From assembly GCA_027307335.1 (NCBI GenBank), contig DAHUXD010000044.1, positions 62,001 to 126,000 on the forward strand: DNA of 64,000 bases, written 5' to 3'. The notes beneath the pieces were generated by a model. The model worked only from the letters and a program-made list of their open reading frames with translations, was not told the origin of the DNA and did no database searches. This stretch comes from Acidobacteriota bacterium. Its GTDB lineage: Bacteria; Acidobacteriota; Thermoanaerobaculia; UBA5066; Gp7-AA6. Below, piece by piece: positions 1 through 64,000 of this stretch. Both the position numbers and the translations under genes were made by a program. Each line of letters begins with the position of its first letter. Positions within the stretch are counted from its first letter, which is position 1.

Positions 1-477
1 CCGCTCCAGGCGGAGGGCGGGCCCGAACGCTCGCCGCTCTTTCCCACGGCGGAGCCACCGTCCCTCGGCGCCTTGGGCGCGCCGCTGCTGCCCCGTTTCT
101 ACGCGGCGGCGGCCGACGCGGCCGTCGTGATCCTGCTGACCGCCATCGCGATCCTCGCGGCGCGGCTCGGCACGGGCCGCAGCCCGCGCGGCGCGGGTCT
201 CCTATGGGCGATCGCGTTCATGGTCTACCTCTCCGCCGTCACGACGGTCCTGCCGCTCGTGCTGTTCGGGCGCACCATCGGCATGGCCCTGTCGGACCTC
301 TCGGCTCGCGACGACGACTCCGGCGCCGGCCTCGATCCCGCCGCGGCCCTGCGACGCTGGGCGGGCACGCTCGCCACGGCCGCGACGGGAGGGCTCGTCC
401 TCCTCGCGACCCGCCGCAACCCCGACCGCCCCACGCCGGCCGACCGTCTCTCCGGGTATCCTCTCTCGCTTGACTAG
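1..477 (+). CDS. RDD-family membrane protein, C-terminal part (5' end outside window)
   Basis: The reading frame is open from the first base, so the true start is probably upstream; a TTG at 73 is the only nearby in-window alternative. The visible part has two hydrophobic segments (starting PRFYAAAADAAVV, and around WAIAFMVYLSAVTTVLPLVLFG) followed by GRTIGMALSDL and a closing DRLSGYPL. This matches the layout of RDD proteins: Arg-Asp near the first helix, a G-x-T-x-G turn after the second, and a late Asp. RDD proteins are small integral membrane proteins, some acting as ion or proton antiporters; nothing here fixes a substrate. The stop overlaps the start of nadE by 8 bases, so the two are probably co-transcribed. 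Family call is moderate. Confidence 0.55.
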   Translation, partial: PLQAEGGPERSPLFPTAEPPSLGALGAPLLPRFYAAAADAAVVILLTAIAILAARLGTGRSPRGAGLLWAIAFMVYLSAVTTVLPLVLFGRTIGMALSDLSARDDDSGAGLDPAAALRRWAGTLATAATGGLVLLATRRNPDRPTPADRLSGYPLSLD

Positions 478-2128
478 CCGACGCGCCCCGCTCCGCATCG
501 CGGTCGCGCAGATCGACACGACCATCGGCGACTTCGAAGGCAACGCCGAGAAGATCGTCGCGCACGGACGCCGCGCCGAGGCGGCGGACGCCGACCTCGT
601 TCTCTTCCCCGAGCTCGCCGTCTGCGGCTATCCGCCGCGGGACCTCGTCGAGCGCGCGTCCTTCGTCGCCGCAACCGAGCGGGCGGCCGACCGGATCGCG
701 CAGGCGTCGGGCGACGCCACCTGGGTCTTCGGCGCCCTCGCCGCGAACCCGGGCGCGAGGGGCCGGCGCGTCTTCAACATCGCCGTCGCGGCGCGGCGGG
801 GACGGCGGGTCGCCGTCTACCGCAAGCGGCTTCTGCCGACCTACGACGTCTTCGACGAGGGACGCTTCTTTCAGCCCGGCAACCGGCCCTGCGTCCTGCG
901 GGTCGCCGGACGCCGCGTCGCCGTGACGATCTGCGAGGACATCTGGAACGACAAGGCATTCTGGAAGCGGCCCCTCTACGACACGGATCCGGTGGCGGAG
1001 CTGAAGCCGCTTGCGCTCGACGCGCACGTGAACATCTCGGCGTCGCCGTACACGCTCGGCAAGAACCGGTTGCGCCGCCGCATGATGCAGAGCATCGCGA
1101 AGCGCACCGGCGTGCCCCTCGTGCACTGCAATCTGGTGGGCGGGAACGACAGCCTCGTCTTCGACGGCGCGTCCACGGCCTTCGACGCCCGCGGGCGCCT
1201 CGTCGGAGCGGGGCGCCGGTTCGAGGAAGACTTCTGGACGATCGACGTGCCGGGCGGGCGCGGACCCGAGGCGCCGGAACTGCCCGCGATCCAGGGGCTC
1301 CGCCGCGCGCTCGTGGTGGCGCTCGCCGACTATGCGCGCAAGTGCGGATTCCGGAGCGCCGTGCTCGGACTCTCGGGCGGCATCGACTCCGCGGTGACCG
1401 CGGCCCTCGCCGTCGACGCGCTCGGCGCCGAACGCGTGCTCGGCGTCGCGATGCCGGGGCCCTACTCGTCCGAGGGGAGCCTGCGGGACGCGAAGGACCT
1501 CGCCGAACGACTCCGGATTCGCTTCGCGGTGGTCCCGATCGGGGACGTGCTCGCGGCGTACGGACGGACGCTCGCGGAGCTCCTCGGCGTCGAGAGCCCC
1601 TCGCCCACGGAGGAGAACCTGCAGGCGCGCATCCGGGGCGCCATCCTGATGGCGCTCTCCAACCGGTTCGGCTACCTGGTGCTCTCGACCGGCAACAAAT
1701 CGGAGATCGCCGTCGGCTACTGCACGCTCTATGGCGACATGGCCGGCGGCTACGCGCTCCTGTCGGACGTGCCGAAGACGCTCGTCTACGAGCTCGCCGC
1801 CGAGATCAACGCGGACGCCGAGCGCATCCCGAGGGCGTCGATCGAGAAGGAACCCTCGGCGGAGCTCCGGCCCGACCAGCGCGACTCCGACTCCCTTCCG
1901 CCGTACGAGCGGCTCGATCCCCTCATCGACGCGCTCGTCGACCGCGCGCTCCCCATCGCCGAGGCGGCCCGGAAGACGAAGACTCCGCTCGACGTCGCCG
2001 AGGCGATCGCCCGCCGCATCGACCGCAGCGAGTACAAGCGCCGCCAGATGCCGCCGGGGCCGAAGGTGACGGCCCGCGCGTTCGGAGAGGGGCGCCGTTA
2101 TCCGATCGCGCAGAAGTTCTGTGGCTGA
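470..2128 (+). CDS. nadE: Glutamine-dependent NAD+ synthetase
   Basis: Makes NAD+ from nicotinate adenine dinucleotide, ATP and glutamine in the last step of NAD biosynthesis (cytosol). At 552 residues it has the two-domain form. An N-terminal nitrilase-like glutaminase (about 8-265) carries the Glu-Lys-Cys triad, visible as E48 (FPELAVCGYPPRDL), K119 (YRKRLLPTYDVFDE) and C155 (TICEDIWND). A C-terminal synthetase (about 280-552) carries the pyrophosphatase loop LSGGIDS at 301-307. It can therefore use glutamine directly, without a separate amidotransferase. The start used is a TTG at 470, eight bases inside the upstream RDD gene; the protein begins only a few residues before the first strand (LRIAVAQID), so little uncertainty remains. 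The next gene starts inside its stop region. Confidence 0.95.
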   Translation: MTSRRAPLRIAVAQIDTTIGDFEGNAEKIVAHGRRAEAADADLVLFPELAVCGYPPRDLVERASFVAATERAADRIAQASGDATWVFGALAANPGARGRRVFNIAVAARRGRRVAVYRKRLLPTYDVFDEGRFFQPGNRPCVLRVAGRRVAVTICEDIWNDKAFWKRPLYDTDPVAELKPLALDAHVNISASPYTLGKNRLRRRMMQSIAKRTGVPLVHCNLVGGNDSLVFDGASTAFDARGRLVGAGRRFEEDFWTIDVPGGRGPEAPELPAIQGLRRALVVALADYARKCGFRSAVLGLSGGIDSAVTAALAVDALGAERVLGVAMPGPYSSEGSLRDAKDLAERLRIRFAVVPIGDVLAAYGRTLAELLGVESPSPTEENLQARIRGAILMALSNRFGYLVLSTGNKSEIAVGYCTLYGDMAGGYALLSDVPKTLVYELAAEINADAERIPRASIEKEPSAELRPDQRDSDSLPPYERLDPLIDALVDRALPIAEAARKTKTPLDVAEAIARRIDRSEYKRRQMPPGPKVTARAFGEGRRYPIAQKFCG

Positions 2129-2801
2129 GCGCGTCGAGCGGTACACCTGGAAGGAGATTCCGGGCTCCTCGCACGACTGGCTGCACCGCCGCATCCTCCA
2201 GCTTCCCTCCGGTCTCCGGCTGCTTGACGTCGGCGCCGCGGGAGGCCACCTCGGCCGCGCGGTCAAGTCCCGCTGCGCGTACCTCGCGGGCGTCGAGCCG
2301 GACCCCGGCCTGCCCGCCAGCGCGCGCGAGGGCTACGACGAGTGGCGTGCGACGGACCTCGCGGCCTGCGGCGCGTGGAGCGAGCCCTTCGACGTCGTCG
2401 TCTTCGCGGACGTCCTCGAGCACGTCGCGCGGCCGGAGGAGGTGCTCGCGCGGGCGCACGGATGGCTGCGCGACAGCGGCCGCCTCTTCGTCTCGTTGCC
2501 GAACGTCGCGAACGTCACGGTCCGCGGCGCGCTGCTGCTCGGCCGCTTCTCGTACGCGGACCGCGGGATCCTCGACCGGACGCACCTGCGTTTCTACACG
2601 CGGAAGACCGCCACGCGCCTGCTCGAGGACGCGGGCTTCCTCGTGCGCTCCGTGATTGCCACCGCCATGCCGTACGAGCTCGCGCTCCCCCGCCTGGGAT
2701 GGGCGGCGAAGGGACTGATGCGCGACTTCGCAACCGCCTCGGCCCGCGTCTGGCCGACGCTCTTCGGATACCAGTTCGTGTTCGAGGCCGAGAGGCGCTG
2801 A
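2121..2801 (+). CDS. Class I SAM-dependent methyltransferase
   Basis: A 226-residue protein of the Methyltransf_23/UbiG-like type. The SAM-binding motif I is LLDVGAAGGHLG near residues 34-45, and motif II/post-I is FDVVVFADVLEHV near 90-102. The segment ILDRTHLRFYTRKTATRLLEDAGF is typical of methyltransferases found in cell-surface glycan and lipid clusters. The GTG start lies in GTGGCTGA and overlaps the nadE stop, so translation is coupled. The neighbouring glycosyltransferase gene fits a role in glycan or polyprenol-sugar metabolism, but the substrate cannot be read from sequence. Confidence 0.8.
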   Translation: MAERVERYTWKEIPGSSHDWLHRRILQLPSGLRLLDVGAAGGHLGRAVKSRCAYLAGVEPDPGLPASAREGYDEWRATDLAACGAWSEPFDVVVFADVLEHVARPEEVLARAHGWLRDSGRLFVSLPNVANVTVRGALLLGRFSYADRGILDRTHLRFYTRKTATRLLEDAGFLVRSVIATAMPYELALPRLGWAAKGLMRDFATASARVWPTLFGYQFVFEAERR

Positions 2802-2804
2802 CCG

Positions 2805-2810
2805 TAAAAT
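2805..2810 (+). promoter_or_regulatory. Probable -10 box for a leaderless GT2 transcript
   Basis: TAAAAT ends 8 bases before the ATG at 2819, and there is no Shine-Dalgarno sequence between. That spacing puts the expected transcription start at or next to the start codon. No good -35 is visible. Confidence 0.4.
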
Positions 2811-2818
2811 CCCCGCGC

Positions 2819-3583
2819 ATGCCGACGAAGGAAGAGGCGCCTCGCCCCGAGACACCCGCCGCCTCGCTCGTCATTCCGGCGTACAACGAGTCGAGCCGGA
2901 TCGAGAACTGCGTCCGCGAGACCGCGCGCTGGGCGGCGGAAAGGCCCGGCGGCCGCGCGTGGGAGATCCTCCTGGTCAACGACGGCTCGACCGACGACAC
3001 GGTCGAGCGCGCGCGGCGCCGGGCCGAGCAGGAGGGGCTGGCGCTCCGGATCGTCGGCTACGGCGAGAACCGCGGCAAGGGCGCGGCGATCCGGACGGGC
3101 GTGCTCGAGTCGTCCGGCGACATCGTGCTCGTCAGCGACACCGACCTCTCGACGCCGCTGACGGAGTGGACGAAGCTCGCCGAGCAATTGCCGGCCCATC
3201 CGATCGCGATCGGCTCGCGGGCGATCGAGCAGGCGCTCGTCCGCAAGAAGCAGCCGTTCTACCGGCAGTGGATGGGCCGCACCTTCAACCGGATCGTGCG
3301 CCTCCTCGCGGTGCCGGGGATCGGCGACACCCAGTGCGGGTTCAAGCTCTTCCGCGGCGACCTCGCGCGCTCGCTCTTCCGCGAGGCGCGCGTCGACCGG
3401 TTCGCCTACGACGTCGAGATCCTCTACCTCGCCCGCCGCCGCGGGATCGCGATCGCCGAGGTGCCGGTCATCTGGATCAACTCTCCCGAGTCCAAGGTCG
3501 CCGTCGTGCGCGATTCGTTGCGGATGCTCTGGGACGTGTTCCGGATCCGCTGGATGCACCGCGGCCCGAAGGCCGCGGCCTGA
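2819..3583 (+). CDS. Family 2 glycosyltransferase, dolichyl-phosphate glucose synthase-like
   Basis: A 254-residue GT-A-fold transferase. SLVIPAYNESSRI (about 18-30), LLVNDGSTDDT (about 53-63) and the metal-binding VSDTDLSTPL (about 103-112) are the nucleotide-sugar site. GDTQCGFKLFRGDLAR and FAYDVEILYLARRRG are characteristic of the ALG5/DPM1-like branch that moves a sugar from a nucleotide donor onto polyprenyl phosphate. No C-terminal membrane helices are present, so it probably works at the inner face of the membrane as a soluble or peripheral enzyme. The ATG at 2819 was chosen because it starts just before the domain and follows a TAAAAT box. A membrane protein that may use the product lies immediately downstream on the opposite strand. 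Confidence 0.85.
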   Translation: MPTKEEAPRPETPAASLVIPAYNESSRIENCVRETARWAAERPGGRAWEILLVNDGSTDDTVERARRRAEQEGLALRIVGYGENRGKGAAIRTGVLESSGDIVLVSDTDLSTPLTEWTKLAEQLPAHPIAIGSRAIEQALVRKKQPFYRQWMGRTFNRIVRLLAVPGIGDTQCGFKLFRGDLARSLFREARVDRFAYDVEILYLARRRGIAIAEVPVIWINSPESKVAVVRDSLRMLWDVFRIRWMHRGPKAAA

Positions 3584-3587
3584 CTCG

Positions 3588-4889
3588 CTAGCGGCGCGCG
3601 TACCTCGCGCCGACCGCCGCCGCCGCGAGCGGCGCCAGCCCCGCGGTCGTGCGCGGCAGCGCCGCTCGAACGAGCCACTCGGGGCCGCGAATCGCGAAGA
3701 CCGGCAGGAGCAGGTAGGCGGCCATGCCGCACGCGCAGAGTCCCAGCATCCAGCGGCTCTCGGGCGCGCGGGCGCCGGCGGCGACGAGCACCCCGACGAG
3801 GACGAGCTGTGTCCAGCCCACCGCCCCCGGCAGGCGGGCCGCCGCGGCGAGCGCCTCCCCGAGCCGCTCGACCGAGAAGGTCGAGAAGTCGAAATCGCGC
3901 AGCGGGACCCGGCCGCGCCAGAGCACGTGCGCCGTCTGGACGACGAGCGCCGTCGGCAACGCCGCCAGCGCGCACCGCCAGCGCCGCGCGCTCCCGAAGG
4001 CGAGCGCGAGCAGGCACCCGGCCGCGGCGAAGAAGAGGCCCTCGTTCTTCGTCGCCGTGATCAGGCCGGACGCGAACGCGAGCCGCCGGAGCGCGCCGGG
4101 ATCCCCTTCGATCGCGTCGGACAGGGACGAACCGAAGAGCAGCAGCCCGAGCGAGAGCGGCACCTCCGCCATCCCGGTCAGGAAGGCCGAATAGAGGGGC
4201 TCGAAGCACGCCAGGATCGCCGCCGCGAGACCGGCCACGGTCCGGGACGCTCCGCGGCGCCGCAGCCAGCCGAAGAGCCCGAAGAGCGTCGCGACCTGGA
4301 AGATCGGGAAGACCAGCGCCATGGCATGGTCGTCCCAGCGGCCGGTGAGGAACGCCACGCCCGCATAGAAGAACGGCAGGCCGAGCGGGTACTCCGGATG
4401 CGAGTAGGCCATGGCCGGATCCGTGAAGAGGTGGCGCGGCAGCGTGCCGGCGGCGTGAATCGTCTTGCCCTTGAGTCCCCAGATCGCGACGTAGTCGTTG
4501 GACCACATCGGCTCCGTCAGCGCGCGCACGAGGTAGAGCGCGATGCCGAGGGCGACGACCGCCCCGCAGGCAACCGCGAGGCCGGTCCTTCCCGCGCCGG
4601 CCTCGGACGACGGGCCGGCGGGCTCCGGCACGCGGAACCACCACCCGAGCGCCGCCGCGAGGGCGCCGAGCGCGAACAGGCCGGGCCATCCGGGCTCGAT
4701 CCCGGCCAGGAAGCACGCCGGCACGAGTCCCGAGATCAGAGCCGCCGCGATCGCCCAGGCCCACGCGACGCGCTCCGCCCGGAATTCCCGGCCCGGCGGA
4801 CACGCGGCCCGCGAGGCGGCCCACCCGAACGCCGAGGCGGCGGCCGCCACGGCCCCGACCCGGGCGATCGAGAGGAGAAAGAGGCTCAA
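3588..4889 (-). CDS. Polytopic membrane protein, GT-C/GT39-like
   Basis: 433 residues, roughly ten hydrophobic helices. The long loop after the early helices contains MWSNDYVAIWGLKGKTIHAAG and HPEYPLGLPFFYAG. Such an acidic loop between the first helices resembles polyprenyl-phosphate-sugar-dependent GT-C mannosyl- and arabinosyltransferases, but the canonical DE or DD motif is not clear, so the enzymatic call is tentative. It is the last gene of the leftward accD-folC-dgt-glyA run and starts 4 bases inside the preceding 140-residue gene. Its stop lies only a few bases from the convergent GT2 gene, whose lipid-linked sugar product would be a plausible donor. Confidence 0.5.
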   Translation of the reverse strand: MSLFLLSIARVGAVAAAASAFGWAASRAACPPGREFRAERVAWAWAIAAALISGLVPACFLAGIEPGWPGLFALGALAAALGWWFRVPEPAGPSSEAGAGRTGLAVACGAVVALGIALYLVRALTEPMWSNDYVAIWGLKGKTIHAAGTLPRHLFTDPAMAYSHPEYPLGLPFFYAGVAFLTGRWDDHAMALVFPIFQVATLFGLFGWLRRRGASRTVAGLAAAILACFEPLYSAFLTGMAEVPLSLGLLLFGSSLSDAIEGDPGALRRLAFASGLITATKNEGLFFAAAGCLLALAFGSARRWRCALAALPTALVVQTAHVLWRGRVPLRDFDFSTFSVERLGEALAAAARLPGAVGWTQLVLVGVLVAAGARAPESRWMLGLCACGMAAYLLLPVFAIRGPEWLVRAALPRTTAGLAPLAAAAVGARYARR

Positions 4890-5308
4890 CGGCTCTCCAC
4901 CGCCAGCGCCCCCGCACCCCAGTCCTGGAGAATGCGGACGCCCGGGGGGCGCGCGGTTCCGTAGATCGCGCCCACCCAGCCCTCGGGCAAGGCCCCGGGC
5001 GCGAGGTGGACCGGACGCGGGGCGAACACATAGCCCGCGAGATAGGTGTACGGCTCGGTCCCGGGCGTCCCGTACAGGCCGACCCCGCGGGTTCCGGCGG
5101 GCAGCCGGCGCCGGGCGTTCTCGAGAAAGACGAAGTACTCGCGGTCGAACGCCGTGCCCGAGCCGCCGAGGCGGCGCCGGGCCAGCTCCAGGGGCGCCGT
5201 CCGGACGAGGACGCGCACGCGCTGCGGAAGCTCCGGCCAGGGCTGGACGATCAGGACGAGCGCGAGCAGCGCCCCCGCGCCCGCGATACCCGCCGCACGC
5301 CGGATCAC
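4886..5308 (-). CDS. Uncharacterised membrane-anchored protein
   Basis: 140 residues with one N-terminal hydrophobic segment ([20 protein letters not shown]) that may be an uncleaved anchor. The remainder is extracytoplasmic in type, with [27 protein letters not shown] and a Pro/Gly-rich end. The sequence [16 protein letters not shown] is reminiscent of the periplasmic region of GT-C proteins, so this could be an accessory to the following membrane protein. The GTG start overlaps the glyA stop as GTGA, and its own stop overlaps the next start, so the three genes are translationally coupled. No family recognised. Confidence 0.5.
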
Positions 5309-6573
5309 ACGAGCGGAAACGCCGCGCAGAGCTCGCCCACCCGGCGGCGCGTCTCCGCGCGAGTGGCCGCGTCCTCGCCCGCCTCGAGGGCGCGGGCGAT
5401 CGCCGCCCCGATCGTCTCCATCTCGGCCGGGCCCATGCCTCGGGTCGTCACCGCCGGCGTGCCGAGGCGGATTCCGGAGGCGACCATCGGCGGCCGCGTG
5501 TCGAACGGGATCGTGTTCTTGTTGACGGTGATTCCGACGGCCTCGAGCATCTTCTCGGCGTCGCGGCCGGAGATGCCGCGCGCGCCGACGTCCACCATCA
5601 TCACGTGATTGTCAGTGCCGCCGGAGACGAGCCGGAAGCCGCGGCTCGAGAGCGCCGCCGCGAGGGCGCGTGCGTTCTCGACGACCCGCTTCTGGTACGC
5701 GACGAAGTCCGGCCGCGCCGCCTCGGCGAACGCCACCGCCTTCGCCGCGATGACGTGCTCGAGCGGGCCGCCCTGGATGCCGGGGAAGACGTTCCGGTCG
5801 AGGTCCTTCGCGTGCTCGGCCCGGCACAGCACGAGCCCGCCGCGCGGACCGCGCAGGGTCTTGTGCGTCGTGGTCGTGACGAACGGCGCATGCGGCACCG
5901 GAGACTGGTGGAGGCCGGCGATCACGAGCCCGGCGATGTGGGCGATGTCGCACATGAGCGCGGCGCCGACCTCGCGCGCCACGTCGCCGAACCGCGCGAA
6001 ATTGATCTCCCGCGCGTACGCCGACGCGCCGGCGATGATCAGCTTCGGCCGGTGCTCGCGGGCGAGCTCGGCCAGGCGGTCGTAGTCGATGCGCTCGTCC
6101 TCGCGGCGGACGCCATAGGCGACGACCTTGTACTCGCGCCCCGAGAACGAGAGCGGGTGACCGTGGGTGAGATGGCCGCCGTGCGAGAGGTCCATGCCGA
6201 GGATCGTGTCGCCGGGCTTCAGCGCCGTCAGGTAGACGGACATGTTCGCCTGCGAGCCCGAGTGCGGCTGCACGTTCGCGTGCTCGGCGGCGAAGAGACT
6301 CTTCGCGCGGTCGATCGCGAGCTGCTCGACCCTGTCGACGAACTCGCAGCCGCCGTAGTAGCGCTTGCCGGGATAGCCCTCCGCGTACTTGTTCGTCAGC
6401 ACCGAGCCCTGCGCCTCCCGCACCGCGCGCGAGACCCAGTTCTCCGAGGCGATTAGCTCGAGCCCCTCGTTCTGGCGGCGCGCCTCGGCGGCGATCCAGC
6501 GGGCAATCTCGGGGTCCACGACCTCGAGGTCGCGGTCCATCAGCGCGGCGGGTGCGGTCAGGGTCTCGGACAT
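5305..6573 (-). CDS. glyA: Serine hydroxymethyltransferase
   Basis: Interconverts serine and glycine with tetrahydrofolate, feeding one-carbon units to purine, thymidylate and methionine synthesis (cytosolic, PLP enzyme). It has 422 residues, the usual length. Visible landmarks are ELIASENW (about 39-46), [10 protein letters not shown] (66-75), HSGSQAN (104-110), CDIAHIAGL (208-216) and the PLP lysine K238 in [14 protein letters not shown]. The ATG at 6573 is preceded by a GAAAGGGG ribosome site. It lies 20 bases downstream of dgt and shares a folate theme with folC in the same run. Confidence 0.96.
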
Positions 6574-6593
6574 GGGAGCCCCTTTCTGGCCGG

Positions 6594-7868
6594 TCACTCG
6601 ACGACGAGCTGCCGGTACTCGGAGTTGCAGTAGCTGTCGGTCATCCCCGCGATGTGGTCGGCGATCGCGCGGTAGTACTCGGGGCGGGGACGATAGTTGT
6701 CGGCGACTTCCTTCTCGATGGCGCCGAGCGGGACTTCGCGGAGGAACCGCACGCCGAGGTCGCGCTCGAGCCCTCGGAGCACGTCGTCGGGCAGGAGCCG
6801 CGGGTTGTCGCGGTAGGCGGCGAACAGCGCCGCGAGCACGCGGCGCGCGTGCCCGTCGTGCCGCGACACCGGGAAGGAGTGGATGATGTGCCGGTACACG
6901 AACTCGCGGAGCTCGACGTAGAGCCGCCGCCCCGCCTCGCTGAACCCGACGAGATCGCCGGGGAGCCGGTCGCGGCGCGCGTAGAAGTCGTCCGCCGTTT
7001 CGATGCCGGAGCCCGAGGTCCAGCGGTCGATGCGCGACCGGGACGCGTCGACGAGGTCCGCCGAAAGCGTCGCGATCATGCCCCGGATCAGCGAAGCGCG
7101 CCGGGACGTCGGGTCGCTGCCGTAGCCGTGCGCCGCGCGCACCAGCCGCGCGATCGACAGCTCCTCGATCGCTCCCTCCTCCGTCAGCGGCAAACCGTCC
7201 TCGAGGTCGTGGGTCTGCTGCGCGATCTCGTCCGACCAGTTGACGACCTGCGCCTCCAGGCTCCCGCCCGATTCGAGGCGGAGCCCCTCGACGAAGTCGA
7301 GCGGAAAGGGGAAGTCGCGCGGCCACGACGTGTGCTTGAACATCCCCTCCCGCACGTCGTGCGTGAGGTTCAGGCCCGGCTCCTCGTAGCGCTTCTCGAG
7401 CCGGTCGACGACCCGCACCGACTGGAAGTTGTGCTTGAACCCGCCGGCCGACGGATGGCTCTCGCGGAGCAGCCGGTCGAGCACCGCCTCGCCCGAATGG
7501 CCGTACGGCGTGTGCCCCAGGTCGTGGCCGAGCGCGATCGCCTCGGTCAGGTCCTCGTTCAGGCCCAGCGCCCGGGAGACGCTGCGCGCGATCTGAGCCA
7601 CCTCGAGCGTGTGGGTCAGCCGCGTGCGGAAGTGGTCTCCCTCGTAGGGAATGAAGACCTGCGTCTTGTGCTTCAACCGGCGGAAGGCCCGCGAGTGGAT
7701 GATGCGGTCGCGGTCGCGGGCGTAGTCCGTCCGCGCGTCGCCGGGGCTCGGGCTCGCCGCCCCGCGCGGCCGCTCGGCGCGCGCGCTCTTCGAGGCCGTG
7801 ACGGCCAGACGCTCCTCCTCGAGCCGTTCGAAGTGCTCGCGGGTGAACGGAGCGGCGACGGTCGTCAT
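6594..7868 (-). CDS. dgt: dGTPase-like dNTP triphosphohydrolase
   Basis: Hydrolyses dNTPs to deoxynucleoside and triphosphate, adjusting the dNTP pool. 424 residues of the HD superfamily. The metal ligands are visible as H86 ([14 protein letters not shown]), H115-D116 ([16 protein letters not shown]) and a later D in [27 protein letters not shown] is the conserved nucleotide-binding segment. It is of the shorter, non-enterobacterial dGTPase-like type, so substrate preference among dNTPs is open. Its start is four bases after the folC stop, giving tight coupling. Confidence 0.9.
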
Positions 7869-7872
7869 GGCC

Positions 7873-9213
7873 TCACTGCGAAAAAGCGCCCTCGAGAAGC
7901 AGCCCCCGCGCCTCGCCGACGAGATACAGGGAGCCCGCGACGATTATAAGTTCCGCCGCCGGGTCGCGCAGCAGCTCGTCGAGCGCCGGCGCGATGCCGT
8001 CCGCCGCGCGCGCGTCGCCTCGCGCGCCGAACCGGCGCTCGAGCTCCGCGGGATCCGCGGCGCGCGGCGACGCGGCGGAGACGAACCGGACGCGCCGCAC
8101 CGCCGGCGCGAGCGCGGCCCCCATGCTCTCGATGTCCTTGTCGGCCATGGCGGCGAAGATCAGGTCCGCGCGCCGCCCCGAGGCCGCCACGAATCGGGCG
8201 AGCGCCTCCGCACCGCCGGGGTTGTGGCAGCCGTCGAGCAGGATCGTCCGTCCGGCCCGCTCGAACCGCTCGAGGCGGCCCGGCCAGCGCACCGCCGCGA
8301 CGCCGCTCACGATCGCCTCGCTCCCGATCCGGAACGCCGGCGCGAGCAGCTCGGCCGCGCGCACGGCGACCGCCGCGTTCTCCACCTGGTGCGCTCCCGG
8401 CAGCGGGGTCGAGAGCGCGTACCGTCCCGAGGGAGTCGTCAGCCGGAATCGCGCCCCGTCGAGGCCCGATGCCTCCACCTCGATCGAGACCTCCTCGGCG
8501 AGAAGGTGCAGCGCCGCGTCCGTGCGGGCGGCGGCCTCGCGGAAGACGGCGACCACCTCCGGGAGGCGGCTCGCCACGACGGCGGGACGCCCGGAGCGGA
8601 ACACGCCCGCCTTCTCGAACGCGATCGCGGCGACGGTGCCGCCGAGGTCCTCCATGTGGTCGAGGGAGATCGAGGTGACGGCGGACAGAACGGCTGGAGC
8701 GACGTTCGTCGCGTCGAAGCGGCCGCCGAGCCCGACCTCGAGGATGGCGAGGTCCAGACCGAGGCTGGCGAAGTGGAGGAACGCCGCGGCCGTCATCGCC
8801 TCGAAGTAGGTCAGCGGCACGGCGGGCGCGCGGTCCGCCGCCGCGAAGACCGCGCCGAGCGCGCCATCGAGAGCCTCGGCACGCACGTCGTCGCGGCCGA
8901 TCCGGATGCGCTCGGTGACGCTCTCGAGGTGCGGGGAGGTGTAGAGGCCGACGCGAAAGCTCGCGGCGTCCGCGATCGACGAGAGGGTCGCTGCGGCCGA
9001 CCCCTTGCCGTTCGTGCCGGCGACGAGCACCGAGGGGACGCGGCGCTCCGGCCGGCCCAGCCGCTCGCAGACGGCGTCGATCGCCGCGAGGCCGAGTTTC
9101 ATCCCCCGCTGGCCGAGGGACTCGAGGCGCTCGAGGTGCGGGAGCGCGGACGGCGGAGGCGTGCGCGGCTCCCCTACGCCGCCGGCCGCCCGTCCCACAG
9201 CAGGCGGAGGCAT
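7873..9213 (-). CDS. folC: Folylpolyglutamate synthase / dihydrofolate synthase
   Basis: Adds glutamate to dihydropteroate or folates, an ATP-dependent Mur-type ligase (cytosol). The P-loop is VLVAGTNGKGSAAAT, followed by the family segments YTSPHLESVTERIRI, LTYFEAMTAAAF, ILEVGLGGRFDATN and ISLDHMEDLGGT. The central turn is LPGAHQVENAAVAV, and the C-terminal domain holds LLDGCHNPGGAEAL and IFAAMADKDIESM. The ATG at 9213 gives 446 residues and overlaps the accD 3' end by 40 bases; a GTG at 9198 would give 441. The first conserved stretch (LPHLERLESLG) starts about 25 residues in, so either start is possible. Confidence 0.92.
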   Translation of the reverse strand: MPPPAVGRAAGGVGEPRTPPPSALPHLERLESLGQRGMKLGLAAIDAVCERLGRPERRVPSVLVAGTNGKGSAAATLSSIADAASFRVGLYTSPHLESVTERIRIGRDDVRAEALDGALGAVFAAADRAPAVPLTYFEAMTAAAFLHFASLGLDLAILEVGLGGRFDATNVAPAVLSAVTSISLDHMEDLGGTVAAIAFEKAGVFRSGRPAVVASRLPEVVAVFREAAARTDAALHLLAEEVSIEVEASGLDGARFRLTTPSGRYALSTPLPGAHQVENAAVAVRAAELLAPAFRIGSEAIVSGVAAVRWPGRLERFERAGRTILLDGCHNPGGAEALARFVAASGRRADLIFAAMADKDIESMGAALAPAVRRVRFVSAASPRAADPAELERRFGARGDARAADGIAPALDELLRDPAAELIIVAGSLYLVGEARGLLLEGAFSQ

Positions 9214-10031
9214 CGCGCGAGGGTCGCCTTCATCTCGGAGCGGTCGACGATCAGGTCGAGCATGCCGTGCTCGAGGAGAAACTCCGAGCGCTGGAACCCC
9301 TCGGGGAGCGTCTGCCGGATCGTCTGCTCGATGACCCGCGGCCCCGCGAATCCGATCAGGGCGTTCGGCTCCGCGATGTTGAGGTCGCCGAGCATCGCGT
9401 ACGAGGCGGTCACCCCTCCCGTCGTCGGGTCCGCCATCACGGAGACGTACGGGACGCGGGCTTCCGCGAGCCGGCCGAGCGCGGCCGCGATCTTTCCCAT
9501 CTGCATCAGCGAGAGGATCCCCTCCTGCATCCGGGCGCCGCCCGAGGTCGAGACGAGGATCAGCGGCCGGCGATCGGCCAGCGCCCGCTCGCACGCGCGC
9601 GCGATCTTCTCGCCGACGACCGAGCCCATCGAACCGGCCATGAAGAAGAACTCCATCGCGCCGATGATGACCGGAATGCCGTCGAGAGTCCCCGAGCCGA
9701 CGACGATCGCGTCCGACGGGCCGACGCCTTCCTCCGCCTCGCGCAGGCGATCACGGTACTTCTTGCTGTCCCGGAAACGCAGCGGATCCGAGGAGCGCAG
9801 CCCGGGGTCGAGCTCGACCCACTCCTCGTCGTCGAAGAGCATGCGGAGCCGCTCCGGCGCCGAGAGGCGGAAGTGGAACCCGCACTTCGGGCAGATCTTG
9901 AAGTTCCGGGCGAGCTCCTTGTTGTAGAGGATCTGGCGGCAGCTGTCGCACTTGACCCAGAGCCCCTCGGGCACCTTGCTCGTGCGGCCTTCCCGGACCT
10001 CTTTCGGGGCGCGATCCTTGCGGAACCACAT
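9174..10031 (-). CDS. accD: Acetyl-CoA carboxylase carboxyltransferase subunit beta
   Basis: Beta subunit of the carboxyltransferase that makes malonyl-CoA for fatty acid synthesis. 285 residues. The N-terminal zinc ribbon uses C28, C31, C47 and C50 (CDSC and CPKC). The crotonase-like core shows MGSVVGEKIARA, SGGARMQEGILSLMQM and PTTGGVTASYAMLGD, the oxyanion-hole glycines expected of AccD. accA is not in the window. It heads a tight leftward run with folC, and the accD-folC pairing is a common bacterial arrangement. Confidence 0.96.
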   Translation of the reverse strand: MWFRKDRAPKEVREGRTSKVPEGLWVKCDSCRQILYNKELARNFKICPKCGFHFRLSAPERLRMLFDDEEWVELDPGLRSSDPLRFRDSKKYRDRLREAEEGVGPSDAIVVGSGTLDGIPVIIGAMEFFFMAGSMGSVVGEKIARACERALADRRPLILVSTSGGARMQEGILSLMQMGKIAAALGRLAEARVPYVSVMADPTTGGVTASYAMLGDLNIAEPNALIGFAGPRVIEQTIRQTLPEGFQRSEFLLEHGMLDLIVDRSEMKATLARCLRLLWDGRPAA

Positions 10032-10092
10032 GGGGAGGGGGATGGTAGCAGGAACCCTAACCCCCTGAGAGAAGGCGGGTTGCGGCCCGGTC

Positions 10093-10887
10093 TCAGAGGT
10101 CGGCGGCGCCTCCGGGGAGCACGGCGCTCCGCACGCGGAAGGCGCTCCCCCGGGACTCGAACGGGGCGCCGAACGCGCGCGAGAGGTTGTCCGGGGTCAG
10201 CACGTCGGCGCGCGGGCCGCGGGCGATCGCCCGCCCCGCCTTCAGGAGGAGGACGGAGGTCGCGAGCGCCCCGGCGAGCGCGATCTCGTGCGTCACGAGA
10301 AGGACGGTGGTCCGCCGCTCGCCGTGCACGCGCCACAGCGTCTCGAGAAACTCGAGCCGATGCCGCGGGTCGAGCCCGGCGGTCGGATCGTCGAGCAGCC
10401 ACACCTCCGCCTCCTGGGCGAGCGCCCGCGCGAGGAACACCCGGCGCCGCTCGCCGCCCGAGAGCGCCTTCGCGTCGCGTCCCGCGAGGTCCTCGACGTC
10501 GCACGCGCGCATCGCCTCGCGCGCGATGCGGAGGTCCTCCGCCGTGTCCGCCGCGAAGCCGCGGCCGTGAGGCGCCCGCCCCTGGAGCACGAGGTCGAGG
10601 CTCCGGATCGGGAACACGAGGTCGACGCTCTGCGGCACGTAGGCGATCCGGCGGGCGCTCTCGCGCCGCGGCATCTCCGAGAGCGGCCGGCCGCCGAAGA
10701 GCACCTCGCCGCCCGAGGCCGGGAGAACGCGCGCGAGGACCCGCAGGAGCGTCGACTTGCCCGACCCGTTCTCGCCGAGCACGGCGACGACCTCGCCCCG
10801 CCCGATCGACGCGTCGAGGCCGTCGAGCGCCCGGCTCGCTCCGTAGCGGGCCGACAGGGCGCGCGTCTCGATCAGCGTCTCGTTCAA
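10093..10887 (-). CDS. ABC importer ATPase (BtuD/FecE type)
   Basis: 264 residues; ATPase of a cobalamin or iron-chelate type importer. Walker A is GENGSGKST (38-46), the signature is LSGGERRRVFLARALA, Walker B is VWLLDDPTAGLD, and the switch histidine is LLVTHE. DLVLQGRAPHGRGF is the Q-loop-to-helical region typical of this subfamily. The start is a TTG overlapping the permease stop (TTGA), which gives the expected few residues before the first strand. It is the third gene of a binding protein-permease-ATPase operon. Confidence 0.88.
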   Translation of the reverse strand: MNETLIETRALSARYGASRALDGLDASIGRGEVVAVLGENGSGKSTLLRVLARVLPASGGEVLFGGRPLSEMPRRESARRIAYVPQSVDLVFPIRSLDLVLQGRAPHGRGFAADTAEDLRIAREAMRACDVEDLAGRDAKALSGGERRRVFLARALAQEAEVWLLDDPTAGLDPRHRLEFLETLWRVHGERRTTVLLVTHEIALAGALATSVLLLKAGRAIARGPRADVLTPDNLSRAFGAPFESRGSAFRVRSAVLPGGAADL

Positions 10888-11858
10888 GGCGTCCTCAAGA
10901 GCAGCCACGCGAACAGCGGCGCGCCGAGCGCGGCGGTGATCGCTCCGATGGGCAGCTCCGCGGGAGCGAGCGCGGCCCGCGAGACCGCGTCGGCCGCGAC
11001 GAGGAGGGCCGCGCCGGCGAGGGCGGAGAGCGGCAGCAGCGTCCGCTGGTCGTTGCCGGCGACGGCGCGGGCGCCGTGCGGCACGAGGAGCCCGACGAAC
11101 CCGATGACGCCGGCGAACGCCACGGCCGCTCCGGTCAGGAGCGACGCGGCGAGGAAGACGACGCGCTTGGTCCGCTCCGTGTCGACGCCGAGCGCGGCCG
11201 CGCTCTCCTCGCCGACCGCGAAGAGATTCAGGCGCGCGGAGGCGGCGACCAGGACGGCGGCGCCCGCGAGGGCGTAGGGCGCCAGCGCGGCGACCTTGCC
11301 CGGCGTCGCGTCGGCGAGGCTCCCCATCATCCAGAAGAGCATCGTTCGCGAGGCCTCGCCGGAGGCGATCGAAAACGCCGCGAGCAGCAGCGCGGAGAAG
11401 AACGCGTTCGCGATCAGGCCCGCGAGAAGGAGGCGCTCGAGGTCGAGCCGCCCGCCCCGCCGTGCGAGTGTTGCGACGCCCACGGACGAGGCCGCGGCGC
11501 CGAGGAACGCCGCCGCCGGAGAAATCAGGGGCGAGGCCCCCGCGAGCGCCGCGCAGGCGGCGCCGGCCGCCGCGCCGCCCGAGGTCCCCAGGAGGAAGGG
11601 ATCGGCCAGAGGGTTCTTCAGCAGCGCCTGGAGCGCGGCGCCCGCGAGGGCGAGGCACCCGCCGACGAGCGCGGCGAGGAGCACCCTCGGCACGCGCAGC
11701 GCCGCGAGCAAGCGTGCGGTCCGCCCGGCCTCCCCCTGGCCGCCGAGCAGGTCTCCGAGCGAGAGGTGCACTCCGCCGACCGAGAAGGCGAACAGGAGGA
11801 CCGCGGCGAGGAGAAGGAGGCCGGCGGCGATCGCCGGAGCACGCGGCAGGGCCTTCAT
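10884..11858 (-). CDS. FecCD/BtuC-family ABC transporter permease
   Basis: 324 residues with about nine or ten hydrophobic helices; membrane channel of the importer. Family hallmarks are LRVPRVLLAALVGGCLALAG, ALLKNPLADPFLLGTSGGAA, and the C-terminal GVIGFVGLLVPHGAR coupling loop followed by ELPIGAITAALGAPLFAWLL. Start and stop both overlap neighbours by ATGA or TTGA, so it is translated in step with its binding protein and ATPase. Confidence 0.92.
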   Translation of the reverse strand: MKALPRAPAIAAGLLLLAAVLLFAFSVGGVHLSLGDLLGGQGEAGRTARLLAALRVPRVLLAALVGGCLALAGAALQALLKNPLADPFLLGTSGGAAAGAACAALAGASPLISPAAAFLGAAASSVGVATLARRGGRLDLERLLLAGLIANAFFSALLLAAFSIASGEASRTMLFWMMGSLADATPGKVAALAPYALAGAAVLVAASARLNLFAVGEESAAALGVDTERTKRVVFLAASLLTGAAVAFAGVIGFVGLLVPHGARAVAGNDQRTLLPLSALAGAALLVAADAVSRAALAPAELPIGAITAALGAPLFAWLLLRTP

Positions 11859-12736
11859 CGCGCGGCGTCGGCGAGCTTCTCGAGCATGTCGAAGACGCGG
11901 GGACCCGGACGCGTCAGGGCCGCCTCGGGGAGAGCAATGCGTCGGGCCTTCGCCACGGCGCCGGTCGAGAGCGCCCCGTTCGGGCCGAAGCCGCTCTCCC
12001 AGGCCGCGCGGGCCTCGATCGACTCGGGAATCACGACGAGATCGACCGGGACCGTGGCGAGGTACTCCTTCGAGAGCACCGGCCAGCCCCGCCGGTCCTC
12101 GACCAGGTTCTGCAGGCCCGCCTCCGTCAGCACGTCGTTCAGGAAGGTCTGGCCGCCGGCGGCCTGCGGGGGATCGGGCCAGACGAGCAGCAGCGCCCGC
12201 GGCCTCGGACGGCCGGCCACCTTCGCCCGCACGGCGGCGCGACGGGCCGCGAGCCGGTCCGCGAGGCGGCGTCCCTCCTCGGGCACGCCGAGACGATCGG
12301 CGACCAGGCGGATGCTGTCGAGCACGGCGTCGAGCGACCCGGACGGCGTGACGGTGACCGGCAATCCCGCGGCCTCGAGCGCCCGCACGGCCCCCTGCGC
12401 GTTGCCCTCGGCGACGGCCAGCACCAGGTCCGGCCGCATCGCCGCCACCTTCTCGGGATCGACCTGAAGTCCGCCGACGCGCGGGATGCTCCGCGCGGCC
12501 TCCGGATAATCGGAGTACTCCGACACCCCGACGAGGCGGTCTCCCGCCCCGAGCGCGAACACGATCTCGGTGAGATTCGGGGCGAGAGTGACGACCCGCC
12601 TCGGCGCGCCGGCCGAGGGAGCCGACCCGTGCTCGGCCTGTCCGCAGGCCAGCCCGAGCACCACGGCGAAGAGAAGCCCGGCGGCGACTCGCCGCGGCGG
12701 CCGCGCCGCGACGGCCGTCCATGAGAACTCGATCAT
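11855..12736 (-). CDS. Periplasmic binding lipoprotein of a BtuF-type importer
   Basis: 293 residues. An N-terminal signal ends in a lipobox-like VLGLACGQ, so it is probably membrane-anchored by lipid at that Cys. RRVVTLAPNLTEIVFALGAGDRLVGVSEYSDYPEAARSIPRVGG is the conserved opening of cobalamin and haem/siderophore binding proteins of the two-lobe, single-helix-linker class, and the DYP step favours BtuF. The substrate (cobalamin against an iron chelate) cannot be settled: no cobalamin riboswitch, TonB receptor or cobalamin biosynthesis gene is nearby. First gene of the operon; no strong ribosome site is visible. Confidence 0.85.
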   Translation of the reverse strand: MIEFSWTAVAARPPRRVAAGLLFAVVLGLACGQAEHGSAPSAGAPRRVVTLAPNLTEIVFALGAGDRLVGVSEYSDYPEAARSIPRVGGLQVDPEKVAAMRPDLVLAVAEGNAQGAVRALEAAGLPVTVTPSGSLDAVLDSIRLVADRLGVPEEGRRLADRLAARRAAVRAKVAGRPRPRALLLVWPDPPQAAGGQTFLNDVLTEAGLQNLVEDRRGWPVLSKEYLATVPVDLVVIPESIEARAAWESGFGPNGALSTGAVAKARRIALPEAALTRPGPRVFDMLEKLADAAR

Positions 12737-12800
12737 GTCGGGGGGAAGTCTAATTGCGGGAGAAGGAACTCCCGGGAACTTTCCCTCTCACGTCGCCGCG

Positions 12801-12838
12801 TCGAGCGGCGCTCCAAGCACCCGTCGAGCGCCGCTCGA
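12801..12838 (-). terminator. 13-bp perfect hairpin between two leftward genes
   Basis: The arms at 12801-12813 and 12826-12838 are exact inverted repeats (TCGAGCGGCGCTC) with a 12-base loop. The hairpin sits just past the stop of the coiled-coil gene and upstream of the btuF-like gene. There is no U-tract, so it may stall RNA polymerase, stabilise a 3' end or bind a protein. Confidence 0.5.
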
Positions 12839-12846
12839 GGAAACCT

Positions 12847-13071
12847 TCAGCCCTGCGATTCGGCCTCTTCCAGCTCGTTGCGAACGCCGAGGCGCTGACA
12901 CGCGGCGTCGTACATCTGCCGCGCCGCCTTCTGCGCGTTCTGCAGCTCCGCCAGCCGGTCCTTCACCTTCGCGAGTTCCTCCTGGATCTCGCCCTCGAGC
13001 TCCTGGATCTCTTTCTTGGTGACCGTCAGCGTGTTTTCGTAGAACTTCTTCTGCTCGTTCGAGAGGGCCAT
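12847..13071 (-). CDS. Small coiled-coil protein of unknown function
   Basis: 74 residues, strongly helical and charged, with heptad-like spacing through TKKEIQELEGEIQEELAKVK and KDRLAELQNAQKAARQMYDA, so probably a cytosolic coiled coil. No signal peptide or known motif. The ATG at 13071 is preceded by a perfect AGGAGG nine bases upstream, one of the clearest ribosome sites in the window. It lies 35 bases downstream of the receiver-kinase-TonB gene in the same direction, with a strong hairpin after it, so it is probably the last gene of that transcript and may be a partner of the kinase. Confidence 0.7.
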   Translation of the reverse strand: MALSNEQKKFYENTLTVTKKEIQELEGEIQEELAKVKDRLAELQNAQKAARQMYDAACQRLGVRNELEEAESQG

Positions 13072-13106
13072 GCGGGTTGTCCTCCTGTGTGCGCTTCTGG
13101 GGGAGT

Positions 13107-15983
13107 TTACGGTTTCACTTCGACGATGACGGGGCGCCACATCTTGACGGGAATGCCGTTCTTGGTCGCGGGACGGAACCGCGCCCCTTTGACGGCCGCG
13201 ACGACGGCGTCGTTGACCGCGGGCTGCGCGACGCCCTGCTGCATCCGCCCCTCGGTGACCCGGCCGTTCTCGTCGACGAGGACGAGCACGATCACCTTGC
13301 CCTGGACGCGCTGCTGCCGGGCGATCTCGGGATACACGACGCGGGGAGGCGCGGCGAGCACGGGCTCGATCACGCCGGGACCCGGGCCGACGAGGTCGCC
13401 GCGCTGCGTCTCGGGCTCTCGGGCGGGGGGCGGCTTCGGCGGCTCGACGGCCGGGGGCGGCTCGGTGGGAGCCGCGGTCGGAATGGGGACCGCCGTCGGC
13501 GGAATGATCACGGGGGCGGCCGTCGGCTCGACGGGGGCCGGAGCCGGGGGCGCGGTCGCCGCGGCTTCGGGGATCTGGGCCGCCGCGGCCTTGCCGGCCG
13601 CCGCCCGGTCGAGCTCCCTGCGCCGCACGGCGAGCTGACGCTGGACCTCGGCCTCGACGGCCCTGGCGTCGATCGCGGGCGCGGCCGGCGGCACCGCGGC
13701 CACCGGCGCGCTGGTCGGTACGAGCGTCGGCGCCGCGACCGCGGCCTTCGTGGGCACCGCCGCGGGCGACGCGCCCTGCGGCTTCATCGAGCGCCACACG
13801 AAGAACCCGACCAGCGCGGCGGCCGCCAGACCGACCGCGACGAGAAGCGGCGTGCGGCTGGATCGCTCCGCGTCGACGGACTTCGCCGCGAGAGAGCCGA
13901 AGACCTCCGGACCCGGTCTCCCCGGTTCGGAGCCGACCGCCGGCTCGGGAGGAGCCGGGGGAGGCGGCGGCGGAGCGGCCGGTTCGGGAGAGGGCGTGGG
14001 CGACGGGGCGGGCTTCGCGGCGGCCGGCGGCGAGGGCTTGCGCGAGACCGGCGCTCCCTTCGACTTGCGCCGGGGCGCCACCGCCGGCTCCGCCTCCTCG
14101 GCCGCGTGGGCCGCCTCGCGCGCCTTCGCGTCCGCGAACGCGTCCTCCTCCGCCTGGAGCCGGTGCAGATAGATCGCGACGTCCGCGCTCCCCGGGGCCG
14201 GCGTGTACGAGTACAGCACCGAGTCGAGGTCCCGCAGCAGATCGGACGCGTTGGCATACCGCTCGTCCGGTTCCCGCGCGAGCGCCTTGAGAACGACCGC
14301 GTCGAGATTGTGCGGCACTTCGGGATTCGAGCGCGAGGGCGGCGGCGCCTGGACGTTGCGCACCTTCTCGAGCACGTTCATGTCGGTGTCGCCCTGGAAG
14401 AGGCGCTCGCCGGTCAAGAGCTCGTGGAGGACGACGCCGAGCGAGAACAGGTCGCTGCGGCGGTCGATGGGCCGGCCCCACGCCTGCTCGGGCGACATGT
14501 ACTGGATCTTTCCCTTCAGCGCGCCCGACTGGGTCTTCGACGCCTTCGAGGCCGCCTTCGCGATCCCGAAATCGCAGAGCTTGATGTCGCCCTCGTACGA
14601 GATGAGGATGTTCTGCGGCGAGACGTCGCGGTGCACGATGTGGAGATCGTTTCCTTCGGCGTCGCGGCGGCGGTGCGCGTAGTCGAGCGCGGAGGCGACG
14701 CGCGAGGCGATGTAGACCGCGAGCGGCACGGGCAGGGGGATGTTCAGCTCGCGTCCCGCCTGCTGGATCGCGCGCAGGTCGCGGCCGTCCATGTACTCCA
14801 TCGCGATGAAGTAGCCGCCCGCCTGGATCTTCCCGAGGTCATAGATGTGAATGATGTTGGGATGGTTCAGCTGGGCGGCGAGCTTCGCCTCGTCGGCGAA
14901 CATCGTCACGAAGTCCTCGTCGTCCGCGAGGTGCGGCAGGATCTTCTTGATCGCGACGATCTTCTGGAAGCCCTCGACACCGGTGCGCTTCGCCTTGTAG
15001 AGCTCGGCCATGCCGCCGGCCGCGATGCGCTCGAGGATCTCGTACTGGCCGAAGCGGTCCGGTCCCGAAGAGGGCACGGCGGCCTCGGGCTCCTCGCGCT
15101 TCTTCGGCGGCGCTGCCGGCGGGGCGGAGGGGGGCGGCGGGGTCGCGCCCGGCGCGGTCTTCGGCTTCGGCCTCGAGAGGCCCGAAAGCGTGTCCGAAAT
15201 CATCCGGTCGACGTCGGTGTCGGAGGAGAGCTTCGGGCGCGCCGGCGTGACGGGCGTGACCGGCATCGACGGAGTGAGACCGGGGATCGCCGCCGGCGGC
15301 GCCTTCTTGCCCGCTCCGGTGTCCGGCCTGACGCCGCCCGCGGCCGGGCGCGGCGCGAGGAGACCCGAGAGCGTGTCGCGCAGCCGCTTGTCGATGTCGC
15401 TCTCGACCGGCGGCTTCGGGGGCGCCGTGGGAGCCGCCGCCGCCGGAGGGGGCACCGCGGGTTCCGGAGCCGGCGGCGCGGACGCCGGACGAGCCGGCTT
15501 CCCGCCGGTCAGCTCGTCGAGAACGTCCGAGAAGATGTCGGACGAGGTCAGCGGGGAAGCGGCCTGCGCCACCTGCGCGACGTCGATGCGCATCGTCCGC
15601 GCGCCGACGTCGGTCGACTCGACCGCGTCTCCGACCGCGGCGAGGAACTCCTCGTCGGAGAAGGGCCGCTGGAGGATGTCGAAGGCGCCGACCTTCTGCG
15701 CGTCGGCCTTGCGGTTGTTCCCGCGGTAACCGGTCATCATCAGGATGATCGGGGGCGCGGTCGCGCCGCCCTTCTTCCGGATCTCGCGGATCACCTCGGC
15801 GCTCGGAAGCCGCGGGAGCATGCCGGACAGGAGGATGAGATCGAAGCGAGAGGCGCCGAACGCCTGGAGGCCGGCTTCCCCGTCATGCGCCTCGCTGATC
15901 GCGTGACCCTGGGGGGTGAGGAGAGTCCGAATCCGCTCGATGTACCGCGGCTCGTACTCGATCAAAAGAACCTTTTTGGGCAT
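13107..15983 (-). CDS. Pseudo-receiver / Ser-Thr kinase / TonB C-terminal fusion protein
   Basis: 958 residues in four parts. Residues 1-122 form a response-regulator receiver fold, but the phospho-acceptor position is S53 (LILLSGMLP) rather than Asp, the early acidic pair reads EYE, and the usual Lys is Arg (ILQRPF), so classical phosphorylation is unlikely. A Pro/Ala-rich linker (123-308) holds three related short motifs. Residues 311-590 are a complete protein kinase: glycine loop GERIAAGG-type region, K346, E365, HRD with D453, DFG at 471-473, MSPEQ at 496-500. After another Pro-rich stretch comes one membrane helix (712-730), a second Pro-rich linker, and a TonB C-terminal domain (about 876-957, PRVVYPEIARQQRVQGKVIV). 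The kinase is thus cytosolic and the TonB end periplasmic. No exbBD genes are adjacent. Confidence 0.9.
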   Translation of the reverse strand: MPKKVLLIEYEPRYIERIRTLLTPQGHAISEAHDGEAGLQAFGASRFDLILLSGMLPRLPSAEVIREIRKKGGATAPPIILMMTGYRGNNRKADAQKVGAFDILQRPFSDEEFLAAVGDAVESTDVGARTMRIDVAQVAQAASPLTSSDIFSDVLDELTGGKPARPASAPPAPEPAVPPPAAAAPTAPPKPPVESDIDKRLRDTLSGLLAPRPAAGGVRPDTGAGKKAPPAAIPGLTPSMPVTPVTPARPKLSSDTDVDRMISDTLSGLSRPKPKTAPGATPPPPSAPPAAPPKKREEPEAAVPSSGPDRFGQYEILERIAAGGMAELYKAKRTGVEGFQKIVAIKKILPHLADDEDFVTMFADEAKLAAQLNHPNIIHIYDLGKIQAGGYFIAMEYMDGRDLRAIQQAGRELNIPLPVPLAVYIASRVASALDYAHRRRDAEGNDLHIVHRDVSPQNILISYEGDIKLCDFGIAKAASKASKTQSGALKGKIQYMSPEQAWGRPIDRRSDLFSLGVVLHELLTGERLFQGDTDMNVLEKVRNVQAPPPSRSNPEVPHNLDAVVLKALAREPDERYANASDLLRDLDSVLYSYTPAPGSADVAIYLHRLQAEEDAFADAKAREAAHAAEEAEPAVAPRRKSKGAPVSRKPSPPAAAKPAPSPTPSPEPAAPPPPPPAPPEPAVGSEPGRPGPEVFGSLAAKSVDAERSSRTPLLVAVGLAAAALVGFFVWRSMKPQGASPAAVPTKAAVAAPTLVPTSAPVAAVPPAAPAIDARAVEAEVQRQLAVRRRELDRAAAGKAAAAQIPEAAATAPPAPAPVEPTAAPVIIPPTAVPIPTAAPTEPPPAVEPPKPPPAREPETQRGDLVGPGPGVIEPVLAAPPRVVYPEIARQQRVQGKVIVLVLVDENGRVTEGRMQQGVAQPAVNDAVVAAVKGARFRPATKNGIPVKMWRPVIVEVKP

Positions 15984-16092
15984 GAACTGAATCTATTGTC
16001 GCCGGAAATGCCGGGAAATCAAGGAGAAGGCGGAACCGGAGCCGTAACCGGGGAGCCCGCGACCGATTCGTCGATCGATCGCTCGTCGCTCA

Positions 16093-16098
16093 TATAAT
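16093..16098 (+). promoter_or_regulatory. Consensus -10 element upstream of yebC
   Basis: A perfect TATAAT lies 21 bases before the yebC ATG, with a GGAG ribosome site between. No clear -35 was found at 17 bases; the DNA there is a GATC-rich repeat. Confidence 0.5.
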
Positions 16099-16119
16099 CC
16101 CCGCCCTGAGGAGCACCAC

Positions 16120-16860
16120 ATGTCCGGCCACAGCAAATGGAGCACCATCAAGCACAAGAAGGGCGCCGCGGACGCGAAGCGCGGACGCCTGTTCACGAAG
16201 CTCATCCGGGAGATCACGATGGCCGCCAAGCAGGGCGGCGGCGCCGTGGAGTCGAACCCGAGGCTGCGCAAGGCGATCGACGACGCGAAGGCCGTCAACA
16301 TGCCGGCCGACAACATCAAGCGCGCGGTGCAGCGGGGCACGGGAGAGCTCCCGGGCGTCTCCTACGAGGAGGTCTTCTTCGAAGGCTACGGCCCCGGCGG
16401 CACGGCCGTCCTCATCGAGGCGCTGACCGACAACAAGAACCGCACGCTGCCCGAGATCCGGACGATCTTCTCCAAGCACGGCGGCAACCTCGGCGAGGCC
16501 GGATCCGTCCGCTTCCTCTTCCAGAAGAAGGGGTACATCACGATCGAAAAGGAGAAGGCGAGCGAGGACACGGTGATGGAGGCCGCGATCGAGGCGGGCG
16601 CCGACGACGTCCAGACCACCGACCAGTACCACGAGATCCAGACCGCGCCCGAGACGCTCGACGAGGTGAAGAAGCAGCTCGAGTCGAAGGGCCTGCCGCT
16701 CGCCGTCGCGGAGGTCTCGATGATCCCGACGACGGAGGTCGTGCTCGACGCGCGCAAGGCGGAGCAGATGGTCCGACTGATGGAAGCGATCGAGGACCAC
16801 GACGACGTCCAGAACGTCTGGGCCAACTTCGACTTCGCCGAGGCGCCGGCCGAGAAGTAG
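16120..16860 (+). CDS. yebC: YebC/PmpR-family regulatory protein
   Basis: 246 residues, cytosolic. The opening SGHSKWSTIKHKKGAADAKRG is diagnostic, followed by FTKLIREITMAAKQGG, NMPADNIKRAVQRGTGE and YEEVFFEGYGPGG. Members are described as DNA-binding regulators, and more recently some as translation factors helping ribosomes through poly-proline stretches. That second role is interesting here because several neighbouring proteins, including the divergent TonB-kinase, have long Pro-rich linkers. The ATG at 16120 has GAGGAG upstream. ruvC follows 52 bases downstream, a common pairing. Confidence 0.93.
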   Translation: MSGHSKWSTIKHKKGAADAKRGRLFTKLIREITMAAKQGGGAVESNPRLRKAIDDAKAVNMPADNIKRAVQRGTGELPGVSYEEVFFEGYGPGGTAVLIEALTDNKNRTLPEIRTIFSKHGGNLGEAGSVRFLFQKKGYITIEKEKASEDTVMEAAIEAGADDVQTTDQYHEIQTAPETLDEVKKQLESKGLPLAVAEVSMIPTTEVVLDARKAEQMVRLMEAIEDHDDVQNVWANFDFAEAPAEK

Positions 16861-16899
16861 TCGGCCTCCTTCGCCGCCTCCTCCCGGCGCGGGGAGCGG

Positions 16900-16905
16900 T
16901 ACTCT
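16900..16905 (+). promoter_or_regulatory. Possible -10 box for a leaderless ruvC transcript
   Basis: TACTCT ends 7 bases before the GTG at 16913, with no Shine-Dalgarno sequence between. Same arrangement as several other genes in the window. Confidence 0.3.
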
Positions 16906-16912
16906 TTCGCCA

Positions 16913-17380
16913 GTGAAAATCCTCGGCCTCGATCCCGGAACGGCCGCCACCGGCTTCGGGGTGGTCGTCTTCGAGTCCGGCCGTCTCGTGCTCGAGCGCT
17001 GCGGCGTCTGGCGTCCCCCTGCGGGCGAGCTGCCTTCCCGCCTCGACTTCCTCGGATGCGCCCTCGAACGCCTGATCGCCGACGCCGCCCCGGCGGCCGT
17101 TTCCGTCGAGACGGTCTTCGCCGCCGCCAACGTCTCCTCCGCCCTGAAGCTCGCGCACGCCCGCGGAGTCCTTCTCGCCGGGGCGGCCCACGCGAAGCTG
17201 CCCGTCTACGAATACGAGCCGCGGCTCGTCAAGAAGGCCCTGGTCGGCTACGGCCAGGCCGAGAAAGAGCAGGTGCGAGGCATGGTCCTCTCGCTCCTCG
17301 CCCGGCAGCGGTCGCGGATCCCGCTCGACGCCGCCGATGCCCTGGCGGTCGCCATCTGCCACGTCCACTCCGGGAGGTAA
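16913..17380 (+). CDS. ruvC: Holliday junction resolvase RuvC
   Basis: Endonuclease that cuts Holliday junctions during recombinational repair, a dimer acting with RuvAB. 155 residues, the normal size. The four catalytic acids are in place: D7 (ILGLDPGTAATGFG), E66 (SVETVF), D139 and D142 (LDAADALAVAICH). The start is GTG at 16913, as the conserved MKILGLDPG begins there. ruvA and ruvB are not in the window. The gene follows yebC closely. Confidence 0.95.
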   Translation: MKILGLDPGTAATGFGVVVFESGRLVLERCGVWRPPAGELPSRLDFLGCALERLIADAAPAAVSVETVFAAANVSSALKLAHARGVLLAGAAHAKLPVYEYEPRLVKKALVGYGQAEKEQVRGMVLSLLARQRSRIPLDAADALAVAICHVHSGR

Positions 17381-17500
17381 CGGGGCTCGGACTCGGAGCG
17401 CGCCGCTTCGCGGCCCGACGGACGAAAGAGGGAACGTCGCGCGGAGAACCCTCTCCCGAGACGCTCTCGTGTCGGCCTAGATGCTACGATTCCGAGGTCT

Positions 17501-18424
17501 ATGTCCTTCCAGGGCTCCATCTCCGAGCTCCCGGTTCCCGACATCATCCAGCTCGTCTCGGTGTCCGGGAAAACGGGCATGTTCCTGCTGCTCCGGGGAT
17601 CGGAGCGGGGCTCGATCTACCTGCGAAACGGCCGGATCGTGCACGCCGAGGTGGACGGCGTCAGCGGCGAGGAGGCCGTGTACGCGCTGGCGATCTGGTC
17701 GACCGGCGACTTCCAGTTCACGCCGGGCAAGGAGAGCGAGACCGTCACCATCGACAAGACCAACACCTCGCTGCTGATGGAGGCCGCGCGGCGGCTGGAC
17801 GAGTGGAAGGTCCTCGCGCGGAAGATTCCCGGAGTCGATCACATCCCCGTCCTCAAGCCGCGCGATCTCGGCGAGCCGGTCACGCTCTCGCCGCCGGAGT
17901 GGAATCTCGTCATCCGCATCGACGGACGCAAGACGGTCGAGGAGCTCGCCCGGGCGACGTCCTCCAACTCCTTCGACACCGCGAAGGTGCTCTACGGCCT
18001 GGTCACTTCGGATCTCGTCGACATGCGCGCCGGAAATCCCGCCGCGCGCACGGCCCCCTCGGCGGCGGACGCCTCGGTGCCGCCGCGGGAGTCCTCGGCT
18101 CCCCGGCCGATGCCTGCGCCGCCCGCCGCCGCGGCGTCGTCGGCCGCGCGCCCCGCGGCCCCCCTCGGCGACGAGAAGAAGATCCTGATGATTCTCTGCA
18201 CACGCGTGAAGCAGGAGGCCGAAGGGGCGATCGGCGAGGCCAACCTCCCGGGCATCGACCGCCCCTACAAGCAGGCGCTCGCCGAGATCGACCGCGGCCG
18301 CGGGGTCGAGGCCGTTCGCGACCTGATCCGCCAGACCGAAAAGGCCATCGCCTCGATCCGCGGCCCCGCGATCATGAAGGCGTTCCAGGAAAAGATGTCG
18401 CTGGTGATGCAGCCCAAGGTGTAG
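17501..18424 (+). CDS. DUF4388-domain protein
   Basis: 307 residues, cytosolic. Residues 1-100 match the DUF4388 (PatA N-terminal-like) domain: MSFQGSISELPVPDIIQLVS, SGKTGMFLLL, GSIYLRNGRIVHAEVDG, GEEAVYALAIWSTGDFQF. A second small helical module (about 127-170, RIDGRKTVEELARATSSNSF) resembles the winged-helix region often found next to it. An Ala/Pro-rich linker leads to a helical C-terminus (about 220-307). DUF4388 proteins occur with gliding, polarity and two-component systems in deltaproteobacteria and acidobacteria; the exact role is unknown. A TACGAT box and a GAGG lie just before the ATG. Confidence 0.75.
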   Translation: MSFQGSISELPVPDIIQLVSVSGKTGMFLLLRGSERGSIYLRNGRIVHAEVDGVSGEEAVYALAIWSTGDFQFTPGKESETVTIDKTNTSLLMEAARRLDEWKVLARKIPGVDHIPVLKPRDLGEPVTLSPPEWNLVIRIDGRKTVEELARATSSNSFDTAKVLYGLVTSDLVDMRAGNPAARTAPSAADASVPPRESSAPRPMPAPPAAAASSAARPAAPLGDEKKILMILCTRVKQEAEGAIGEANLPGIDRPYKQALAEIDRGRGVEAVRDLIRQTEKAIASIRGPAIMKAFQEKMSLVMQPKV

Positions 18425-18521
18425 GCGAAAGTCGCCTTAGGGGCGGCGAGTTGAAGCAGGCGCCGCGCCGACCGAGCCGGCTTCTCGCGGTCTCTCCCGC
18501 GAGCGCTGCTTAACTCGCCGC
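18424..18521 (+). other. Structured intergenic segment with long imperfect inverted repeat
   Basis: Starting at the DUF4388 stop codon there is a 6-bp hairpin (AGGCGA/TCGCCT, 18423-18437). Then comes a long inverted repeat: 18443-18459 (GCGGCGAGTTGAAGCAG) pairs with 18506-18521 (CTGCTTAACTCGCCGC) with a single unpaired base. The intervening loop holds its own hairpin, CTCGCGG/CCGCGAG. There is no U-tract. It could be a structured 3' UTR, a small RNA or a dispersed repeat unit. Confidence 0.5.
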
Positions 18522-18583
18522 ATTACGAGCCGCCTTCCAGCACCCTGTCCGGAAGGACACCCCCCTGACCCAACAGAAGATGT

Positions 18584-18612
18584 TTGGCAAATAAGGCTTT
18601 TTGCCTTATCCT
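18584..18612 (+). promoter_or_regulatory. Sigma-70-type promoter with palindrome in the spacer, upstream of ompA-like gene
   Basis: TTGGCA (18584-18589), a 17-base spacer and TATCCT (18607-18612) form a plausible vegetative promoter 45 bases before the gene. The palindrome ATAAGGC-TTTTT-GCCTTAT (18591-18609) fills the spacer and runs into the -10, where a repressor could sit. Confidence 0.5.
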
Positions 18613-18657
18613 GTTAGGCACAAACGTTTCCCGTTCCGGTTCGAAAGGAGACACTGC

Positions 18658-20046
18658 ATGATGGCGAAGCGGACCGCGCTCCTCGGGATGCTGATCTGCC
18701 TGGCTGGCGCCGTCCTCTACGGACAGCCCGCCGTGATCGCTCCCTCCGCCAACGGGGACATCGGACTCTTCACCATGACCACCGCGGACGGGCCTCGCGC
18801 GGGGCAGTTCACGATGGGTCTCTACGGCTGGTACGCGCCGCGCCTCGCCGCCGAGTCGTTCGCGGGTCAGCCGGACGGCACGCGCTGGTTCGTGCAGTAC
18901 GGCGCCACGGGATCGATGGGACTCGGCCTGACCAACTGGTGGTCCGTGTTCGTCGCCGGCGGGGGCCAGGTCACGAGGACGGGCGGCGGCTGGGAGGGCG
19001 GCATCATCACCGGGAACCTCTATCCGACCGCTTTCAACGTCTCCGAGGGCCAGAAGGTCCGCCTCGGGACGAAGGTCAGCTTCCACTCGGAGAACGACAC
19101 CGATCTGCGATTCGGCCTCTGGCTGGCCGGACTCATCCCCATCACGACCGGCAGCGCGACGAACGAAGATGGCACGATCAATCGTGTCCAGACCGGCCGG
19201 GGGGACTGGGAGTGGGGCGGCGCGGTGAGCAAGTCCTGGTTCACGGGCATGGTCTCGTACACGCTCGCGGGGCAGCCGACGGACGTCGATGTTCGCGTTC
19301 CGAACACCCTGCGCTTCGGCGTCGGCGCCGAGATCCCGGTGATGCCGAACATCCACGTGATCGCGGAGGGCTTGTACAACGTCTTCGACGGCGGCGACTT
19401 CCACGAGCCGGACTACGGTCAATTGAACGTCGGCGCGCGCGTGTGGTTTGGCCACACGGGGTGGGCCCTTTCCGCGGCCCTCTCCTCGAACCTCAGCATG
19501 CTGTTCGCGCACGGTGACAACCCGAACCCGTGGGGCGGCGTCATGGGCATCACCTACGCCGCGTGGCCGCCGCCTCCCCCGCCGCCGGTGGTCGTGCCGG
19601 CCGCGGCCGAGCCGGTGGTCGAGCAGCCGGCGGCGGCGCCCGCTCCGGCCCAGGCCGTGACCGCCGCGCCTCCTCCGCCGCCGCGTCCGACGCCGCGCAC
19701 GACGACCGACGAGATCTTCTTCGACGGCAAGAGCGCCCGGCTGACGAACATCGCCAAGGCGGTGCTCGACGGCGTGGCCCTGCGCATGAAGAACGACCTG
19801 AACTCGACGGCGATCGTCACCGGCTACACCGACAACACGGGCGCCGAGAAGGCCAACGAGGAGCTTGGCATGAAGCGCGCCCAGGCCGCGAAGGAGTACC
19901 TGGTGACCCGGCACGGCATCGACCCCGGACGCATCACCACGGTCGGGAAGGGCGCCGCGGAGCCGGCGTATGATAATTCGACGGCCGAGGGAAAGGCGAA
20001 GAACCGCCGGGCGACGATCGTGGTCACCCTCGTCTCGGGGACGTGA
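18658..20046 (+). CDS. OmpA-family outer-membrane protein
   Basis: 462 residues. A signal peptide (AKRTALLGMLICLAGAVLYG) precedes an N-terminal region of about 300 residues with aromatic, alternating strands, probably a beta-barrel. A proline-rich hinge (PPPPPPVVVPAAAEP) follows, then an OmpA/MotB peptidoglycan-binding domain (about 340-460). The latter shows DEIFFDGKSARLT, VTGYTDNTGAEKANEELGMKRAQAAKEYL and NRRATIVV. It should tie the outer membrane to peptidoglycan. The ATG at 18658 follows GAAAGGAG; the next codon is also ATG. An intrinsic terminator follows the stop. Confidence 0.9.
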   Translation: MMAKRTALLGMLICLAGAVLYGQPAVIAPSANGDIGLFTMTTADGPRAGQFTMGLYGWYAPRLAAESFAGQPDGTRWFVQYGATGSMGLGLTNWWSVFVAGGGQVTRTGGGWEGGIITGNLYPTAFNVSEGQKVRLGTKVSFHSENDTDLRFGLWLAGLIPITTGSATNEDGTINRVQTGRGDWEWGGAVSKSWFTGMVSYTLAGQPTDVDVRVPNTLRFGVGAEIPVMPNIHVIAEGLYNVFDGGDFHEPDYGQLNVGARVWFGHTGWALSAALSSNLSMLFAHGDNPNPWGGVMGITYAAWPPPPPPPVVVPAAAEPVVEQPAAAPAPAQAVTAAPPPPPRPTPRTTTDEIFFDGKSARLTNIAKAVLDGVALRMKNDLNSTAIVTGYTDNTGAEKANEELGMKRAQAAKEYLVTRHGIDPGRITTVGKGAAEPAYDNSTAEGKAKNRRATIVVTLVSGT

Positions 20047-20074
20047 GACGGGCGGCGCTCCTTAGTTTCTTCCG

Positions 20075-20100
20075 ACCCCCTCCCCGCGAGGGGGTTTTTT
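20075..20100 (+). terminator. Intrinsic terminator after the ompA-like gene
   Basis: ACCCCCT (20075-20081) pairs with AGGGGGT (20089-20095) across a 7-base loop, followed by a run of six T. The downstream arm and T-run also form the only plausible ribosome site and the first bases of the TTG start of the next gene. Confidence 0.85.
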
Positions 20101-21274
20101 GACCGCCGCGAACGAAGTCGAGGTCCCGCACAGCCCGCCGCCGCGGGTCGTCGGCCTCACCGCGATCTCGACGGCGGCGGTCGTCGGGCTCCTCTACTAC
20201 GGGCGGCCGCTCCTCGTTCCGATCGCCTTCGCTCTCTTCATGGCGTTCGCGCTGCGCCCGTTCGTGTCGCTCCTCGAGCGCGCCGGCGTGCCGCGCGTCC
20301 TCGCGATCCTCCTGATCCTGTTCGTGATCGTGGGCGGCGTCGCCCTGCTCGTCATCAACGTGACCGCGCAGATGAACCAGTTCTTCGCCGCTCTCCCCCG
20401 CTACCAGGCGCGCATCCGCGAGACCGTCAGCCAGGTCATGGACTTCGTCAACCGCATCCGCGAGCGCATGGGCTCGATCCTGCCCGAGGACTCGCGCGCC
20501 GGGGTGCGCGAGGTCAAGGTCACGGGCTCCCAGCTCGAGGCCACGCGAGCGGTCTTCATCCAGCTCGGCGAGACGCTCGGCACGCTGCTCTACGCGGCCT
20601 CGGTGCCGTTCCTGACGTTCTTCATGCTGAAGGACCGCGAGAAGTTCAATCGCGTCCTCGCCGGCATCTTCACGCGCAACGAGCGGCTCGGCGAGTCGGA
20701 CGTCACCGGCGCGATCGCGCGCACGATGACCGCGTATGCGCTCGGCCTCGGGTTCGTGATGCTGATCATGGCCGCGATCACGACGCTCGCGCTGATGGCG
20801 CTGCGCATCGACTACTACTACGTGCTCGGCCCCGTCGCGGGGCTCGCGATCCTGCTGCCGTACGTCGGCGTGATCATCTCGACGCTGCCGGCGGTCGCGG
20901 TCGCGTTCTTCCAGTACGACGGCGAGAAGGCGCTGCTCGTCTTCCTCGTCTACAGCCTGCTGCAGTTCCTCGAGGGCAACGTCCTGACGCCCTTCATCGT
21001 CGGCGGCAAGGTCCGCCTCTTTCCGCTCACGGTGATGATCGCGTTCATCTTCTGGGGCACGATCTGGGGCATTCCGGGCGCGGTCCTCGCGGTGCCGCTG
21101 ACCTCGGCGATCAAGGTCGTCTGCGAGCACGTCCGCGGATGGGAGGGTCTCGCCCGGCTCCTGGGCGAGCCCGACCTGCCCCACTTCCGCAAGCGCCACC
21201 GGGAGCCCCTCGCCGAGGCGCACGAGGGAGAACACCCGGACGAGGCGCCGCTTCACGCGGCCGACAAGAGCTAG
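20099..21274 (+). CDS. AI-2E family (UPF0118) transporter
   Basis: 391 residues, about seven or eight membrane helices. The opening is LLYYGRPLLVPIAFALFMAFALRP and LLERAGVPRVLAILLILFVIVGG. A long extramembrane segment follows (about 95-165), then the conserved PFLTFFMLKDRE, GPVAGLAILLPYVGVIIS, LEGNVLTPFIVGGKVRLFPLTVMIAF and WGIPGAVLAVPLTSAIKV. Members export autoinducer-2 or act as Na+/H+ or other antiporters; the substrate here is unknown. The only start before the first helix is a TTG inside the T-run of the preceding terminator. The next internal ATG, at 20239, would delete the first helix. Confidence 0.88.
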   Translation: MTAANEVEVPHSPPPRVVGLTAISTAAVVGLLYYGRPLLVPIAFALFMAFALRPFVSLLERAGVPRVLAILLILFVIVGGVALLVINVTAQMNQFFAALPRYQARIRETVSQVMDFVNRIRERMGSILPEDSRAGVREVKVTGSQLEATRAVFIQLGETLGTLLYAASVPFLTFFMLKDREKFNRVLAGIFTRNERLGESDVTGAIARTMTAYALGLGFVMLIMAAITTLALMALRIDYYYVLGPVAGLAILLPYVGVIISTLPAVAVAFFQYDGEKALLVFLVYSLLQFLEGNVLTPFIVGGKVRLFPLTVMIAFIFWGTIWGIPGAVLAVPLTSAIKVVCEHVRGWEGLARLLGEPDLPHFRKRHREPLAEAHEGEHPDEAPLHAADKS

Positions 21275-21277
21275 GGG

Positions 21278-23539
21278 CTAGCCTCCCGCCTTCTTCGCCT
21301 TCAGGGCCGCGATCGCCTCGGCGAGCTCCCGATCGCCCGGGTGCCGGGAGCGAGCCGCCTCGAGGACCTTCAACGCCTCGCCCGTGCGGCCGGCGGCGTC
21401 GAGCGCGACGCCGTACACGTAGACGTAGTGCGGGCGCTCGGGCGGGATCTCCGCCGCGACCCGGAGCTCCTTCACGGCCTCGGCGAGGCGCTGGCGCCGC
21501 ACGAGCGTGAGACCGAGCGCGTGGTGGATGCCCGGGTCGTGCGGCGCGGCGGCGAGACCCTGGCGCAGCGTCTTCTCCGCCTCGTCGTCCCGGCCCTGCG
21601 CGCGGTAGAGGTCCGCGAGGTTCGCCCACGCGGCGCCGAGGGCGGGGGAACGCGAGAGGGCCGTCCGGTACTCCGCCTCGGCGGCGGCGAGGTCCCCGCG
21701 CGCGAGCGCGACGGCCGCGAGGTTCAGGTGCGCCTCCGCGCGGTCCGCGTCGACGTTCTGCGACTTCACATACTCGGCCAGCGCCGCGTCGAAGTCGGCG
21801 CGCTCGGCGGCGCTCATCGCCTCCCTCGGAACGCCGAGGAGGGCGCGGGCCGCCTCGATGCGCACGGTCAGGACCGGATCTCTCAGGAGCGGCGCCGCGA
21901 GCTGCGCCCGCGCTTCCGGCGGGAGCTCCTCGATGCCCTCGAGCGAGCCGAGCCGGACGAGAGGATCCGGGTCCGCCGCGGCGCGGGAGAGCGCCGCCCC
22001 CGTCGCGGTGGGGTCCCCTTCGCCGCGGCCGAGCAGCGCGGCCGCGCTCGCCCGCCGGATACCGGGCTTCGTCGCGTCGGAGACGTAGGCCGCGAGGCCG
22101 GCGGCCGCGCCGGCGAGCTCCTCGCGCCCGGCATGAACGATCTCGCCGTAATGCGGCTCCTTCCGAACGCGGTCGCCCCACCAGCGCAACGCGGCATCCG
22201 CGGCCCACTTCGGCGGCTTGTCCCGGTGGCACCCTGTGCAGGCGTTGGGGGTGCCGATCGAGACGGTCAGGTCGGGCCGCGGAGTCCGGAAGCTGTGGTC
22301 GTGCCGCCCATGCACGACCATGTAGTCCCGAGTCGGCATGTGACACGCGGTGCAGCTCGCCCCGCGCGAGCTCGCCTTGTGGAAGTGATGCTTCGGCGTG
22401 TCGAAGCGGTCGGGTTGATGACAGCCCGCGCAGACGCGGTCCGCCGAACCGGCGACCTTGAGGTCGTGGGGATCGTGGCAGTTGGAGCAGCTGACCCCGG
22501 CCGCGTGCATCTTGCTCTGGAGGAACGAGCCGTACTCGTAGTCCTCGTCCTCGATCTGTCCGTCGGCGTAGTACGTCCCCTCCGTCAGGAGCGCGGGCCG
22601 GTGGGTCTGGAGGAGCGGCCGTCCCCAGACGTAATCCGCGGCGACGACCGAGCGCCGGGCATGACAGCGCGCGCACGTTTCGATTTCGGTCTGCGAGGTC
22701 CGCGGGATGCTCCGCTTCGCGATGCCGGTCTGCGGATCGAAGACCCATTCGGCGGCACCACCCGGGTCCCTGAGCACGACCGCCATGCCCCGGTCGCGAT
22801 CGTTCTTCCCCGCCCTTCCGGCGGCGACGGCGTCGGCCCACGCGACGTGCGCCGATCCGGGGCCGTGGCACGCTTCGCACGAGACGTCGAGCTCCGACCA
22901 GGTCGTCGCGTACGCGTCGGACGCCGCGTCGTAACCCTTCTTCACGTTCGTCGAATGGCACTCCGCGCACATGAAGTTCCAGTTCTGGTAGGGGCCCGTC
23001 CAGTGCAACGGGTCGTCGTGGGCGACCGGCTCCTTCGGGTAGAGGTGGAACCACCGCTGGCCGCCCCGGGACTTCGGGCGCGTGTCCCAGCAGACGTTGA
23101 GCGCCTGGTAGCGCCCGCCGGGAAACGCGATCAGGTACTGCTGGAGCGGATCGACCCCGAAGGTGTACGCGATCGGGTACTCGTGGAGCTTCCCGTCGGG
23201 TCCGTCGGTCCGGACCCAGAAGCGGCCGTTCTTCCTGAAGAAAGTCGACGTCACGCCGAAGTGCGTGAACGTGGCGTTGCCGAAGTCGCCGAGGACCGTC
23301 TTCTCGTTCGCCTCCTGCATCGCGAGATCGTGGTGCGAGCCGCGCCAGCGGCGATCCTCCTCCGCGTGGCAGCGCGCGCACGCCTCGCGCCCCACGAAGG
23401 TCGCGTCCGAGGCGAGCGGCGTCGGAACGGCCGTCGGCGAGGACGACGGCGCGGCGGCGCGTTCGGGTCCGCGCGCGCACGCGGCCGCGACGGCACCCGT
23501 CACGAGGAGCACGGCGAAATGGCGCGAGGGGAGTCTCAC
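21278..23539 (-). CDS. Octahaem c-type cytochrome with HEAT-like and TPR repeats, lipoprotein
   Basis: 753 residues from a GTG at 23539. A signal ending in VAAAC (C21) suggests a lipoprotein. Eight CXXCH haem sites lie at 54-58, 191-195, 221-225, 289-293, 351-355, 370-374, 396-400 and 434-438, in a pattern like cytochrome c554 and related multihaem oxidoreductases. After the haem domain, about 460-600 looks like helical HEAT-type repeats (TGAALSRAAADPDPLVRLGSLEGI). Residues 600-753 contain about four TPRs (AEAHLNLAAVALARGDLAAAEAEYRTAL and on). The electron donor and acceptor are unknown. It is divergent from the two-repeat secreted protein and has no cytochrome-maturation gene nearby. Confidence 0.88.
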   Translation of the reverse strand: MRLPSRHFAVLLVTGAVAAACARGPERAAAPSSSPTAVPTPLASDATFVGREACARCHAEEDRRWRGSHHDLAMQEANEKTVLGDFGNATFTHFGVTSTFFRKNGRFWVRTDGPDGKLHEYPIAYTFGVDPLQQYLIAFPGGRYQALNVCWDTRPKSRGGQRWFHLYPKEPVAHDDPLHWTGPYQNWNFMCAECHSTNVKKGYDAASDAYATTWSELDVSCEACHGPGSAHVAWADAVAAGRAGKNDRDRGMAVVLRDPGGAAEWVFDPQTGIAKRSIPRTSQTEIETCARCHARRSVVAADYVWGRPLLQTHRPALLTEGTYYADGQIEDEDYEYGSFLQSKMHAAGVSCSNCHDPHDLKVAGSADRVCAGCHQPDRFDTPKHHFHKASSRGASCTACHMPTRDYMVVHGRHDHSFRTPRPDLTVSIGTPNACTGCHRDKPPKWAADAALRWWGDRVRKEPHYGEIVHAGREELAGAAAGLAAYVSDATKPGIRRASAAALLGRGEGDPTATGAALSRAAADPDPLVRLGSLEGIEELPPEARAQLAAPLLRDPVLTVRIEAARALLGVPREAMSAAERADFDAALAEYVKSQNVDADRAEAHLNLAAVALARGDLAAAEAEYRTALSRSPALGAAWANLADLYRAQGRDDEAEKTLRQGLAAAPHDPGIHHALGLTLVRRQRLAEAVKELRVAAEIPPERPHYVYVYGVALDAAGRTGEALKVLEAARSRHPGDRELAEAIAALKAKKAGG

Positions 23540-23611
23540 CGCGAGGATGATAAGGGCTCGCGCCGGCGGCGACGGGCGGTGATAAGCTCCTCGGATCGAG
23601 GAGGCTCCCCC

Positions 23612-24316
23612 ATGCGCAGCCGCATCGGCCTCGCCGCCCTGGTCCTCTTCGCCGGAGCACTCGCCGTTCCGGCGGAGCAGAAGATGTTCCGGCTCCAGCT
23701 CAACCCGAGCGGCACGATGATCTCGCTCGATCAGCCCGTGCTCACGAACGGCCACTACGTCTTCCATGCGTGGCCCGACGGCGAACAAACGGCGCTGCGC
23801 CAGGCCGAGGTCCTTCGGATCCAGCCGCTGACGGGAGGTTCGCAGAGCACGGTCTATCGGGTCCAGTTGAATCCTTCCGGCTCGCTGCTCGCGCGCGACA
23901 TGCCGGTGCTCCGGACCGATGGCCTGTACGTCTTCCACGCCTGGAGGGGCGCCGAGCTCATGAGCCTGCGCCAGAGCGACGTCCGCCAGATCTCCCGTCT
24001 GACCGGAGACGACGCGTTCTGGGCCATCGAGCGCGCCAACGGAGAGAAATCGATCGGAGGCACGCTCGCGATGCAGGGCACGAGCAAGGTCGTCGCGATC
24101 GGCACTCCTCCCGAGCACACGGCGCAGGCAGGCGCGTCGAGCCTGAGCAGCCTCAACGGCTCGGGGATCAGCGGGGCGAACCCGTACGGCAACTGGTCGT
24201 ACCAGGGCACTCCGGGCGTATCCGACGCCTGGTCGCCCGCCAACGCCACGATGCGGGGCGGCGTGCCCACGATGCCTGCGGCCACGAACGGGATGGACGC
24301 GCCGACGCTGCCGTAA
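23612..24316 (+). CDS. Secreted protein with two tandem ~52-residue repeats
   Basis: 234 residues, not recognised. A signal peptide (MRSRIGLAALVLFAGALAVP) is followed by two copies of one module: about 27-78, KMFRLQLNPSGTMISLDQPV ending IQPLTG, and about 84-135, TVYRVQLNPSGSLLARDMPV ending ISRLTG. Each contains YVFHAW and LRQ[AS][ED]V. A Ser/Gly/Asn-rich, low-complexity C-terminus follows (SSLSSLNGSGISGANPYGNW). The repeats look beta-rich. The ATG at 23612 has GAGGAGG upstream. It is divergent from the cytochrome gene with 72 bases between, so the two may share regulation. No catalytic motif is visible. Confidence 0.7.
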   Translation: MRSRIGLAALVLFAGALAVPAEQKMFRLQLNPSGTMISLDQPVLTNGHYVFHAWPDGEQTALRQAEVLRIQPLTGGSQSTVYRVQLNPSGSLLARDMPVLRTDGLYVFHAWRGAELMSLRQSDVRQISRLTGDDAFWAIERANGEKSIGGTLAMQGTSKVVAIGTPPEHTAQAGASSLSSLNGSGISGANPYGNWSYQGTPGVSDAWSPANATMRGGVPTMPAATNGMDAPTLP

Positions 24317-24325
24317 CCTTCGGAC

Positions 24326-25228
24326 TCAGGCCAGCCGGGTCGCGCGCCGCGTCTCCCGCCGCCCGAGCGACAGGAGACTCCCGATGAGACCTGCAGCGGC
24401 GCCCGCGGCCGGCAGGAGGAGCTGCGTCGGCAGCGCGAGGAAACCGACCCAGAGAACCGCGAGCACGGGGTGCGGGTCGCGGGACAGCCAGTGGGCCGCG
24501 AAACGGTACGTGGCGTACAGGAGGCCGAGCGCGAGCCCGCCGCCGACCAGGCCCTCGCTCGTCGCGTAGAGCCAGAAGGGCGCGCGGATCGCCGACTCGG
24601 TCGCGCCCATCAGGCGCATGATGCCGACCTCCTCGCGGTGCAGGTCCAGCGCGAGGCGCACCGCGGAGGCGACGGACAGCACCGCCGCGAGCGTCAGCAC
24701 GGCGCCGAGAAAGAGTCCCGCGTCCCGGACGAGATGGATCGCGTCGCGGAAGCGCCGCGAGAACTCCTCCTCGGACTCGGCGGACTCGATGCCCGGCCAG
24801 ACGCGCGCGCCGGCGGCGATCTCCCGGCTCACCGTCCGCGCGGCGCCGGGCTTCAGGACGACCTCGATCGAAGGCGGGAACGGCGCCTCCTTCAGGTCCG
24901 AGAGCGCGGCACCGAGATCGGGGTACGCGCGCCGGAAGCGCGCGAGCGCGGCGTCGCTGCTCACGATGCGGACGAGCTGGATGCGGTGGTCCGCCTGCAG
25001 CCGCGTCGCGATGGCGCGGGCGTCGGTCTGCGGATCGAGCGTCAGCACGACCGAGGCGGGGTCTTCCGTCTCCTCGGCGGCGAGACGCGAGAGGTTGTGC
25101 GACACGAGCGCGAGGAGGCCCGGCACATAGAGAGCGAGCGCGATGAGCGTGATCGCGGCGGCCGTCTGGCGCGGGCTCGTCCGCGCGATCGACCACGCCT
25201 CGCCGAAGACGTAGCGGGGCCGGGGCAT
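24326..25228 (-). CDS. ftsX: Cell division protein FtsX
   Basis: 300 residues with one N-terminal and three C-terminal membrane helices around a periplasmic loop, the FtsX plan. The permease region includes [45 protein letters not shown] and [14 protein letters not shown]. With FtsE it forms an ABC-type complex that activates peptidoglycan hydrolases at the septum. Starts 6 bases after the ftsE stop. Confidence 0.9.
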
Positions 25229-25234
25229 CTCAGC

Positions 25235-25944
<710 letters not shown>

Positions 25945-25948
<4 letters not shown>

Positions 25949-27435
25949 GGGCCGGCGCTCTCCAGCGCCCGCGTCAGGGCCTCGCGCACCGCGGCCGGAT
26001 CGGCGCGCCCGCCCGTCTTCTTCATCACCTGTCCGACGAACCAGCCGAAGGTCTGCGTCTTGCCCGACTTGAAGAGCGCGACCTGCGAAGGGTTGCCGGC
26101 CACGATCTCCGCCACGGCCGCCTCGAGCGCGCCCGTGTCGCGCATCCGGCCCAGGCCCTTCTCGGCGACGATCGCGGCGGCCTCGGTGGACGAATCGAGC
26201 ATCGCGACGAGCACGTCCTTGCCCGACGCCGCGGAGATCTCGCCGCTCTCGACCAGCTTCAGCAGCCCGGCCAGCCGTTCCGGCGAAACGGAAAACGAAA
26301 GCGCCTGCTCGGTCGAGACCCGGCGCTCCTTCATCCAGCGCAGCGCCTCGCCCGTCACCCAGTTCGCGGCGAGCCGGCCGGGAACGCCGGCCGCAACGAC
26401 ACGCTCGTAGTAGTCGGCGAGCTCGCGGGCGGACACGAGAGTGTCCGCGTCCTGCGGCGCGAGCCCGTGCGCCGTCGCGAGTCGCTCGCGCCGGCGTCGC
26501 GGGAGCTCCGGCAGAGCGCCCCGCGCCTCCGCGATCCACTTCTCGTCGAGAACGAGGAGTCCCAGGTCGGGCTCCGGAAAGTACCGATAGTCGTGCGCCT
26601 CCTCCTTGCTCCGCATGGAGACGGTCCGGCCGCCCTTCTCGTCCCAGAGGCGGGTCTCCTGCACGATCGCCTCGCCGCGCGCGAGAGATTGCGCCTGCCG
26701 CTCGATCTCGTGCTCGATCGCCTTGGCCACGAAGCGGATCGAATTGACGTTCTTGATCTCGACCCGCGTGCCGAGCGGCGCGGTCGGGGACGTCCGCACC
26801 GAGACGTTCGCGTCGCAGCGCAGGCTCCCCTTCTCCATGTCGCCGTCGCAGACGCCCGTGTAGCGCACGAGGCGCCGCAGCTCGGTGAGATAGCTCGCCG
26901 CCTCCTCGGCCGAGCGGAGGTCGGGCTCGCCCACGATCTCGACGAGCGGCACGCCCGCGCGGTTCCAGTCGACGAGCGAGACGTTCTCCGGCACGTCGTC
27001 GTAGGGCGTGTCGTGCAGGAGCTTGCCGGCGTCCTCCTCGAGGTGGATGCGGACGAGCCGGATCGCCTTCTCTCCCTCCGGCGTGTCGATCGCGATCGAG
27101 CCGCCGGTCGAGAAGGGCCGGTCGTACTGCGAGATCTGATAGCCCTTCGGCAGGTCCGGGTAGAAGTAGTTCTTCCGCGCGAACTGGGACTCGCGGTGCA
27201 GGGTCGCGCCGGCCGCCAGCGCGAGGCGCAGCGCGAGCGTGACGGCCTCGCGGTTCAGAACCGGCAGGGTGCCCGGAAAGCCCAGGCAGACCGGGCAGGT
27301 GGCGGAGTTCGGCGGCGCGCCGACCGTCACGGGACAGCCGCAGAAAATCTTCGAACGGGTCAGGAGCTGGGCGTGGACCTCGAGCCCGATGACGGGAAAA
27401 ACCTCGATTTTTCGGGGCGATTCGACGGCCGACAC
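25945..27435 (-). CDS. gatB: Asp/Glu-tRNA amidotransferase subunit B
   Basis: Subunit of GatCAB, which converts mischarged Glu-tRNA(Gln) or Asp-tRNA(Asn) to the cognate aminoacyl-tRNA. 496 residues. VIGLEVHAQLLTRSKIFCGC opens the kinase-like core. The zinc-site cysteines are in FCGC and CPVC, and the segments KNYFYPDLPKGYQISQYD, LHDTPYD and HDYRYFPEPDL are conserved. The helical and YqeY tRNA-binding domain is C-terminal. gatA and gatC are elsewhere. The GTG start at 27435 lies 6 bases after a TAAAAT box with no ribosome site, so the mRNA may be leaderless. Confidence 0.96.
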
Positions 27436-27441
27436 CGAAGA

Positions 27442-27469
27442 ATTTTAGCACGCGGGAGTCCCCTACAAT
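27442..27469. promoter_or_regulatory. Back-to-back -10 boxes for leaderless gatB (-) and pgeF (+)
   Basis: On the minus strand TAAAAT (27447 to 27442) ends 6 bases before the gatB GTG. On the plus strand TACAAT (27464-27469) ends 6 bases before the pgeF ATG. The whole divergent intergenic region is 40 bases and neither side has a Shine-Dalgarno sequence. Confidence 0.55.
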
Positions 27470-27475
27470 GCGCCG

Positions 27476-28219
27476 ATGACCTGGCTCGACGAGGTGCGCA
27501 ACGGCGTCCGCGTGATGCGGCCGGCGGAAACACCGCCGGGGCTCGTCGTCGCCTTCTCGGGCCGCGGCCACGCACCCGAAGGCGAGCCGACGCCGACGCC
27601 CTTCCTCGCGCGGCGCCTCGCCGACGCGCTCGCCCTCGACGGCACGCGGATCCACTGGGCGAAACAGGTGCACGGCGTCGCGGCGCTAACCGTGCGCGCG
27701 GCCCGCGGCGTGGCCCAGGAGATCTGCGCCGGCGAGGGCGACGCGCTCGCGACCGACCGGTCGGCCGAGGCGCTCGTCGTGCAGACCGCAGACTGCGTGC
27801 CGATCCTCCTCTCGGGCAAAAGCGCGGTCGGCGCGGCCCACGCCGGATGGCGCGGCACGGCCCGCAACGTTGCCGCCTCGGCGGTGTCCGCGCTGCAGGC
27901 GCTCGGCGAGGTACCGGCCGGCCTGAGCGCCTGGATCGGCCCCTCGATCGGCGCCTGCTGCTACGAGGTCGGCGGGGAGGTGGCCGCGCAGTTCGCGGGC
28001 GAGTTCGTCCGCGCGGGCTGCGGCGGCAAGTTCCGTCTGGACGTGCGCGCGGTCAACGTCGCGCAGCTCGTCGCGGCGGGCGTCCCGCGCGATTCCATCG
28101 CCGTCCACCCCGCCTGCACGCGGTGCGGCGGCGAGGGCTACGCGAGCTGGCGGCGCGACGGCGCGAGGGCAGGCCGCATGATCGCGCTGATCACGCGGCC
28201 CGAGCCCGCGCCGCGCTAG
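27476..28219 (+). CDS. pgeF: Multicopper-polyphenol-oxidase-type (YfiH/PgeF) purine nucleoside phosphorylase
   Basis: 247 residues, cytosolic. The zinc ligands and active-site residues are in place: H66 (KQVHG), C107 (TADCVP), H122 (AAHAGWRGTARN), and CCYEVG. Members were once called laccase-domain proteins. They are now described as purine nucleoside and adenosine phosphorylases, and some are needed to edit peptidoglycan precursors misloaded with Ser. Divergent from gatB; start codon 6 bases after TACAAT. Confidence 0.9.
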   Translation: MTWLDEVRNGVRVMRPAETPPGLVVAFSGRGHAPEGEPTPTPFLARRLADALALDGTRIHWAKQVHGVAALTVRAARGVAQEICAGEGDALATDRSAEALVVQTADCVPILLSGKSAVGAAHAGWRGTARNVAASAVSALQALGEVPAGLSAWIGPSIGACCYEVGGEVAAQFAGEFVRAGCGGKFRLDVRAVNVAQLVAAGVPRDSIAVHPACTRCGGEGYASWRRDGARAGRMIALITRPEPAPR

Positions 28220-28250
28220 TCTCCGCCTCCGCTCCTCACGGGGATGACGT

Positions 28251-28979
28251 TTACGGCCACCACAACCCGAGTGCCTTCGAGAGGAACACCGCCATCTGCC
28301 GACGAGTGACGAGCGCGTCCGGACAGAAGTTTCCGTTCCCGCAACCCGACGTGATCCCCGCTCCCGCCAGCGCCTCGATGTACACGAAGCCGTAATCCGT
28401 GACGGGCACGTCCCCGAATTGAGGAGGGACCGGCGGCGGGCTGACCTGGAGCCGATAGCCGACGACGGCTCCGCTGAACGAGGTCGTGTCGTCGCCGTTC
28501 GGCCCGAAGGCGGTCTCCAGGAGCAGCCGGTGCTGCTGGTTGTCGACCGTGTAATTCAGGCCTGACAGATCGGCGAGCGCCTGCATGCATCCCTGGCCCG
28601 CGGCGCCCGTGATTTGCGTCAGGAGCGTCAGATTCGAATTGTCGGAGGACAGGTCATAGAGCAGCAGAAGGATCGAGCTGCCTCCGGACGGCTGCGAGTT
28701 GCAGAAGTCGAACTCCAGGTTCTGCAGCAGCGCCCCGGACGGCATCGAGGGCGACGCGAAGAAGAAGGACAGCGGGGTGAGCGCGTACCGGCGGGACGGG
28801 TTTCCGAAGTCGGAATAGACGACCGTGGACGAGGAGGGCGAGAACTGCCACTCCGGCACCGTCACGTAGCTCGTGTTCGTGGTTCCCCAGGTCTGCGGCG
28901 TTCCGGGCGACCTGGCGAGCGCCGCGTGGGCGGCGGTGGTCGCCGCCGCCATCAGGATCGAGATCGTTCTGGTTCTCAT
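28251..28979 (-). CDS. Secreted SLH-domain protein A
   Basis: 242 residues: signal peptide (MRTRTISILMAAATTAAHAA), a beta-rich N-terminal domain of about 165 residues, then one C-terminal S-layer-homology module. The first domain begins TWGTTNTSYVTVPEWQFSP and ends GYRLQVSPPP. The SLH module runs from FGDVPVTDYGFVYIEALAGA through GITSGCGNGNFCPD to RRQMAVFLSKALGL, with a CX5C pair. The protein ends three residues after the module (WWP). It is the last gene of a tandem set of four paralogues, 13 bases from its neighbour. A single SLH module is too few for classical S-layer binding, so the module may mediate export sorting or weaker wall or outer-membrane attachment. Ligand unknown. Confidence 0.8.
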   Translation of the reverse strand: MRTRTISILMAAATTAAHAALARSPGTPQTWGTTNTSYVTVPEWQFSPSSSTVVYSDFGNPSRRYALTPLSFFFASPSMPSGALLQNLEFDFCNSQPSGGSSILLLLYDLSSDNSNLTLLTQITGAAGQGCMQALADLSGLNYTVDNQQHRLLLETAFGPNGDDTTSFSGAVVGYRLQVSPPPVPPQFGDVPVTDYGFVYIEALAGAGITSGCGNGNFCPDALVTRRQMAVFLSKALGLWWP

Positions 28980-28992
28980 CGTCGCCTCCGCG

Positions 28993-30366
28993 TCAGTAGA
29001 AGGAGAGGCCGAGCGCCTTGGCCAGGAAGATGGCCATCTGGCGCCGCGTGACCGGACTGTTCGGACAGAAGTTCCCGCCCCCGCAGCCACCGGTGATCCC
29101 CGACGCCGCCAGCGCCTCGACGTATGCGAAGGCCGCGTCGGAAACCGGCACGTCCGCGAAGGTCGCCGCCGCCGGTGGCGGGCTCACCTGCAGCCGATAG
29201 TCCAATCGAGCGCCGAGGATTCGCGTCTGCGGGCCCAGGCTCGGCGACCCGGGAGCCCCGAAAAATACCCAGAGGATGAGCTTCGAGTCGCCGGCCGTGT
29301 AGCCGATATCCACCGCGCTGATGCTGGCGCAACCCGAGCCCGGGGTCGACGCCAGGTACACGAGATAGTTGAGAGGAGCATCGGAAACGTTCAAGCCCAG
29401 GGGCGGCGAACCCGCCGGCCGATCGTCACAGACGTCGAACTCGACGTTTTCGAGCAGAGCTCCCGGCGGAAGACTGACCGACGCTTCGAGACGCGGAGGA
29501 TCGACGACCGAATCCACGAGGTAACGCGAGAGCTGCGGCGGCCCCGTGTCTTCGTAATGATCGGTGTTGACATAAGGCCGGAACTGCCACTCGGGGACCG
29601 GAACACTCGTCAAGGTCTCTCCGAACCGATATGCCAGGCCGAGCGACCGCGACAGAAAGACGGCCATCTGACGGCGCGTGACCGACGAATCAGGGCAGAA
29701 GATGCCGGGACCGCAACCCGCCGTGATGCCCGCGGCCGCGACGGCCTCGATGTAACGGAATCCGGGGTCGGTGGACGGCACGTCGCTGAACGTCGGGTTG
29801 AGCGGCGGCCGGCTGACCTGCAGCTTGTACGTCAACGCGACGTCTCCGAGCATGGCGAACGTGCTGCCGGTTGGTCCAAAGATCGTCCATACGAGGAGGC
29901 GGTCCGAGACGTTCACGGTGTAGTTCTGCCCGCTCAGGTCCAACGTCTGCGACGCACAACCGCTGTTGGCCGATACCGTGACCGAGCCCAGGACTCCGAG
30001 GAAGTTCCCGGATGGGTCCGTCTTCTCCAGGAGCACCAGAAAGTCGTCGCCGCCCGGGGGATTCAAATTGCAGGCATAGACGCTCATCGTCTCGAGAAGG
30101 CCTCCGGCGGGAAGGTCGGGCCACGCATAGAACGCGCCGTACGGCGTCGTCGTCAAGAGCGTGTAGTTGCCCCCCTGCTGGTCGTGGAGGTACTGAGTCG
30201 TCGAATCGATCGGCGAGAAGTCGAACGCCGAGACCTTGTAGGTCGCGTCGTTCGTCGTACCGAACTTGGGCGCGGATGCGACGGGGCGCGGCTCGCCCGC
30301 GAGGCACGGGCCCCCGAGAAGCGCCAGGGCGGCGAGGGCGAGCGAGATTCGAGCCGTGGCTTTCAT
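28993..30366 (-). CDS. Secreted SLH-domain protein B, internally duplicated
   Basis: 457 residues, twice the unit seen in its neighbours. A signal peptide (1-23) is followed by N-domain 1 (about 34-185), SLH 1 (192-243, GITAGCGPGIFCPDSSVT), N-domain 2 (about 255-395) and SLH 2 (402-453, GITGGCGGGNFCPNSPVT), ending SFY. The second N-domain starts VPVPEWQFRPYVNTDHY, like the mature starts of proteins A and D, and has no signal of its own. This points to fusion of two adjacent paralogues by loss of a stop and signal. DLSGQNYTVNVSDRLLVW and PPGALLENVEFDVC are shared family landmarks. Start at the ATG at 30366, where a signal peptide begins. Gap to the next gene is 20 bases. Confidence 0.8.
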   Translation of the reverse strand: MKATARISLALAALALLGGPCLAGEPRPVASAPKFGTTNDATYKVSAFDFSPIDSTTQYLHDQQGGNYTLLTTTPYGAFYAWPDLPAGGLLETMSVYACNLNPPGGDDFLVLLEKTDPSGNFLGVLGSVTVSANSGCASQTLDLSGQNYTVNVSDRLLVWTIFGPTGSTFAMLGDVALTYKLQVSRPPLNPTFSDVPSTDPGFRYIEAVAAAGITAGCGPGIFCPDSSVTRRQMAVFLSRSLGLAYRFGETLTSVPVPEWQFRPYVNTDHYEDTGPPQLSRYLVDSVVDPPRLEASVSLPPGALLENVEFDVCDDRPAGSPPLGLNVSDAPLNYLVYLASTPGSGCASISAVDIGYTAGDSKLILWVFFGAPGSPSLGPQTRILGARLDYRLQVSPPPAAATFADVPVSDAAFAYVEALAASGITGGCGGGNFCPNSPVTRRQMAIFLAKALGLSFY

Positions 30367-30386
30367 GACTCCATCCGTTCCGTGCT

Positions 30387-31133
30387 TCACGGCCACTGCA
30401 GCCCGAGCGCCTTCGCGAGGAACACGGCCATCTGCCGGCGCGTCAGGGGCGAGTCCGGACAGTAGTTCCCCCCGCCGCAGCCGGCGGTGACGCCCGAGGC
30501 CACGAGCGCCTCGATGTACTGGAAGGCCGGGTCGCTCAACGGCACGTCGTTGAATGTCGGAAAACCCGGAGCCTCGCTGACCTGGAGAACGTAACCGATG
30601 ATCATGCCGCCGAGGAGCTCGCTCGTGCTATCCCCCGAACCCAAGAGAATGAGGGAGCCCACCGTGTTGTCCACGACGATGTTCTCGGCAGAAACGTCGG
30701 CGACCACCGCAGCGGGCCCGCCGTTGTAGGAGTCTCCCGTGCAGATGTATCCGAGCCCGCAGCCGCCGAGGCCCGCCGCCGGATGCGCCGTGCAGTTCTG
30801 ACCGAATTTGTCGCACTGGAAGAGGCTCCCCTGCACGGAATCGAAGTTGTCGGTATCGATGCCATCGAGCTCGACCGAGACGATCCTGGCGCCGGAAGGC
30901 AGCCGCAGCGGAGCCAGCATGCAGCCGCCCGCGCAGCCCAGCATGTAGCGAGCCTGGGTACCGATTCCCTGGCCATAGGTGAATCCGGAGCCAAACGGAA
31001 GGAACGCGATTCCCGGAACCTCGACGTAGGACACGGCGGTCGTTCCGTAGGTCTGCGGCTGCAGGGACTGTGCGCCGACAATCGAGCCAGCCATCCAGAG
31101 CCCGAGTGCAAGAAGCGAGCGACGAGGTTTCAT
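30387..31133 (-). CDS. Secreted SLH-domain protein C
   Basis: 248 residues with a signal peptide (MKPRRSLLALGLWMAGSIVGA), an N-domain richer in cysteine than its paralogues (MLGCAGGCML, FQCDKFGQNC, GGCGLGYIC), then LQVSEAPGF and one SLH module (FNDVPLSDPAFQYIEALVAS, GVTAGCGGGNYCPD), ending QWP. A second in-frame ATG at 31139 lies directly on the GGAG; the ATG at 31133 has that GGAG six bases upstream and is preferred. The cysteine pairs would be oxidised outside the cytoplasm. Its stop is 20 bases from gene B. Confidence 0.8.
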   Translation of the reverse strand: MKPRRSLLALGLWMAGSIVGAQSLQPQTYGTTAVSYVEVPGIAFLPFGSGFTYGQGIGTQARYMLGCAGGCMLAPLRLPSGARIVSVELDGIDTDNFDSVQGSLFQCDKFGQNCTAHPAAGLGGCGLGYICTGDSYNGGPAAVVADVSAENIVVDNTVGSLILLGSGDSTSELLGGMIIGYVLQVSEAPGFPTFNDVPLSDPAFQYIEALVASGVTAGCGGGNYCPDSPLTRRQMAVFLAKALGLQWP

Positions 31134-31144
31134 ATCCATCTCCT

Positions 31145-31897
31145 TCACGGCCACTGAAGCCCGAGCGCCTTCGCGAGGAACACCGCCATTTGGCCGCGCG
31201 TGAGCGGGTTGTTCGGGCAGTAGTTCCCACCGCCGCAGCCCGCCGTGATGCCCGAGGCGTAGAGCGCTTCGATGAACTGGAACTGCGGGTTCGACGTCGG
31301 CACGTCGCCGAAGTCGGGCGTCGGCGGAGCCGGGCTGACCTGGAGGCGGTAGAACAGGTTCACGCCGGAGATGGCCTGAGATCCATCTTGAGCATCGATC
31401 ACCGTCCCCAAGATCAGCTGGTTGTTGTAGTAGTTGACCTGGTAATTGAGCCCACTGAGGTCCGCGATCCGGATTTCGCCGCAGCCGTTTTGGGTCTGGC
31501 TGTAGACCCCGGCCGAGAGGGGGGTGATGTTCTCCCCGTCGTACCACGAGGTGTAGAGCTCGACCCCGAGCGTGTAGGCCGGATTGGGGTTGCTATTGCA
31601 GAAGTACACCTCGATGCCCGTGAGCAGCGCGCCGTTGGGCAGGCGCGGGACCGCCTCGAGGCAGTAGCCTCCGCAGTTCATCGTGTACCGTGAGAGCGTC
31701 CCGGGAAAAGCCGTGTCGTCCGTCGTGTAGCCGCCGTTCGTCGGAACGAACTCCGTGACCGGAACGTGGTAGATCGAGTCCTGACTCGTTCCGTAAGTCT
31801 TGGGCCGGGCTCGCGGCCCTTCCTCCGCTCGCGCCGGAGTGGACAAGCCGAACGCGAGCAAAGCCGATAACCCGAGGAGCACCCTCGGTCTCTTCAT
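31145..31897 (-). CDS. Secreted SLH-domain protein D
   Basis: 250 residues: signal peptide (MKRPRVLLGLSALLAFGLSTPARA), an N-domain with YGTSQDSIYHVPVTEFVP, MNCGGYCLEAVPRLPNGALL and DLSGLNYQVNYYNNQLIL, then LQVSPAPPTP and one SLH module (FGDVPTSNPQFQFIEALYAS, GITAGCGGGNYCPN), ending QWP. It is the first paralogue in the run. Its ATG overlaps the stop of the zinc-ribbon gene (ATGA), with GGGAGG upstream, so the two are coupled. The four paralogues share the plan but have diverged strongly in the N-domain, as expected for ligand- or surface-exposed proteins. Confidence 0.8.
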   Translation of the reverse strand: MKRPRVLLGLSALLAFGLSTPARAEEGPRARPKTYGTSQDSIYHVPVTEFVPTNGGYTTDDTAFPGTLSRYTMNCGGYCLEAVPRLPNGALLTGIEVYFCNSNPNPAYTLGVELYTSWYDGENITPLSAGVYSQTQNGCGEIRIADLSGLNYQVNYYNNQLILGTVIDAQDGSQAISGVNLFYRLQVSPAPPTPDFGDVPTSNPQFQFIEALYASGITAGCGGGNYCPNNPLTRGQMAVFLAKALGLQWP

Positions 31898-32235
31898 ACG
31901 CGCCTCCCTTCCAGTTCGTTCGCCGCACCTTCGATGGGTTTCCGGCCATGGCTCACGGGGTGCTCGATCCGCCCTCTCTGGTGGACCGTCGCGTTGGACT
32001 CTTCGAAGCCTCGCGTCGAGTCGGACGAGCGCCCGGAATGCGCACCACGCGAGCGGCTCCGGACGCAGGTGCCGGCGGTCACGAGACCGAGGATGAACAC
32101 GCCGACGGCGACGGCGCGCGTGACGCTCCCGCGCCCGTCCACCCGCCTCCCGCAATTGCTGCAGTAGCTCTCGTTTCCGGCGAGCGGGCAGCCGCAGCGC
32201 CGGCATGCAGCCGGGATCGAGGCGTCGTCGTTCAT
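31894..32235 (-). CDS. Small zinc-ribbon, single-helix membrane protein
   Basis: 113 residues. An N-terminal zinc ribbon (CRRCGCPLAGNESYCSNCGR, about 12-31) is followed by one membrane helix (TRAVAVGVFILGLVTAGTCV, about 39-58) and a charged, disordered tail. This is the plan of zinc-ribbon membrane proteins that act as small regulatory or scaffold subunits, with the ribbon cytosolic. It is the first gene of the SLH operon, overlapping gene D by ATGA. It faces the large winged-helix/TPR regulator across 100 bases, so it may link that regulator to expression or export of the SLH proteins (inference). Confidence 0.65.
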   Translation of the reverse strand: MNDDASIPAACRRCGCPLAGNESYCSNCGRRVDGRGSVTRAVAVGVFILGLVTAGTCVRSRSRGAHSGRSSDSTRGFEESNATVHQRGRIEHPVSHGRKPIEGAANELEGRRV

Positions 32236-32335
32236 GCGGGCGAGACTGCATCGGGCGCCGGGCCCCGGTCTTGAACCGTTCCGTCGTTTGTCTTTGGACC
32301 TTCGTTCCGCGAAAATTCGCCGGGAGCCCAAACCC

Positions 32336-35134
32336 TTGCCCGATCGAGAGATCTTCGAGTTCGGCCCCTACCGGCTGGACGTGGCCGAGCACCGGCTCCG
32401 CGACGGAGACCGCCCGGTGCTCTTGAAGCCGAAGGTCTTCGAGACGCTCGTCCTGCTCGTCCGGAATGCCGGACGTCTCCAGTCGAAGGCGGACTTGATG
32501 AAGGCGCTCTGGCCGGACGCCGTCGTGGACGAGACGAACCTCAACAAGAACATCTGGCTGATTCGCCGCGCCCTCGGCGGAAGCGGCGACTCGTCCGAGT
32601 ACATCGAGACCGTGCCGCGGATCGGGTATCGCTTCACCGCGAGCGTGCAGCGGGTCCGCTTGGATGAGGCGCCCTCGATATCGGAAGCCCTGCCGATGAC
32701 CGCCTCCCCGCTCGCGCTCGACGCCGTGTCCGCGGCGGAAAAGGCTCCGGTCGCCGCCGAGGCGCGCGAGCCCGGGCAGATGGCACCGGATCGGCGGCGG
32801 ACGCCGGCGATCGCGATCGCTGCGGCGTGTCTCGGCCTCCTCGCGATCGCGGCAATCGGATGGTGGCGATTCGCCCGAAGGACGGGCGCATCCGCGGACG
32901 CATCCTCCCGTCCGACGATCTCGGTCCTCGGATTCCGCAACCTCTCGAACCGTCCGGACCTCGACTGGATCGCCACCGCTCTCTCCGAGATGGTCCAGTC
33001 CGAGCTCGCGCCCGGATCAGCGTACCGGCTGATGCCCGTCGAGACCGCCGAACGGCTGCGGCGCGAACTCGCACTCGAGCGGCCGGGGAGCCTGTCGCCC
33101 GAGTCGCTCGGCCGCCTGCGGCGGGCCGCCGTCGTGGACGAAGTCGTCGGGGGCTCGTACGTGTCCTCCGGAGGAAGCGCGAACGACCCGCAGATCCGCA
33201 TCGACGTCCTCGTGCAGGACGCGCGCACGGGCGAGACCGTGGCTTCGGTGACCGAGACGGGCGAGGCTTCGCGACTGCTGGAGCTGGTGCCTTCGATCGG
33301 CACGCGGCTACGGCTTTCGCTTCGCGAGCCCGACGGTGCGCGCACCCCCGACCGCCGGCCGGAAACGCTCCCCCGCAACACGGCGGCGCTCCGTCTCTAC
33401 TCCGAGGGGCTGAGGAAGCTGCGCGACGCCGACGCGCTCGCCGCCCGAGACCTCCTCCTCGAGGCCGTGGCCGCGGAGCCCGAGTTCGCTCTCTCGCACG
33501 CGGCGCTCGGCCGCGCGTATGCGACGCTCGGGTACGAGGAGAAGGCGCGCCTCGAGCTGCAGCAGGCGTTCGAGAAGTCGGGCGGACTGCCCCCCAAGGA
33601 ACGGCTCGAGATCGAATCGTCCTACCGCGCCGCCAACAAGGAATGGGACAAGGCGATCGCGCTCTGTCAGGAGCTCGAGAGCCTCTCCCCCGACGACCTC
33701 GAGAACGGGCTCCGGTTCGCGTCCCTGGCGATCAATGCGTCGCGCCGACAGGACGCCCTCGCCGTGATTCAGCGGCTGCGCCGCCTTCCCCCGCCCACGG
33801 GGACCGATCCCCGCATCGACCTCCTCGAGTCGCGGGCGCTGCTCCCGAGCGACCCGAAGGCGGCGCTGGGAGCCGCGGAGCGCGGTCTCGCCGAGAGCCG
33901 CGCGCGGCACGAACGCTCGGTGGAGGCCAACGCGCTCCTCGACCGCGCGGTCGCGACGCAGACCCTCGGCAAGTCCGAGAAGGCTCCCGTCGAGGAGGCG
34001 ATGAAGATCTTCGCGGAGGTCGGAGACTCCGGCGGGGAAGCGCGCGCGGCGCACGTCCTCGGGAACATCCAGTTCGACGAGGGCGACGCGAACGGGGCGC
34101 GCATGTCCTTCCAGCGAGCGATCGACGTCTCCGACCGCATCGGCTACGTGCTGGAGAAGGCGGCGGCGGTGGCGAGTCTCTCGCGCGTCGCCTCGCTCCG
34201 CGGCGACAACGCCGAAGCCGAGCGCCTGATCGAGGAGGCCAACTCCATCTGGCGAGCCGTGCCCGACTACCGGCAGCTCCCGTGGGGTCTGAACGCTCTG
34301 GGCTCGATCCGGCTGTCTCACGGGCGCCTCGCCGAGGCCGAGGCGCTCCACCGCGAGGCCCTGAAGATGGGCGGGGATTGGGGAGACACCGGCTCCTACC
34401 GGCACGAGAGCTACAGCGGCCTCATCGCAGCGCTCGCGGCAGAGGGCCGGCTCGCCGAGGCCGCGACGGTGGCCGAGGAGGCCCTTCGGGCCAGTCGCCA
34501 GATGGGCGATCCGAGCTGGATCGCCCAGCACGCCGCCGAGAGCGGCACGCTGGCCTTCGAGCGGGGACGCCTCGCCGACGCGGACCGGCTGTTCACGGAG
34601 TCCCTGGCGCTCCGCCAGCAGAAAGAGGAGTACACGGTCCCCGAGAGCGAGCTGCTGATCGCGACCCTGCGCCTCGAGGAGCGGAAGTGGGACGACGCGC
34701 GGCGGCTCGCGGAGAAGGCGTCCCGGGAGTTCGCCGCCGCGGGCCGCAAGACCGATCAGGCCGACGCCGATGCCGTGATCGCCGAGGCCCTGCTGTCATC
34801 CGGGAAGAAGGACGAGGCGAGGAAGACCGTCGAGGCGACCGGCCGGCTCCTCGACGAGAACGCCTCGTCCGACGCCCGCGTTCCGGTCCTCATCGCCAGC
34901 GCCCGGGTCGAGAGCGCTCTCGGCCGCGCGGAGGCGGCCCGCTCCGACATCGATGCCGCGACGCGATGGGCGGAGAAGATCGCCTGGAGGAACCTCGTGC
35001 TCGAGGCGCGGCTCGCCGCCGCCGAGCTCGACGGCGGCGCGGGCGCCGCGGCGGTCGCGGCGGATGCGAGAGCGCTGGGGTTCGAGCGGATCGCGCGCCG
35101 CGCGGATCGGCTCGCGGGCCGCCCCGTCTCCTAG
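32336..35134 (+). CDS. Membrane-tethered winged-helix regulator with TolB-like and TPR domains
   Basis: 932 residues from a TTG at 32336, which begins right before the domain; GGGAG lies ten bases upstream. Residues 5-103 form an OmpR/CadC-type DNA-binding domain (FEFGPYRLDVAEHRL, LKPKVFETLVLLVRNAGRLQ, LWPDAVVDETNLNKNIWLIR, IETVPRIGYRF). One membrane helix (157-178) follows, then an extracytoplasmic region resembling the N-terminal domain of TolB/FlgO-type proteins (ISVLGFRNLSNRPDLDWIATALSEMV, about 190-330). About 600 residues of TPRs complete it. This CadC-like arrangement senses outside and binds DNA inside without a phosphorelay, and is frequent in acidobacteria. It is divergent from the SLH operon, its most likely target; the two share one 100-base intergenic region. 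Confidence 0.85.
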   Translation: MPDREIFEFGPYRLDVAEHRLRDGDRPVLLKPKVFETLVLLVRNAGRLQSKADLMKALWPDAVVDETNLNKNIWLIRRALGGSGDSSEYIETVPRIGYRFTASVQRVRLDEAPSISEALPMTASPLALDAVSAAEKAPVAAEAREPGQMAPDRRRTPAIAIAAACLGLLAIAAIGWWRFARRTGASADASSRPTISVLGFRNLSNRPDLDWIATALSEMVQSELAPGSAYRLMPVETAERLRRELALERPGSLSPESLGRLRRAAVVDEVVGGSYVSSGGSANDPQIRIDVLVQDARTGETVASVTETGEASRLLELVPSIGTRLRLSLREPDGARTPDRRPETLPRNTAALRLYSEGLRKLRDADALAARDLLLEAVAAEPEFALSHAALGRAYATLGYEEKARLELQQAFEKSGGLPPKERLEIESSYRAANKEWDKAIALCQELESLSPDDLENGLRFASLAINASRRQDALAVIQRLRRLPPPTGTDPRIDLLESRALLPSDPKAALGAAERGLAESRARHERSVEANALLDRAVATQTLGKSEKAPVEEAMKIFAEVGDSGGEARAAHVLGNIQFDEGDANGARMSFQRAIDVSDRIGYVLEKAAAVASLSRVASLRGDNAEAERLIEEANSIWRAVPDYRQLPWGLNALGSIRLSHGRLAEAEALHREALKMGGDWGDTGSYRHESYSGLIAALAAEGRLAEAATVAEEALRASRQMGDPSWIAQHAAESGTLAFERGRLADADRLFTESLALRQQKEEYTVPESELLIATLRLEERKWDDARRLAEKASREFAAAGRKTDQADADAVIAEALLSSGKKDEARKTVEATGRLLDENASSDARVPVLIASARVESALGRAEAARSDIDAATRWAEKIAWRNLVLEARLAAAELDGGAGAAAVAADARALGFERIARRADRLAGRPVS

Positions 35135-35140
35135 GTCCGG

Positions 35141-37276
35141 CTATGCCGGCGTGAGGTCCGCATACCGCGCGACGAACTTCTTCTTGCCGGCGCGGTCGAA
35201 GTAGACGGTCAGCCGCGTCTCGTCGCCCGAGCCCTCCTCGGTCAGGATGACCCCGTAGCCGTAGCGGGGGTGGCGGACGCGCTTGCCGCGCCGCAGCGGG
35301 CGATCGTCGGCGGGATCCTCCTCGTGCGCGCGCGCCGCGAAGATCGTGGGCGCCGGCCGGCCGAACATCCGCTCCTCGAGCGCATTCTTCGGCAGCTCGT
35401 CGACGAAGCGCGACGGCCGCCGCGGCTCGACCCGTCCGTACACGAGCCGCCGTCCCGCGAGCGTCAGCGTGAGCTGGTCCTTCGCCCGCGTCATGCCGAC
35501 GTAGAGGAGGCGCCGCTCCTCCTCGAGCTCGTCCTCGTCCTCGGCGGACTGCCCGTGCGGAAGATAGCCCTCCTCGAGGCCCACCACGAAGACCGTGTCG
35601 AACTCGAGGCCCTTCGCCGCGTGCAGCGTCGAGAGGGTGACCGCCCCGCCCGAGGCCGCCGCGGCGTCCGCGTCCGTCGCGAGCGCGACCGTGTCGAGGT
35701 ACTCGCCGATCGTGGCGCCCTCGGCGTTGCGGCGCTCGAACTCGCGCGCCGACGACAGGAGCTCCTCGATGTTCTCGCGCCGGGCGACGTCTTCGCGGTC
35801 CTCGGACCCGGCGTAGAGGTCGCCGTAACCGGTGACCGCGAGCAGATGATCGAGCAGGGCCGACGGCGTCCAGGTCGCCGCCTTCTCGTGCAGGTCGACG
35901 ACGATCTCGCGAAACCGCGCGAGCGCAGTGCGCGCCCGTTCGGTGACGCCGGAGAGGTCCGCCGAGGCCTCCCACCAGGACCTGCCGGTCTCCCGAACGA
36001 CCGCCGCGATGCGGTCGAGCGTCGCCGCGCCGATCCCGCGGGCGGGCACATTGACGACCCGCCGGAACGCGAGGTCGTCCTCCGGGCGCGCCGCGAGGCG
36101 CAGGTACGCGAGCACGTCCTTGACCTCGGCGCGCTCGTAGAACTTCATTCCGCCGACGACGACGTACGGAATCCGCCGGCGCACGAGCTCCTCTTCGAAC
36201 GGCCGGGACTGCGCGTTGGTACGATAGAGAACGGCGATCTCGCCCGGCGCCTTGCCGGACGAGGCGACCTCGCGCGCGACCGCCTCCGTCTCGGCGCGGT
36301 CCTCCTCGAAGTGCCAGAGCCGCACCGCGGCGCCCTCGCCGCGGTCGGCCCGGAGTCGCTTCTCGCGCCGCCGCCGGTTGTGCGACACGAGGCCGGCCGC
36401 CGCCGCGAGAATCCTCGCCGTGGAGCGGTAGTTCGCCTCGAGCGCGACGATGCAGGCTCCGGGAAAGTCCTCCTCGAAGCGCAGGATGTGCTCCACCTCC
36501 GCGCCGCGCCAGCGGTAGATCGCCTGGTCCTCGTCCCCGACCGCCGCGAGCGAGTCCGCGCCCTCGCCGAGGCGCTTGACGAGGGCGTCCTGGGCGGAGT
36601 TGGTGTCCTGGTACTCGTCGATGAGGAGATGCCGGATCCGTCGCCGCTCGTCGGCGAGCACCGCGGCGTCGCTCGCGAGCAGGCGCACCGAGCGCGCGAT
36701 CAGGTCGTCGAAGTCGAGCGCGCCGGTCGCCGCGAGCTTCTTCTCGTACAGCGCGTAGACCTGGCCGATGCGCTCGCCCGCGTAATCGGTCTCCATCGCT
36801 GCGAACCGCTCGGCCGTCACGAGCGCGTTCTTCGCGTTCGAGATGCGGCCGCGGACGGCGTTCGGCGGCAGCACCTGCTCCGAAATCGAGAGCTCGGCCA
36901 TCGCCTCCTTGACGAGCGCGAGCTGGTCCGACGTGTCGGCGATCGCGAACCGGGGCGGGAGACTCGCCTCCCGATGGCGCCGGCGCAGGAACCGCAGGCA
37001 CCAGGAGTGAAAGGTCCCGATGAACGCGGCGAGCGCGGCGCCGCCGAGGAGGGCCTGCGCCCGCTCGCGCATCTCGGCCGCCGCCTTGTTGGTGAACGTG
37101 ACGGCCGTGATCGTGCGCGGGTCCACGCCGCTCCGCACGAGGTGTGCGAGGCGGTGCGTGATGACGCGCGTCTTGCCGGAGCCGGCGCCGGCGAGAACGA
37201 GGAGCGGTCCACGGCCGTGGAGGACGGCCTCGCGCTGCTCGGAATTCAGGGACGAGAGGAGGTCGGCGCCGGGCAC
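35141..37276 (-). CDS. pcrA: UvrD/PcrA-type superfamily 1 DNA helicase
   Basis: 711 residues; 3'-5' helicase for repair and recombination-intermediate removal. Motif I AGAGSGKTRVITHR, motif Ia VTFTNKAAAEMRERA, motif II DEYQDTNSAQ, motif III GDEDQAIYRWRGA, motif V TLHAAKGLEFDTVF and motif VI LLYVGMTRAKDQLTL are all present. The C-terminal module RHPRYGYGVILTEEGSGDET resembles the RNA-polymerase-binding Tudor-like tail of PcrA/UvrD. The GTG at 37276 follows TAGAAT by 6 bases, suggesting a leaderless mRNA. Confidence 0.95.
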   Translation of the reverse strand: MPGADLLSSLNSEQREAVLHGRGPLLVLAGAGSGKTRVITHRLAHLVRSGVDPRTITAVTFTNKAAAEMRERAQALLGGAALAAFIGTFHSWCLRFLRRRHREASLPPRFAIADTSDQLALVKEAMAELSISEQVLPPNAVRGRISNAKNALVTAERFAAMETDYAGERIGQVYALYEKKLAATGALDFDDLIARSVRLLASDAAVLADERRRIRHLLIDEYQDTNSAQDALVKRLGEGADSLAAVGDEDQAIYRWRGAEVEHILRFEEDFPGACIVALEANYRSTARILAAAAGLVSHNRRRREKRLRADRGEGAAVRLWHFEEDRAETEAVAREVASSGKAPGEIAVLYRTNAQSRPFEEELVRRRIPYVVVGGMKFYERAEVKDVLAYLRLAARPEDDLAFRRVVNVPARGIGAATLDRIAAVVRETGRSWWEASADLSGVTERARTALARFREIVVDLHEKAATWTPSALLDHLLAVTGYGDLYAGSEDREDVARRENIEELLSSAREFERRNAEGATIGEYLDTVALATDADAAAASGGAVTLSTLHAAKGLEFDTVFVVGLEEGYLPHGQSAEDEDELEEERRLLYVGMTRAKDQLTLTLAGRRLVYGRVEPRRPSRFVDELPKNALEERMFGRPAPTIFAARAHEEDPADDRPLRRGKRVRHPRYGYGVILTEEGSGDETRLTVYFDRAGKKKFVARYADLTPA

Positions 37277-37282
37277 CGGGGG

Positions 37283-37288
37283 ATTCTA
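37283..37288 (-). promoter_or_regulatory. -10 box for a leaderless pcrA transcript
   Basis: TAGAAT on the minus strand ends 6 bases before the pcrA GTG, with CCCCCG between and no ribosome site. Independent of the glmS stop, 22 bases away. Confidence 0.45.
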
Positions 37289-37298
37289 AGGCAGAGCG

Positions 37299-39125
37299 CT
37301 ACTCGACCGTCACCGACTTCGCGAGGTTCCTCGGCTGATCGACGTCGCAGCCGCGCCGCACCGCCACGTGATACGCGAAGAGCTGCAGCGGCACGACCGA
37401 AAGGATCGGCTGGAGCTCCGCGATCGTCTCGGGTACGAGCACGACGTGGTCCGCGATCGCGGCGACTTCCGGATCGGGTCGCGTGCCGAGCACGATCGCG
37501 ATGCCGTCGCGCGACTTGACCTCGCGCAGGTTCGACAGCGTCTTCTCGCGCCAGGAGTCGTGCGGGGCGAGGACGACGACCGGCATGTTCTCGTCGATGA
37601 GCGCGATCGGGCCGTGCTTCATCTCGCCCGCCGGGTAGCCCTCGGCGTGGATGTAGGAGATCTCCTTCAGTTTCAGCGCGCCCTCGAGCGCGACCGGGTA
37701 GTGCAGGCCGCGGCCGAGGTAGAGAAAATCGCGAGCGTGCTGATACTTGCGCGCGAGCTCCTCGAGCTCCCCCTCGACCGCCAGCGCGGCGCCGACGGCG
37801 CGCGGCAGGTGGGCGAGCGCCTGGCGCTCCTCGGGGGACAGCACCGGGGCGAGCCCTCGGGAGGCCCGGAGCTTCGCCGCGATCAGGTAGAGGACCGCGA
37901 GCTGCGTGGAAAAAGCCTTCGTCGAGGCGACCCCGATCTCGGGACCCGCGTGGGTCGCGAAGACCGCCTCGACCATGCGGGCGATCTGGCTGCCCGGCGA
38001 GTTGACGATCGCCCCGATTGGCGACCCGGCGCGGCGCGCCTCGGAGAGCGCGGCCACCGTGTCCGCCGTCTCCCCGGACTGCGAGATCCCGAGCGTCAAC
38101 GTCCGTTCGTTCACGACGGGCCGGCGGTACCGGAACTCGCTGCCGTAGTCGACCTCGACCGGAATCCGCGCCATCCCCTCGATCAGGAACTTGCCGACGA
38201 GCCCCGCGTGCCAGGACGTGCCGCACGCGAGGAGCAGCACCCGGTCGAACGTCGCGACGCGGTCGGGCGAGAGCAGCGGCGAGTCGAGGTAGAGCTCGCC
38301 CGTCTCGAGCGAGACCTTGCCGCCGAGCGTCTCGGCGATCGCCGTCGGCTGCTCGTGGATCTCCTTCGCCATGAAGTGCCGGTAGCCGCCCTTCTCGGCG
38401 GCGACCGCGTCCCACACGATGCGGTGGACGGGCCGGTCGAGCCCGGCGCCGGAGTGATCGACGACGCGGGCCCCCGACGCGTCCACCCGCGCCACGTCCC
38501 CGTCCTCGAGGAAGATCACGTCGCGCGTCCAGGGCACGAGCGCGACCGGGTCGGACGCGACGAAGTTCTCGCCCTGCCCCAGACCGAGCACGATCGGGGG
38601 TCCCGAGCGCGCCGCCACGAGCACGCCGGGCTCGCGGCTCGACGTCACGAGCACCGCGTAGGCGCCCGTCAGCTTCTGGACCGCGGCCCGCACGGCGGCG
38701 AGCAGGTCCCCGCGGAACGCCTCCTCGACCTCGTGCGCGAAGACCTCCGTGTCCGTCTCGCTCCGGAACGTGTGGCCCTTCTTCGCGAGCTCGACCTTGC
38801 GCTCGGCGAAGTTCTCGAAGATGCCGTTGTGCACGACGACGAACTTGCCGGTGCAGTCCGTCTGGGGGTGGGCGTTCAGCTCGGTGGGCCGGCCGTGCGT
38901 GGCCCAGCGCGTGTGCCCGACGCCGGTCGCGCCGGGGGCGGCCGAGCCGTTGAGCTTCTCGACCAGGTTGCCGAGCTTGCCCGGCGTCCGGTGAATCGTG
39001 AACCCGCCGTTCGACAGGGTCGCGATACCGGCCGAGTCGTAGCCGCGGTACTCGAGGCGCTTCAGACCCTCGAGGAGAAGAGGGGTCGCCTGACGGGGAC
39101 CCACGTAGCCGACGATGCCGCACAT
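37299..39125 (-). CDS. glmS: Glutamine-fructose-6-phosphate aminotransferase
   Basis: First step of UDP-GlcNAc synthesis. 608 residues, the standard length. MCGIVGYVG with catalytic C2, HTRWATHG, ENFAERK and SETDTEVFAHE mark the N-terminal glutaminase. Two SIS domains follow, with LLACGTSWHAGLVGKF, SQSGETADTVAAL and GVASTKAFSTQLAVL, and the protein ends NLAKSVTVE as expected. It lies downstream of glmU with a 100-base gap; that gap was inspected for a glmS ribozyme and none was seen. Confidence 0.97.
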   Translation of the reverse strand: MCGIVGYVGPRQATPLLLEGLKRLEYRGYDSAGIATLSNGGFTIHRTPGKLGNLVEKLNGSAAPGATGVGHTRWATHGRPTELNAHPQTDCTGKFVVVHNGIFENFAERKVELAKKGHTFRSETDTEVFAHEVEEAFRGDLLAAVRAAVQKLTGAYAVLVTSSREPGVLVAARSGPPIVLGLGQGENFVASDPVALVPWTRDVIFLEDGDVARVDASGARVVDHSGAGLDRPVHRIVWDAVAAEKGGYRHFMAKEIHEQPTAIAETLGGKVSLETGELYLDSPLLSPDRVATFDRVLLLACGTSWHAGLVGKFLIEGMARIPVEVDYGSEFRYRRPVVNERTLTLGISQSGETADTVAALSEARRAGSPIGAIVNSPGSQIARMVEAVFATHAGPEIGVASTKAFSTQLAVLYLIAAKLRASRGLAPVLSPEERQALAHLPRAVGAALAVEGELEELARKYQHARDFLYLGRGLHYPVALEGALKLKEISYIHAEGYPAGEMKHGPIALIDENMPVVVLAPHDSWREKTLSNLREVKSRDGIAIVLGTRPDPEVAAIADHVVLVPETIAELQPILSVVPLQLFAYHVAVRRGCDVDQPRNLAKSVTVE

Positions 39126-39225
39126 GTCTCAGGCCCTCGGATGGAACGTCACAGCCGGTCTCGAATGCAAAGACAAAGCCGCCGCGCGGCTCCCCGGGAT
39201 CTGCATTGGCATGGAACGGCCGATT

Positions 39226-40686
39226 TTACCCGGAATCGCGCTTCTTCGCCTTCGCCCCGCGCCGGGCGGCCCAGCCTTCCTGGTTCGACTGCGGGACCCG
39301 TGAAATCGCGAGCGCCCCGTCGGGCACGTCCTGCGTCACGGTGGTGCCCGCGGCCACGTAGGCGCCGCGGCCCACCGTGACGGGGGCGACCAGCTGGCTG
39401 TCGCTGCCCAGGAAAGCTCCCTCGCCGATGGTGGTCCGGTGCTTCCTCTCGCCGTCGTAGTTGCAGGTGATGACGCCGGCGCCGACGTTGGCCCGCGGCC
39501 CGACGTCGGCGTCGCCGAGATACGAGAGATGCTGCGCCTTGACGCCGCGGCGCAGGATCGAGTTCTTCGTCTCGACGAAATTGCCGACGCGGACGTCCTC
39601 CTCCAGCACGGTCCCCGGGCGCAGCCGCGAGTACGGTCCCACGTGCGAGCGCGGGCCGATCGAGGCTCCCTGTGAGTCGCAGTGCGGCCCGATCGTCGCG
39701 CCCGCCGCCAGGGTCGTGTCGAGGACGCGCGTGAAAGAGAGCACCTCGCATCCCTCCCCGAGGACCGTCCGGCCCTCCAGGCTGACGAAGGGATGGATCA
39801 CCACGTCGTTCGCGAACGAGACGCGGGGGCCGATGCGGACCGTGGACGGATCGATCACCGTGACGCCCGCGTCGAGCGCGCGCTCGACCGCGCGCCGGTT
39901 CTCGAGCGCCTCGGCGGCCGCGAGGTCGCGCCGCGTGTTGACGCCCCAGGCCTCGCGCCAGTCCTCCGCCTCGACGCCCGCGAGACGCGCGCCGGATTTC
40001 GCGAGCAGCCCGATGGCATCCGTCAGGTAGAACTCGCCCGACACCGGATTCCTCTCGAGGCGCTCGAGCGCGCGCCAGAGCGCCTCCGGCGCGAAGCAGT
40101 ACACGCCGGCGTTGACCTCCGCGATGCGGCGCTGCCGCTCCGAGCAGTTCCGGGCCTCGACGATCGCGACGGGGCGGCCCGCGCGGTCGCGGATCACGCG
40201 CCCGAAGTCCGCCGGCTCGGGAGGCCGGAACGTCAGGAAGGAGGCGGCGAGGTCCTTCTCCCGCTGGAGCGCGAGGAGCCGCGAGAGCGTCTCGGTGCGG
40301 AGGAGCGGCGTGTCCCCCGCGAGCACCACGATGGGGCCGCCGCCGTCGCCGAGCGCCTCCCGCGCCCGCCGGACCGCGTCGCCGGTGCCGAGCGGCGGGT
40401 CCTGCTCGGCCCAGAGCACGGCGCGGCCGTCGAGCGACGCCTCGATCCGGGCCCGGTCGCGGCCGACCACGACGACGGTGCGCGAGGCCGAGAGAGGCGA
40501 AGCGGCGTCGAGCACCGCCTCGAGCAGCGTGCGTCCGGCGACGCGATGGAGGACCTTCGGGACCGTCGAGCGCATGCGCGAACCGACGCCGGCGGCGAGA
40601 ACGACGACGCGCGGCGGCGCGCCCTCTCCGCGCGCGGCGGGGCGCGGGCGAGGCGGCTTCGATCGCTGCACCGGACGAGTGCCCAT
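39226..40686 (-). CDS. glmU: Bifunctional GlmU (GlcN-1-P acetyltransferase / GlcNAc-1-P uridylyltransferase)
   Basis: Last two steps of UDP-GlcNAc synthesis. 486 residues. The uridylyltransferase site is VVLAAGVGSRMRSTVPKVLH (about 29-48) with VLAGDTPLL and EVNAGVYCF. The C-terminal left-handed beta-helix acetyltransferase carries SYLGDADVGPRANVGAG, FLGSDSQLVAPVTVGRGAYV and AAGTTVTQDV. A basic, Pro-rich extension of about 25 residues precedes the nucleotide-binding motif, longer than in typical GlmU. It is 46 bases downstream of the TPR gene and upstream of glmS. Confidence 0.95.
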   Translation of the reverse strand: MGTRPVQRSKPPRPRPAARGEGAPPRVVVLAAGVGSRMRSTVPKVLHRVAGRTLLEAVLDAASPLSASRTVVVVGRDRARIEASLDGRAVLWAEQDPPLGTGDAVRRAREALGDGGGPIVVLAGDTPLLRTETLSRLLALQREKDLAASFLTFRPPEPADFGRVIRDRAGRPVAIVEARNCSERQRRIAEVNAGVYCFAPEALWRALERLERNPVSGEFYLTDAIGLLAKSGARLAGVEAEDWREAWGVNTRRDLAAAEALENRRAVERALDAGVTVIDPSTVRIGPRVSFANDVVIHPFVSLEGRTVLGEGCEVLSFTRVLDTTLAAGATIGPHCDSQGASIGPRSHVGPYSRLRPGTVLEEDVRVGNFVETKNSILRRGVKAQHLSYLGDADVGPRANVGAGVITCNYDGERKHRTTIGEGAFLGSDSQLVAPVTVGRGAYVAAGTTVTQDVPDGALAISRVPQSNQEGWAARRGAKAKKRDSG

Positions 40687-40732
40687 CGGCTCCGGAGGCG
40701 GACGTCGTCGTCCGCGGTTCTGCGGTCTGGAA

Positions 40733-41404
40733 CTACGAGGCGAGCAGCTTCTGGAACTCCGGCATCTCGCGGACCGGGTCGAAGTCCCGATCGTGGCGGG
40801 CGAGCACGCGGTGGCGCTGGTCCTCCTCGATCGCCTTCTGCAGGTGGGCGAGCGCCGTCGTGAGGTCGCCCTTCTGCGCGTGGCAGCAGGCGAGCAGGAA
40901 GTCGACGCGGCCGCCGCCGTTCTTGCGCGCGGCCCTCTGGAGGTGCTCGATCGCCTCGTCGACGTTGCCGCGGTTCTTCTCGAGCACGGCCGCGTAGTAA
41001 AAGTCCTCCGGCTCGGAGAGCGCCGGACGCGGATCGCGGCGCTGCCGCTCGCAGATCGTCAGGTACACGCGGGCGCGGTCCACGAGCTCGCGCTCCTCGG
41101 GGTATTTCTGGATCAGATCCACGAAGTGCCGCTCGGCCTCGTCGAGCTTCTTCTTCTGGAGCGCCGCGACGCCGCGATCGTAGTCCTTACGGGCATTCTC
41201 CGTGTGCTTCGACAATTCCTTCAGGGTCTGCGCCTTCTTCGGCGCCGGCGCGTCGGCCGGCGTTCCGAGGAGGCCCAGCTTCTCCATCTTCTTCTCGAGT
41301 TCGTCGATCCGAACCGCGAGGGCGTCCGCCAGCGCCTGGACGCTCATCTTGGTCGCGTTGTCCTTGAGGAATCTCAGCTCGGCTTCCGACCAGCGCTTGA
41401 TCAT
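40733..41404 (-). CDS. TPR protein with N-terminal HTH-like segment
   Basis: 223 residues, cytosolic, function unknown. The N-terminus WSEAELRFLKDNATKMSVQALADALAV (about 5-31) looks like a Myb/SANT-type or GcrA-like helix-turn-helix, followed by a short coiled coil (DELEKKMEKLG). From about 68 on it is helical with TPR signatures (RKDYDRGVAALQKKKLDEAERHFVDLIQ; VDEAIEHLQRAARKNG; LACCHAQKGDLTTALAHLQKAI). It has the best vegetative promoter in the window, about 105 bases upstream, and glmU-glmS follow 46 bases downstream, so it may set the expression of UDP-GlcNAc synthesis genes. Confidence 0.65.
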   Translation of the reverse strand: MIKRWSEAELRFLKDNATKMSVQALADALAVRIDELEKKMEKLGLLGTPADAPAPKKAQTLKELSKHTENARKDYDRGVAALQKKKLDEAERHFVDLIQKYPEERELVDRARVYLTICERQRRDPRPALSEPEDFYYAAVLEKNRGNVDEAIEHLQRAARKNGGGRVDFLLACCHAQKGDLTTALAHLQKAIEEDQRHRVLARHDRDFDPVREMPEFQKLLAS

Positions 41405-41465
41405 TCGGCTCTGTCCTCATCCCTTCCCGGCAGCCGGCCCTCGATGCTCCAGGCCCGACCGCCGA

Positions 41466-41485
41466 CGCCGCGTTCCCTCGCGGCG
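41466..41485 (-). promoter_or_regulatory. Hairpin in the 5' UTR of the TPR-glmU-glmS transcript
   Basis: CGCCGCG (41466-41472) pairs with CGCGGCG (41479-41485) across a 6-base loop, in the roughly 100-base leader between the strong promoter at 41510-41538 and the TPR start. Could influence mRNA stability or translation. Confidence 0.35.
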
Positions 41486-41509
41486 AGACCGCCATGGAAA
41501 AAACGGCGT

Positions 41510-41538
41510 ATTGTAGGGACGCCCTACTCCCGTGTCAA
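41510..41538 (-). promoter_or_regulatory. Near-consensus sigma-70 promoter for the TPR-glmU-glmS run
   Basis: On the minus strand: TTGACA (41538 to 41533, perfect), a 17-base spacer, then TACAAT (41515 to 41510). The closest match to consensus seen in the window. Confidence 0.75.
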
Positions 41539-41595
41539 ATGCGGGAGAAGAACGTCGGATACCCCGGCGGGCATTCCCCGGGAGGTGGCGGGAGA

Positions 41596-41892
41596 ATGGC
41601 AAGGCGGTCGATCGCGGGCGTCCTGGTCGTCCTCGGGATCCTCCTGGCCGCGGCCCTCGAGGCCCGGAACCCCGACCGCGCGCAGACCGTGTCGGGAACG
41701 GTCGCGAAGATCGAGGCCACGGAACGGGCGGTGACCGTGACCCTCCCGGACGGCTCGACGCAGCGGTTCTTCTGGACCAACGACACCAAGTTCTCCGGCG
41801 TGCTCGCGCCCGAGGCGCGGGTGACGATCCGGTATGCCGTGTCCCCGGACGGGAAGAACCTGGCGCAGCAGATCAGCGTCTCGCGCGGCTGA
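41596..41892 (+). CDS. Small secreted beta-rich protein
   Basis: 98 residues: signal peptide (MARRSIAGVLVVLGILLAAALEA) and a compact beta-type domain with VSGTVAKIEATERAVTVTLPDG, FFWTNDTKFSG and PEARVTIRYAVSPDGKNLAQ. The pattern resembles DUF5666/OB-type periplasmic domains that begin SGTV. The ATG at 41596 was chosen because a signal peptide starts there and GGGAG precedes it; upstream sequence in frame is not protein-like. It lies upstream of the ferredoxin gene, which has its own -10 box. No specific function proposed. Confidence 0.6.
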   Translation: MARRSIAGVLVVLGILLAAALEARNPDRAQTVSGTVAKIEATERAVTVTLPDGSTQRFFWTNDTKFSGVLAPEARVTIRYAVSPDGKNLAQQISVSRG

Positions 41893-41966
41893 GGAGTTTC
41901 GGTTCCCCGGCTTCACCCTGTTAGAATCCGCCGGCGCCCGTCGATGGGGCAAGGAGGATCGAATTC

Positions 41967-42236
41967 ATGGGGATGTACATCATCGCGGAGCCCTGCATCG
42001 GCACGAAGGACACCGCGTGCGTGGACGTCTGTCCGGTCGACTGCATCCATCCGCGTAAGGACGAGGCGGACTTCGCCACGGCCGAGATGCTCTACATCGA
42101 TCCCGACGTCTGCATCCAGTGCGGCAACTGCGAGCCCGCCTGCCCGGTGACGGCCATCTTCACCGAGGAGACGATCCCGGAGAAGTGGAAGCACTTCCAG
42201 CAGATCAACGCAGACTGGTACAAGAACAAGAAGTAG
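41967..42236 (+). CDS. 7Fe-8S ferredoxin
   Basis: 89 residues, cytosolic electron carrier. Cysteine spacing matches Azotobacter-type 7Fe ferredoxins: C10, C18, C22, C26 (CIGTKDTACVDVCPVDC) and C49, C52, C55, C59 (CIQCGNCEPAC). This predicts one [3Fe-4S] (C10, C18, C59) and one [4Fe-4S] (C22, C49, C52, C55) cluster, with C26 free. The last 24 residues (TIPEKWKHFQQINADWYKNK) are the usual long tail of this class. AAGGAGG sits eight bases before the ATG and a TAGAAT box at 41922-41927. Confidence 0.93.
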   Translation: MGMYIIAEPCIGTKDTACVDVCPVDCIHPRKDEADFATAEMLYIDPDVCIQCGNCEPACPVTAIFTEETIPEKWKHFQQINADWYKNKK

Positions 42237-42256
42237 GGCGGGGCTCGCCCCCGCCC
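42236..42256. terminator. GC-rich hairpin between convergent genes
   Basis: GGGCGGGG (42236-42243) pairs with CCCCGCCC (42249-42256). It begins at the ferredoxin stop and lies between it and the convergent hydrolase. No T-run, so weak as an intrinsic terminator. Confidence 0.35.
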
Positions 42257-42259
42257 GCC

Positions 42260-43003
42260 CTAGGCCGCTCCTCTCAAGACCTTCTTCAGGAACGCGTCCG
42301 TCCTCGCGTCCGCGTCCATCGCGGCCTGCGGGTTCTTCGGGTTGTTGCCCGATGCGAAGCCGTGGCCCGCGCCCGGATAGATCCTGAAATCCACGCTCCT
42401 GCCGGCCTTCTTCGCCGCCGCCTCGAATTCGCGGACGGTGTCGGGCGGAATGCCCTGGTCGTCCGCGCCGAAATTTCCGAGGAGCGGGACCTTCAGCGCG
42501 GCGATCGTCTGCGGATCGGTCATGAGGTGGCCGTAGTAGATGACGGCGCCGGCGAGCGTTGGCTCCGCGACTGCCAGGTCGAGCGACATTCCGCCGCCCC
42601 AGCACCAGCCGATCGAAGCCATCTTCGAGGCGTCGACGTCCGGCCGGCTCCGGAGATAGGCGACCGCCGCCTTCATGTCGCGGACCGCACGATCGTCGGG
42701 CACGCCGCGCATGAGCTGGTGCGCGGTGTCGGGATCGGTCGCCACCTTGCCGCGGTACAGGTCGACCGCGAGGGCGACGTAGCCCTCCTTCGCGAAGGCG
42801 TCGGCCTTGCCCTTGATCCAATCGTTGAGGCCCCACCACTCGTGAATGACCACCAGCGCCGGCTTCTTGCCGGAGCCCTCGGGGACCGCGAGATATGACG
42901 AGACCGTCTCCGGGCCGCTCGGATAGGACACCATGGTGCCGGCCGACGCGAGCGCCGCGAGCGCGAAGACCACGAGCCCGAGCGCGAGAATCCTGTGCCG
43001 CAT
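42260..43003 (-). CDS. Dienelactone hydrolase family protein, exported
   Basis: 247 residues with an N-terminal signal (MRHRILALGLVVFALAALASA). Alpha/beta hydrolase of the dienelactone type: catalytic C134 in GWCWGGG, H214 in GAGHGF, D181/D182 in FGADDQG, with E55 in IHEWWGLN that gates the Cys. Substrate unknown; exported members of this family are common and need not act on dienelactone. Single-gene unit on this strand. Confidence 0.88.
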   Translation of the reverse strand: MRHRILALGLVVFALAALASAGTMVSYPSGPETVSSYLAVPEGSGKKPALVVIHEWWGLNDWIKGKADAFAKEGYVALAVDLYRGKVATDPDTAHQLMRGVPDDRAVRDMKAAVAYLRSRPDVDASKMASIGWCWGGGMSLDLAVAEPTLAGAVIYYGHLMTDPQTIAALKVPLLGNFGADDQGIPPDTVREFEAAAKKAGRSVDFRIYPGAGHGFASGNNPKNPQAAMDADARTDAFLKKVLRGAA

Positions 43004-43099
43004 CGCTGCCTCCTCCGCGGGTCCCTCGACCCGCTCGTCTTTTTCGGCGGCGTTTTCTCGCCGCTCGATCCTTCTCGCGGCGTTCTCCCGCCGCCGGGT

Positions 43100-43105
43100 T
43101 AATCT
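43100..43105 (+). promoter_or_regulatory. Possible -10 box for a leaderless SprT-like transcript
   Basis: TAATCT ends 8 bases before the GTG at 43114, with no ribosome site between. Confidence 0.3.
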
Positions 43106-43113
43106 TATTTCCG

Positions 43114-43614
43114 GTGCAGCTCTCCTTTCCCATCGCGGAGCCCGATGCGGAGGTCCGCCTGCAGCATCTCTACGACCGCCTGTCCGAGCGCTTCGGCTTC
43201 GGCAGCGCGCGGGTGCGCGTCTCGCCGCGCAAGCTCACGGGCGGCGAGATCGTCTATGGCAAGCCCCACCGGATCACGATCTCGGGCCACATGTCCGCGG
43301 CCGCCCAGGAGGAGACGCTCCGCCACGAGGCCGCGCACGCCTGGGCGCATCGCATCGAGGGCGCCCGCGCCGCGCACGGACCCCTCTTCCGGAGCCTCGC
43401 GCGGCAATTGGGAGCGCGCGGCGGCCCCGCGCCCGAAACCGACGCGCTGCGGCGCTTCCGCGACGCCCGTGCCCGCGTCGTCTACCGCTGTGCGGGATGC
43501 CGGCGGCTGTTCCGGCGCTTCCGGCCCTTCCGCGGCCTCCGCGAGTGCCTCGCGTGTCTTCGGGCCGGGCGGCCGGCGCGCCTGTCCCGCGTGCGCCCCG
43601 TTCCCGAGGGATGA
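43114..43614 (+). CDS. SprT-like zinc metalloprotease
   Basis: 166 residues, cytosolic. HEAAH at 71-75 with E72 catalytic and H88 as a likely third ligand (GARAAHGPLFRSLARQL), in the SprT order. C-terminal zinc ribbon: C126, C129, C145, C148. SprT-like proteins are relatives of eukaryotic Spartan, which cleaves DNA-protein crosslinks; bacterial function is little studied. The GTG at 43114 gives the normal length; upstream sequence in frame is not protein-like. The EamA gene overlaps its stop (ATGA). Confidence 0.8.
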   Translation: MQLSFPIAEPDAEVRLQHLYDRLSERFGFGSARVRVSPRKLTGGEIVYGKPHRITISGHMSAAAQEETLRHEAAHAWAHRIEGARAAHGPLFRSLARQLGARGGPAPETDALRRFRDARARVVYRCAGCRRLFRRFRPFRGLRECLACLRAGRPARLSRVRPVPEG

Positions 43615-44459
43615 GCTCCGAGCGCCGCGGACTCCTCCTCGTGGCGGCCGCCGCGCTCCTGTGGTCCACGGGAGGCATCGGCATCAAGGCGCTTTCCGAG
43701 CCGCCCCTCGTGATCGCCTTCTACCGCTCGGCGACGGCGGCCATCGCCCTCTTCGTGATCTTCCGGCCGCGCCTCTGGCGCTGGACGCCGGCGTTCCTCG
43801 TGGGGATCGTCAGCTACGCCGCGTGCCTGACGACGTTCGTCCTCGCCACGAAGTGGACTTCGGCGGCCAACGCGATCTTCCTCCAGTACTGCGGCGTCGT
43901 CTGGGTGCTGATCGCATCGCCTCTCGTCCTCGGCGAGCCCTTCCACCGGCGCGACGCCGTCGCGGTGGCCGCGGCGTTCGCGGGCATGACGCTCTTCTTC
44001 GTCGGGCGCTTCGAGGCGCGCGGCTACGCGGGAGAGCTGATGGCGCTCCTGTCGAGCGTGTTCTTCGCGGTGCTCGTCCTCGCGCTTCGGCGCGAGCGCG
44101 GCGGGGGCTCCGAGGCGGTCGTGACCTACGGCAACGTGCTCGCGGCCGCGGCCCTGCTGCCGTTCGTGAGGAACGAGCTCGCCGTGGCGCCGCGCGACGC
44201 CGTGATCCTGGGCTTTCTCGGCTTCGTCCAGATCGGCGGCGCGTACGCGCTCTTCGTCTCGGGGCTGCGCCACGTCACCGCGACGCAGGCGTCGCTGATG
44301 GGCATGCTCGAGCCGGTGTCCAACCCGATCTGGGTCTTCCTGGTTCTCGGGGAGCGCCCAGGCGCCTTCTCGATTCTCGGCGGCGCGATCGTCCTCGGCG
44401 CCATCGGGTGGCGGACCGTCACGAGCGGACCGGCGGTGGCGGGTCCGCCGCCGGATTAA
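43611..44459 (+). CDS. EamA/DMT superfamily transporter
   Basis: 282 residues with ten hydrophobic helices in two five-helix EamA halves: GLLLVAAAALLWSTGGIGIKAL opens the first, and GELMALLSSVFFAVLVLALRRERGG opens the second. LRHVTATQASLMGMLEPVSNPIWVFLVLGE is the diagnostic stretch near the end. Exports or imports small metabolites (amino acids, nucleosides); substrate unknown. It is translationally coupled to the SprT gene, and its stop overlaps that of the convergent GT39-like gene by 4 bases. Confidence 0.88.
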   Translation: MSSERRGLLLVAAAALLWSTGGIGIKALSEPPLVIAFYRSATAAIALFVIFRPRLWRWTPAFLVGIVSYAACLTTFVLATKWTSAANAIFLQYCGVVWVLIASPLVLGEPFHRRDAVAVAAAFAGMTLFFVGRFEARGYAGELMALLSSVFFAVLVLALRRERGGGSEAVVTYGNVLAAAALLPFVRNELAVAPRDAVILGFLGFVQIGGAYALFVSGLRHVTATQASLMGMLEPVSNPIWVFLVLGERPGAFSILGGAIVLGAIGWRTVTSGPAVAGPPPD

Positions 44460-46189
44460 GGGGCGACTCTCGGCGATGGGGCGTCCCTCACCCCTACCCC
44501 CTCTCCCGGAGGGAGAGGGGTGTCTGTTCTTTGTACCCTCACCAGCGACAGCATGACCACCGACCCTCGTCTCGGCCCCAGGAACTGGTCGATCGAGTAG
44601 CTCCCGTACGTCGCGCACCGGTCCAGCACCTCGTACCGATACGGCAGTTCCGCGAGCGCCGCCTCCATGCTCGAGCGCATCACGACGAAGGCCGTGCGAT
44701 GCCGCATGAGCGCCGGGATCTCGCGCCCGGGATCGATGACGGGCATCCAGTCGAAGCCGGAGTAGAACTCGAGGCTCGTCACATCTTCGCCGAACACGAA
44801 GCCGTCGCAGCCGGAGGCGCAGGCGGCGCGGGCCCGCTCGCCCCACGCCGGCAGAGGATCGAAACGGCCGAAGCGCTCGTCGGCGAGGCGCCCTCCCAGA
44901 CAAACGAGGCCGCACGCGAGCGCGGCCGCGAGCGCCGCCCGGGGGCTGCGCGGCGCCGCCGCGCAGGCGGCGAGGCTCGCCGCGAGGAGGACCAGCGCCG
45001 CCAGGAGGAAGCGCACGACGTCGGCGCCGGCGGCGCGCGTCAGGAACGGGAACGCCCGCAGGAGGACCACGATGAGCGCGACCGTGAACGCGGCCGCGAG
45101 CGCCCACAGGGCTCGCCGCGCGATCTCGCGGCCGCGCCCGCCCGTCGCGAATCCCTCGGCCACGAGCGCCGCCGCCGCGGGCAGCAGCGTGATGCCGTAC
45201 ACCTCGCGCTTCATCACGAGGGGCGACCAGAAGGCGAACCCGAAGGCGAGCGCCCCGAGCGGCAGGCTCGACGGCCGCGCGCGCCGGATCGAGACCGGAA
45301 TGAGGAGCGCCCACGGGAAGAGGCCCCACGCGAGGAGCCCGACGTAGAAGAGCGGCCCCCGGTTCGGGCGCATGTAGATGTGGCTCGCGCCCCGCAGGAA
45401 CTGGTTCTTCCAGTAGAAGACGTCCCAGAACTCCCATCCGAGCCGGCGGTCCATCGCGACGTGATACGGCGCGAGCAGCGCCGCGAGCGCGAGCAGCGCC
45501 CAGCCCGCGCGCGCCCAGATCCGCCGGGGAAATCGCCGGTCGATGGCGAGCGTCGCGGCGCCCGCGCCGCCGGGCAGCACGATCCCGACGAGCCCCTTGA
45601 AGTAGAACGCGAGCGCGAGCGCGGCGCCGCTCGCGATACCCCAGCCGAGGTCCGAGCCCTCGACCCGGCAGGCCCGGTCCAGCACGATCGCGGCGGCGAG
45701 GATCGACAGCGTCAGGTACGCGTCCGCCACGAACGTCATCCCCGTGAAGACGAAGAGAAACGAGAACGCGAGCGCGAGCGCGGCGAGGACCCCGGCGCGC
45801 TCCCCCGAGCGTCTCCCGACCCAGAGGCCGAGGAGCAGGCAGGTCGCGAGCCCCGCGAGCGCGATGGGCAGCCGCTCGGCGAAGATCGAGACGCCGAGCA
45901 GCCGGTAGCTCGCCGCCACGACCCAGATCGGGAGGATCGGCTTGTCCAGGAAGTGGTCGCCCCGGTAGATCGGCACGAGCCAGTCCCGGTTCTGGAGCAT
46001 CAGGGCCGGCGGAGACGCGTACATCGCCTCGTTGCCCCGCTGCAGCGGCGTGCCGTCGAGGCGCCCGAGGTAGAGGTAGAGCGCGAGCGCGATCCCGAGC
46101 GCCGCGAGCGCCCGCGACCACGGGTCGAGCCGCTCGCCGGCGCCCCCGAAGGAGACCGAGGCCGGGAGCTTCGGCCCTCCCCCGCTCAT
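44456..46189 (-). CDS. GT39/ArnT-like membrane glycosyltransferase
   Basis: 577 residues, about ten or more helices. The first periplasmic loop, GTPLQRGNEAMYASPPALMLQNRDWLVPIYRGDHFLDKP, matches GT39/ArnT-type transferases that use polyprenyl-phosphate sugars. The soluble C-terminal part holds GFVFGEDVTSLEFYSGFDW and MRHRTAFVVMRSSM. The last ~23 residues (starting TDTPLPPGEGVGVRD) are the translation of a GC-rich palindromic repeat, so the original C-terminus was probably shorter. Third gene of a coupled run with the CoA-transferase and peptide-binding protein. Confidence 0.75.
   Translation of the reverse strand: MSGGGPKLPASVSFGGAGERLDPWSRALAALGIALALYLYLGRLDGTPLQRGNEAMYASPPALMLQNRDWLVPIYRGDHFLDKPILPIWVVAASYRLLGVSIFAERLPIALAGLATCLLLGLWVGRRSGERAGVLAALALAFSFLFVFTGMTFVADAYLTLSILAAAIVLDRACRVEGSDLGWGIASGAALALAFYFKGLVGIVLPGGAGAATLAIDRRFPRRIWARAGWALLALAALLAPYHVAMDRRLGWEFWDVFYWKNQFLRGASHIYMRPNRGPLFYVGLLAWGLFPWALLIPVSIRRARPSSLPLGALAFGFAFWSPLVMKREVYGITLLPAAAALVAEGFATGGRGREIARRALWALAAAFTVALIVVLLRAFPFLTRAAGADVVRFLLAALVLLAASLAACAAAPRSPRAALAAALACGLVCLGGRLADERFGRFDPLPAWGERARAACASGCDGFVFGEDVTSLEFYSGFDWMPVIDPGREIPALMRHRTAFVVMRSSMEAALAELPYRYEVLDRCATYGSYSIDQFLGPRRGSVVMLSLVRVQRTDTPLPPGEGVGVRDAPSPRVAP
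44485..44520. repeat. REP-like palindromic element inside the GT39-like 3' end
   Basis: CCCCTCTCCC (44498-44507) pairs with GGGAGAGGGG (44511-44520) across GGA, preceded by CCCTCACCCC. A second member lies at 60421-60460 in opposite orientation. The element supplies the last codons of the gene and may act as a bidirectional terminator for the converging pair. Confidence 0.6.
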
Positions 46190-47322
46190 CGCGGCAGGTC
46201 GAACTCGCGGCGCAGCCGCTCGCCGTCTGCGTCGAGCGCGGGAGGGAACCGCAGCGGGGCGGACGCGCCTTCGACGCGGATCGGCGAGGCCACGAAGCGC
46301 CGTCCCTCCACCGCGACGACGCTCCCCAGAGCGCGCGCCGCCTCGGAGGTCAGTGCCTCGAGCGGACCGCGCACCGGGCCCGCCGGAATGCCCGCGGCGC
46401 GGCAGCGCGAGACCCATTCCTCCCGCGGCGCGGCGCGGAAGATCGCGGTCAGCTCCGCCTCGAGCTCACGGCGGCCGCGCACCCGCCCGGCGTTGGTCGC
46501 CCAGCGGCCCCGCGCCCATTCGGTCCGGCCGAGCATCTGCGCGAGCCGTTCGAACTGACGGTCGGTGCCGACGCCGAGCACGAACGCGCCGTCGGACGCC
46601 TCGAACGCGCGGTACGGCACGATCTGAGGATGGGCGTTGCCGTGGCGCACCGCCTCTTCGCCGGTCAGGAGCGCCGACTGCGCGACGTTGATCAGCGAGG
46701 CGAGCGTCGCCGAGAAGAGGTCGGTCTCGACGTGGCCCCCGCGGCCCGTGGCGGCGCGGCCGGCGAGCATCGCGAGAACGCCGATCGCCGCGTAGCAGCC
46801 GGCGAGCAGGTCCGACACCGCGACGCCGACTTTCAGCGGTTCGCCGTCGGCGGTCCCCGTGATCGCCATCAGCCCGGCGCCCGCCTGCGCGAGCAGGTCG
46901 AAGCCCGGCGCGGACGCGTCGGGTCCCGTGCGGCCGAAGCCCGTGATCGACGCCGTCACGAGGCGAGGGTTCGCGGCGCGCAGCGCGTCGAGCGAGAGCC
47001 CGAACCGCTCGAGCCCTCCCGGCGGGAAGTTCTCGACGACCACGTCGGCGCGCGCGGCGAGGCGGCGCACCGACTCGGCGCCCCCGGGCGAGCCGAGGTC
47101 GAGCGCGATCGACTCCTTGTTGCGGTTGACCGCGAGGTAGTAGGCGGAGAGTCCGGAAGCATCGTCGTACGGCGGTCCCCAGCCGCGCGTCACGTCGCCG
47201 TCCTCCGGGTGCTCGACCTTGACGACCCGCGCGCCGAGGTCGCCGAGCATCATCGTGCAGAAGGGACCGGCGAGCACCCGCGAGAGGTCGAGGACGAGGA
47301 CGCCCTCGAGCGGCGCCGTCAC
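46186..47322 (-). CDS. Class III (CaiB/BaiF) CoA-transferase
   Basis: 378 residues, cytosolic. LEGVLVLDLSRVLAGPFCTMML and LGARVVKVEHPEDGD are the family opening. NRNKESIALDLGSPGG and VVENFPPGG are the CoA-binding region, and PGFDLLAQA places the catalytic Asp at D142. It moves CoA between carboxylic acids (formyl-CoA/oxalate, carnitine, bile acid or alkylsuccinate types); the acids here are unknown. The GTG overlaps the stop of the binding-protein gene, and its stop overlaps the next start. Confidence 0.9.
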   Translation of the reverse strand: MTAPLEGVLVLDLSRVLAGPFCTMMLGDLGARVVKVEHPEDGDVTRGWGPPYDDASGLSAYYLAVNRNKESIALDLGSPGGAESVRRLAARADVVVENFPPGGLERFGLSLDALRAANPRLVTASITGFGRTGPDASAPGFDLLAQAGAGLMAITGTADGEPLKVGVAVSDLLAGCYAAIGVLAMLAGRAATGRGGHVETDLFSATLASLINVAQSALLTGEEAVRHGNAHPQIVPYRAFEASDGAFVLGVGTDRQFERLAQMLGRTEWARGRWATNAGRVRGRRELEAELTAIFRAAPREEWVSRCRAAGIPAGPVRGPLEALTSEAARALGSVVAVEGRRFVASPIRVEGASAPLRFPPALDADGERLRREFDLPR

Positions 47323-48914
47323 CGCGCGGCGGCGAGCGCCGGGCGCCAGCCGAGCGGGCCCTGCAGGAAGTGGAACAGGCCGAGCGGCGTGACCTCCACG
47401 TCGGCGACGCGCCGGGACATCGCCCAGTACTGGTCGGCGCTCCACATGAAGTCGGCGGGCGGGTCCTCGGCGAAGAGCCGCGCGACCTGCCGGTAGAGCT
47501 CCAGCCGCTTCTTCGGATCGAGCTCGCGCTGCGCGGCCTCCATGACGCGGTCCGCCTCGGGATTGGAGTAGAAGCCCGTGTTCTGGCCCGCGGGCGCGAA
47601 CTGGCTCGAGTGGAAGTACGGGTAAGGGTCGAGGTTCGGCGGCACCCAGACCCGCGACGCGAACTGAACCTCCGACTCGCCCTTCTCCGAACGGTCGTTG
47701 AAGGCGGCCCACTCGAGGGCGCGGGGCACGAGCTCGACGCCGATCCTCGCGTACGCGCCGCGCATGATCTCGATGACCTCGAGGTAGATCGGCGAGCCCG
47801 CCGGGTGGATCATCTCGATCGAAGCCTTGCGCCCGCCCCTGCGGCGGATGCCGTCCGGTCCCGGCTTCCAGCCCGCCTCGTCGAGGAGGCGGGCGCTCTC
47901 CGCGGGATCGTACGAGGGGACCGCCAGATCCGGCGGATTCTCCGGAGCGCCCGCAGCATACGGGCCGGTGACGAGCACGCCGCCCTCGGGCGGATACAGG
48001 TTCTTGACGGTCTCGACCCGCGGCCAGGCATGCGCCAGCGCTCGACGCACCCGCGGATCGGCGAGAAACGGCACCCGGCAATTCCAGATCAGGAGCACCT
48101 CGAGAAACGAGGGCACTCTCAGCGTTCGGAAATGCGCGGTGTAGTCCGGCGACGCCTCCGCCGTCTTGCGCTGATCGCGGCTCAGGCGGAACTCGTCGAG
48201 CTCCCCGCGGAGGCCGGCCTGGTAACGCACCGATCCGTCGGGGATGACGCGAAAGACGATCTCGTCGTACCGCGCGTCGGCGTTTCCGGGGCCGTCGCGA
48301 CGCACGAGCTTGAGCTTCTGGTTCGTCTCCCATGCCTCCAGGCGGTACGGCCCGCTCCCGACGGGGTGCCGCACGACCTCGGCGGCGTCCCTGGCGTGCT
48401 CGAACGCGGACGCCGACACGATCGGAATCGTGAAGCTGAGCATCCGCTCGGCGTACGGCTTCGAGAACCGGAGGCGCACCGTCTGAGGATCGGGCGTCTC
48501 GATGGCGGCGAGGTCCTCGAACATCGCGCGCCAGGTGGGAGCGGCGACCTTGGGATCCCGGACGTGCTCGAGCGTGAAGCGCACGTCGTCCGAGGTGACC
48601 GGCGCGCCCGTCTCCCACGAGTACTTCGGGTCGAGCTTGAACTCGTAGACGAGCCCATCGGGCGAGACGGTCCACGACGCGGCCAGGGCCGGCACCGGCT
48701 CGCGCTTCCCGTTCACGCCCACGAGCGGGCGGAACAGCATCTCCCACACGAGCACGCCCGGTTCATCGGTGCTGGTGGTCGGGTCGAGCGAGAGGGGGTC
48801 CCCCATCAGGTGCCGGACGAGCGTCGTCTTCGACGGCTCCGGGGCCTTCGAGCGGCCGCAGGCGAGGGCCGCGAGCAGGGGGAGGGCGGCCAGCAGCCGT
48901 GAAAGACGCTTCAT
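47319..48914 (-). CDS. Family 5 (peptide/nickel) solute-binding lipoprotein
   Basis: 531 residues. The signal ends in LAALACGR, so it is a lipoprotein. SLDPTTSTDEPGVLVWEMLFRPL and PALAASWTVSPDGLVYEFKLDP are the DppA/OppA-like opening. VRFTLEHVRDP, VGSGPYRLEAW and FYSNPEADRVMEAAQRELDPKKRLELYRQV are later landmarks. No permease or ATPase gene is beside it, so it either shares a transporter encoded elsewhere or has another role. Heads a coupled run with a CoA-transferase and GT39-like protein, an unusual neighbourhood. Confidence 0.9.
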   Translation of the reverse strand: MKRLSRLLAALPLLAALACGRSKAPEPSKTTLVRHLMGDPLSLDPTTSTDEPGVLVWEMLFRPLVGVNGKREPVPALAASWTVSPDGLVYEFKLDPKYSWETGAPVTSDDVRFTLEHVRDPKVAAPTWRAMFEDLAAIETPDPQTVRLRFSKPYAERMLSFTIPIVSASAFEHARDAAEVVRHPVGSGPYRLEAWETNQKLKLVRRDGPGNADARYDEIVFRVIPDGSVRYQAGLRGELDEFRLSRDQRKTAEASPDYTAHFRTLRVPSFLEVLLIWNCRVPFLADPRVRRALAHAWPRVETVKNLYPPEGGVLVTGPYAAGAPENPPDLAVPSYDPAESARLLDEAGWKPGPDGIRRRGGRKASIEMIHPAGSPIYLEVIEIMRGAYARIGVELVPRALEWAAFNDRSEKGESEVQFASRVWVPPNLDPYPYFHSSQFAPAGQNTGFYSNPEADRVMEAAQRELDPKKRLELYRQVARLFAEDPPADFMWSADQYWAMSRRVADVEVTPLGLFHFLQGPLGWRPALAAAR

Positions 48915-48932
48915 CGTGGACTGGCCAGAGAA

Positions 48933-48938
48933 TAGCAT
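48933..48938 (+). promoter_or_regulatory. Possible -10 box for a leaderless exonuclease transcript
   Basis: TAGCAT ends 8 bases before the ATG at 48947; the gap is C-rich and has no ribosome site. Confidence 0.3.
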
Positions 48939-48946
48939 CCCCCCCG

Positions 48947-49633
48947 ATGGCGACCGTCGTCCTCGACATCGAGACCGCGGGTCAGGAGTGGGACGCGCTC
49001 GACGACGCGCAGCGCACGTACCTGCGCCGCAACGCGCGCAGCGAGGAGGAGCTCGAAAAGCTACCGGAGACGCTCTCGCTCTGGCCGCTGACCGGAAAGG
49101 TCATCGTCGTCGCGATGCTCAACCCCGACACCGGGCGCGGCCGCATCTGGTACGAGAAGGCCGGCGCGCGCGTCGAGGAGACGTCGTCGGACGGCCGCTT
49201 CAAGTTCGTCGGCGACGTCGAGCCCGTCTTCCTCGCCGAGTTCTGGCGCGCGATGCGGCGATTCCAGCGGTTCGTCACGTTCAACGGTCGCGGGTTCGAC
49301 GGCCCTTTCCTCATGCTCCGCAGCGCCGCGCTCGGCATCCCGGTCACGCGCAACCTCGTCGGTTACCGCTACGCGCTCCGGCCCCATACGGACCTCCTCG
49401 AGGCGATCACGTTCTTCGGCGCGTCGCGCAAGTGGAACCTCGACTTCACCTGCAAGGCGTTCGGTGTCGAGAGCCCCAAGGAGCAGGGCATGGACGGATT
49501 CTCGGTCGGCCCGTACTACCGGGCGGGCCGGATCCGCGAGATCGCGGCGTATTGCCGGCGGGACGTCGAGGCCACGGCGGGACTGTTTCGGAAACTCGAA
49601 AAAACGCTTTTGCCGGTGCTCGAAGTCCGGTAA
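48947..49633 (+). CDS. PolB-like DEDDy 3'-5' exonuclease
   Basis: 228 residues, a stand-alone ribonuclease-H-fold exonuclease of the predicted PolB-like group. DEDDy residues: D7 and E9 (VVLDIETAG), D118 (TFNGRGFDGPFL), and Y202/D206 (YCRRDVEAT). The segment VVAMLNPDTGRGRIWYE and the insertion at 70-90 are typical. Biological role uncertain; likely RNA or DNA end-processing. Followed at 66 bases by the PilZ gene. Divergent from the peptide-binding gene, 32 bases apart. Confidence 0.82.
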   Translation: MATVVLDIETAGQEWDALDDAQRTYLRRNARSEEELEKLPETLSLWPLTGKVIVVAMLNPDTGRGRIWYEKAGARVEETSSDGRFKFVGDVEPVFLAEFWRAMRRFQRFVTFNGRGFDGPFLMLRSAALGIPVTRNLVGYRYALRPHTDLLEAITFFGASRKWNLDFTCKAFGVESPKEQGMDGFSVGPYYRAGRIREIAAYCRRDVEATAGLFRKLEKTLLPVLEVR

Positions 49634-49699
49634 GAATGCCTGGAATCGCTGTGTTAGGATTTCCGCCACATCGAGAGAATTGAAGGGCGGCCCGGAGCT

Positions 49700-50062
49700 T
49701 TGACGGAGCGTTCCATGCGGCGCAGACCGGCCAACGAGAGAGCTTCCGAGCGAGTGCGCATCGGCGCGCCCGCCACGCTCAAGTGGGCCGATCAGGAACT
49801 GACCGGTTTCGTCGAGGTCGTCAACGTCGCCGGCATGTACGTCGCGACGCAGCGGGTGTCTCAGCCCCAGATCGGAGACTACGTCGAGCTCGTGTTCTCG
49901 CTGCCCGGCGACAACCGCAGCTTCCGCGTGCGCGGCAACGTCGTGTTTCTCGAGGATTCCGCCCGCGGCGCCGAGCCGAAGCGGCCGGGATTCGGCGCTC
50001 GCTTCGAACGGCCGCCGGTGACGCTGCTCGACGCCATCCGGAACCTGAACAAGGAGCACTAG
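49700..50062 (+). CDS. PilZ-domain protein, possibly unable to bind c-di-GMP
   Basis: 120 residues, a single PilZ beta-barrel. The RxxxR motif is visible (ERASERVRIGAPATLKW), but the second binding motif (D/N-x-S-x-x-G) is replaced by NVAGMYV. Later strands GDYVELVFSLPGDNRSFRVRGNVVFL and GFGARFERP are typical. Some degenerate PilZ proteins work without the nucleotide in pilus or motility systems. TTG at 49700 or ATG at 49715 are both possible starts; the GGAG at 49705 fits the ATG. No pilus or flagellar genes are in the window. Confidence 0.75.
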   Translation: MTERSMRRRPANERASERVRIGAPATLKWADQELTGFVEVVNVAGMYVATQRVSQPQIGDYVELVFSLPGDNRSFRVRGNVVFLEDSARGAEPKRPGFGARFERPPVTLLDAIRNLNKEH

Positions 50063-50079
50063 AAGAGCTTCGAGTCTCC

Positions 50080-50559
50080 CTAGTCCGCCTTCGCCTGTGT
50101 CTGGTTCATCGTGTCGAAGAGGAACGACACGGTCGCGTCCACCTCGCTCTGCGTGCCCGTCCCCTGGGCCGCCACCGTCGTGGGCGTCACGTTCGTGAAC
50201 TCCCAGCGCACGAGGATCGTTCCGTCGGAGGTCCGCACGACGAGGGCCACCGCGTGGGAGACCGGCGCCCCCGAGTTGGTCGCGCTGTTGATCCAGTCCT
50301 GCATGCGGTTGAGGCCCTTCTGCGTCACCTGCACCGCCAGGATCCGCTGGTCGGGCGTGTAGGCGAGGTCGAGCTGCCGCGAATCGGCGCGCGACACCGT
50401 GCTGTGATTGAAGGTCACCTGATAGCCGATGACGCCCGCCGTCAGGACGCCGTCGACGAAGAACTGGTAGCTCGCCTCGCGAGGATCGACCGACTGCGCC
50501 GAGAGCCTCGCCGCCGCGAGCGACAGGACGAGGACGAGTAGGGTCCGGACACGGGCCAT
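50080..50559 (-). CDS. Exported protein resembling phage tail-tube (gp19-like)
   Basis: 159 residues: Sec signal (MARVRTLLVLVLSLAAARLSA) and a domain of about 130 residues. The arrangement is YQFFVDGVLTAGVIGYQVTFN, RQLDLAYTPDQRILAVQVTQKG, LNRMQDWINSATNSGAPVSHAVALVV, DGTILVRWEFTNVTP and SEVDATVSFLF. This parallels the order of elements in T4 gp19/contractile-tail tube proteins: an FxVxxDG start, a xxLKRG-type strand, a helix with xxWxN, then an RWxFxN strand. Tail tube proteins normally lack signal peptides, so export is unexpected. Call based on pattern only; a related all-beta secreted protein is the alternative. Single gene. Confidence 0.45.
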   Translation of the reverse strand: MARVRTLLVLVLSLAAARLSAQSVDPREASYQFFVDGVLTAGVIGYQVTFNHSTVSRADSRQLDLAYTPDQRILAVQVTQKGLNRMQDWINSATNSGAPVSHAVALVVRTSDGTILVRWEFTNVTPTTVAAQGTGTQSEVDATVSFLFDTMNQTQAKAD

Positions 50560-50670
50560 CGATGTTCCTCCCCAAGTGATACGGACGGCGCGAGACTAGC
50601 ATTTCGCGGGGCCGGCGCCGCCAAAAAGCCCGCCCGCCCCGACTGCGGTTTTTCCCGGGTGTCCATGCCC

Positions 50671-50699
50671 TTGAATTCACTGCACGAAAGTCGTACAAC
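50671..50699 (+). promoter_or_regulatory. Promoter for the DUF1326 gene
   Basis: TTGAAT (50671-50676), a 17-base spacer, TACAAC (50694-50699); four of six matches in each box. The ATG is about 80 bases further on, with GGAGG just upstream. Confidence 0.5.
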
Positions 50700-50779
50700 A
50701 TCCCACCCATGGGCGCTCCCGACGCCCCTCTCCCCCGTCCTTCGGAACCATCACCGGTTCCTTTCCAGAGGAGGAATGC

Positions 50780-51526
50780 ATGAGCCTGAAGGGAAAGATC
50801 GCCGTCGTGTCGCTCCTGCTCGCGGGCATCGCCATCATCGGCTCCGGAAGAAGCAAGGCGGCCGGAGCCGATCGCGGATCGACCTTCGAGGTCACGGCCG
50901 ACACCATCGAGGGCTGCTCGTGTCCCCTCTTCTGCACGTGCTACTTCGGCCCTTCCGCCGACGAGCACATGTGCCAGGCGAACAACGTCTACAAGTTCCG
51001 CAAGGGAAGCCATTACGGCGACGTCGATCTCTCCGACCAGATCGTCTGGATCAACCTCGACCTCGGCGGGGAGTGGCACAAGGCGCCGGGACCCGGGATG
51101 CCGCTGGCGTGGGCGCTCGTCACGTTCGACAAGAAGACTTCACCGTCCCAGCGCGATGCGATCCTCAAGGTCATCAACGCCGTCTTCCCGGTGAAGTGGG
51201 GCCAGTTCGGGACGCGCGAGGACTCGCTCACGTTCCAGGACGACGCGACGGCGACGAAGGCGACGATGGCGAGCGGCATGTCCGAGATCTCGATCGACAA
51301 GTCGGCCACGCTGCGCCCGGACAAGAAGGATCCGGTCGTGATCAAGAACCTGCAGTACTGGTTCTCGAACTCGAACGACGGGTTCGTGCTCGGCTACTCG
51401 ACGCACCACTTCAACGGAACGGACCAGTTCCCGAAGTACACGTGGGAGAAGCGCAACGGCTTCACGATTGCGTGGACCGCGAGGGGCGACCTCAAGCCCG
51501 AGGCGGCGAAGGCGTCGATGAAATAG
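50780..51526 (+). CDS. DUF1326-domain exported protein
   Basis: 248 residues. Hydrophobic N-terminus (GKIAVVSLLLAGIAIIGSG), then the DUF1326 signature EGCSCPLFCTCYF with CQANNVYKFRKGSHYGDVDLS and WALVTFDKKTSPSQRDAILKV. The Cys cluster CSCPLFCTC suggests a metal- or redox-active site, but no function is established for the family. A good promoter and GGAGG ribosome site precede it and an intrinsic terminator follows, so it is a monocistronic, well-expressed unit. Confidence 0.8.
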   Translation: MSLKGKIAVVSLLLAGIAIIGSGRSKAAGADRGSTFEVTADTIEGCSCPLFCTCYFGPSADEHMCQANNVYKFRKGSHYGDVDLSDQIVWINLDLGGEWHKAPGPGMPLAWALVTFDKKTSPSQRDAILKVINAVFPVKWGQFGTREDSLTFQDDATATKATMASGMSEISIDKSATLRPDKKDPVVIKNLQYWFSNSNDGFVLGYSTHHFNGTDQFPKYTWEKRNGFTIAWTARGDLKPEAAKASMK

Positions 51527-51548
51527 TCCCGGTCCGCGCCGGAGTCAG

Positions 51549-51576
51549 ACGGGCGGGGGAACCGCCCGTTTTTTTT
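51549..51576 (+). terminator. Intrinsic terminator after the DUF1326 gene
   Basis: ACGGGCGG (51549-51556) pairs with CCGCCCGT (51562-51569) across a 5-base loop, followed by a run of eight T. Classic rho-independent form. Confidence 0.92.
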
Positions 51577-51607
51577 CGAAGCTAGAATTCGCGGCAGGAG
51601 GATCCGC

Positions 51608-52162
51608 TTGACGCCCGACGACATCGCTCCGGAGTTCCGGACGGCCCCGAAGGACTACGCGAAGCCGGCGCCGATCGAGGGCGTGAAGACGCTCCGGCTC
51701 GCGCGCTTCACGGACGACCGCGGCTTCTTCCTCGAGATCTTCCGTTCCCGCGCGAGCGGCGCGGCCGGCCGCGAGCTGGCCGAATTCTTCCAGGGCGTCC
51801 CCGTCGCGCAGATGAACTATTCGGTCGTGGACGCCGAGGGACACATCAAGGGCCTCCACTACCACCTGAAGCAGGACGACATCTGGTTCGTCCCGCCGGG
51901 TTCGAAGGCCAAGTTCGTCCTGTTCGACGTGAGGAAGGCCTCCCCCACCTTCGGAAAGACCCAGGTCCTCGTCGCGGGCGGCGGCATGGACGCGCTCGTG
52001 CGGATCCCCGCCGGCGTCGCGCACGGCTACCGTCCGCTGACGAATCCCTGCGCGCTGCTCTACTTCGTGACGGAGACCTTCGATCCCTCCGCGCCCGACG
52101 AGCTCCGGATCGCGTGGGACCATCCCGCCGTGAAACACCTCTGGGACGTACCGAACGGGTAG
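51608..52162 (+). CDS. dTDP-4-dehydrorhamnose 3,5-epimerase-like protein
   Basis: 184 residues, RmlC-type cupin. Landmarks are TDDRGFFLEIFR (about 35-46), QMNYSVVDAEGHIKGLHYHL with the catalytic His region (about 68-87), WFVPPGSKAKFVLFDVRK and IPAGVAHGYRPL. The start is a TTG with GGAGG six bases upstream. Other dTDP-rhamnose genes (rmlABD) are not adjacent, so it may serve a different nucleotide sugar or work with distant genes. Family certain, substrate not. Confidence 0.82.
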   Translation: MTPDDIAPEFRTAPKDYAKPAPIEGVKTLRLARFTDDRGFFLEIFRSRASGAAGRELAEFFQGVPVAQMNYSVVDAEGHIKGLHYHLKQDDIWFVPPGSKAKFVLFDVRKASPTFGKTQVLVAGGGMDALVRIPAGVAHGYRPLTNPCALLYFVTETFDPSAPDELRIAWDHPAVKHLWDVPNG

Positions 52163-52165
52163 GGC

Positions 52166-52669
52166 TCAGCCCTCGGCGGCGGCCAGCCGCTTCATCGCGC
52201 CCTCTTCGAGAACGTACTGAACCCAGGTCTGGCGCGGCGCCCCGCCGAGCCGGCGGTAGAAGCGCATCGCGTCCACGTTCCAGTCGAGCACGGCCCACTC
52301 CATCCGCAGCGCCCCGCGCGCCACGCCCTCTCGAGCGAGCGCGGCCATGAGGGCGGCGCCGACGCCCCGCGAGCGCACCGCCTCCGTGACCGCGAGGTCC
52401 TCGAGGAAGAGCATCGGGCGGGCGCGGAACGAGGAGCCGATGCCTTCCGAGAAGATCGCCATCCCCTCGATCGCCCCGTCGACCTCGGCGACGAGCGCCT
52501 CGAGGCGCCCCGCGTCGAAGATCATCGCGCCGAGCCGCACGGCCTCGTCATCGTTCGGCGGCGGGAGTTGCTCGAAGGTCGCGAGCTCGCGGTAGATCTC
52601 GAGCATCCGCGGCCAGTCCGTGCGGATCGCCCGCCGCACGCGAACGCCGCGGGCCTGCCCCGACGTCAC
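52166..52669 (-). CDS. GNAT-family N-acetyltransferase
   Basis: 167 residues from a GTG overlapping the upstream gene (GTGA). The acetyl-CoA motif is FLEDLAVTEAVRSRGVGAALMAALA, followed by ALRMEWAVLDWNVDAMRFYRRLGG. TFEQLPPPNDDEAVRL resembles the spermidine/diamine acetyltransferase group (the FEQL..P start), so a polyamine or thialysine substrate is possible. Coupled to the secreted protein gene. Its stop lies 3 bases from the convergent RmlC-like gene. Confidence 0.82.
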   Translation of the reverse strand: MTSGQARGVRVRRAIRTDWPRMLEIYRELATFEQLPPPNDDEAVRLGAMIFDAGRLEALVAEVDGAIEGMAIFSEGIGSSFRARPMLFLEDLAVTEAVRSRGVGAALMAALAREGVARGALRMEWAVLDWNVDAMRFYRRLGGAPRQTWVQYVLEEGAMKRLAAAEG

Positions 52670-53199
52670 TTGGCGGCCGCGACCTTCGCGAAGTCCACGT
52701 GCGAGAGCAGCTTGATGGCCGTGTCGCGGTCCACGTTGGCGCCCTGCCCGAGCACGAGCCGAGAGGGCAGCACGAGGACGGTGACGAGGGTCGTCGGGTT
52801 GCCGCTCGAGCGGTCGGTCACGGCGAACGCCTTGTATCCGGCGATCGCGACGTCGCGCGCCTCGACGTTCGGGTGGGTCGCCGCCTCGGCCACGGCCTTC
52901 TGGATGACGGGCTCGAGGTTCTTGTCCTTGCCGTAGTCCTGCACGACCAACTGGAACTGGCGCGTCACGGTCGAGCTCTCGATCCGCTGGAAGAATCGGG
53001 TGACCTGCGTGAACACGCCCATCTCGTTCTGGTCCGTGTCCGGGAGCGGATCGGTCGGCGCGGCCTGATATCCCGGGAGCTCCTTCGGCAGCCCGTCGGC
53101 GAGCGAGAGCGGCCAACCGGTCTTCTTCTCCGGCTTCTCCTGCGCAACGACCGCGAGCGCGGCGCCAGCGAGGAACGCTGCCGCGAAGAATCGGCGCAT
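52666..53199 (-). CDS. Secreted protein of unknown function
   Basis: 177 residues. Signal peptide (MRRFFAAAFLAGAALAVVA) and a mature domain with WPLSLADGLPKELPGYQAAP, VTRFFQRIESSTVTRQFQLVVQDYG, ARDVAIAGYKAFAVTDRSSG and TTLVTVLVLPSRLVLGQGANVD. These are features of small periplasmic proteins with a repeated beta-alpha pattern. No family recognised. First gene of a leftward pair; divergent from the metallopeptidase-like gene, with a TACAAT box in the 54-base gap. Confidence 0.6.
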   Translation of the reverse strand: MRRFFAAAFLAGAALAVVAQEKPEKKTGWPLSLADGLPKELPGYQAAPTDPLPDTDQNEMGVFTQVTRFFQRIESSTVTRQFQLVVQDYGKDKNLEPVIQKAVAEAATHPNVEARDVAIAGYKAFAVTDRSSGNPTTLVTVLVLPSRLVLGQGANVDRDTAIKLLSHVDFAKVAAAK

Positions 53200-53253
53200 G
53201 CCGAAACAGGATAGCGCATTGGTACAATTTCGCGAGACTCGAGCTCCGCTCCC

Positions 53254-54795
53254 GTGAAACAAGCCGATCGTTCGCTCATCCAAGTCTACCGCGACGATCC
53301 CGCCGCGATCGGCGATCGCCTCGCGGCCGTGGCTCCGCCGGCGGCGAACGCGACGGGACCATGGGCCTTTCGCATCCAGGGGCCGGCGCCCGCCGCGGCC
53401 CGCTACGCGCCCGGCACGCCCGAGTTCCTCTACTGGGAGCTCGCCTTCGCCCTCGACCGCGGCAAGCGGATGTGGACGCGCCTGGCGCCGCGGCCGGGAA
53501 CGTGGACCCCCGGGGCCGTTCTTCCCGCGATCCCGGTCGCGGGCGAAGACTTCAACGCCTTCTACGACCGGAAGGCCCTGAACTTCTTCCGCGGCGTGGA
53601 CCCGAAGACGAAGGCCGCCGTCTACTCCGGCGAGAGCCCCGACGTTTCGACGCACGAGCAGGGCCACGCCATCCTCGACGCGCTGCGCCCGGATCTCTGG
53701 GACGCGCCGCACTTCGAGGTCGCCGCGTTCCACGAGGCCTTCGGCGATCTCGCCGCGATCTTCGGTGCGCTGACCGAGCCCGTGCTCGATGCGGACGTCA
53801 TCGGCGCGACGCGCGACGACCCGGCGCGCTCGAACCTGGTCTCGCGCCTGGCCGAGCAGCTCGGCAAGGCGGTCCGCGACGCGTACGGTCCGGACGCGGC
53901 GCCTCCCGGCGCGCTCCGGGACGCGGTCAACGCGTTCCGGTACGAGGACCCGACGAAGCTCCCCGATTCGGCGCCGGCGAATTCCCTCTCCGCCGAGCCG
54001 CACTCCTTCTGCCGCGTCATGACGGGCGCCGCATGGGACATCCTGGTCGCCCTCTTCCGCGCGGCGCCCGGGCGCGACCGGGCCGCCGCGCTCGCCGCCG
54101 CGGCGGAGCGGACCGCCCGGATCTGCGTGGCCGCGGCCGACACCGCGCCGTCGGGCGCCGACTTCTTCGGCCGCGTGGCGCGACGCCTCGTGCGCGAGAC
54201 GGCGGCGCGCGAGGGAGCCGCGGCCGCGCACACCGTCGGCGAGCTCCTCGTGAAGCGCCTGCTCCTCGACGGCCCCGACGTGCCGGCGGAGCTGTCGCCC
54301 GACGAGGACCCGCAACTCTCCGTGCCTCCGGACGACCCCACCGGGAACGTCGCGCTCGCCCGCGCGGTCGCGGCGCGGCTGCCGGGCACCGAGGGCGCCC
54401 TCCTCGCGCGGGGCACGCGCGGCGCGCTCCCCGAGCAGGCCGCGGGCCTGCGCGTGCTGCGCGGACGGTGGCGCCGCGATCTCCGGCTGCGCGGACGGGA
54501 GTACGGCCCCGCCGACGGCGCCTGCGTCGAGATCGCGGACGGCTTCGCGCTCGGCTTCGACGGCGGCGGTTTCCTGCGCGCGTCGCGCGTGCACCCGGTC
54601 GAGGACCGCGACGTCGAGGACGCGAAGGCCTTCGTCCGATTCCTCGTGCGGCGGCGCCGCGTCGCGGAGGTCGCCGGCTTCGCCCCGGACTCCCTCGCGC
54701 TCGCCCGAGAGCGGAAGACGCACGCCGTGGTTCGCGATCCGGACGGCGTGCGGCGTTTGAAGAGAATCTGGATCGCTCGACGGGAGGTGTCGTGA
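53254..54795 (+). CDS. Thermolysin-clan-like metallopeptidase homologue
   Basis: 513 residues from a GTG. No signal peptide is obvious. HEQGH at 134-138 and the second motif EAFGD at 161-165 lie 22 residues apart, as in gluzincins (HEXXH with EXXXD, as in thermolysin and fungalysin), so a zinc peptidase fold is likely. Upstream, EDFNAFYDRKALNFF resembles the region leading into the active site of M4/M36 proteins. The C-terminal 170 residues look like an unrelated appended domain (LRVLRGRWRRDLRLRGREYG). Whether it is active as a protease is not certain. Translationally coupled (GTGA) to a lipoprotein gene. Confidence 0.6.
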   Translation: MKQADRSLIQVYRDDPAAIGDRLAAVAPPAANATGPWAFRIQGPAPAAARYAPGTPEFLYWELAFALDRGKRMWTRLAPRPGTWTPGAVLPAIPVAGEDFNAFYDRKALNFFRGVDPKTKAAVYSGESPDVSTHEQGHAILDALRPDLWDAPHFEVAAFHEAFGDLAAIFGALTEPVLDADVIGATRDDPARSNLVSRLAEQLGKAVRDAYGPDAAPPGALRDAVNAFRYEDPTKLPDSAPANSLSAEPHSFCRVMTGAAWDILVALFRAAPGRDRAAALAAAAERTARICVAAADTAPSGADFFGRVARRLVRETAAREGAAAAHTVGELLVKRLLLDGPDVPAELSPDEDPQLSVPPDDPTGNVALARAVAARLPGTEGALLARGTRGALPEQAAGLRVLRGRWRRDLRLRGREYGPADGACVEIADGFALGFDGGGFLRASRVHPVEDRDVEDAKAFVRFLVRRRRVAEVAGFAPDSLALARERKTHAVVRDPDGVRRLKRIWIARREVS

Positions 54796-55403
54796 GGAGA
54801 CTCGCTGCCGTCCTCGTTCTCGTCGTCGGCGCTCTCGCCGTGCGCTGCGCCTCCGCGCCTCCCGCCGAAGCGTCGCATCCCGCCGACACGATCGCTCCGG
54901 CCGACTTCGTCGCCGCGGTCGCCGACGTCGCGGCCGGACGCAATCCCGCCGCCGCGGAGGCGGGCCTCGTCCTGAAGCGCATCGAGTTCCACCTCACGGT
55001 GGGCACCGAGACGAAGATGGGCGCCAAGGTGGAGATCCTGCTGCTCGACGCCGAGGCCTCGCGCTCGGCCGAGACCTCGTTCGTCCAGGAGCTCACGCTC
55101 GAGATCCCGGCGGCGGGCGCGCACCGGATCGCGCCGGCACCGACCGTGGCCGGCGTGCGCGAGTTCGTCGACGCCGCGATGAACACGGCGCGGGACCTCG
55201 CGCGGGCCGCCTCGGCCGCCGGGATGCCGCAGCGGCTGACGTCGGTCGAGCTGACCGCGAAGATCACGCGCTCGAAGAAGGCGGGCGGCGGAATCTCGGC
55301 CGAGATCCCCGCCTGGGTGCGCCCGTCGATCGGCGCCGACGTCTCGGCGACGCGGCAGGAGGAAAACACCGTGCGCATGGTGTTCGCGGCGAGCGCCCCC
55401 TGA
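54792..55403 (+). CDS. Lipoprotein resembling trypsin-co-occurring (Trypco2-like) domain
   Basis: 203 residues from a GTG coupled to the metallopeptidase-like gene. The signal ends AVRCASAP, so it is probably a lipoprotein. The mature part has a short helix (PADFVAAVADVAAG) and a beta-hairpin region, AGLVLKRIEFHLTVGTETKMGAKVEILLLDAEA then FVQELTLEIP. This resembles the domain described next to trypsin-like proteases in conflict and secreted systems. A second half repeats the strand pattern (LTSVELTAKITRSKKAGGGISAEIPAWV). The resemblance is by eye and needs profile confirmation. The pairing with a peptidase gene is the strongest contextual support. Confidence 0.45.
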   Translation: MRRLAAVLVLVVGALAVRCASAPPAEASHPADTIAPADFVAAVADVAAGRNPAAAEAGLVLKRIEFHLTVGTETKMGAKVEILLLDAEASRSAETSFVQELTLEIPAAGAHRIAPAPTVAGVREFVDAAMNTARDLARAASAAGMPQRLTSVELTAKITRSKKAGGGISAEIPAWVRPSIGADVSATRQEENTVRMVFAASAP

Positions 55404-55434
55404 AAACAAAAGCGGCCCCTCTCGGGACCGCTTT
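55403..55434 (-). terminator. Intrinsic terminator of the HU gene
   Basis: On the minus strand AAAGCGG/CCGCTTT arms (55434 to 55409) enclose a short stem-loop with one mismatch and are followed by TTTTGTTTT. It starts at the stop of the convergent lipoprotein gene. Confidence 0.75.
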
Positions 55435-55454
55435 CATCTCCTCTGACGAAAAAA

Positions 55455-55754
55455 CTACTTCTTCGCGCCGAGGATCGCGTCCTTCGCCTTCTTCGAGACG
55501 CGGAACTTCACGACGCGCTTCGCGGGAATCTTGATCTCTTCGCCGGTGGCCGGATTGCGGCCCATGCGCGCCTTGCGGTTGACCAGAACGAGCTTGCCGA
55601 CGCCCGGGATCGTGAAGCTGTTCTTCGCTTCCTTGTAGGCGAGCGCCGTCAGGTCATCGAGGAACTGCGTCGCGACCCGCTTCGTCGTTCCCGTGGACTT
55701 CGAGAGGTGATCGGCGATATTGGACTTGGAAAGCGCCTTAGAGCCAGTTGCCAT
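55455..55754 (-). CDS. hup: HU-family DNA-binding protein
   Basis: 99 residues, nucleoid protein, homodimer. Shows KSNIADHLSKSTGTTKRVATQFLDDL, FTIPGVGKLVLVNRKARMGRNPATGEEIKIPAKRVVKFRVSKKAKDAI. RNPATGEEIKIPA is the DNA-bending arm. A 10-residue N-terminal extension (MATGSKALSK) is longer than in enteric HU. Strong A/T-free upstream DNA and an intrinsic terminator define a single-gene unit. Confidence 0.95.
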   Translation of the reverse strand: MATGSKALSKSNIADHLSKSTGTTKRVATQFLDDLTALAYKEAKNSFTIPGVGKLVLVNRKARMGRNPATGEEIKIPAKRVVKFRVSKKAKDAILGAKK

Positions 55755-55885
55755 ATTTCCTACCCCTTTTCTTCTGGAATCGCCCTCACGGGCGTCACAA
55801 ACTGGGGCGTATTCTAGACCCCACGGCGCGCCGCCGCGCAAGAGTATTTTTCGTCGGCGTGCGCGTTTTCGCTCGTCCCAGAGCG

Positions 55886-55891
55886 TATGAT
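55886..55891 (+). promoter_or_regulatory. Possible -10 box for a leaderless lipoprotein transcript
   Basis: TATGAT ends 9 bases before the GTG at 55901. No ribosome site between. Confidence 0.3.
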
Positions 55892-55900
55892 CGCGCGGCC

Positions 55901-57298
55901 GTGGAGGAGCGCTCGAGCCGCCGGCGATTCGCGCTCGCCCTCGCGCTCCTGGTCTCCGCCGGCGCGACGGCGTGCGGACGCTGGGAGGCATCCCGCACCG
56001 CGGACCGGATCCTCGAACGCTTCCGAAAGACGACCGGGGCCAAGCCCTTGGCCGCGAGCGGGATGATGCGGCTCTCCCTGGCCGGGCCGCCGGGGACTTC
56101 GGGCGTCGACGAGATCCGGTGGGAGCCGTTTCGCTACCGCGAGGAGATCCGCTCGGCCGGCCTCGAGACCGCGCGCGGCATCGAGTCGGCGCGCGCCTGG
56201 TATACGGACGGGGACGGCGTCACGCGCGTGGTCTCGGACGAGGTCCTTCGCGAGCTGAAGACCCGCTCGTACTTCTTCCGGCGCGCGTGGCTGTTCGCGG
56301 ACCGCGAGAACGCCTGGCTCGAGCTCGGGCCGGCCGACGGCGAACGCGTCAGCCTGGATTTGACGCCCGAGGGCGGCAACCGCCTCCGCCTCACTTTCTC
56401 GCGCGCCGACGCCCGCCTCCTCGCCGCGAACGCTCCCCGGCTCGTGCTCGACTTCCAGTCGCTCTCCTCCTGGACCGACCGCTCGGACCCGTCCGCGCCC
56501 ATCCGCGTGGCGCTCGCCTGGTCCGGCCTTCCGACCGGGCCGATCGCGGGCGTCACCGTCGGCGGCGGGCGCGCCGTCGTGCCGGAGCCGCCCCGCGACG
56601 TCCCGTTCGAGCGCCGGTCCGGAGCGGTGCTCGTCGACGCCTCGGTCTCGGGCCATCCTGTCCGCCTCGCGATCGACGCGGCCGAGAGGGGGCCCGTCGC
56701 CGTTTCCCCGGCGCTCGCCGACAGCCTCGGCCTGCGCTTCGAGACCGACGCGTGGGGCCGGCCGCTCGCGAAGGGCGTCGCGCTCGAGATCGCGGGCGCG
56801 ACGTGGCCGTCGGTGTGGGTCCGCCGCGACGACGCTCTTCCGGCGGGCGCCGATGCGCGCGCGGGCGCGCCGCTCTTCCGGGAGACGGTCGTCGAGGTCG
56901 ATCCGGCCGCCGGCGTGCTGCGCCTGCGCGACCCGGCGCGCTTCGAGCAGCCCGAGGGCTTCTACCGTGCCGCGATCGACGACGATGGCGACGTTCCGGT
57001 CGCGATCCTCTCGCGCGGCAAGACGAACCTGCGACTCGCGGCGGGGTCGGACACCGGGGCCTTCGCGCTCCGCCTGGCCGCCGCGAGCGCGGAACGCGCC
57101 GACGTCGCCCGCGGAGAGGCGCGCGGCTTCTCGTGGGGACCCGTCCGCCTTCCGACGATGCCCGCGAGCGTGGAGAACCGCGGCTTCTACCCCGAGTGGG
57201 GCGACGACGGGCTTCTCGGTTACCCGCTCCTGCTGCGGTTCCACGCCGTCGTGGACATGCCGCGGCGGTGGATCTACCTCAAGCCGCTCGAGAGATAG
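55901..57298 (+). CDS. Lipoprotein with degenerate retropepsin-like domains
   Basis: 465 residues. Signal ending in GATACG (lipobox). The N-terminal half (DRILERFRKTTGAKPLAASG) is unassigned. Two C-terminal segments look like retroviral-type aspartyl protease lobes. The first is FERRSGAVLVDASVSGHPVRLAIDAAERGPVAVSPALADSLGL, where the catalytic DTG is DAA. The second is NLRLAAGSDTGAFALRLA, with DTG kept, then DGLLGYPLLLRFHAVVDMPRRWIYL as in clan AA proteins. One lobe therefore lacks its Asp; activity is doubtful. Divergent from HU. Confidence 0.5.
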   Translation: MEERSSRRRFALALALLVSAGATACGRWEASRTADRILERFRKTTGAKPLAASGMMRLSLAGPPGTSGVDEIRWEPFRYREEIRSAGLETARGIESARAWYTDGDGVTRVVSDEVLRELKTRSYFFRRAWLFADRENAWLELGPADGERVSLDLTPEGGNRLRLTFSRADARLLAANAPRLVLDFQSLSSWTDRSDPSAPIRVALAWSGLPTGPIAGVTVGGGRAVVPEPPRDVPFERRSGAVLVDASVSGHPVRLAIDAAERGPVAVSPALADSLGLRFETDAWGRPLAKGVALEIAGATWPSVWVRRDDALPAGADARAGAPLFRETVVEVDPAAGVLRLRDPARFEQPEGFYRAAIDDDGDVPVAILSRGKTNLRLAAGSDTGAFALRLAAASAERADVARGEARGFSWGPVRLPTMPASVENRGFYPEWGDDGLLGYPLLLRFHAVVDMPRRWIYLKPLER

Positions 57299-57319
57299 CC
57301 CGCAAAGCGTCCGGACCGG

Positions 57320-57553
57320 CTAACTGACGACTTCCCTCGCGTGGACGAGCGGGATCTCCGTCTCGCAGCGGCCGCACAGGAGATCGACGTCGTCCTCCAG
57401 CCACTCCGGTTCGAGCCGGAGCGAGGACGCGCACGTCGGACACTTCAGCGCCACGAATCCGGGCGCCTCCTTCTCGTACTTGTCGGGAGCGCCGCGTCGC
57501 GCGGCGCCTCCCCGCCGCGCGGGATCGAACGGGACAACGTTGTCGTGCTTCAC
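57320..57553 (-). CDS. Small zinc-ribbon protein
   Basis: 77 residues from a GTG with AGGAGG eight bases upstream. Arg-rich N-terminus (DPARRGGAARRGAPDKYEK) and a ribbon with CPTCASSLRLEP and CGRCETEIPL, so one zinc site. No homologous family recalled; such proteins are often called MJ0042-like or DUF zinc-ribbon. Its start overlaps the stop of the two-helix membrane gene (GTGA). Its stop is close to the convergent lipoprotein gene. Confidence 0.6.
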   Translation of the reverse strand: MKHDNVVPFDPARRGGAARRGAPDKYEKEAPGFVALKCPTCASSLRLEPEWLEDDVDLLCGRCETEIPLVHAREVVS

Positions 57554-57873
57554 CGTCGTTCCTCCTGTCCGAAATGCCGCTCCCCAGCCGAAGCGGCAGG
57601 ACCTTCGAGCGGACGGGCGAGAGACAGCCGGGCGGGACCGCGCCGGGTGCCGCGGCGGACGGCCGCGAGCGCCACCGCGACGACGAAGAGGACCGCGCCG
57701 GTCGTCAGCAGGCTCGCGAACACGGCGCGCACGGGTCGAGGCGCCTCGGCGAGGTCGCGGCCACCGGCGCCCACGACGACTCCCCCGAGGAAGATGCAGA
57801 GGACCGAGACGAGGAGCAGGTTCCGCGGGCGGTCCTCGACGCGGCGCGCGGACTGCGACCACACGAGTTTCAT
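57550..57873 (-). CDS. Small two-helix membrane protein
   Basis: 107 residues. Two hydrophobic helices (LLLVSVLCIFLGGVVVGAGG and VFASLLTTGAVLFVVAVALAAV) separated by a short charged loop, with a basic tail (RRGTRRGPARLSLARPLEG). No family recognised. First gene of a coupled pair with the zinc-ribbon gene, which suggests the two products act together at the membrane (inference). Confidence 0.6.
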   Translation of the reverse strand: MKLVWSQSARRVEDRPRNLLLVSVLCIFLGGVVVGAGGRDLAEAPRPVRAVFASLLTTGAVLFVVAVALAAVRRGTRRGPARLSLARPLEGPAASAGERHFGQEERR

Positions 57874-58087
57874 GAAAGGCGTCCTGAAGCCGGAGGGCCG
57901 GAGGGGCGCGCCCCCCGCCGGGGTGATGCGTTCGGAGCGAGGTCGAATGCCAATCGGCCCTCCGAAGCGTCGGGGCGCCGGCGCTCGATTCGCCGATCCC
58001 GTCCCCGATTTGGACGACCTCATTTTACCCGCGCCCGGCCGGAGCGGCAACGGATTTATGCTTGCGCCGCTCTTTCGAAAGGACGCC

Positions 58088-60355
58088 ATGAAAAGTTTCG
58101 TCGCCGCGCTCGCGCTCGTCGTGTTCGTCGCCGCATCTCCGGCGCCGGCGCCCGCGCCCTCCCCCCGCGGCTTCTTCCCGGAGAGCGCCGCCGAGGAGCT
58201 CCGCATCGAGCGCGCCTTCCGCGCGATTCCGGATCCCTCGGTCGCGCGCGAGTCGATGCGGCGCCTGTCGGAGGCGCCGCACCATCTCGGCTCGGCGCAG
58301 GACGCGAAGAACGCCGAGTGGATCCTCGAGCGTTTGCGCTCGTGGGGCCTCGACGCGCGCATCGAGACGTTCGACGTTCTCTTCCCGACGCCGAAGGAGC
58401 GCGTGCTCGAGCTGGTCGCGCCGACGAAGTTCCGCGCCGCGCTCGCCGAGACGCCGGTCCCCGATGATCCGACGTCGGGACAGACGGCGCAGCAGCTCCC
58501 GACCTACAACGCCTTCTCGATCGACGGAGAGGCCACGGCGGCGCTCGTCTACGTCAACTACGGGAACCCCGACGACTACGAGGCGCTGGAGAAGCTGGGC
58601 ATCGACGTTCGCGGGAAAATCGTGATCGCGCGCTACGGCGGCGGCTGGCGCGGCATCAAACCGAAGGTCGCCGCGGAGAAGGGCGCCCTCGCCTGCATCA
58701 TCTACTCGGACCCGCGGGACGACGGCTACTTCCAGGGCGAGGTCTACCCGAAGGGACCGTTCCGCCCGGAGCAGGGCGTGCAGCGCGGCAGCGTCGCGGA
58801 CATGCCCCTGTACTCGGGCGATCCGCTGACGCCGGGCGTCGGCGCGACCGCGGGCGCGAAGCGCCTCGAGAGGAAGGACGCCCAGACCATCACGAAGATC
58901 CCGGTACTGCCGATCTCGTACGCGGACGCGAAGCCGCTCCTCGCCGCGCTCGAGGGGCCAGTCGCGCCGGAGGCGTGGCGCGGGGCCCTCCCGATCACGT
59001 ACCGAATCGGCCCCGGCCCCGGGACGGTCCACGTCAAGCTCGCGTTCGACTGGACGATGGTGCCCGCCCGCGACGTCGTCGCGCGCATCCCCGGATCGGT
59101 GTGGCCCGACGAGTGGGTGATCCGCGGCAATCACTACGACGCCTGGGTCAATGGCGCCGAGGACCCGATCAGCGGGCTCGTCGGAATGCTCGAGGAGGCG
59201 CGCGCGCTGGGCGCGCTCGTTCAGAAGGGCTGGCGGCCGAAGCGCACGATCATCCTCTGCGCCTGGGACGGCGAGGAGGAGGGGCTCTTCGGCTCGACCG
59301 AGTGGGTCGAGACGCACGCCACCGAGCTCGCGGCGAAGGGCGTCGCGTACATCAACTCCGACGGGAACGGCCGCGGATTCTTAAACGCCGGCGGCTCCGC
59401 GGCGCTCGAGCCGCTCGTCGCGGGCGCGGCGGCGGAGGTCGAGGACCCGGAGAAGAAGATCCCGGTCCTCACGCGCGCGCGGCTCAGGCGCATCGCGGAC
59501 GCCGACAAGCCGGAGGACCGGCAGGAGGCCCGGGAGCGCGCCGGGCTCCGCCTCGAGGCGCTCGGGTCCGGCTCCGACTTCACGCCGTTCCTGCAGCACG
59601 CCGGCATCGCTTCGCTGAACCTCGGCTTCGGCGGCGAGGACCAGGGCGGGATCTATCACTCGATCTACGACGACTTCACCTGGTACACGAAGTTCGGCGA
59701 CGCCGACTTCGTCTACGCGCGCGCGCTCGCGCAGACGGCGGGCACGATGACGCTGCGCCTCGCCGACGCCGACGTCCTGCCGTTCGACTTCGCGGCGGCG
59801 GCCGAGTCGATCGCGAAGTACGTCAAGGAGGTCCAGACGCTCGCCGACACGCGGCGCAAGGACACCGAGGAGAGGAACAAGCAGATCGAGGAGAACCTCG
59901 CGTGGTCGGTCGCCGATCCCCACAAGCCGTACGTCGCGCCGAAGACCGAGGTCGCCGTGCCCCACTTCGACTTCTCTCCGCTCCAGAACGCGTCCGACGC
60001 GCTGACGGCGGCGGCGGGCGCCTACGCGCGCGCCTGGGACCTCGCGTTCGCGGCGGCCGCGCCGCGGCCGTCCAAGGAGGCGCTCGCGCGCTGGAACGCC
60101 GCGCTGCGAGGCTTCGAGGCGGCGCTCACGGCCGAGGGAGGCCTGCCGGCGCGGCCGTGGTACCGGCACTTCGTGTACGCGCCCGGCGCCTACACCGGCT
60201 ATTCCGTGAAGACGCTCCCGGCCGTGCGCGAGGCGATCGAGCAGAAGACGTGGGACGAGGTCAACCCCGCCGCCGCGAAGACGGCGGCCGTGATCGAGAA
60301 GGCGGCGGAGCAGGTGCGGACGGCGGCCAAGCTGATGGAGGCCAACTCAAGATAG
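58088..60355 (+). CDS. Exported M28B peptidase, glutamate carboxypeptidase II-like
   Basis: 755 residues with a signal peptide (MKSFVAALALVVFVAASPAP). Domain order follows human GCPII: N-terminal protease part, PA insert (about 145-300), catalytic M28 core, and helical dimerisation tail (about 600-755). Zinc ligands: H349, D359, E397, D425, H524; the general base is E396 (WDGEEEG). The motifs NHYDAWVNGAEDP, GLFGSTEW, YINSDGNG and YHSIYDDFTWYTKF match one-to-one. GCPII-type enzymes remove C-terminal acidic residues from peptides or folyl-glutamates. It may recover amino acids from external peptides. ATG at 58088 follows GAAAGGA; an ATG at 58058 is an alternative. Confidence 0.9.
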   Translation: MKSFVAALALVVFVAASPAPAPAPSPRGFFPESAAEELRIERAFRAIPDPSVARESMRRLSEAPHHLGSAQDAKNAEWILERLRSWGLDARIETFDVLFPTPKERVLELVAPTKFRAALAETPVPDDPTSGQTAQQLPTYNAFSIDGEATAALVYVNYGNPDDYEALEKLGIDVRGKIVIARYGGGWRGIKPKVAAEKGALACIIYSDPRDDGYFQGEVYPKGPFRPEQGVQRGSVADMPLYSGDPLTPGVGATAGAKRLERKDAQTITKIPVLPISYADAKPLLAALEGPVAPEAWRGALPITYRIGPGPGTVHVKLAFDWTMVPARDVVARIPGSVWPDEWVIRGNHYDAWVNGAEDPISGLVGMLEEARALGALVQKGWRPKRTIILCAWDGEEEGLFGSTEWVETHATELAAKGVAYINSDGNGRGFLNAGGSAALEPLVAGAAAEVEDPEKKIPVLTRARLRRIADADKPEDRQEARERAGLRLEALGSGSDFTPFLQHAGIASLNLGFGGEDQGGIYHSIYDDFTWYTKFGDADFVYARALAQTAGTMTLRLADADVLPFDFAAAAESIAKYVKEVQTLADTRRKDTEERNKQIEENLAWSVADPHKPYVAPKTEVAVPHFDFSPLQNASDALTAAAGAYARAWDLAFAAAAPRPSKEALARWNAALRGFEAALTAEGGLPARPWYRHFVYAPGAYTGYSVKTLPAVREAIEQKTWDEVNPAAAKTAAVIEKAAEQVRTAAKLMEANSR

Positions 60356-60411
60356 TCCGGACGCGGCGCCGGCCGCCGCGTCTTCAGCCGAACTGAGTGC
60401 CGCGTCCGGAC
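60355..60411 (+). terminator. 12-bp perfect inverted repeat after the M28B gene
   Basis: GTCCGGACGCGG (60355-60366) pairs with CCGCGTCCGGAC (60400-60411), enclosing 33 bases that contain another GC palindrome. No T-run. Likely 3' end structure. Confidence 0.4.
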
Positions 60412-60420
60412 CACCTTCTC

Positions 60421-60460
60421 CTCTCCACCCGCGACAGCGGGGGGAGAGGCCGGGTGAGGG
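60421..60460. repeat. REP-like palindromic element, second copy
   Basis: CTCTCCACCCGC (60421-60432) pairs with GCGGGGGGAGAG (60437-60448), one mismatch, followed by GCCGGGTGAGGGG. Related, in inverted orientation, to the element at 44485-44520. Intergenic between two converging genes. Confidence 0.55.
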
Positions 60461-60491
60461 GGGCAAGCCGCAGTCTTCCCGCGCGAGAGGC

Positions 60492-60998
60492 CTACGGCGC
60501 CACCCCTCCCCCCCGCATCCGCTCGTAGATCTCCTGGCTGTCCGCCTTTCCGAGCGCGATCGCGCACGTGCCGTCGCACCGCGCCGTCACCCGCCCGTCC
60601 CCGTCGAGGATCTCGGCCGCGGCGAACACGAGGTTCAACCCGGCGCGCACGAGCCGCGCCTCCGCCGCGATCCGTTCCCCGCGCGTCGGGCGGAAGAACG
60701 TCATCGAGAGGTTGACGGTCGCCGAGCGCGTGTCGGGACGCGTCAGCCAGCCGACGGTGCCGATCACGAGGTCGAAGAGGCCGGCCAGCACGACGCCGTT
60801 GATCGCCTCCGTGCCGAGACCGCCGCGGTGCACGGGCGTGACGGGGTCGATCACCGCACGCACGCGGTCCACGCGGTCGAACTCGAGACGCGCGCCGAAG
60901 TGGCGCATGGGCGGCGAGGCGTTCCACATCTCGCCCAGGGTTCGCAGGGACTCGAGGGTCGGATAGGCCGGCGAGAAGGGTTTGGCGTCGGCGGTCAT
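60492..60998 (-). CDS. Hotdog-fold thioesterase (PaaI-like)
   Basis: 168 residues. GFGARLEFDRVDRVRAVIDP-type strand, TPVHRGGLGTEAINGVVLAGLFDLVIG (central helix) and TRSATVNLSMTFFRPTRGERIAAEARLVRAG are the hotdog core. The Asp or Glu that is usually catalytic in PaaI enzymes is replaced in a helix reading GTEAINGVV, where E66 could serve. Probably hydrolyses an acyl-CoA; substrate unknown. It lies 10 bases after the kinase gene, in the same direction. Confidence 0.8.
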   Translation of the reverse strand: MTADAKPFSPAYPTLESLRTLGEMWNASPPMRHFGARLEFDRVDRVRAVIDPVTPVHRGGLGTEAINGVVLAGLFDLVIGTVGWLTRPDTRSATVNLSMTFFRPTRGERIAAEARLVRAGLNLVFAAAEILDGDGRVTARCDGTCAIALGKADSQEIYERMRGGGVAP

Positions 60999-61008
60999 GC
61001 GAGAACGG

Positions 61009-63612
61009 TTACTTCAGGCCCTCGACGACGAAGAGGTCGGAGAGGAGACGGGCGAAGCAATACGCGTAACCCTTTCCGTCGGGCGTCACGAGCACGTTCG
61101 AGATCCTCTCGACCCCGGATGGGTCGGCCGGCATCAGGTCCTTCCAGGGCTCGCGTTTTCCGGTGGCGACCTCGAGGCGCGTCACCCGCGCCGGCACGTC
61201 GCTGCGCTTCCAGAGATAGAGGGAGCGGCCGTCTGCCGAGAAGCGCAGTGGGAACTCTCCGTCCGAGACACCGCCAAGCTCGCGCGGCGTGCCACCGTCG
61301 ATGGCGAAAATCATCGCCTTCCTCTCGGGGCCGATCGCGGCGACCGACTTCCCGTCGGGCGTCACCGCGAAACCGGGCAGGCCCGCCACGATCCCCTCCG
61401 GCGAAATCGCCTTCGGCGCGCCGCCCTCGATCGACTGCACGTAGAGGCGCTGGCGGTGGCCCGGCTCCGTGCCCGCGAAGACGATGCTCTTGCTGTCCGG
61501 CAGCCATGCGGCGGCCTGTTCGGGACCGATGCCCCCCGTCTTGATCTCGCGGCGATCTCCGGTGCCCGTCGGCAGCAGAATGAAGGGCGAGTTCGGGTTC
61601 GGCATCATCGAGAGCGCCCACTTCCCGTCGGGCGAGATCGCGATCGCATTGCCCTCGCCGAGCCGCACGACGGGAGACCGATCGGCCTTCCGGACGAAGA
61701 CCGTGTAGTTGGCGCCGCCGGCCTCGCCCTCCTCGTCGAAGAGGAGCACGCCCGCGTCCGGCGTCAGGTCGGCGGCGAAGGAATAGTCGAGGAACGACAT
61801 GTCGCGCTCGCGCGTGTCGCCCTGCAGCATCGCGAGGACGCCGACGCGCGGGCTCTCGCGGGTGAGGAGGACGCGGCCGCTCCGCGCGACGTCGTGGAGC
61901 TTCAGCCCGCCGGGCACGCGCGTGACGACGCGGAGCTTGCCGGCCGGCGTCACCGCGTAGAGGGAGCGGTTCGCGCCCGCCTCCGTGGCGGTGAACCAGA
62001 CTTCGTCGCCGGACGCCGACCACGCGAGGCCGCCCTCGCTCGCCCACTTCGCGGTCAGCGTCGTCTTCTTGCCGGCGAGGTCGATCACCGCGACCGTGCC
62101 GGCGTCGTCGAGCGGGAACGGGTGGTCGAGGAACGCGATGCGGTCCGCCTTCGGCGACAGGCGCGCGTAGCTGATGTGGCCCGACGTCTCGTACAGGACC
62201 TTGCCCATCGGGAACTCGAGGCGCGACTTCCCGCCGACGTCGCGCACGATCATCAGGTTCGAACCGTCCGGCGCCCAGTCCGCCTCCTGCACGCCCTCGG
62301 CGACGTCGCGGGGCGAGCCGCCGGTCAGCGCGGCGCGCGCGAGCGTGCCCGCGCAGACCCCGGTGTGGTTCGAGCGGCAGTCGATCGCGATCGCCATCTC
62401 GCCCGACGGCGAGATCGAGAGCAGGTTCGCGCTCGGCAGCTCGAGCGGCAGCGAGTCGGGGCTCGAGGGGTGCTTGAGGAAGAGCTTGAGCGGCTCGCCG
62501 GCCCAGGCCGCGCTGTAGACGATCGTCTGCCCGTCCGGCGCGAATCGCGCCGCGCGGATCGTGCCGCTGCCGAACGTGATCTGCTGGTACGAGGGCGGCA
62601 GATGCTTCACGAGGCCGCGTTGGAGCAACATGCCCGCGCCGAGCGCGGCGAGGACCACGACGGCGACCGCGACAGGGCCGAGCGCCGAGCGCTTCCGCGC
62701 CGGCGGGACCGCTGGCGTCGCGCCCGAGACCTCGGCGATCACGCCGCTGACGGCCTCCGAGAGGTGCTCGCGCACGCCGCGGATGTCGCGGGCGAGGTCG
62801 CGCGTCGAGGCGTAGCGCTCCTCCGGGTCCTTCTGCAGGCAGCGCTCCACGATCCAGCGGAACGGGGCGGGCACGGTCGCGTTCAGCTGCGGGATCGGCT
62901 CGGGCTCCTCGCGGATGATCGCCGTGAGCGTCTCGGCGGACGTGCCGCGCTGGAAGGCGCGCTTGCCCGTGGCCATCTCGTAGAGGATCGAGCCGAGCGC
63001 GAACTGGTCGGACCGGAAGTCGACGACCTTCCCGCTCGCCTGCTCCGGCGACATGTAGCCGATCGTGCCCAGGACCATCCCCGCCTGCGTCGCCTGCGCC
63101 GTCGGCAGATTCGACGTGTCCTCCGGCTGCTCCTTCAGGAGCTTCGCCAGCCCGAAGTCGAGGATCTTGACGGTCCCGTCCTTCGTGACCATGACGTTCT
63201 CGGGCTTCAGGTCCCGGTGGACGATGCCGGCCGCGTGCGCTTTCGCGAGCCCGTCGGCGATCTGGTAGGCCAGCGCGAGCAGCCGCTTGGTCGGGATCGC
63301 GCCGGAGTGGAGGGCCTCCCGCAGCGTGCCGCCGTCGACGAGCTCCATCGCGATGTAGACGGTGTTCGCGTCGGCGCCGATGTCGTGGATCGTGACGATG
63401 TTCGTGTGGTTGAGGGCCGAGGCCGAGCGCGCCTCCTGCTCGAACCGCTTGCGCCGGTCGGCGTCGGCGGCGAACTCCGGCGACAGCACCTTGACCGCGA
63501 CCTCGCGCCCGAGGCGCGAGTCCTTCGCGCGGTACACCTCGCCCATGCCGCCCGCGCCGAGGGGCGCGACGACCTCGAAGGGACCGAGCTTCGTTCCGGC
63601 GGAGAGAGTCAT
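61009..63612 (-). CDS. Ser/Thr protein kinase with WD40-like beta-propeller
   Basis: 867 residues. Cytosolic kinase (1-285): GAGGMGEVY loop, K41, E62-type helix C ([13 protein letters not shown]), HRD D136, DFG 154-156, [10 protein letters not shown]. One membrane helix (313-335). The exterior part (345-867) is a TolB/DPP-IV-like six- or seven-bladed propeller with repeated WD-type motifs ([60 protein letters not shown]). This architecture is common in acidobacteria. The propeller presumably senses an external ligand. A TAGAAT box lies 15 bases before the ATG. Confidence 0.93.
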
Positions 63613-63681
63613 TCGTGGGCCGCCGGGATTCTAACCGGGGGTGCCGTAGAATCGCGCCACTTTCGTGACGGCGCGATCTTC

Positions 63682-64000
63682 ATGAAGCGGACACGGATCC
63701 CGGCGGCGCTCTTCGCGCTGTTGGTGGCGGCGTCGGCTTCGGCGGCCGAGATCGTCGCGGTCAAGGCCGGACGACTCGTCGACCCGAAGGCGGGCGCGGT
63801 CGCGCCGAACGCGGTGATCCTCGTCGAGAACGGCCGCGTGAAGGCGGTGGGACCGGCGCTCGCGATCCCCGCCGGCGCGAAGGTCGTGGATCTGTCGTCG
63901 CTCACCGTGCTCCCCGGTCTGATCGACTGCCATACCCACCTCGTCGGCGACTACGTCCACGACAAGGACCCTCTCTCGGACCTGAAGAAGAGCGCGGCCG
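63682..64000 (+). CDS. Amidohydrolase family protein, N-terminal fragment
   Basis: 106 residues visible, cut by the window end. Signal peptide (MKRTRIPAALFALLVAASASA), then AGRLVDPKAGAVAPNAVILV, ENGRVKAVG and VLPGLIDCHTHLVGDY, which is the small beta-sandwich plus the first metal-binding HxH of imidazolonepropionase-like amidohydrolases. An exported member of this superfamily is usually linked to degradation of dipeptides or other N-containing compounds. Divergent from the kinase gene by 69 bases; TAGAAT at 63647-63652. Confidence 0.85.
   Translation, partial: MKRTRIPAALFALLVAASASAAEIVAVKAGRLVDPKAGAVAPNAVILVENGRVKAVGPALAIPAGAKVVDLSSLTVLPGLIDCHTHLVGDYVHDKDPLSDLKKSAA

Follow-up and report, generated by a model that had tools for sequence, protein, structure and literature searches.

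Gram-negative bacteria are known to have only a handful of receptor Ser/Thr kinases whose periplasmic module is defined. Proteins of the GltJ/GltG type have a zinc-finger/GYF or FHA cytosolic part and belong to the Agl-Glt locus. In TonB, Ser16 and His20 contact ExbB and dock on it (PMC12215075). Among receivers, the pseudo-receiver of ShkA gates the kinase to which it is attached (PMC7010744), and the switching of bacterial pseudo-receivers has been called a mystery (PMC12632262). Small proteins also take part in kinase function: GpsB is required for the activity of the receptor kinase StkP (PMC3983041). A kinase found across a phylum, with a pseudo-receiver on the inner side, a predicted TonB-type domain on the outer side and a small partner gene that constantly accompanies it, is a concrete test object for two questions, that of Gram-negative receptor Ser/Thr kinases with a periplasmic module and that of pseudo-receiver switching. 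A limited search of the open-access literature found no prior description of a kinase/pseudo-receiver/TonB_C design.

The window, that is the whole stretch of 64,000 nucleotides analysed here, comes from an Acidobacteriota bacterium. An earlier note on it had proposed that a kinase is fused to a pseudo-receiver and to a TonB C-terminal domain, and this fusion is real. Indeed, receiver, kinase, one membrane helix and TonB_C are found on a single chain, encoded by one unbroken frame with an ATG start whose coordinates proved exact (Table 1). The Pfam matches, Response_reg (1.3e-13), Pkinase (3.2e-39) and TonB_C (6.3e-14), all exceed the curated cut-offs. As had also been proposed, the helix leads to the TonB domain, which is probably periplasmic. 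The full receiver-kinase-TM-TonB_C layout is present in orthologues at about 51-55% identity, including a syntenic one in an Acidobacteria gp7 AA6 MAG (L009, 51% over the full length). Because the whole architecture recurs intact in orthologues and the frame is continuous, a decayed or frameshifted copy is ruled out.

Table 1. Features of the locus, in window coordinates.
Feature	Position	Strand	Basis
Pseudo-receiver / Ser-Thr kinase / TM / TonB_C protein, 958 aa	13107..15983	(-)	ORF, Pfam, orthologues
Pseudo-receiver, residues 5-117; Ser53 acceptor (nt 15825-15827), Glu9-Tyr10 pocket, Arg106	15633..15971	(-)	Pfam, alignment, AF2
Linker motif A, TSSDIFSDVL, residues 146-155	15519..15548	(-)	Motif search of linkers
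Linker motif B, DIDKRLRDTLSGL, residues 196-208	15360..15398	(-)	Motif search of linkers
Second copy of linker motif B, DVDRMISDTLSGL, residues 257-269	15177..15215	(-)	Motif search of linkers
Hanks-type Ser/Thr kinase domain with all catalytic residues, residues 314-577	14253..15044	(-)	Pfam, motifs
Only predicted membrane helix, His-free, about residues 711-729	13797..13853	(-)	Hydropathy
TonB_C domain, residues 881-950, probably periplasmic	13134..13343	(-)	Pfam; AF2 + Foldseek, best matches TonB CTDs
Coiled-coil protein of 74 aa from an unnamed family; AGGAGG 9 nt before ATG	12847..13071	(-)	Neighbourhood, profile scans, alignment
BtuF-like periplasmic binding protein	11855..12736	(-)	Pfam, B12 model search
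BtuC-like ABC permease	10884..11858	(-)	ORF translation, start check, conserved order
BtuD-like ABC ATPase, approximate start	10093..10887	(-)	ORF translation, conserved order
accD-like gene (acetyl-CoA carboxylase subunit), conserved as downstream neighbour	9174..10031	(-)	ORF translation, conserved order

The architecture is kept throughout the class and by a large part of the Acidobacteriota. When 60 relatives were searched with the receiver alone, 47 had matches in addition to the window's own genome, in a few cases solely to ordinary receivers; the 44 class loci that were read (L043-L086) include L044 and L083, which lie outside the main receiver alignment and were read separately. At the level of the phylum, the receiver-profile search also picked up true receivers (L195-L197, L200, L201, L203, L204) and was therefore left out of the co-occurrence counts. 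Pfam scans of 25 diverse members found Pkinase, Response_reg and TonB_C in 22 each. Some relatives are kinase-less receiver-TM-TonB_C proteins (L150, L158, L160, L164, L178, L180-L182, L184, L185 and others), and some kinase members are devoid of TonB_C (L143, L153, L161, L168). Hence, the family requires neither the output nor the input, since some members have lost TonB_C and others have no kinase. Pseudo-receivers that stand alone (about 160-176 aa) and have Glu as acceptor residue also occur, immediately before the accD frame or overlapping it (L205, L208, L209, L210).

The AlphaFold2 model of the receiver part resembles receiver domains. In the window, the acceptor Asp is replaced by Ser53, as the earlier note had read it, the second pocket acid by Tyr10 and the conserved Lys by Arg106. 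The accompanying claim of a missing acidic pocket holds for the second acid but is too strong, because the first, Glu9, remains. Likewise, Arg106 is correct for the window but is a local feature, confined to some members, because Lys is retained at this position in most relatives (69 of 90 family receivers). Loss of the Asp does extend across the group: the acceptor site is Ser, Thr, Cys or Gly in the class relatives, all 44 of which lack the Asp, and the second pocket acid is absent there too. Orthologues with an intact Asp, which the note had held to be decisive against it, were not found in the class, but two distant relatives keep the residue, L151, where the receiver is split off, and L161, both with Tyr in the pocket. 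Over the 90 family receivers, 51 have Ser/Thr as acceptor residue, 27 have Glu and 2 have Asp; the second pocket residue is never acidic (0/90) and is Tyr in 77, and the first pocket site is E or D in 85. Judged by these residues, the family does not qualify as phospho-accepting receivers, which are defined by the acceptor Asp and the acidic pair. By fold prediction and alignment, the window domain is a pseudo-receiver, or aspartate-less receiver, with a receiver fold and no acceptor Asp. Since the receiver can be a separate gene ahead of the kinase, as in L151, it can be argued to be a working module.

The residue found at the lost-Asp site varies with the presence of the kinase. Glu occupies it in 17/17 kinase-less receiver-TonB_C proteins and Ser/Thr in 49/63 kinase-fused receivers, R, A, N, G, C, Y, D and E being likewise found in kinase members. 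This correlation is a lead only, because it rests on few independent events: the receiver tree, built after masking of the acceptor column, has poor resolution and yields only two usable independent pairs, and a statistical test of Glu against kinase absence was underpowered. One idea, which we consider quite doubtful, is that Ser/Thr at this site could be phosphorylated in cis by the fused kinase, Glu being a fixed phospho-mimic. If true, the Ser/Thr kinase would have taken over the receiver of its own chain, and the whole, with TonB_C and the coiled-coil partner included, would be a kind of trans-envelope signalling not recognised so far.

The kinase had been described as having every catalytic residue, and the VAIK Lys, HRD and DFG are all present (VAIKK, DEAKLAA, HRDVSPQN, DFGIAK). 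These motifs are constant in the class: relatives keep VAIK[KR], DEAKLAA, HRD[VI]SP[QP]N and DFGIA wherever their frame covers them, the sole variant being HRDVSTHN in the truncated L050. By domain and motifs, the protein is a Hanks-type Ser/Thr protein kinase, and it is predicted to be active. The linker between receiver and kinase carries two recurrent motifs. Motif A (TS[DE][DE][IL]FGD-like) is found in 43 of the 69 receiver-kinase linkers, motif B (D[VIL]D..L..TLSG-like) in 35, and one or both in 58; the strict forms of both were found at a rate of 0.0 in shuffled linkers. Both motifs are candidate docking sites.

At the other end of the protein, the TonB_C domain, modelled with AlphaFold2 from two sequences (pLDDT 82), has as its best PDB matches in Foldseek exclusively TonB C-terminal domains, several of them in receptor complexes (6i97 FoxA, 9dc4 TbpA, 2gsk BtuB). 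In family f2, TonB_C is devoid of the YP motif, and TonB-box binding may therefore be gone there. Among 64 family membrane helices, neither [ST]-x3-His (0/64) nor His of any kind (0/64) was found, whereas the motif is present in 3/3 TonB/TolA-like controls from the same genome, namely the TonB on contig C14, which has two ExbD as neighbours, a TonB-like protein next to ExbD on C31 and another on C63. ExbBD had first been reported as absent next door, and a search for ExbD found none on the whole 217-kb contig; the three ExbD of the genome lie on C14 and C31 only. A receptor or an anchor is thus likelier than an energised transducer, because the docking motif is absent in the 64 helices and present in the controls.

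Immediately downstream of the kinase, and outside the coordinates covered by the earlier note, a small gene starts 35 nt past the kinase stop. Its 74-aa product matched no accepted family in Pfam and NCBIfam scans, which returned weak coiled-coil look-alikes below cut-off. It has twenty invariant columns in an alignment of 12 sequences, and its conservation (52-82%) is above that of the kinase protein. The coiled-coil gene adjoins the kinase in all 37 class loci with room on the contig; in 30 distant coiled-coil loci, its neighbour is a kinase in 24 and a kinase-less TonB_C protein in 5, and it stands alone in 1, these counts describing adjacency in loci found through receiver or coil matches rather than a full census. 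Over the phylum, the gene is present in 136 of 396 genomes. In family f9, the coiled-coil gene is absent (15 genomes), as is any receiver-kinase match (11 genomes); in the phylum of the Myxococcaceae, the gene was found in 0 of 195 genomes. Thr18 of the coiled-coil protein was considered as a fixed phosphosite and rejected, as distant members do not keep it.

Since an architecture with a pseudo-receiver, a complete kinase, a helix and TonB_C is conserved, a kinase acting from envelope to cytosol is its natural reading. This part of the earlier proposal stands; the direct link to outer-membrane transport is not supported as first worded, as the ExbB-docking motif is missing from every helix, no outer-membrane partner was found for the window protein and its most constant neighbour is the small coiled-coil gene, which the earlier note does not mention. 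We favour, with moderate confidence, an envelope-sensing inner-membrane receptor-type Ser/Thr kinase, of which the pseudo-receiver and the coiled-coil protein would be regulatory or docking parts. From hydropathy, the kinase and pseudo-receiver would be cytosolic and TonB_C periplasmic, on a linker of about 150 residues. What TonB_C binds there may belong to the peptidoglycan or the outer membrane, or may be a periplasmic binding protein, for instance BtuF. Such binding, or tension, would alter the dimerisation or placement of the kinase, which would then phosphorylate cytosolic targets. The pseudo-receiver would have a regulatory or docking role that needs no Asp, for which ShkA is a precedent. 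The coiled-coil protein would be a dedicated partner, whether as adaptor, activator or substrate, and might make contact through the pseudo-receiver or the linker motifs; here GpsB is the precedent. Against this reading weigh the members without TonB_C or without the kinase, the missing YP motif in family f2 and the chance that the btuFCD and accD-folC neighbours are there merely as operon company. Because the design and the small partner gene recur in much of the phylum, this gene of a soil bacterium is a promising candidate for a mode of envelope sensing that is as yet uncharacterised.

The neighbourhood bears on a first alternative. Downstream of the coiled-coil gene, the conserved order is btuFCD, accD and folC; upstream of the kinase, yebC and ruvC are divergent, and a DUF4388 protein (17501-18424) is conserved by yebC-ruvC and the kinase in many relatives. 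BtuF matches Peripla_BP_2 (6e-25), its closest B12 model being under its own cut-off. Because a BtuF-type ABC importer follows in many lineages, corrinoid or iron uptake may be connected with the kinase. The device could then work inside-out, the kinase and pseudo-receiver controlling a TonB_C end engaged in BtuFCD-linked uptake or in a transient outer-membrane bridge, with phosphorylation as regulator, not output. Consistent with this, 26/53 kinase loci and 5/24 kinase-less loci have btuF no more than 700 nt downstream, the latter including families with neither the kinase nor the coiled-coil gene (L178, L180, L181, L182, L185), in which a BtuF-like gene immediately follows a kinase-less pseudo-receiver-TM-TonB_C protein. 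A TonB-BtuF contact has been suggested, not proven, by spin-label distances (PMC9853854), and GltJ/GltG of Myxococcus xanthus gliding are modular TonB_C membrane proteins (PMC5349195). However, the helices lack the docking motif, and several families (f6 and others) keep the kinase and the coiled-coil gene without adjacent btuFCD, so that we regard this alternative as rather unlikely. As BtuF also follows kinase-less members and an Rfam search found no cobalamin riboswitch in the window, a link to uptake or fatty-acid synthesis is suggestive only, and btuFCD with accD-folC may be ordinary operon company.

TonB_C might also merely fix the kinase to a peptidoglycan or envelope site, where the pseudo-receiver and the motif-rich linker would gather clients such as the coiled-coil protein. 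The kinase-less L158, L160, L164 and L188 agree with such a scaffold in that they retain everything else, from pseudo-receiver and linker to TM and TonB_C, in some cases along with the coiled-coil gene, and SjdR, which is TonB-like without a transport role, shapes the septal cell wall (PMC8262864). Anchoring alone leaves the strict conservation of the kinase active site unexplained, however, and its probability appears low. Finally, the protein might be a TonB paralogue that ExbBD energises and to which a regulatory kinase has been joined. This reading, suggested by the TonB_C fold and by the three ExbD and eight plug-domain receptors encoded elsewhere in the genome, is highly improbable given the His-free helices and the distinct TonB that already accompanies two ExbD genes on C14; from the helix composition, the window protein is unlikely to be driven by ExbBD.

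Other proteins of this genome (G000, 4.4 Mb) deserve mention. The window protein as query gave 109 matches in it, most over the kinase domain, with many dozens of kinase-domain matches. A pseudokinase-TM-TonB_C protein (G000:C28:103748-105613; L042 1749-3614) that has lost HRD and DFG lies between MltG-like and thioredoxin-like genes; this type has matches in 48 of 61 genomes, with the motifs lost in 12/12 read, and a second paralogue on C18. Another TonB_C protein (G000:C49:2249-2470; L088), with apparent SH3-type repeats and a helix without [ST]-x3-His, is a further non-classical use of TonB_C.

Among known proteins, a Myxococcaceae MAG protein (L011, 2651-4759) likewise combines Pkinase (1.2e-50), a TM and TonB_C (2e-13) on one chain. 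It differs by having no receiver, and its genome is devoid of the coiled-coil gene. TonB energy transducers share the TonB_C domain and its predicted fold, a single TM and a long Pro/Ala-rich linker; unlike them, the window protein has a large cytosolic kinase part, no Ser/Thr-x3-His and no ExbD on its contig. GltJ/GltG are also modular, with a single TM and a periplasmic TonB_C, but no kinase is described in them (PMC5349195), and a Pfam scan of the window protein found no zinc-finger/GYF or FHA domain. FrzS and ShkA REC1, which are aspartate-less receivers, have the same receiver fold without acceptor Asp; however, ShkA is a histidine kinase, whereas the partner here is a Ser/Thr kinase. PASTA kinases (PknB/StkP/PrkC) resemble the window protein in their Hanks-type kinase, single TM and extracytoplasmic C-terminal module, and the best NCBIfam match of its kinase domain is PknB_PASTA_kin (NF033483), at 305.5 bits for a cut-off of 450. 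With this score under the cut-off and no PASTA repeats in a Pfam scan, the window protein is, by profile, not a PASTA receptor kinase; in contrast to these kinases, it has TonB_C outside and a pseudo-receiver inside. An envelope-sensing kinase of this kind would act like the Gram-positive PASTA receptor kinases, a TonB-type domain taking the place of the module outside.

Follow-up and report, generated by a model that had tools for sequence, protein, structure and literature searches.

Several families of membrane-tethered regulators and surface proteins provide the closest points of comparison for the locus described here. CadC/ToxR-like transmembrane transcription regulators (TTRs) combine an N-terminal OmpR/CadC-type winged helix with a single transmembrane (TM) segment, followed by an alpha/beta part and a helical repeat part that in CadC lie outside the membrane (PMC9214523), and their genes adjoin the likely target operon. 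In the PsaE/PsaF and MarT/FidL systems, such a regulator is linked to a surface protein that it activates, the pH6 antigen and MisL, respectively (PMC9214523), while in ToxR/ToxS and VtrA/VtrC a co-directional downstream gene encodes the periplasmic partner. A study of TTR distribution reports enrichment in Acidobacteriae, and its main text is silent on TPR sensors and on adjacent or divergent genes (PMC10269533). Among surface proteins, Sap, SpaA, SbsB, and the diderm SlpA/OmpM carry SLH domains and are anchored through CsaB-pyruvylated polymers. Within the SLH module, the TRAE motif binds pyruvate and a Trp binds sugar (PMC10628300), and the coupling of SLH proteins to CsaB is established elsewhere (PMC6801904, PMC10628300). 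Our literature search on SLH or CadC-like systems of acidobacteria turned up no closer counterpart.

The locus lies in a 64,000-nt stretch of an Acidobacteriota genome (hereafter the window; its coordinates are those of contig C21 of genome G000 minus 62000). It shares with the TTRs the overall regulator plan and the position of the regulator gene beside a likely target operon, as judged from gene arrangement. It differs from CadC in a much longer TPR coil, in place of the short helical domain, and in a putative target that encodes surface proteins and is divergent rather than co-directional. Unlike in PsaE/PsaF and MarT/FidL, no periplasmic co-component gene follows the regulator, where the next gene is the convergent uvrD, 6 bp off; a zinc-ribbon membrane protein is encoded instead, the surface proteins and their anchor are of another kind, and control is suggested by gene order. 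The SLH proteins resemble those named above in a PF00395 module above the cut-off, the TR motif, CsaB in the genome, and export, the last by signal peptide, but have a single SLH module in each unit where those have three, a Cys pair, Phe in place of Trp, and a small jelly-roll-like beta domain, in an acidobacterial host.

Architecture of the locus

The first-pass annotation had proposed five tightly spaced leftward genes, with a 932-residue regulator facing them. ORF calling bore this out, with gaps from ZR to SLH4 of −4, 11, 20, and 13 bp (Table 1). The 100-bp distance to the regulator gene depends on its TTG start, and the regulators of two relatives align well from near this position. Long ORFs, signal peptides recognised by eye in SLH1–4, and conservation of the family elsewhere in the genome rule out chance ORFs. 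GC content is 64–66% in the SLH genes relative to a window average of 71%, and is not lowered in the regulator gene.

Table 1 Features of the regulator–SLH locus in window coordinates.
Feature	Position	Strand	Description
SLH4	28251..28979	−	signal peptide, beta domain, and one SLH module (28290–28418); 242 aa; PF00395 28.9 bits (cut-off 20.8)
SLH3	28993..30366	−	signal peptide and two tandem beta+SLH units (modules 29662–29793 and 29032–29160); 457 aa
SLH2	30387..31133	−	signal peptide, beta domain, and one SLH module (30426–30557); 248 aa
SLH1	31145..31897	−	signal peptide, beta domain, and one SLH module (31184–31312); 250 aa
ZR	31894..32235	−	zinc ribbon CxxC-x10-CxxC (about 32143–32205) and one hydrophobic segment; 113 aa; 4-bp overlap with the SLH1 start
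Shared upstream region	32236..32335		100 bp; candidate region for control of the two transcription units
REG	32336..35134	+	CadC-like regulator; 932 aa; TTG start
REG, winged helix	32411..32635		Trans_reg_C
REG, TM segment	about 32801–32869		
REG, alpha/beta region	about 32918–33322		TolB/CsgG-like
REG, TPR coil	about 33380–35113		
Whole cassette	28220..35140		all between the stops of pgeF (28219) and uvrD (35141); ~6.9 kb

The regulator (REG) contains a Trans_reg_C winged helix above the cut-off (E 4.5e-14), and a profile built from REG and two relatives matches the DNA-binding domain of CadC (5ju7, E 1.1e-9) and ToxR. A single hydrophobic segment (residues 156–178, hydropathy 2.35 at 158–176) is the sole such stretch in the protein, and TPRs cover most of the sequence after it. 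A two-sequence structural model has three parts: the winged helix (51–85 pLDDT), a TM helix (159–182) with an alpha/beta domain of low confidence (195–329), and a TPR coil mostly above 75 pLDDT (349–926). The winged helix, TM segment, and TPRs of the earlier annotation are thus retained, while its TolB-like domain corresponds to a sub-threshold CsgG match (E 0.0027) and the low-confidence modelled alpha/beta domain. The plan resembles that of CadC with its extramembrane alpha/beta and helical repeat parts, and from its topology the alpha/beta and TPR region of REG would lie outside the inner membrane. Proteins matching only via the TPR half and lacking the winged helix, such as a kinase in G007 (C82), were left out of the regulator relatives.

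The small protein ZR had been annotated as a zinc-ribbon membrane protein. Its four Cys are correctly spaced in the expected pattern, but the Zn_Ribbon_1 match stays below the curated Pfam cut-off (E 7e-4, 19.7 bits vs 25). The coding score of the gene is near zero, yet GC3 is 0.83 in frame versus 0.64 and 0.61 in the other frames. A zinc-ribbon homologue holds the same place in genome G004, with 15 of 26 residues identical over the ribbon. Since N-terminal double-CxxC proteins are rare (4/1016 called genes), the shared ribbon is unlikely to have arisen by chance, although it is seen in two loci. The ribbon of ZR is N-terminal and probably cytosolic.

SLH proteins and their proposed anchoring

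All four SLH proteins match PF00395 above the curated cut-off (28.9–67.8 bits vs 20.8). The plan of one beta domain plus one SLH module that had been assigned to each holds for SLH1, SLH2, and SLH4, but SLH3 contains two such units and two modules, so that four genes encode five units. No Pfam or NCBIfam family matches the beta region, a CUB match (E 0.16) being below the cut-off. An AlphaFold model from the five units of the window contains about ten strands, with pLDDT of about 75 in the beta region and poor confidence elsewhere. In Foldseek searches with the beta model, the best PDB matches were largely carbohydrate-binding modules, at target TM-scores of about 0.5–0.6, and other jelly rolls. 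This supports a predicted fold of the jelly-roll class and does not imply a ligand.

The arrangement of three tandem modules is absent from these proteins: each beta unit has one module, and the two modules of SLH3 are parted by a beta domain. In the TRAE motif, TR is invariant in all five modules of the window, Glu is replaced by Gln, and the position of the sugar-binding Trp is occupied by Phe. Canonical SLH anchors have three modules, so the single modules probably act as trimers, rebuilding a three-module anchor; alone they may bind weakly. Trimers with one SLH module per chain are known from OmpM (PMC10628300).

Two Cys replace the usual Tyr and Arg of the SLH turn (GC..GNYCP) in 44 of 44 modules picked by pattern, 27 of them in G000 and 17 in other genomes of the class; one example is the module of SLH1. 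The pair is absent in SbsB. These sequences suggest a disulfide-stapled variant of the SLH module.

The window genome contains 75 SLH matches and about 14 diverged beta-SLH units scattered over the genome. In a tree of these units, the five from the operon do not form one clade, and well-supported branches force at least three changes: SLH2 groups with copies on C53 and C13, SLH1 weakly with a copy on C38, and both units of SLH3 and that of SLH4 with C65. The operon is therefore an assortment of subtypes, and the idea that its SLH genes were recently duplicated in place is rejected. At the C38 locus (L120:9375–10440), an SLH2-type beta-SLH gene is split over two frames by a frameshift or an assembly error, within a cluster of three units that has no regulator.

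A CsaB-type pyruvyltransferase is encoded in the same genome at C16:121790–122755 (E 4.9e-60; 203.8 bits, slightly below the cut-off of 213.1). Across 61 genomes of the class, a strong CsaB match was found in 13 of 13 genomes with at least three SLH matches vs 1 of 48 others (p 2e-12, uncorrected for kinship), and the same-family genomes G001 and G002 have neither SLH-richness nor CsaB. This co-occurrence, together with the TR motif, supports anchoring to a pyruvylated polymer. The CsaB-like part is N-terminal in a 1287-aa fusion with glycosyltransferase-like parts (L280:779–4642, C16:121779–125642), with three SLH genes at a distance of a few kb.

Conservation of the divergent arrangement

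In order to determine whether the divergent arrangement is conserved, as the first-pass annotation had recommended checking, we compared regulator loci in other acidobacteria. The general layout recurs across the phylum, so the lack of conservation that the annotation had named as a refuting outcome was not observed. The SLH cargo is not conserved with it, and most partners are genes of other kinds. The closest regulators are found in G004 (C211; 39% identity over the full length, from another family) and G006 (C142; truncated by the contig end), and each has genes for exported proteins diverging from it. Across a gap of 97 bp from the G004 regulator come genes for a membrane protein of 102 aa, the zinc-ribbon membrane protein, and a secreted protein of roughly 650 aa; the G006 regulator has a secreted protein directly opposite.

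Scanning 84,980 genomes gave 80 regulator loci, dominated by Acidobacteriota, and these were pooled with loci from the class to give a sample of 94 regulators. A divergent upstream gene is present for 68/94 regulators (72%) vs 307/802 control genes (38%; p 4e-10), and among tight divergent pairs (gap up to 250 bp) a home-made heuristic detects signal peptides in 21/34 partners (62%) vs 41/130 control divergent pairs (32%; p 0.0025), both p values treating relatives as independent. Counted by partner family, signal peptides occur in 12/22, and the secreted link is therefore a tendency, not a rule. Other tight pairs of a regulator and a secreted gene have gaps of 82–128 bp.

Within G000, four long CadC-like regulators (on C21, C65, C48, and C7) each lie 95–105 bp from a facing gene for a small membrane protein or a secreted protein. 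The regulator on C65 (115–117k), which differs from REG, faces two SLH genes across 105 bp and provides the second clear regulator–SLH pair, while those on C48 and C7 have other secreted genes opposite at 95–96 bp. No such regulator adjoins the beta-SLH loci on C38, C65:157k, C13, C23, and C7:61k of G000, nor those in G054, G021, and G033. Beta-SLH expression thus needs no such regulator, and the combination of an SLH operon with this regulator is not itself widespread. At seven loci of other Acidobacteriota (L200, L276, L226, L243, L268, L202, and L224), a small protein carrying a WCxxCG Cys pair is encoded divergently from a CadC-like regulator; at L200 and L276 a secreted protein follows, giving the same layout with a different small Cys protein.

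Other regulatory genes accompany SLH genes elsewhere. On C16 of G000 (L127:4294–10421), two SLH genes are directly followed by genes for another type of regulator, an OmpR-type response regulator and a histidine kinase. On C53 (L121:5261–10091), two beta-SLH genes and one multi-SLH gene surround a gene for a winged-helix protein of 223 aa that looks FHA-like in its C-terminal part. In two genera, beta-SLH arrays of six units (G054 C91, L133) and two units (G033 C15, L135) adjoin the same 666-aa gene, with no CadC-like regulator.

The block from SLH4 to the regulator gene sits exactly between the stops of pgeF and uvrD. In the same-family genomes G001 and G002 (L302 and L303), glmU-glmS-uvrD and pgeF-gatB-ftsE-ftsX are syntenic and the block is absent, with the ends of uvrD and pgeF about 10–26 bp apart and nothing between them. 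Because the block is absent as a single piece from both genomes, we view the regulator and the operon as a single cassette, which was either gained in the window genome or lost in G001 and G002; two genomes fit either history. No transposase was found at the cassette, and a search of its ends and of the empty-site sequences for direct or inverted repeats gave short GC-rich matches only (10 bp), so we do not claim a mobile-element mechanism.

Consensus scans for promoters and terminators stayed at the chance level, and no sigma-70 promoter was found in the intergenic region. When 17 intergenic regions were compared by eye, the sole shared element was an AT-rich stretch resembling TANNATTCG on the side of the regulator, which is probably a −10 element, and no operator was recognised.

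Proposed function and alternative readings

On balance, we favour the interpretation in which a one-component switch of the CadC type controls the surface-protein operon that diverges from it, the two travelling together as a cassette. The alpha/beta and TPR region of the regulator would lie outside the inner membrane and sense a cue there, be it a ligand or envelope state. The winged helix, still tethered to the membrane, would bind the intergenic region and switch the operon, and probably also the regulator's own gene. The products of SLH1–4 would reach the cell surface, where their SLH modules would attach to a polymer pyruvylated by the CsaB-type enzyme and their variable jelly-roll domains would face outward, perhaps binding glycans. 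ZR most likely tunes either switching or SLH protein export, the weakest step of this explanation. Against the interpretation stand the lack of a recognisable binding site or promoter, the beta-SLH clusters with no regulator beside them, the varied partners of the regulator family, the possibly weak binding of single SLH modules, and the Phe in place of Trp.

Regulator and operon may instead be mere neighbours that were inserted together by chance, with the regulator acting on itself or on distant genes and the SLH promoter being constitutive or under unrelated control. The absence of a regulator from most beta-SLH clusters, the diversity of partner genes in the regulator family, and the lack of a recognisable operator or promoter all point in this direction. 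However, the enrichment of divergent orientation in the regulator family, the behaviour of the block as one unit in synteny, and the recurrence of the zinc-ribbon gene beside a relative of the regulator make this reading unlikely in our judgement. The last of these observations also bears on a two-part sensor in which ZR is a co-component of the regulator, comparable to ToxS for ToxR (a co-component idea discussed in PMC9214523), and the SLH proteins are the downstream read-out. A zinc-ribbon membrane gene is found opposite the regulator in two families, and the WCxxCG proteins hold the same place at other acidobacterial loci, although they may not be homologous to the zinc ribbon. Known co-components are periplasmic and encoded co-directionally with the regulator (PMC9214523), whereas the ZR gene is divergent and its ribbon probably cytosolic, and we regard such a sensor as distinctly improbable.

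The SLH proteins could also be structural, serving as S-layer subunits or as a tether of the outer membrane rather than as outward binders, with the regulator acting as an envelope-stress switch. SLH proteins are abundant in a genome that also encodes CsaB, and SLH modules tether the outer membrane to the wall in some diderms (PMC10628300). No beta barrel is present in these SLH proteins, however, and the diverged, scattered beta-SLH paralogues resemble a variable repertoire more than a single lattice protein, so a structural role is doubtful. Returning to the switch with its own divergent operon, a broader version would have Acidobacteriota using exchangeable cassettes of one switch and one surface product, each pairing a CadC-like TPR regulator with a small Cys or zinc protein and interchangeable secreted cargo opposite it. 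In the present locus, the cargo would consist of single-SLH subtypes assembled into a hetero-trimeric three-SLH anchor with mixed jelly rolls, and the TPR coil would sense the cargo or its ligand; this extension is speculative, and we think it improbable as a whole.

Acidobacteria are abundant in soil and their surface biology is little known. Their CadC-like regulators are numerous, and to our knowledge the target is known for hardly any of them. Should the cassette logic be correct, the target of such a regulator could be read from its divergent neighbour, and dozens of orphan regulators would become testable. The co-occurrence of SLH proteins with CsaB, in turn, offers a clue to the way in which bacteria of this class retain their SLH proteins on the cell.
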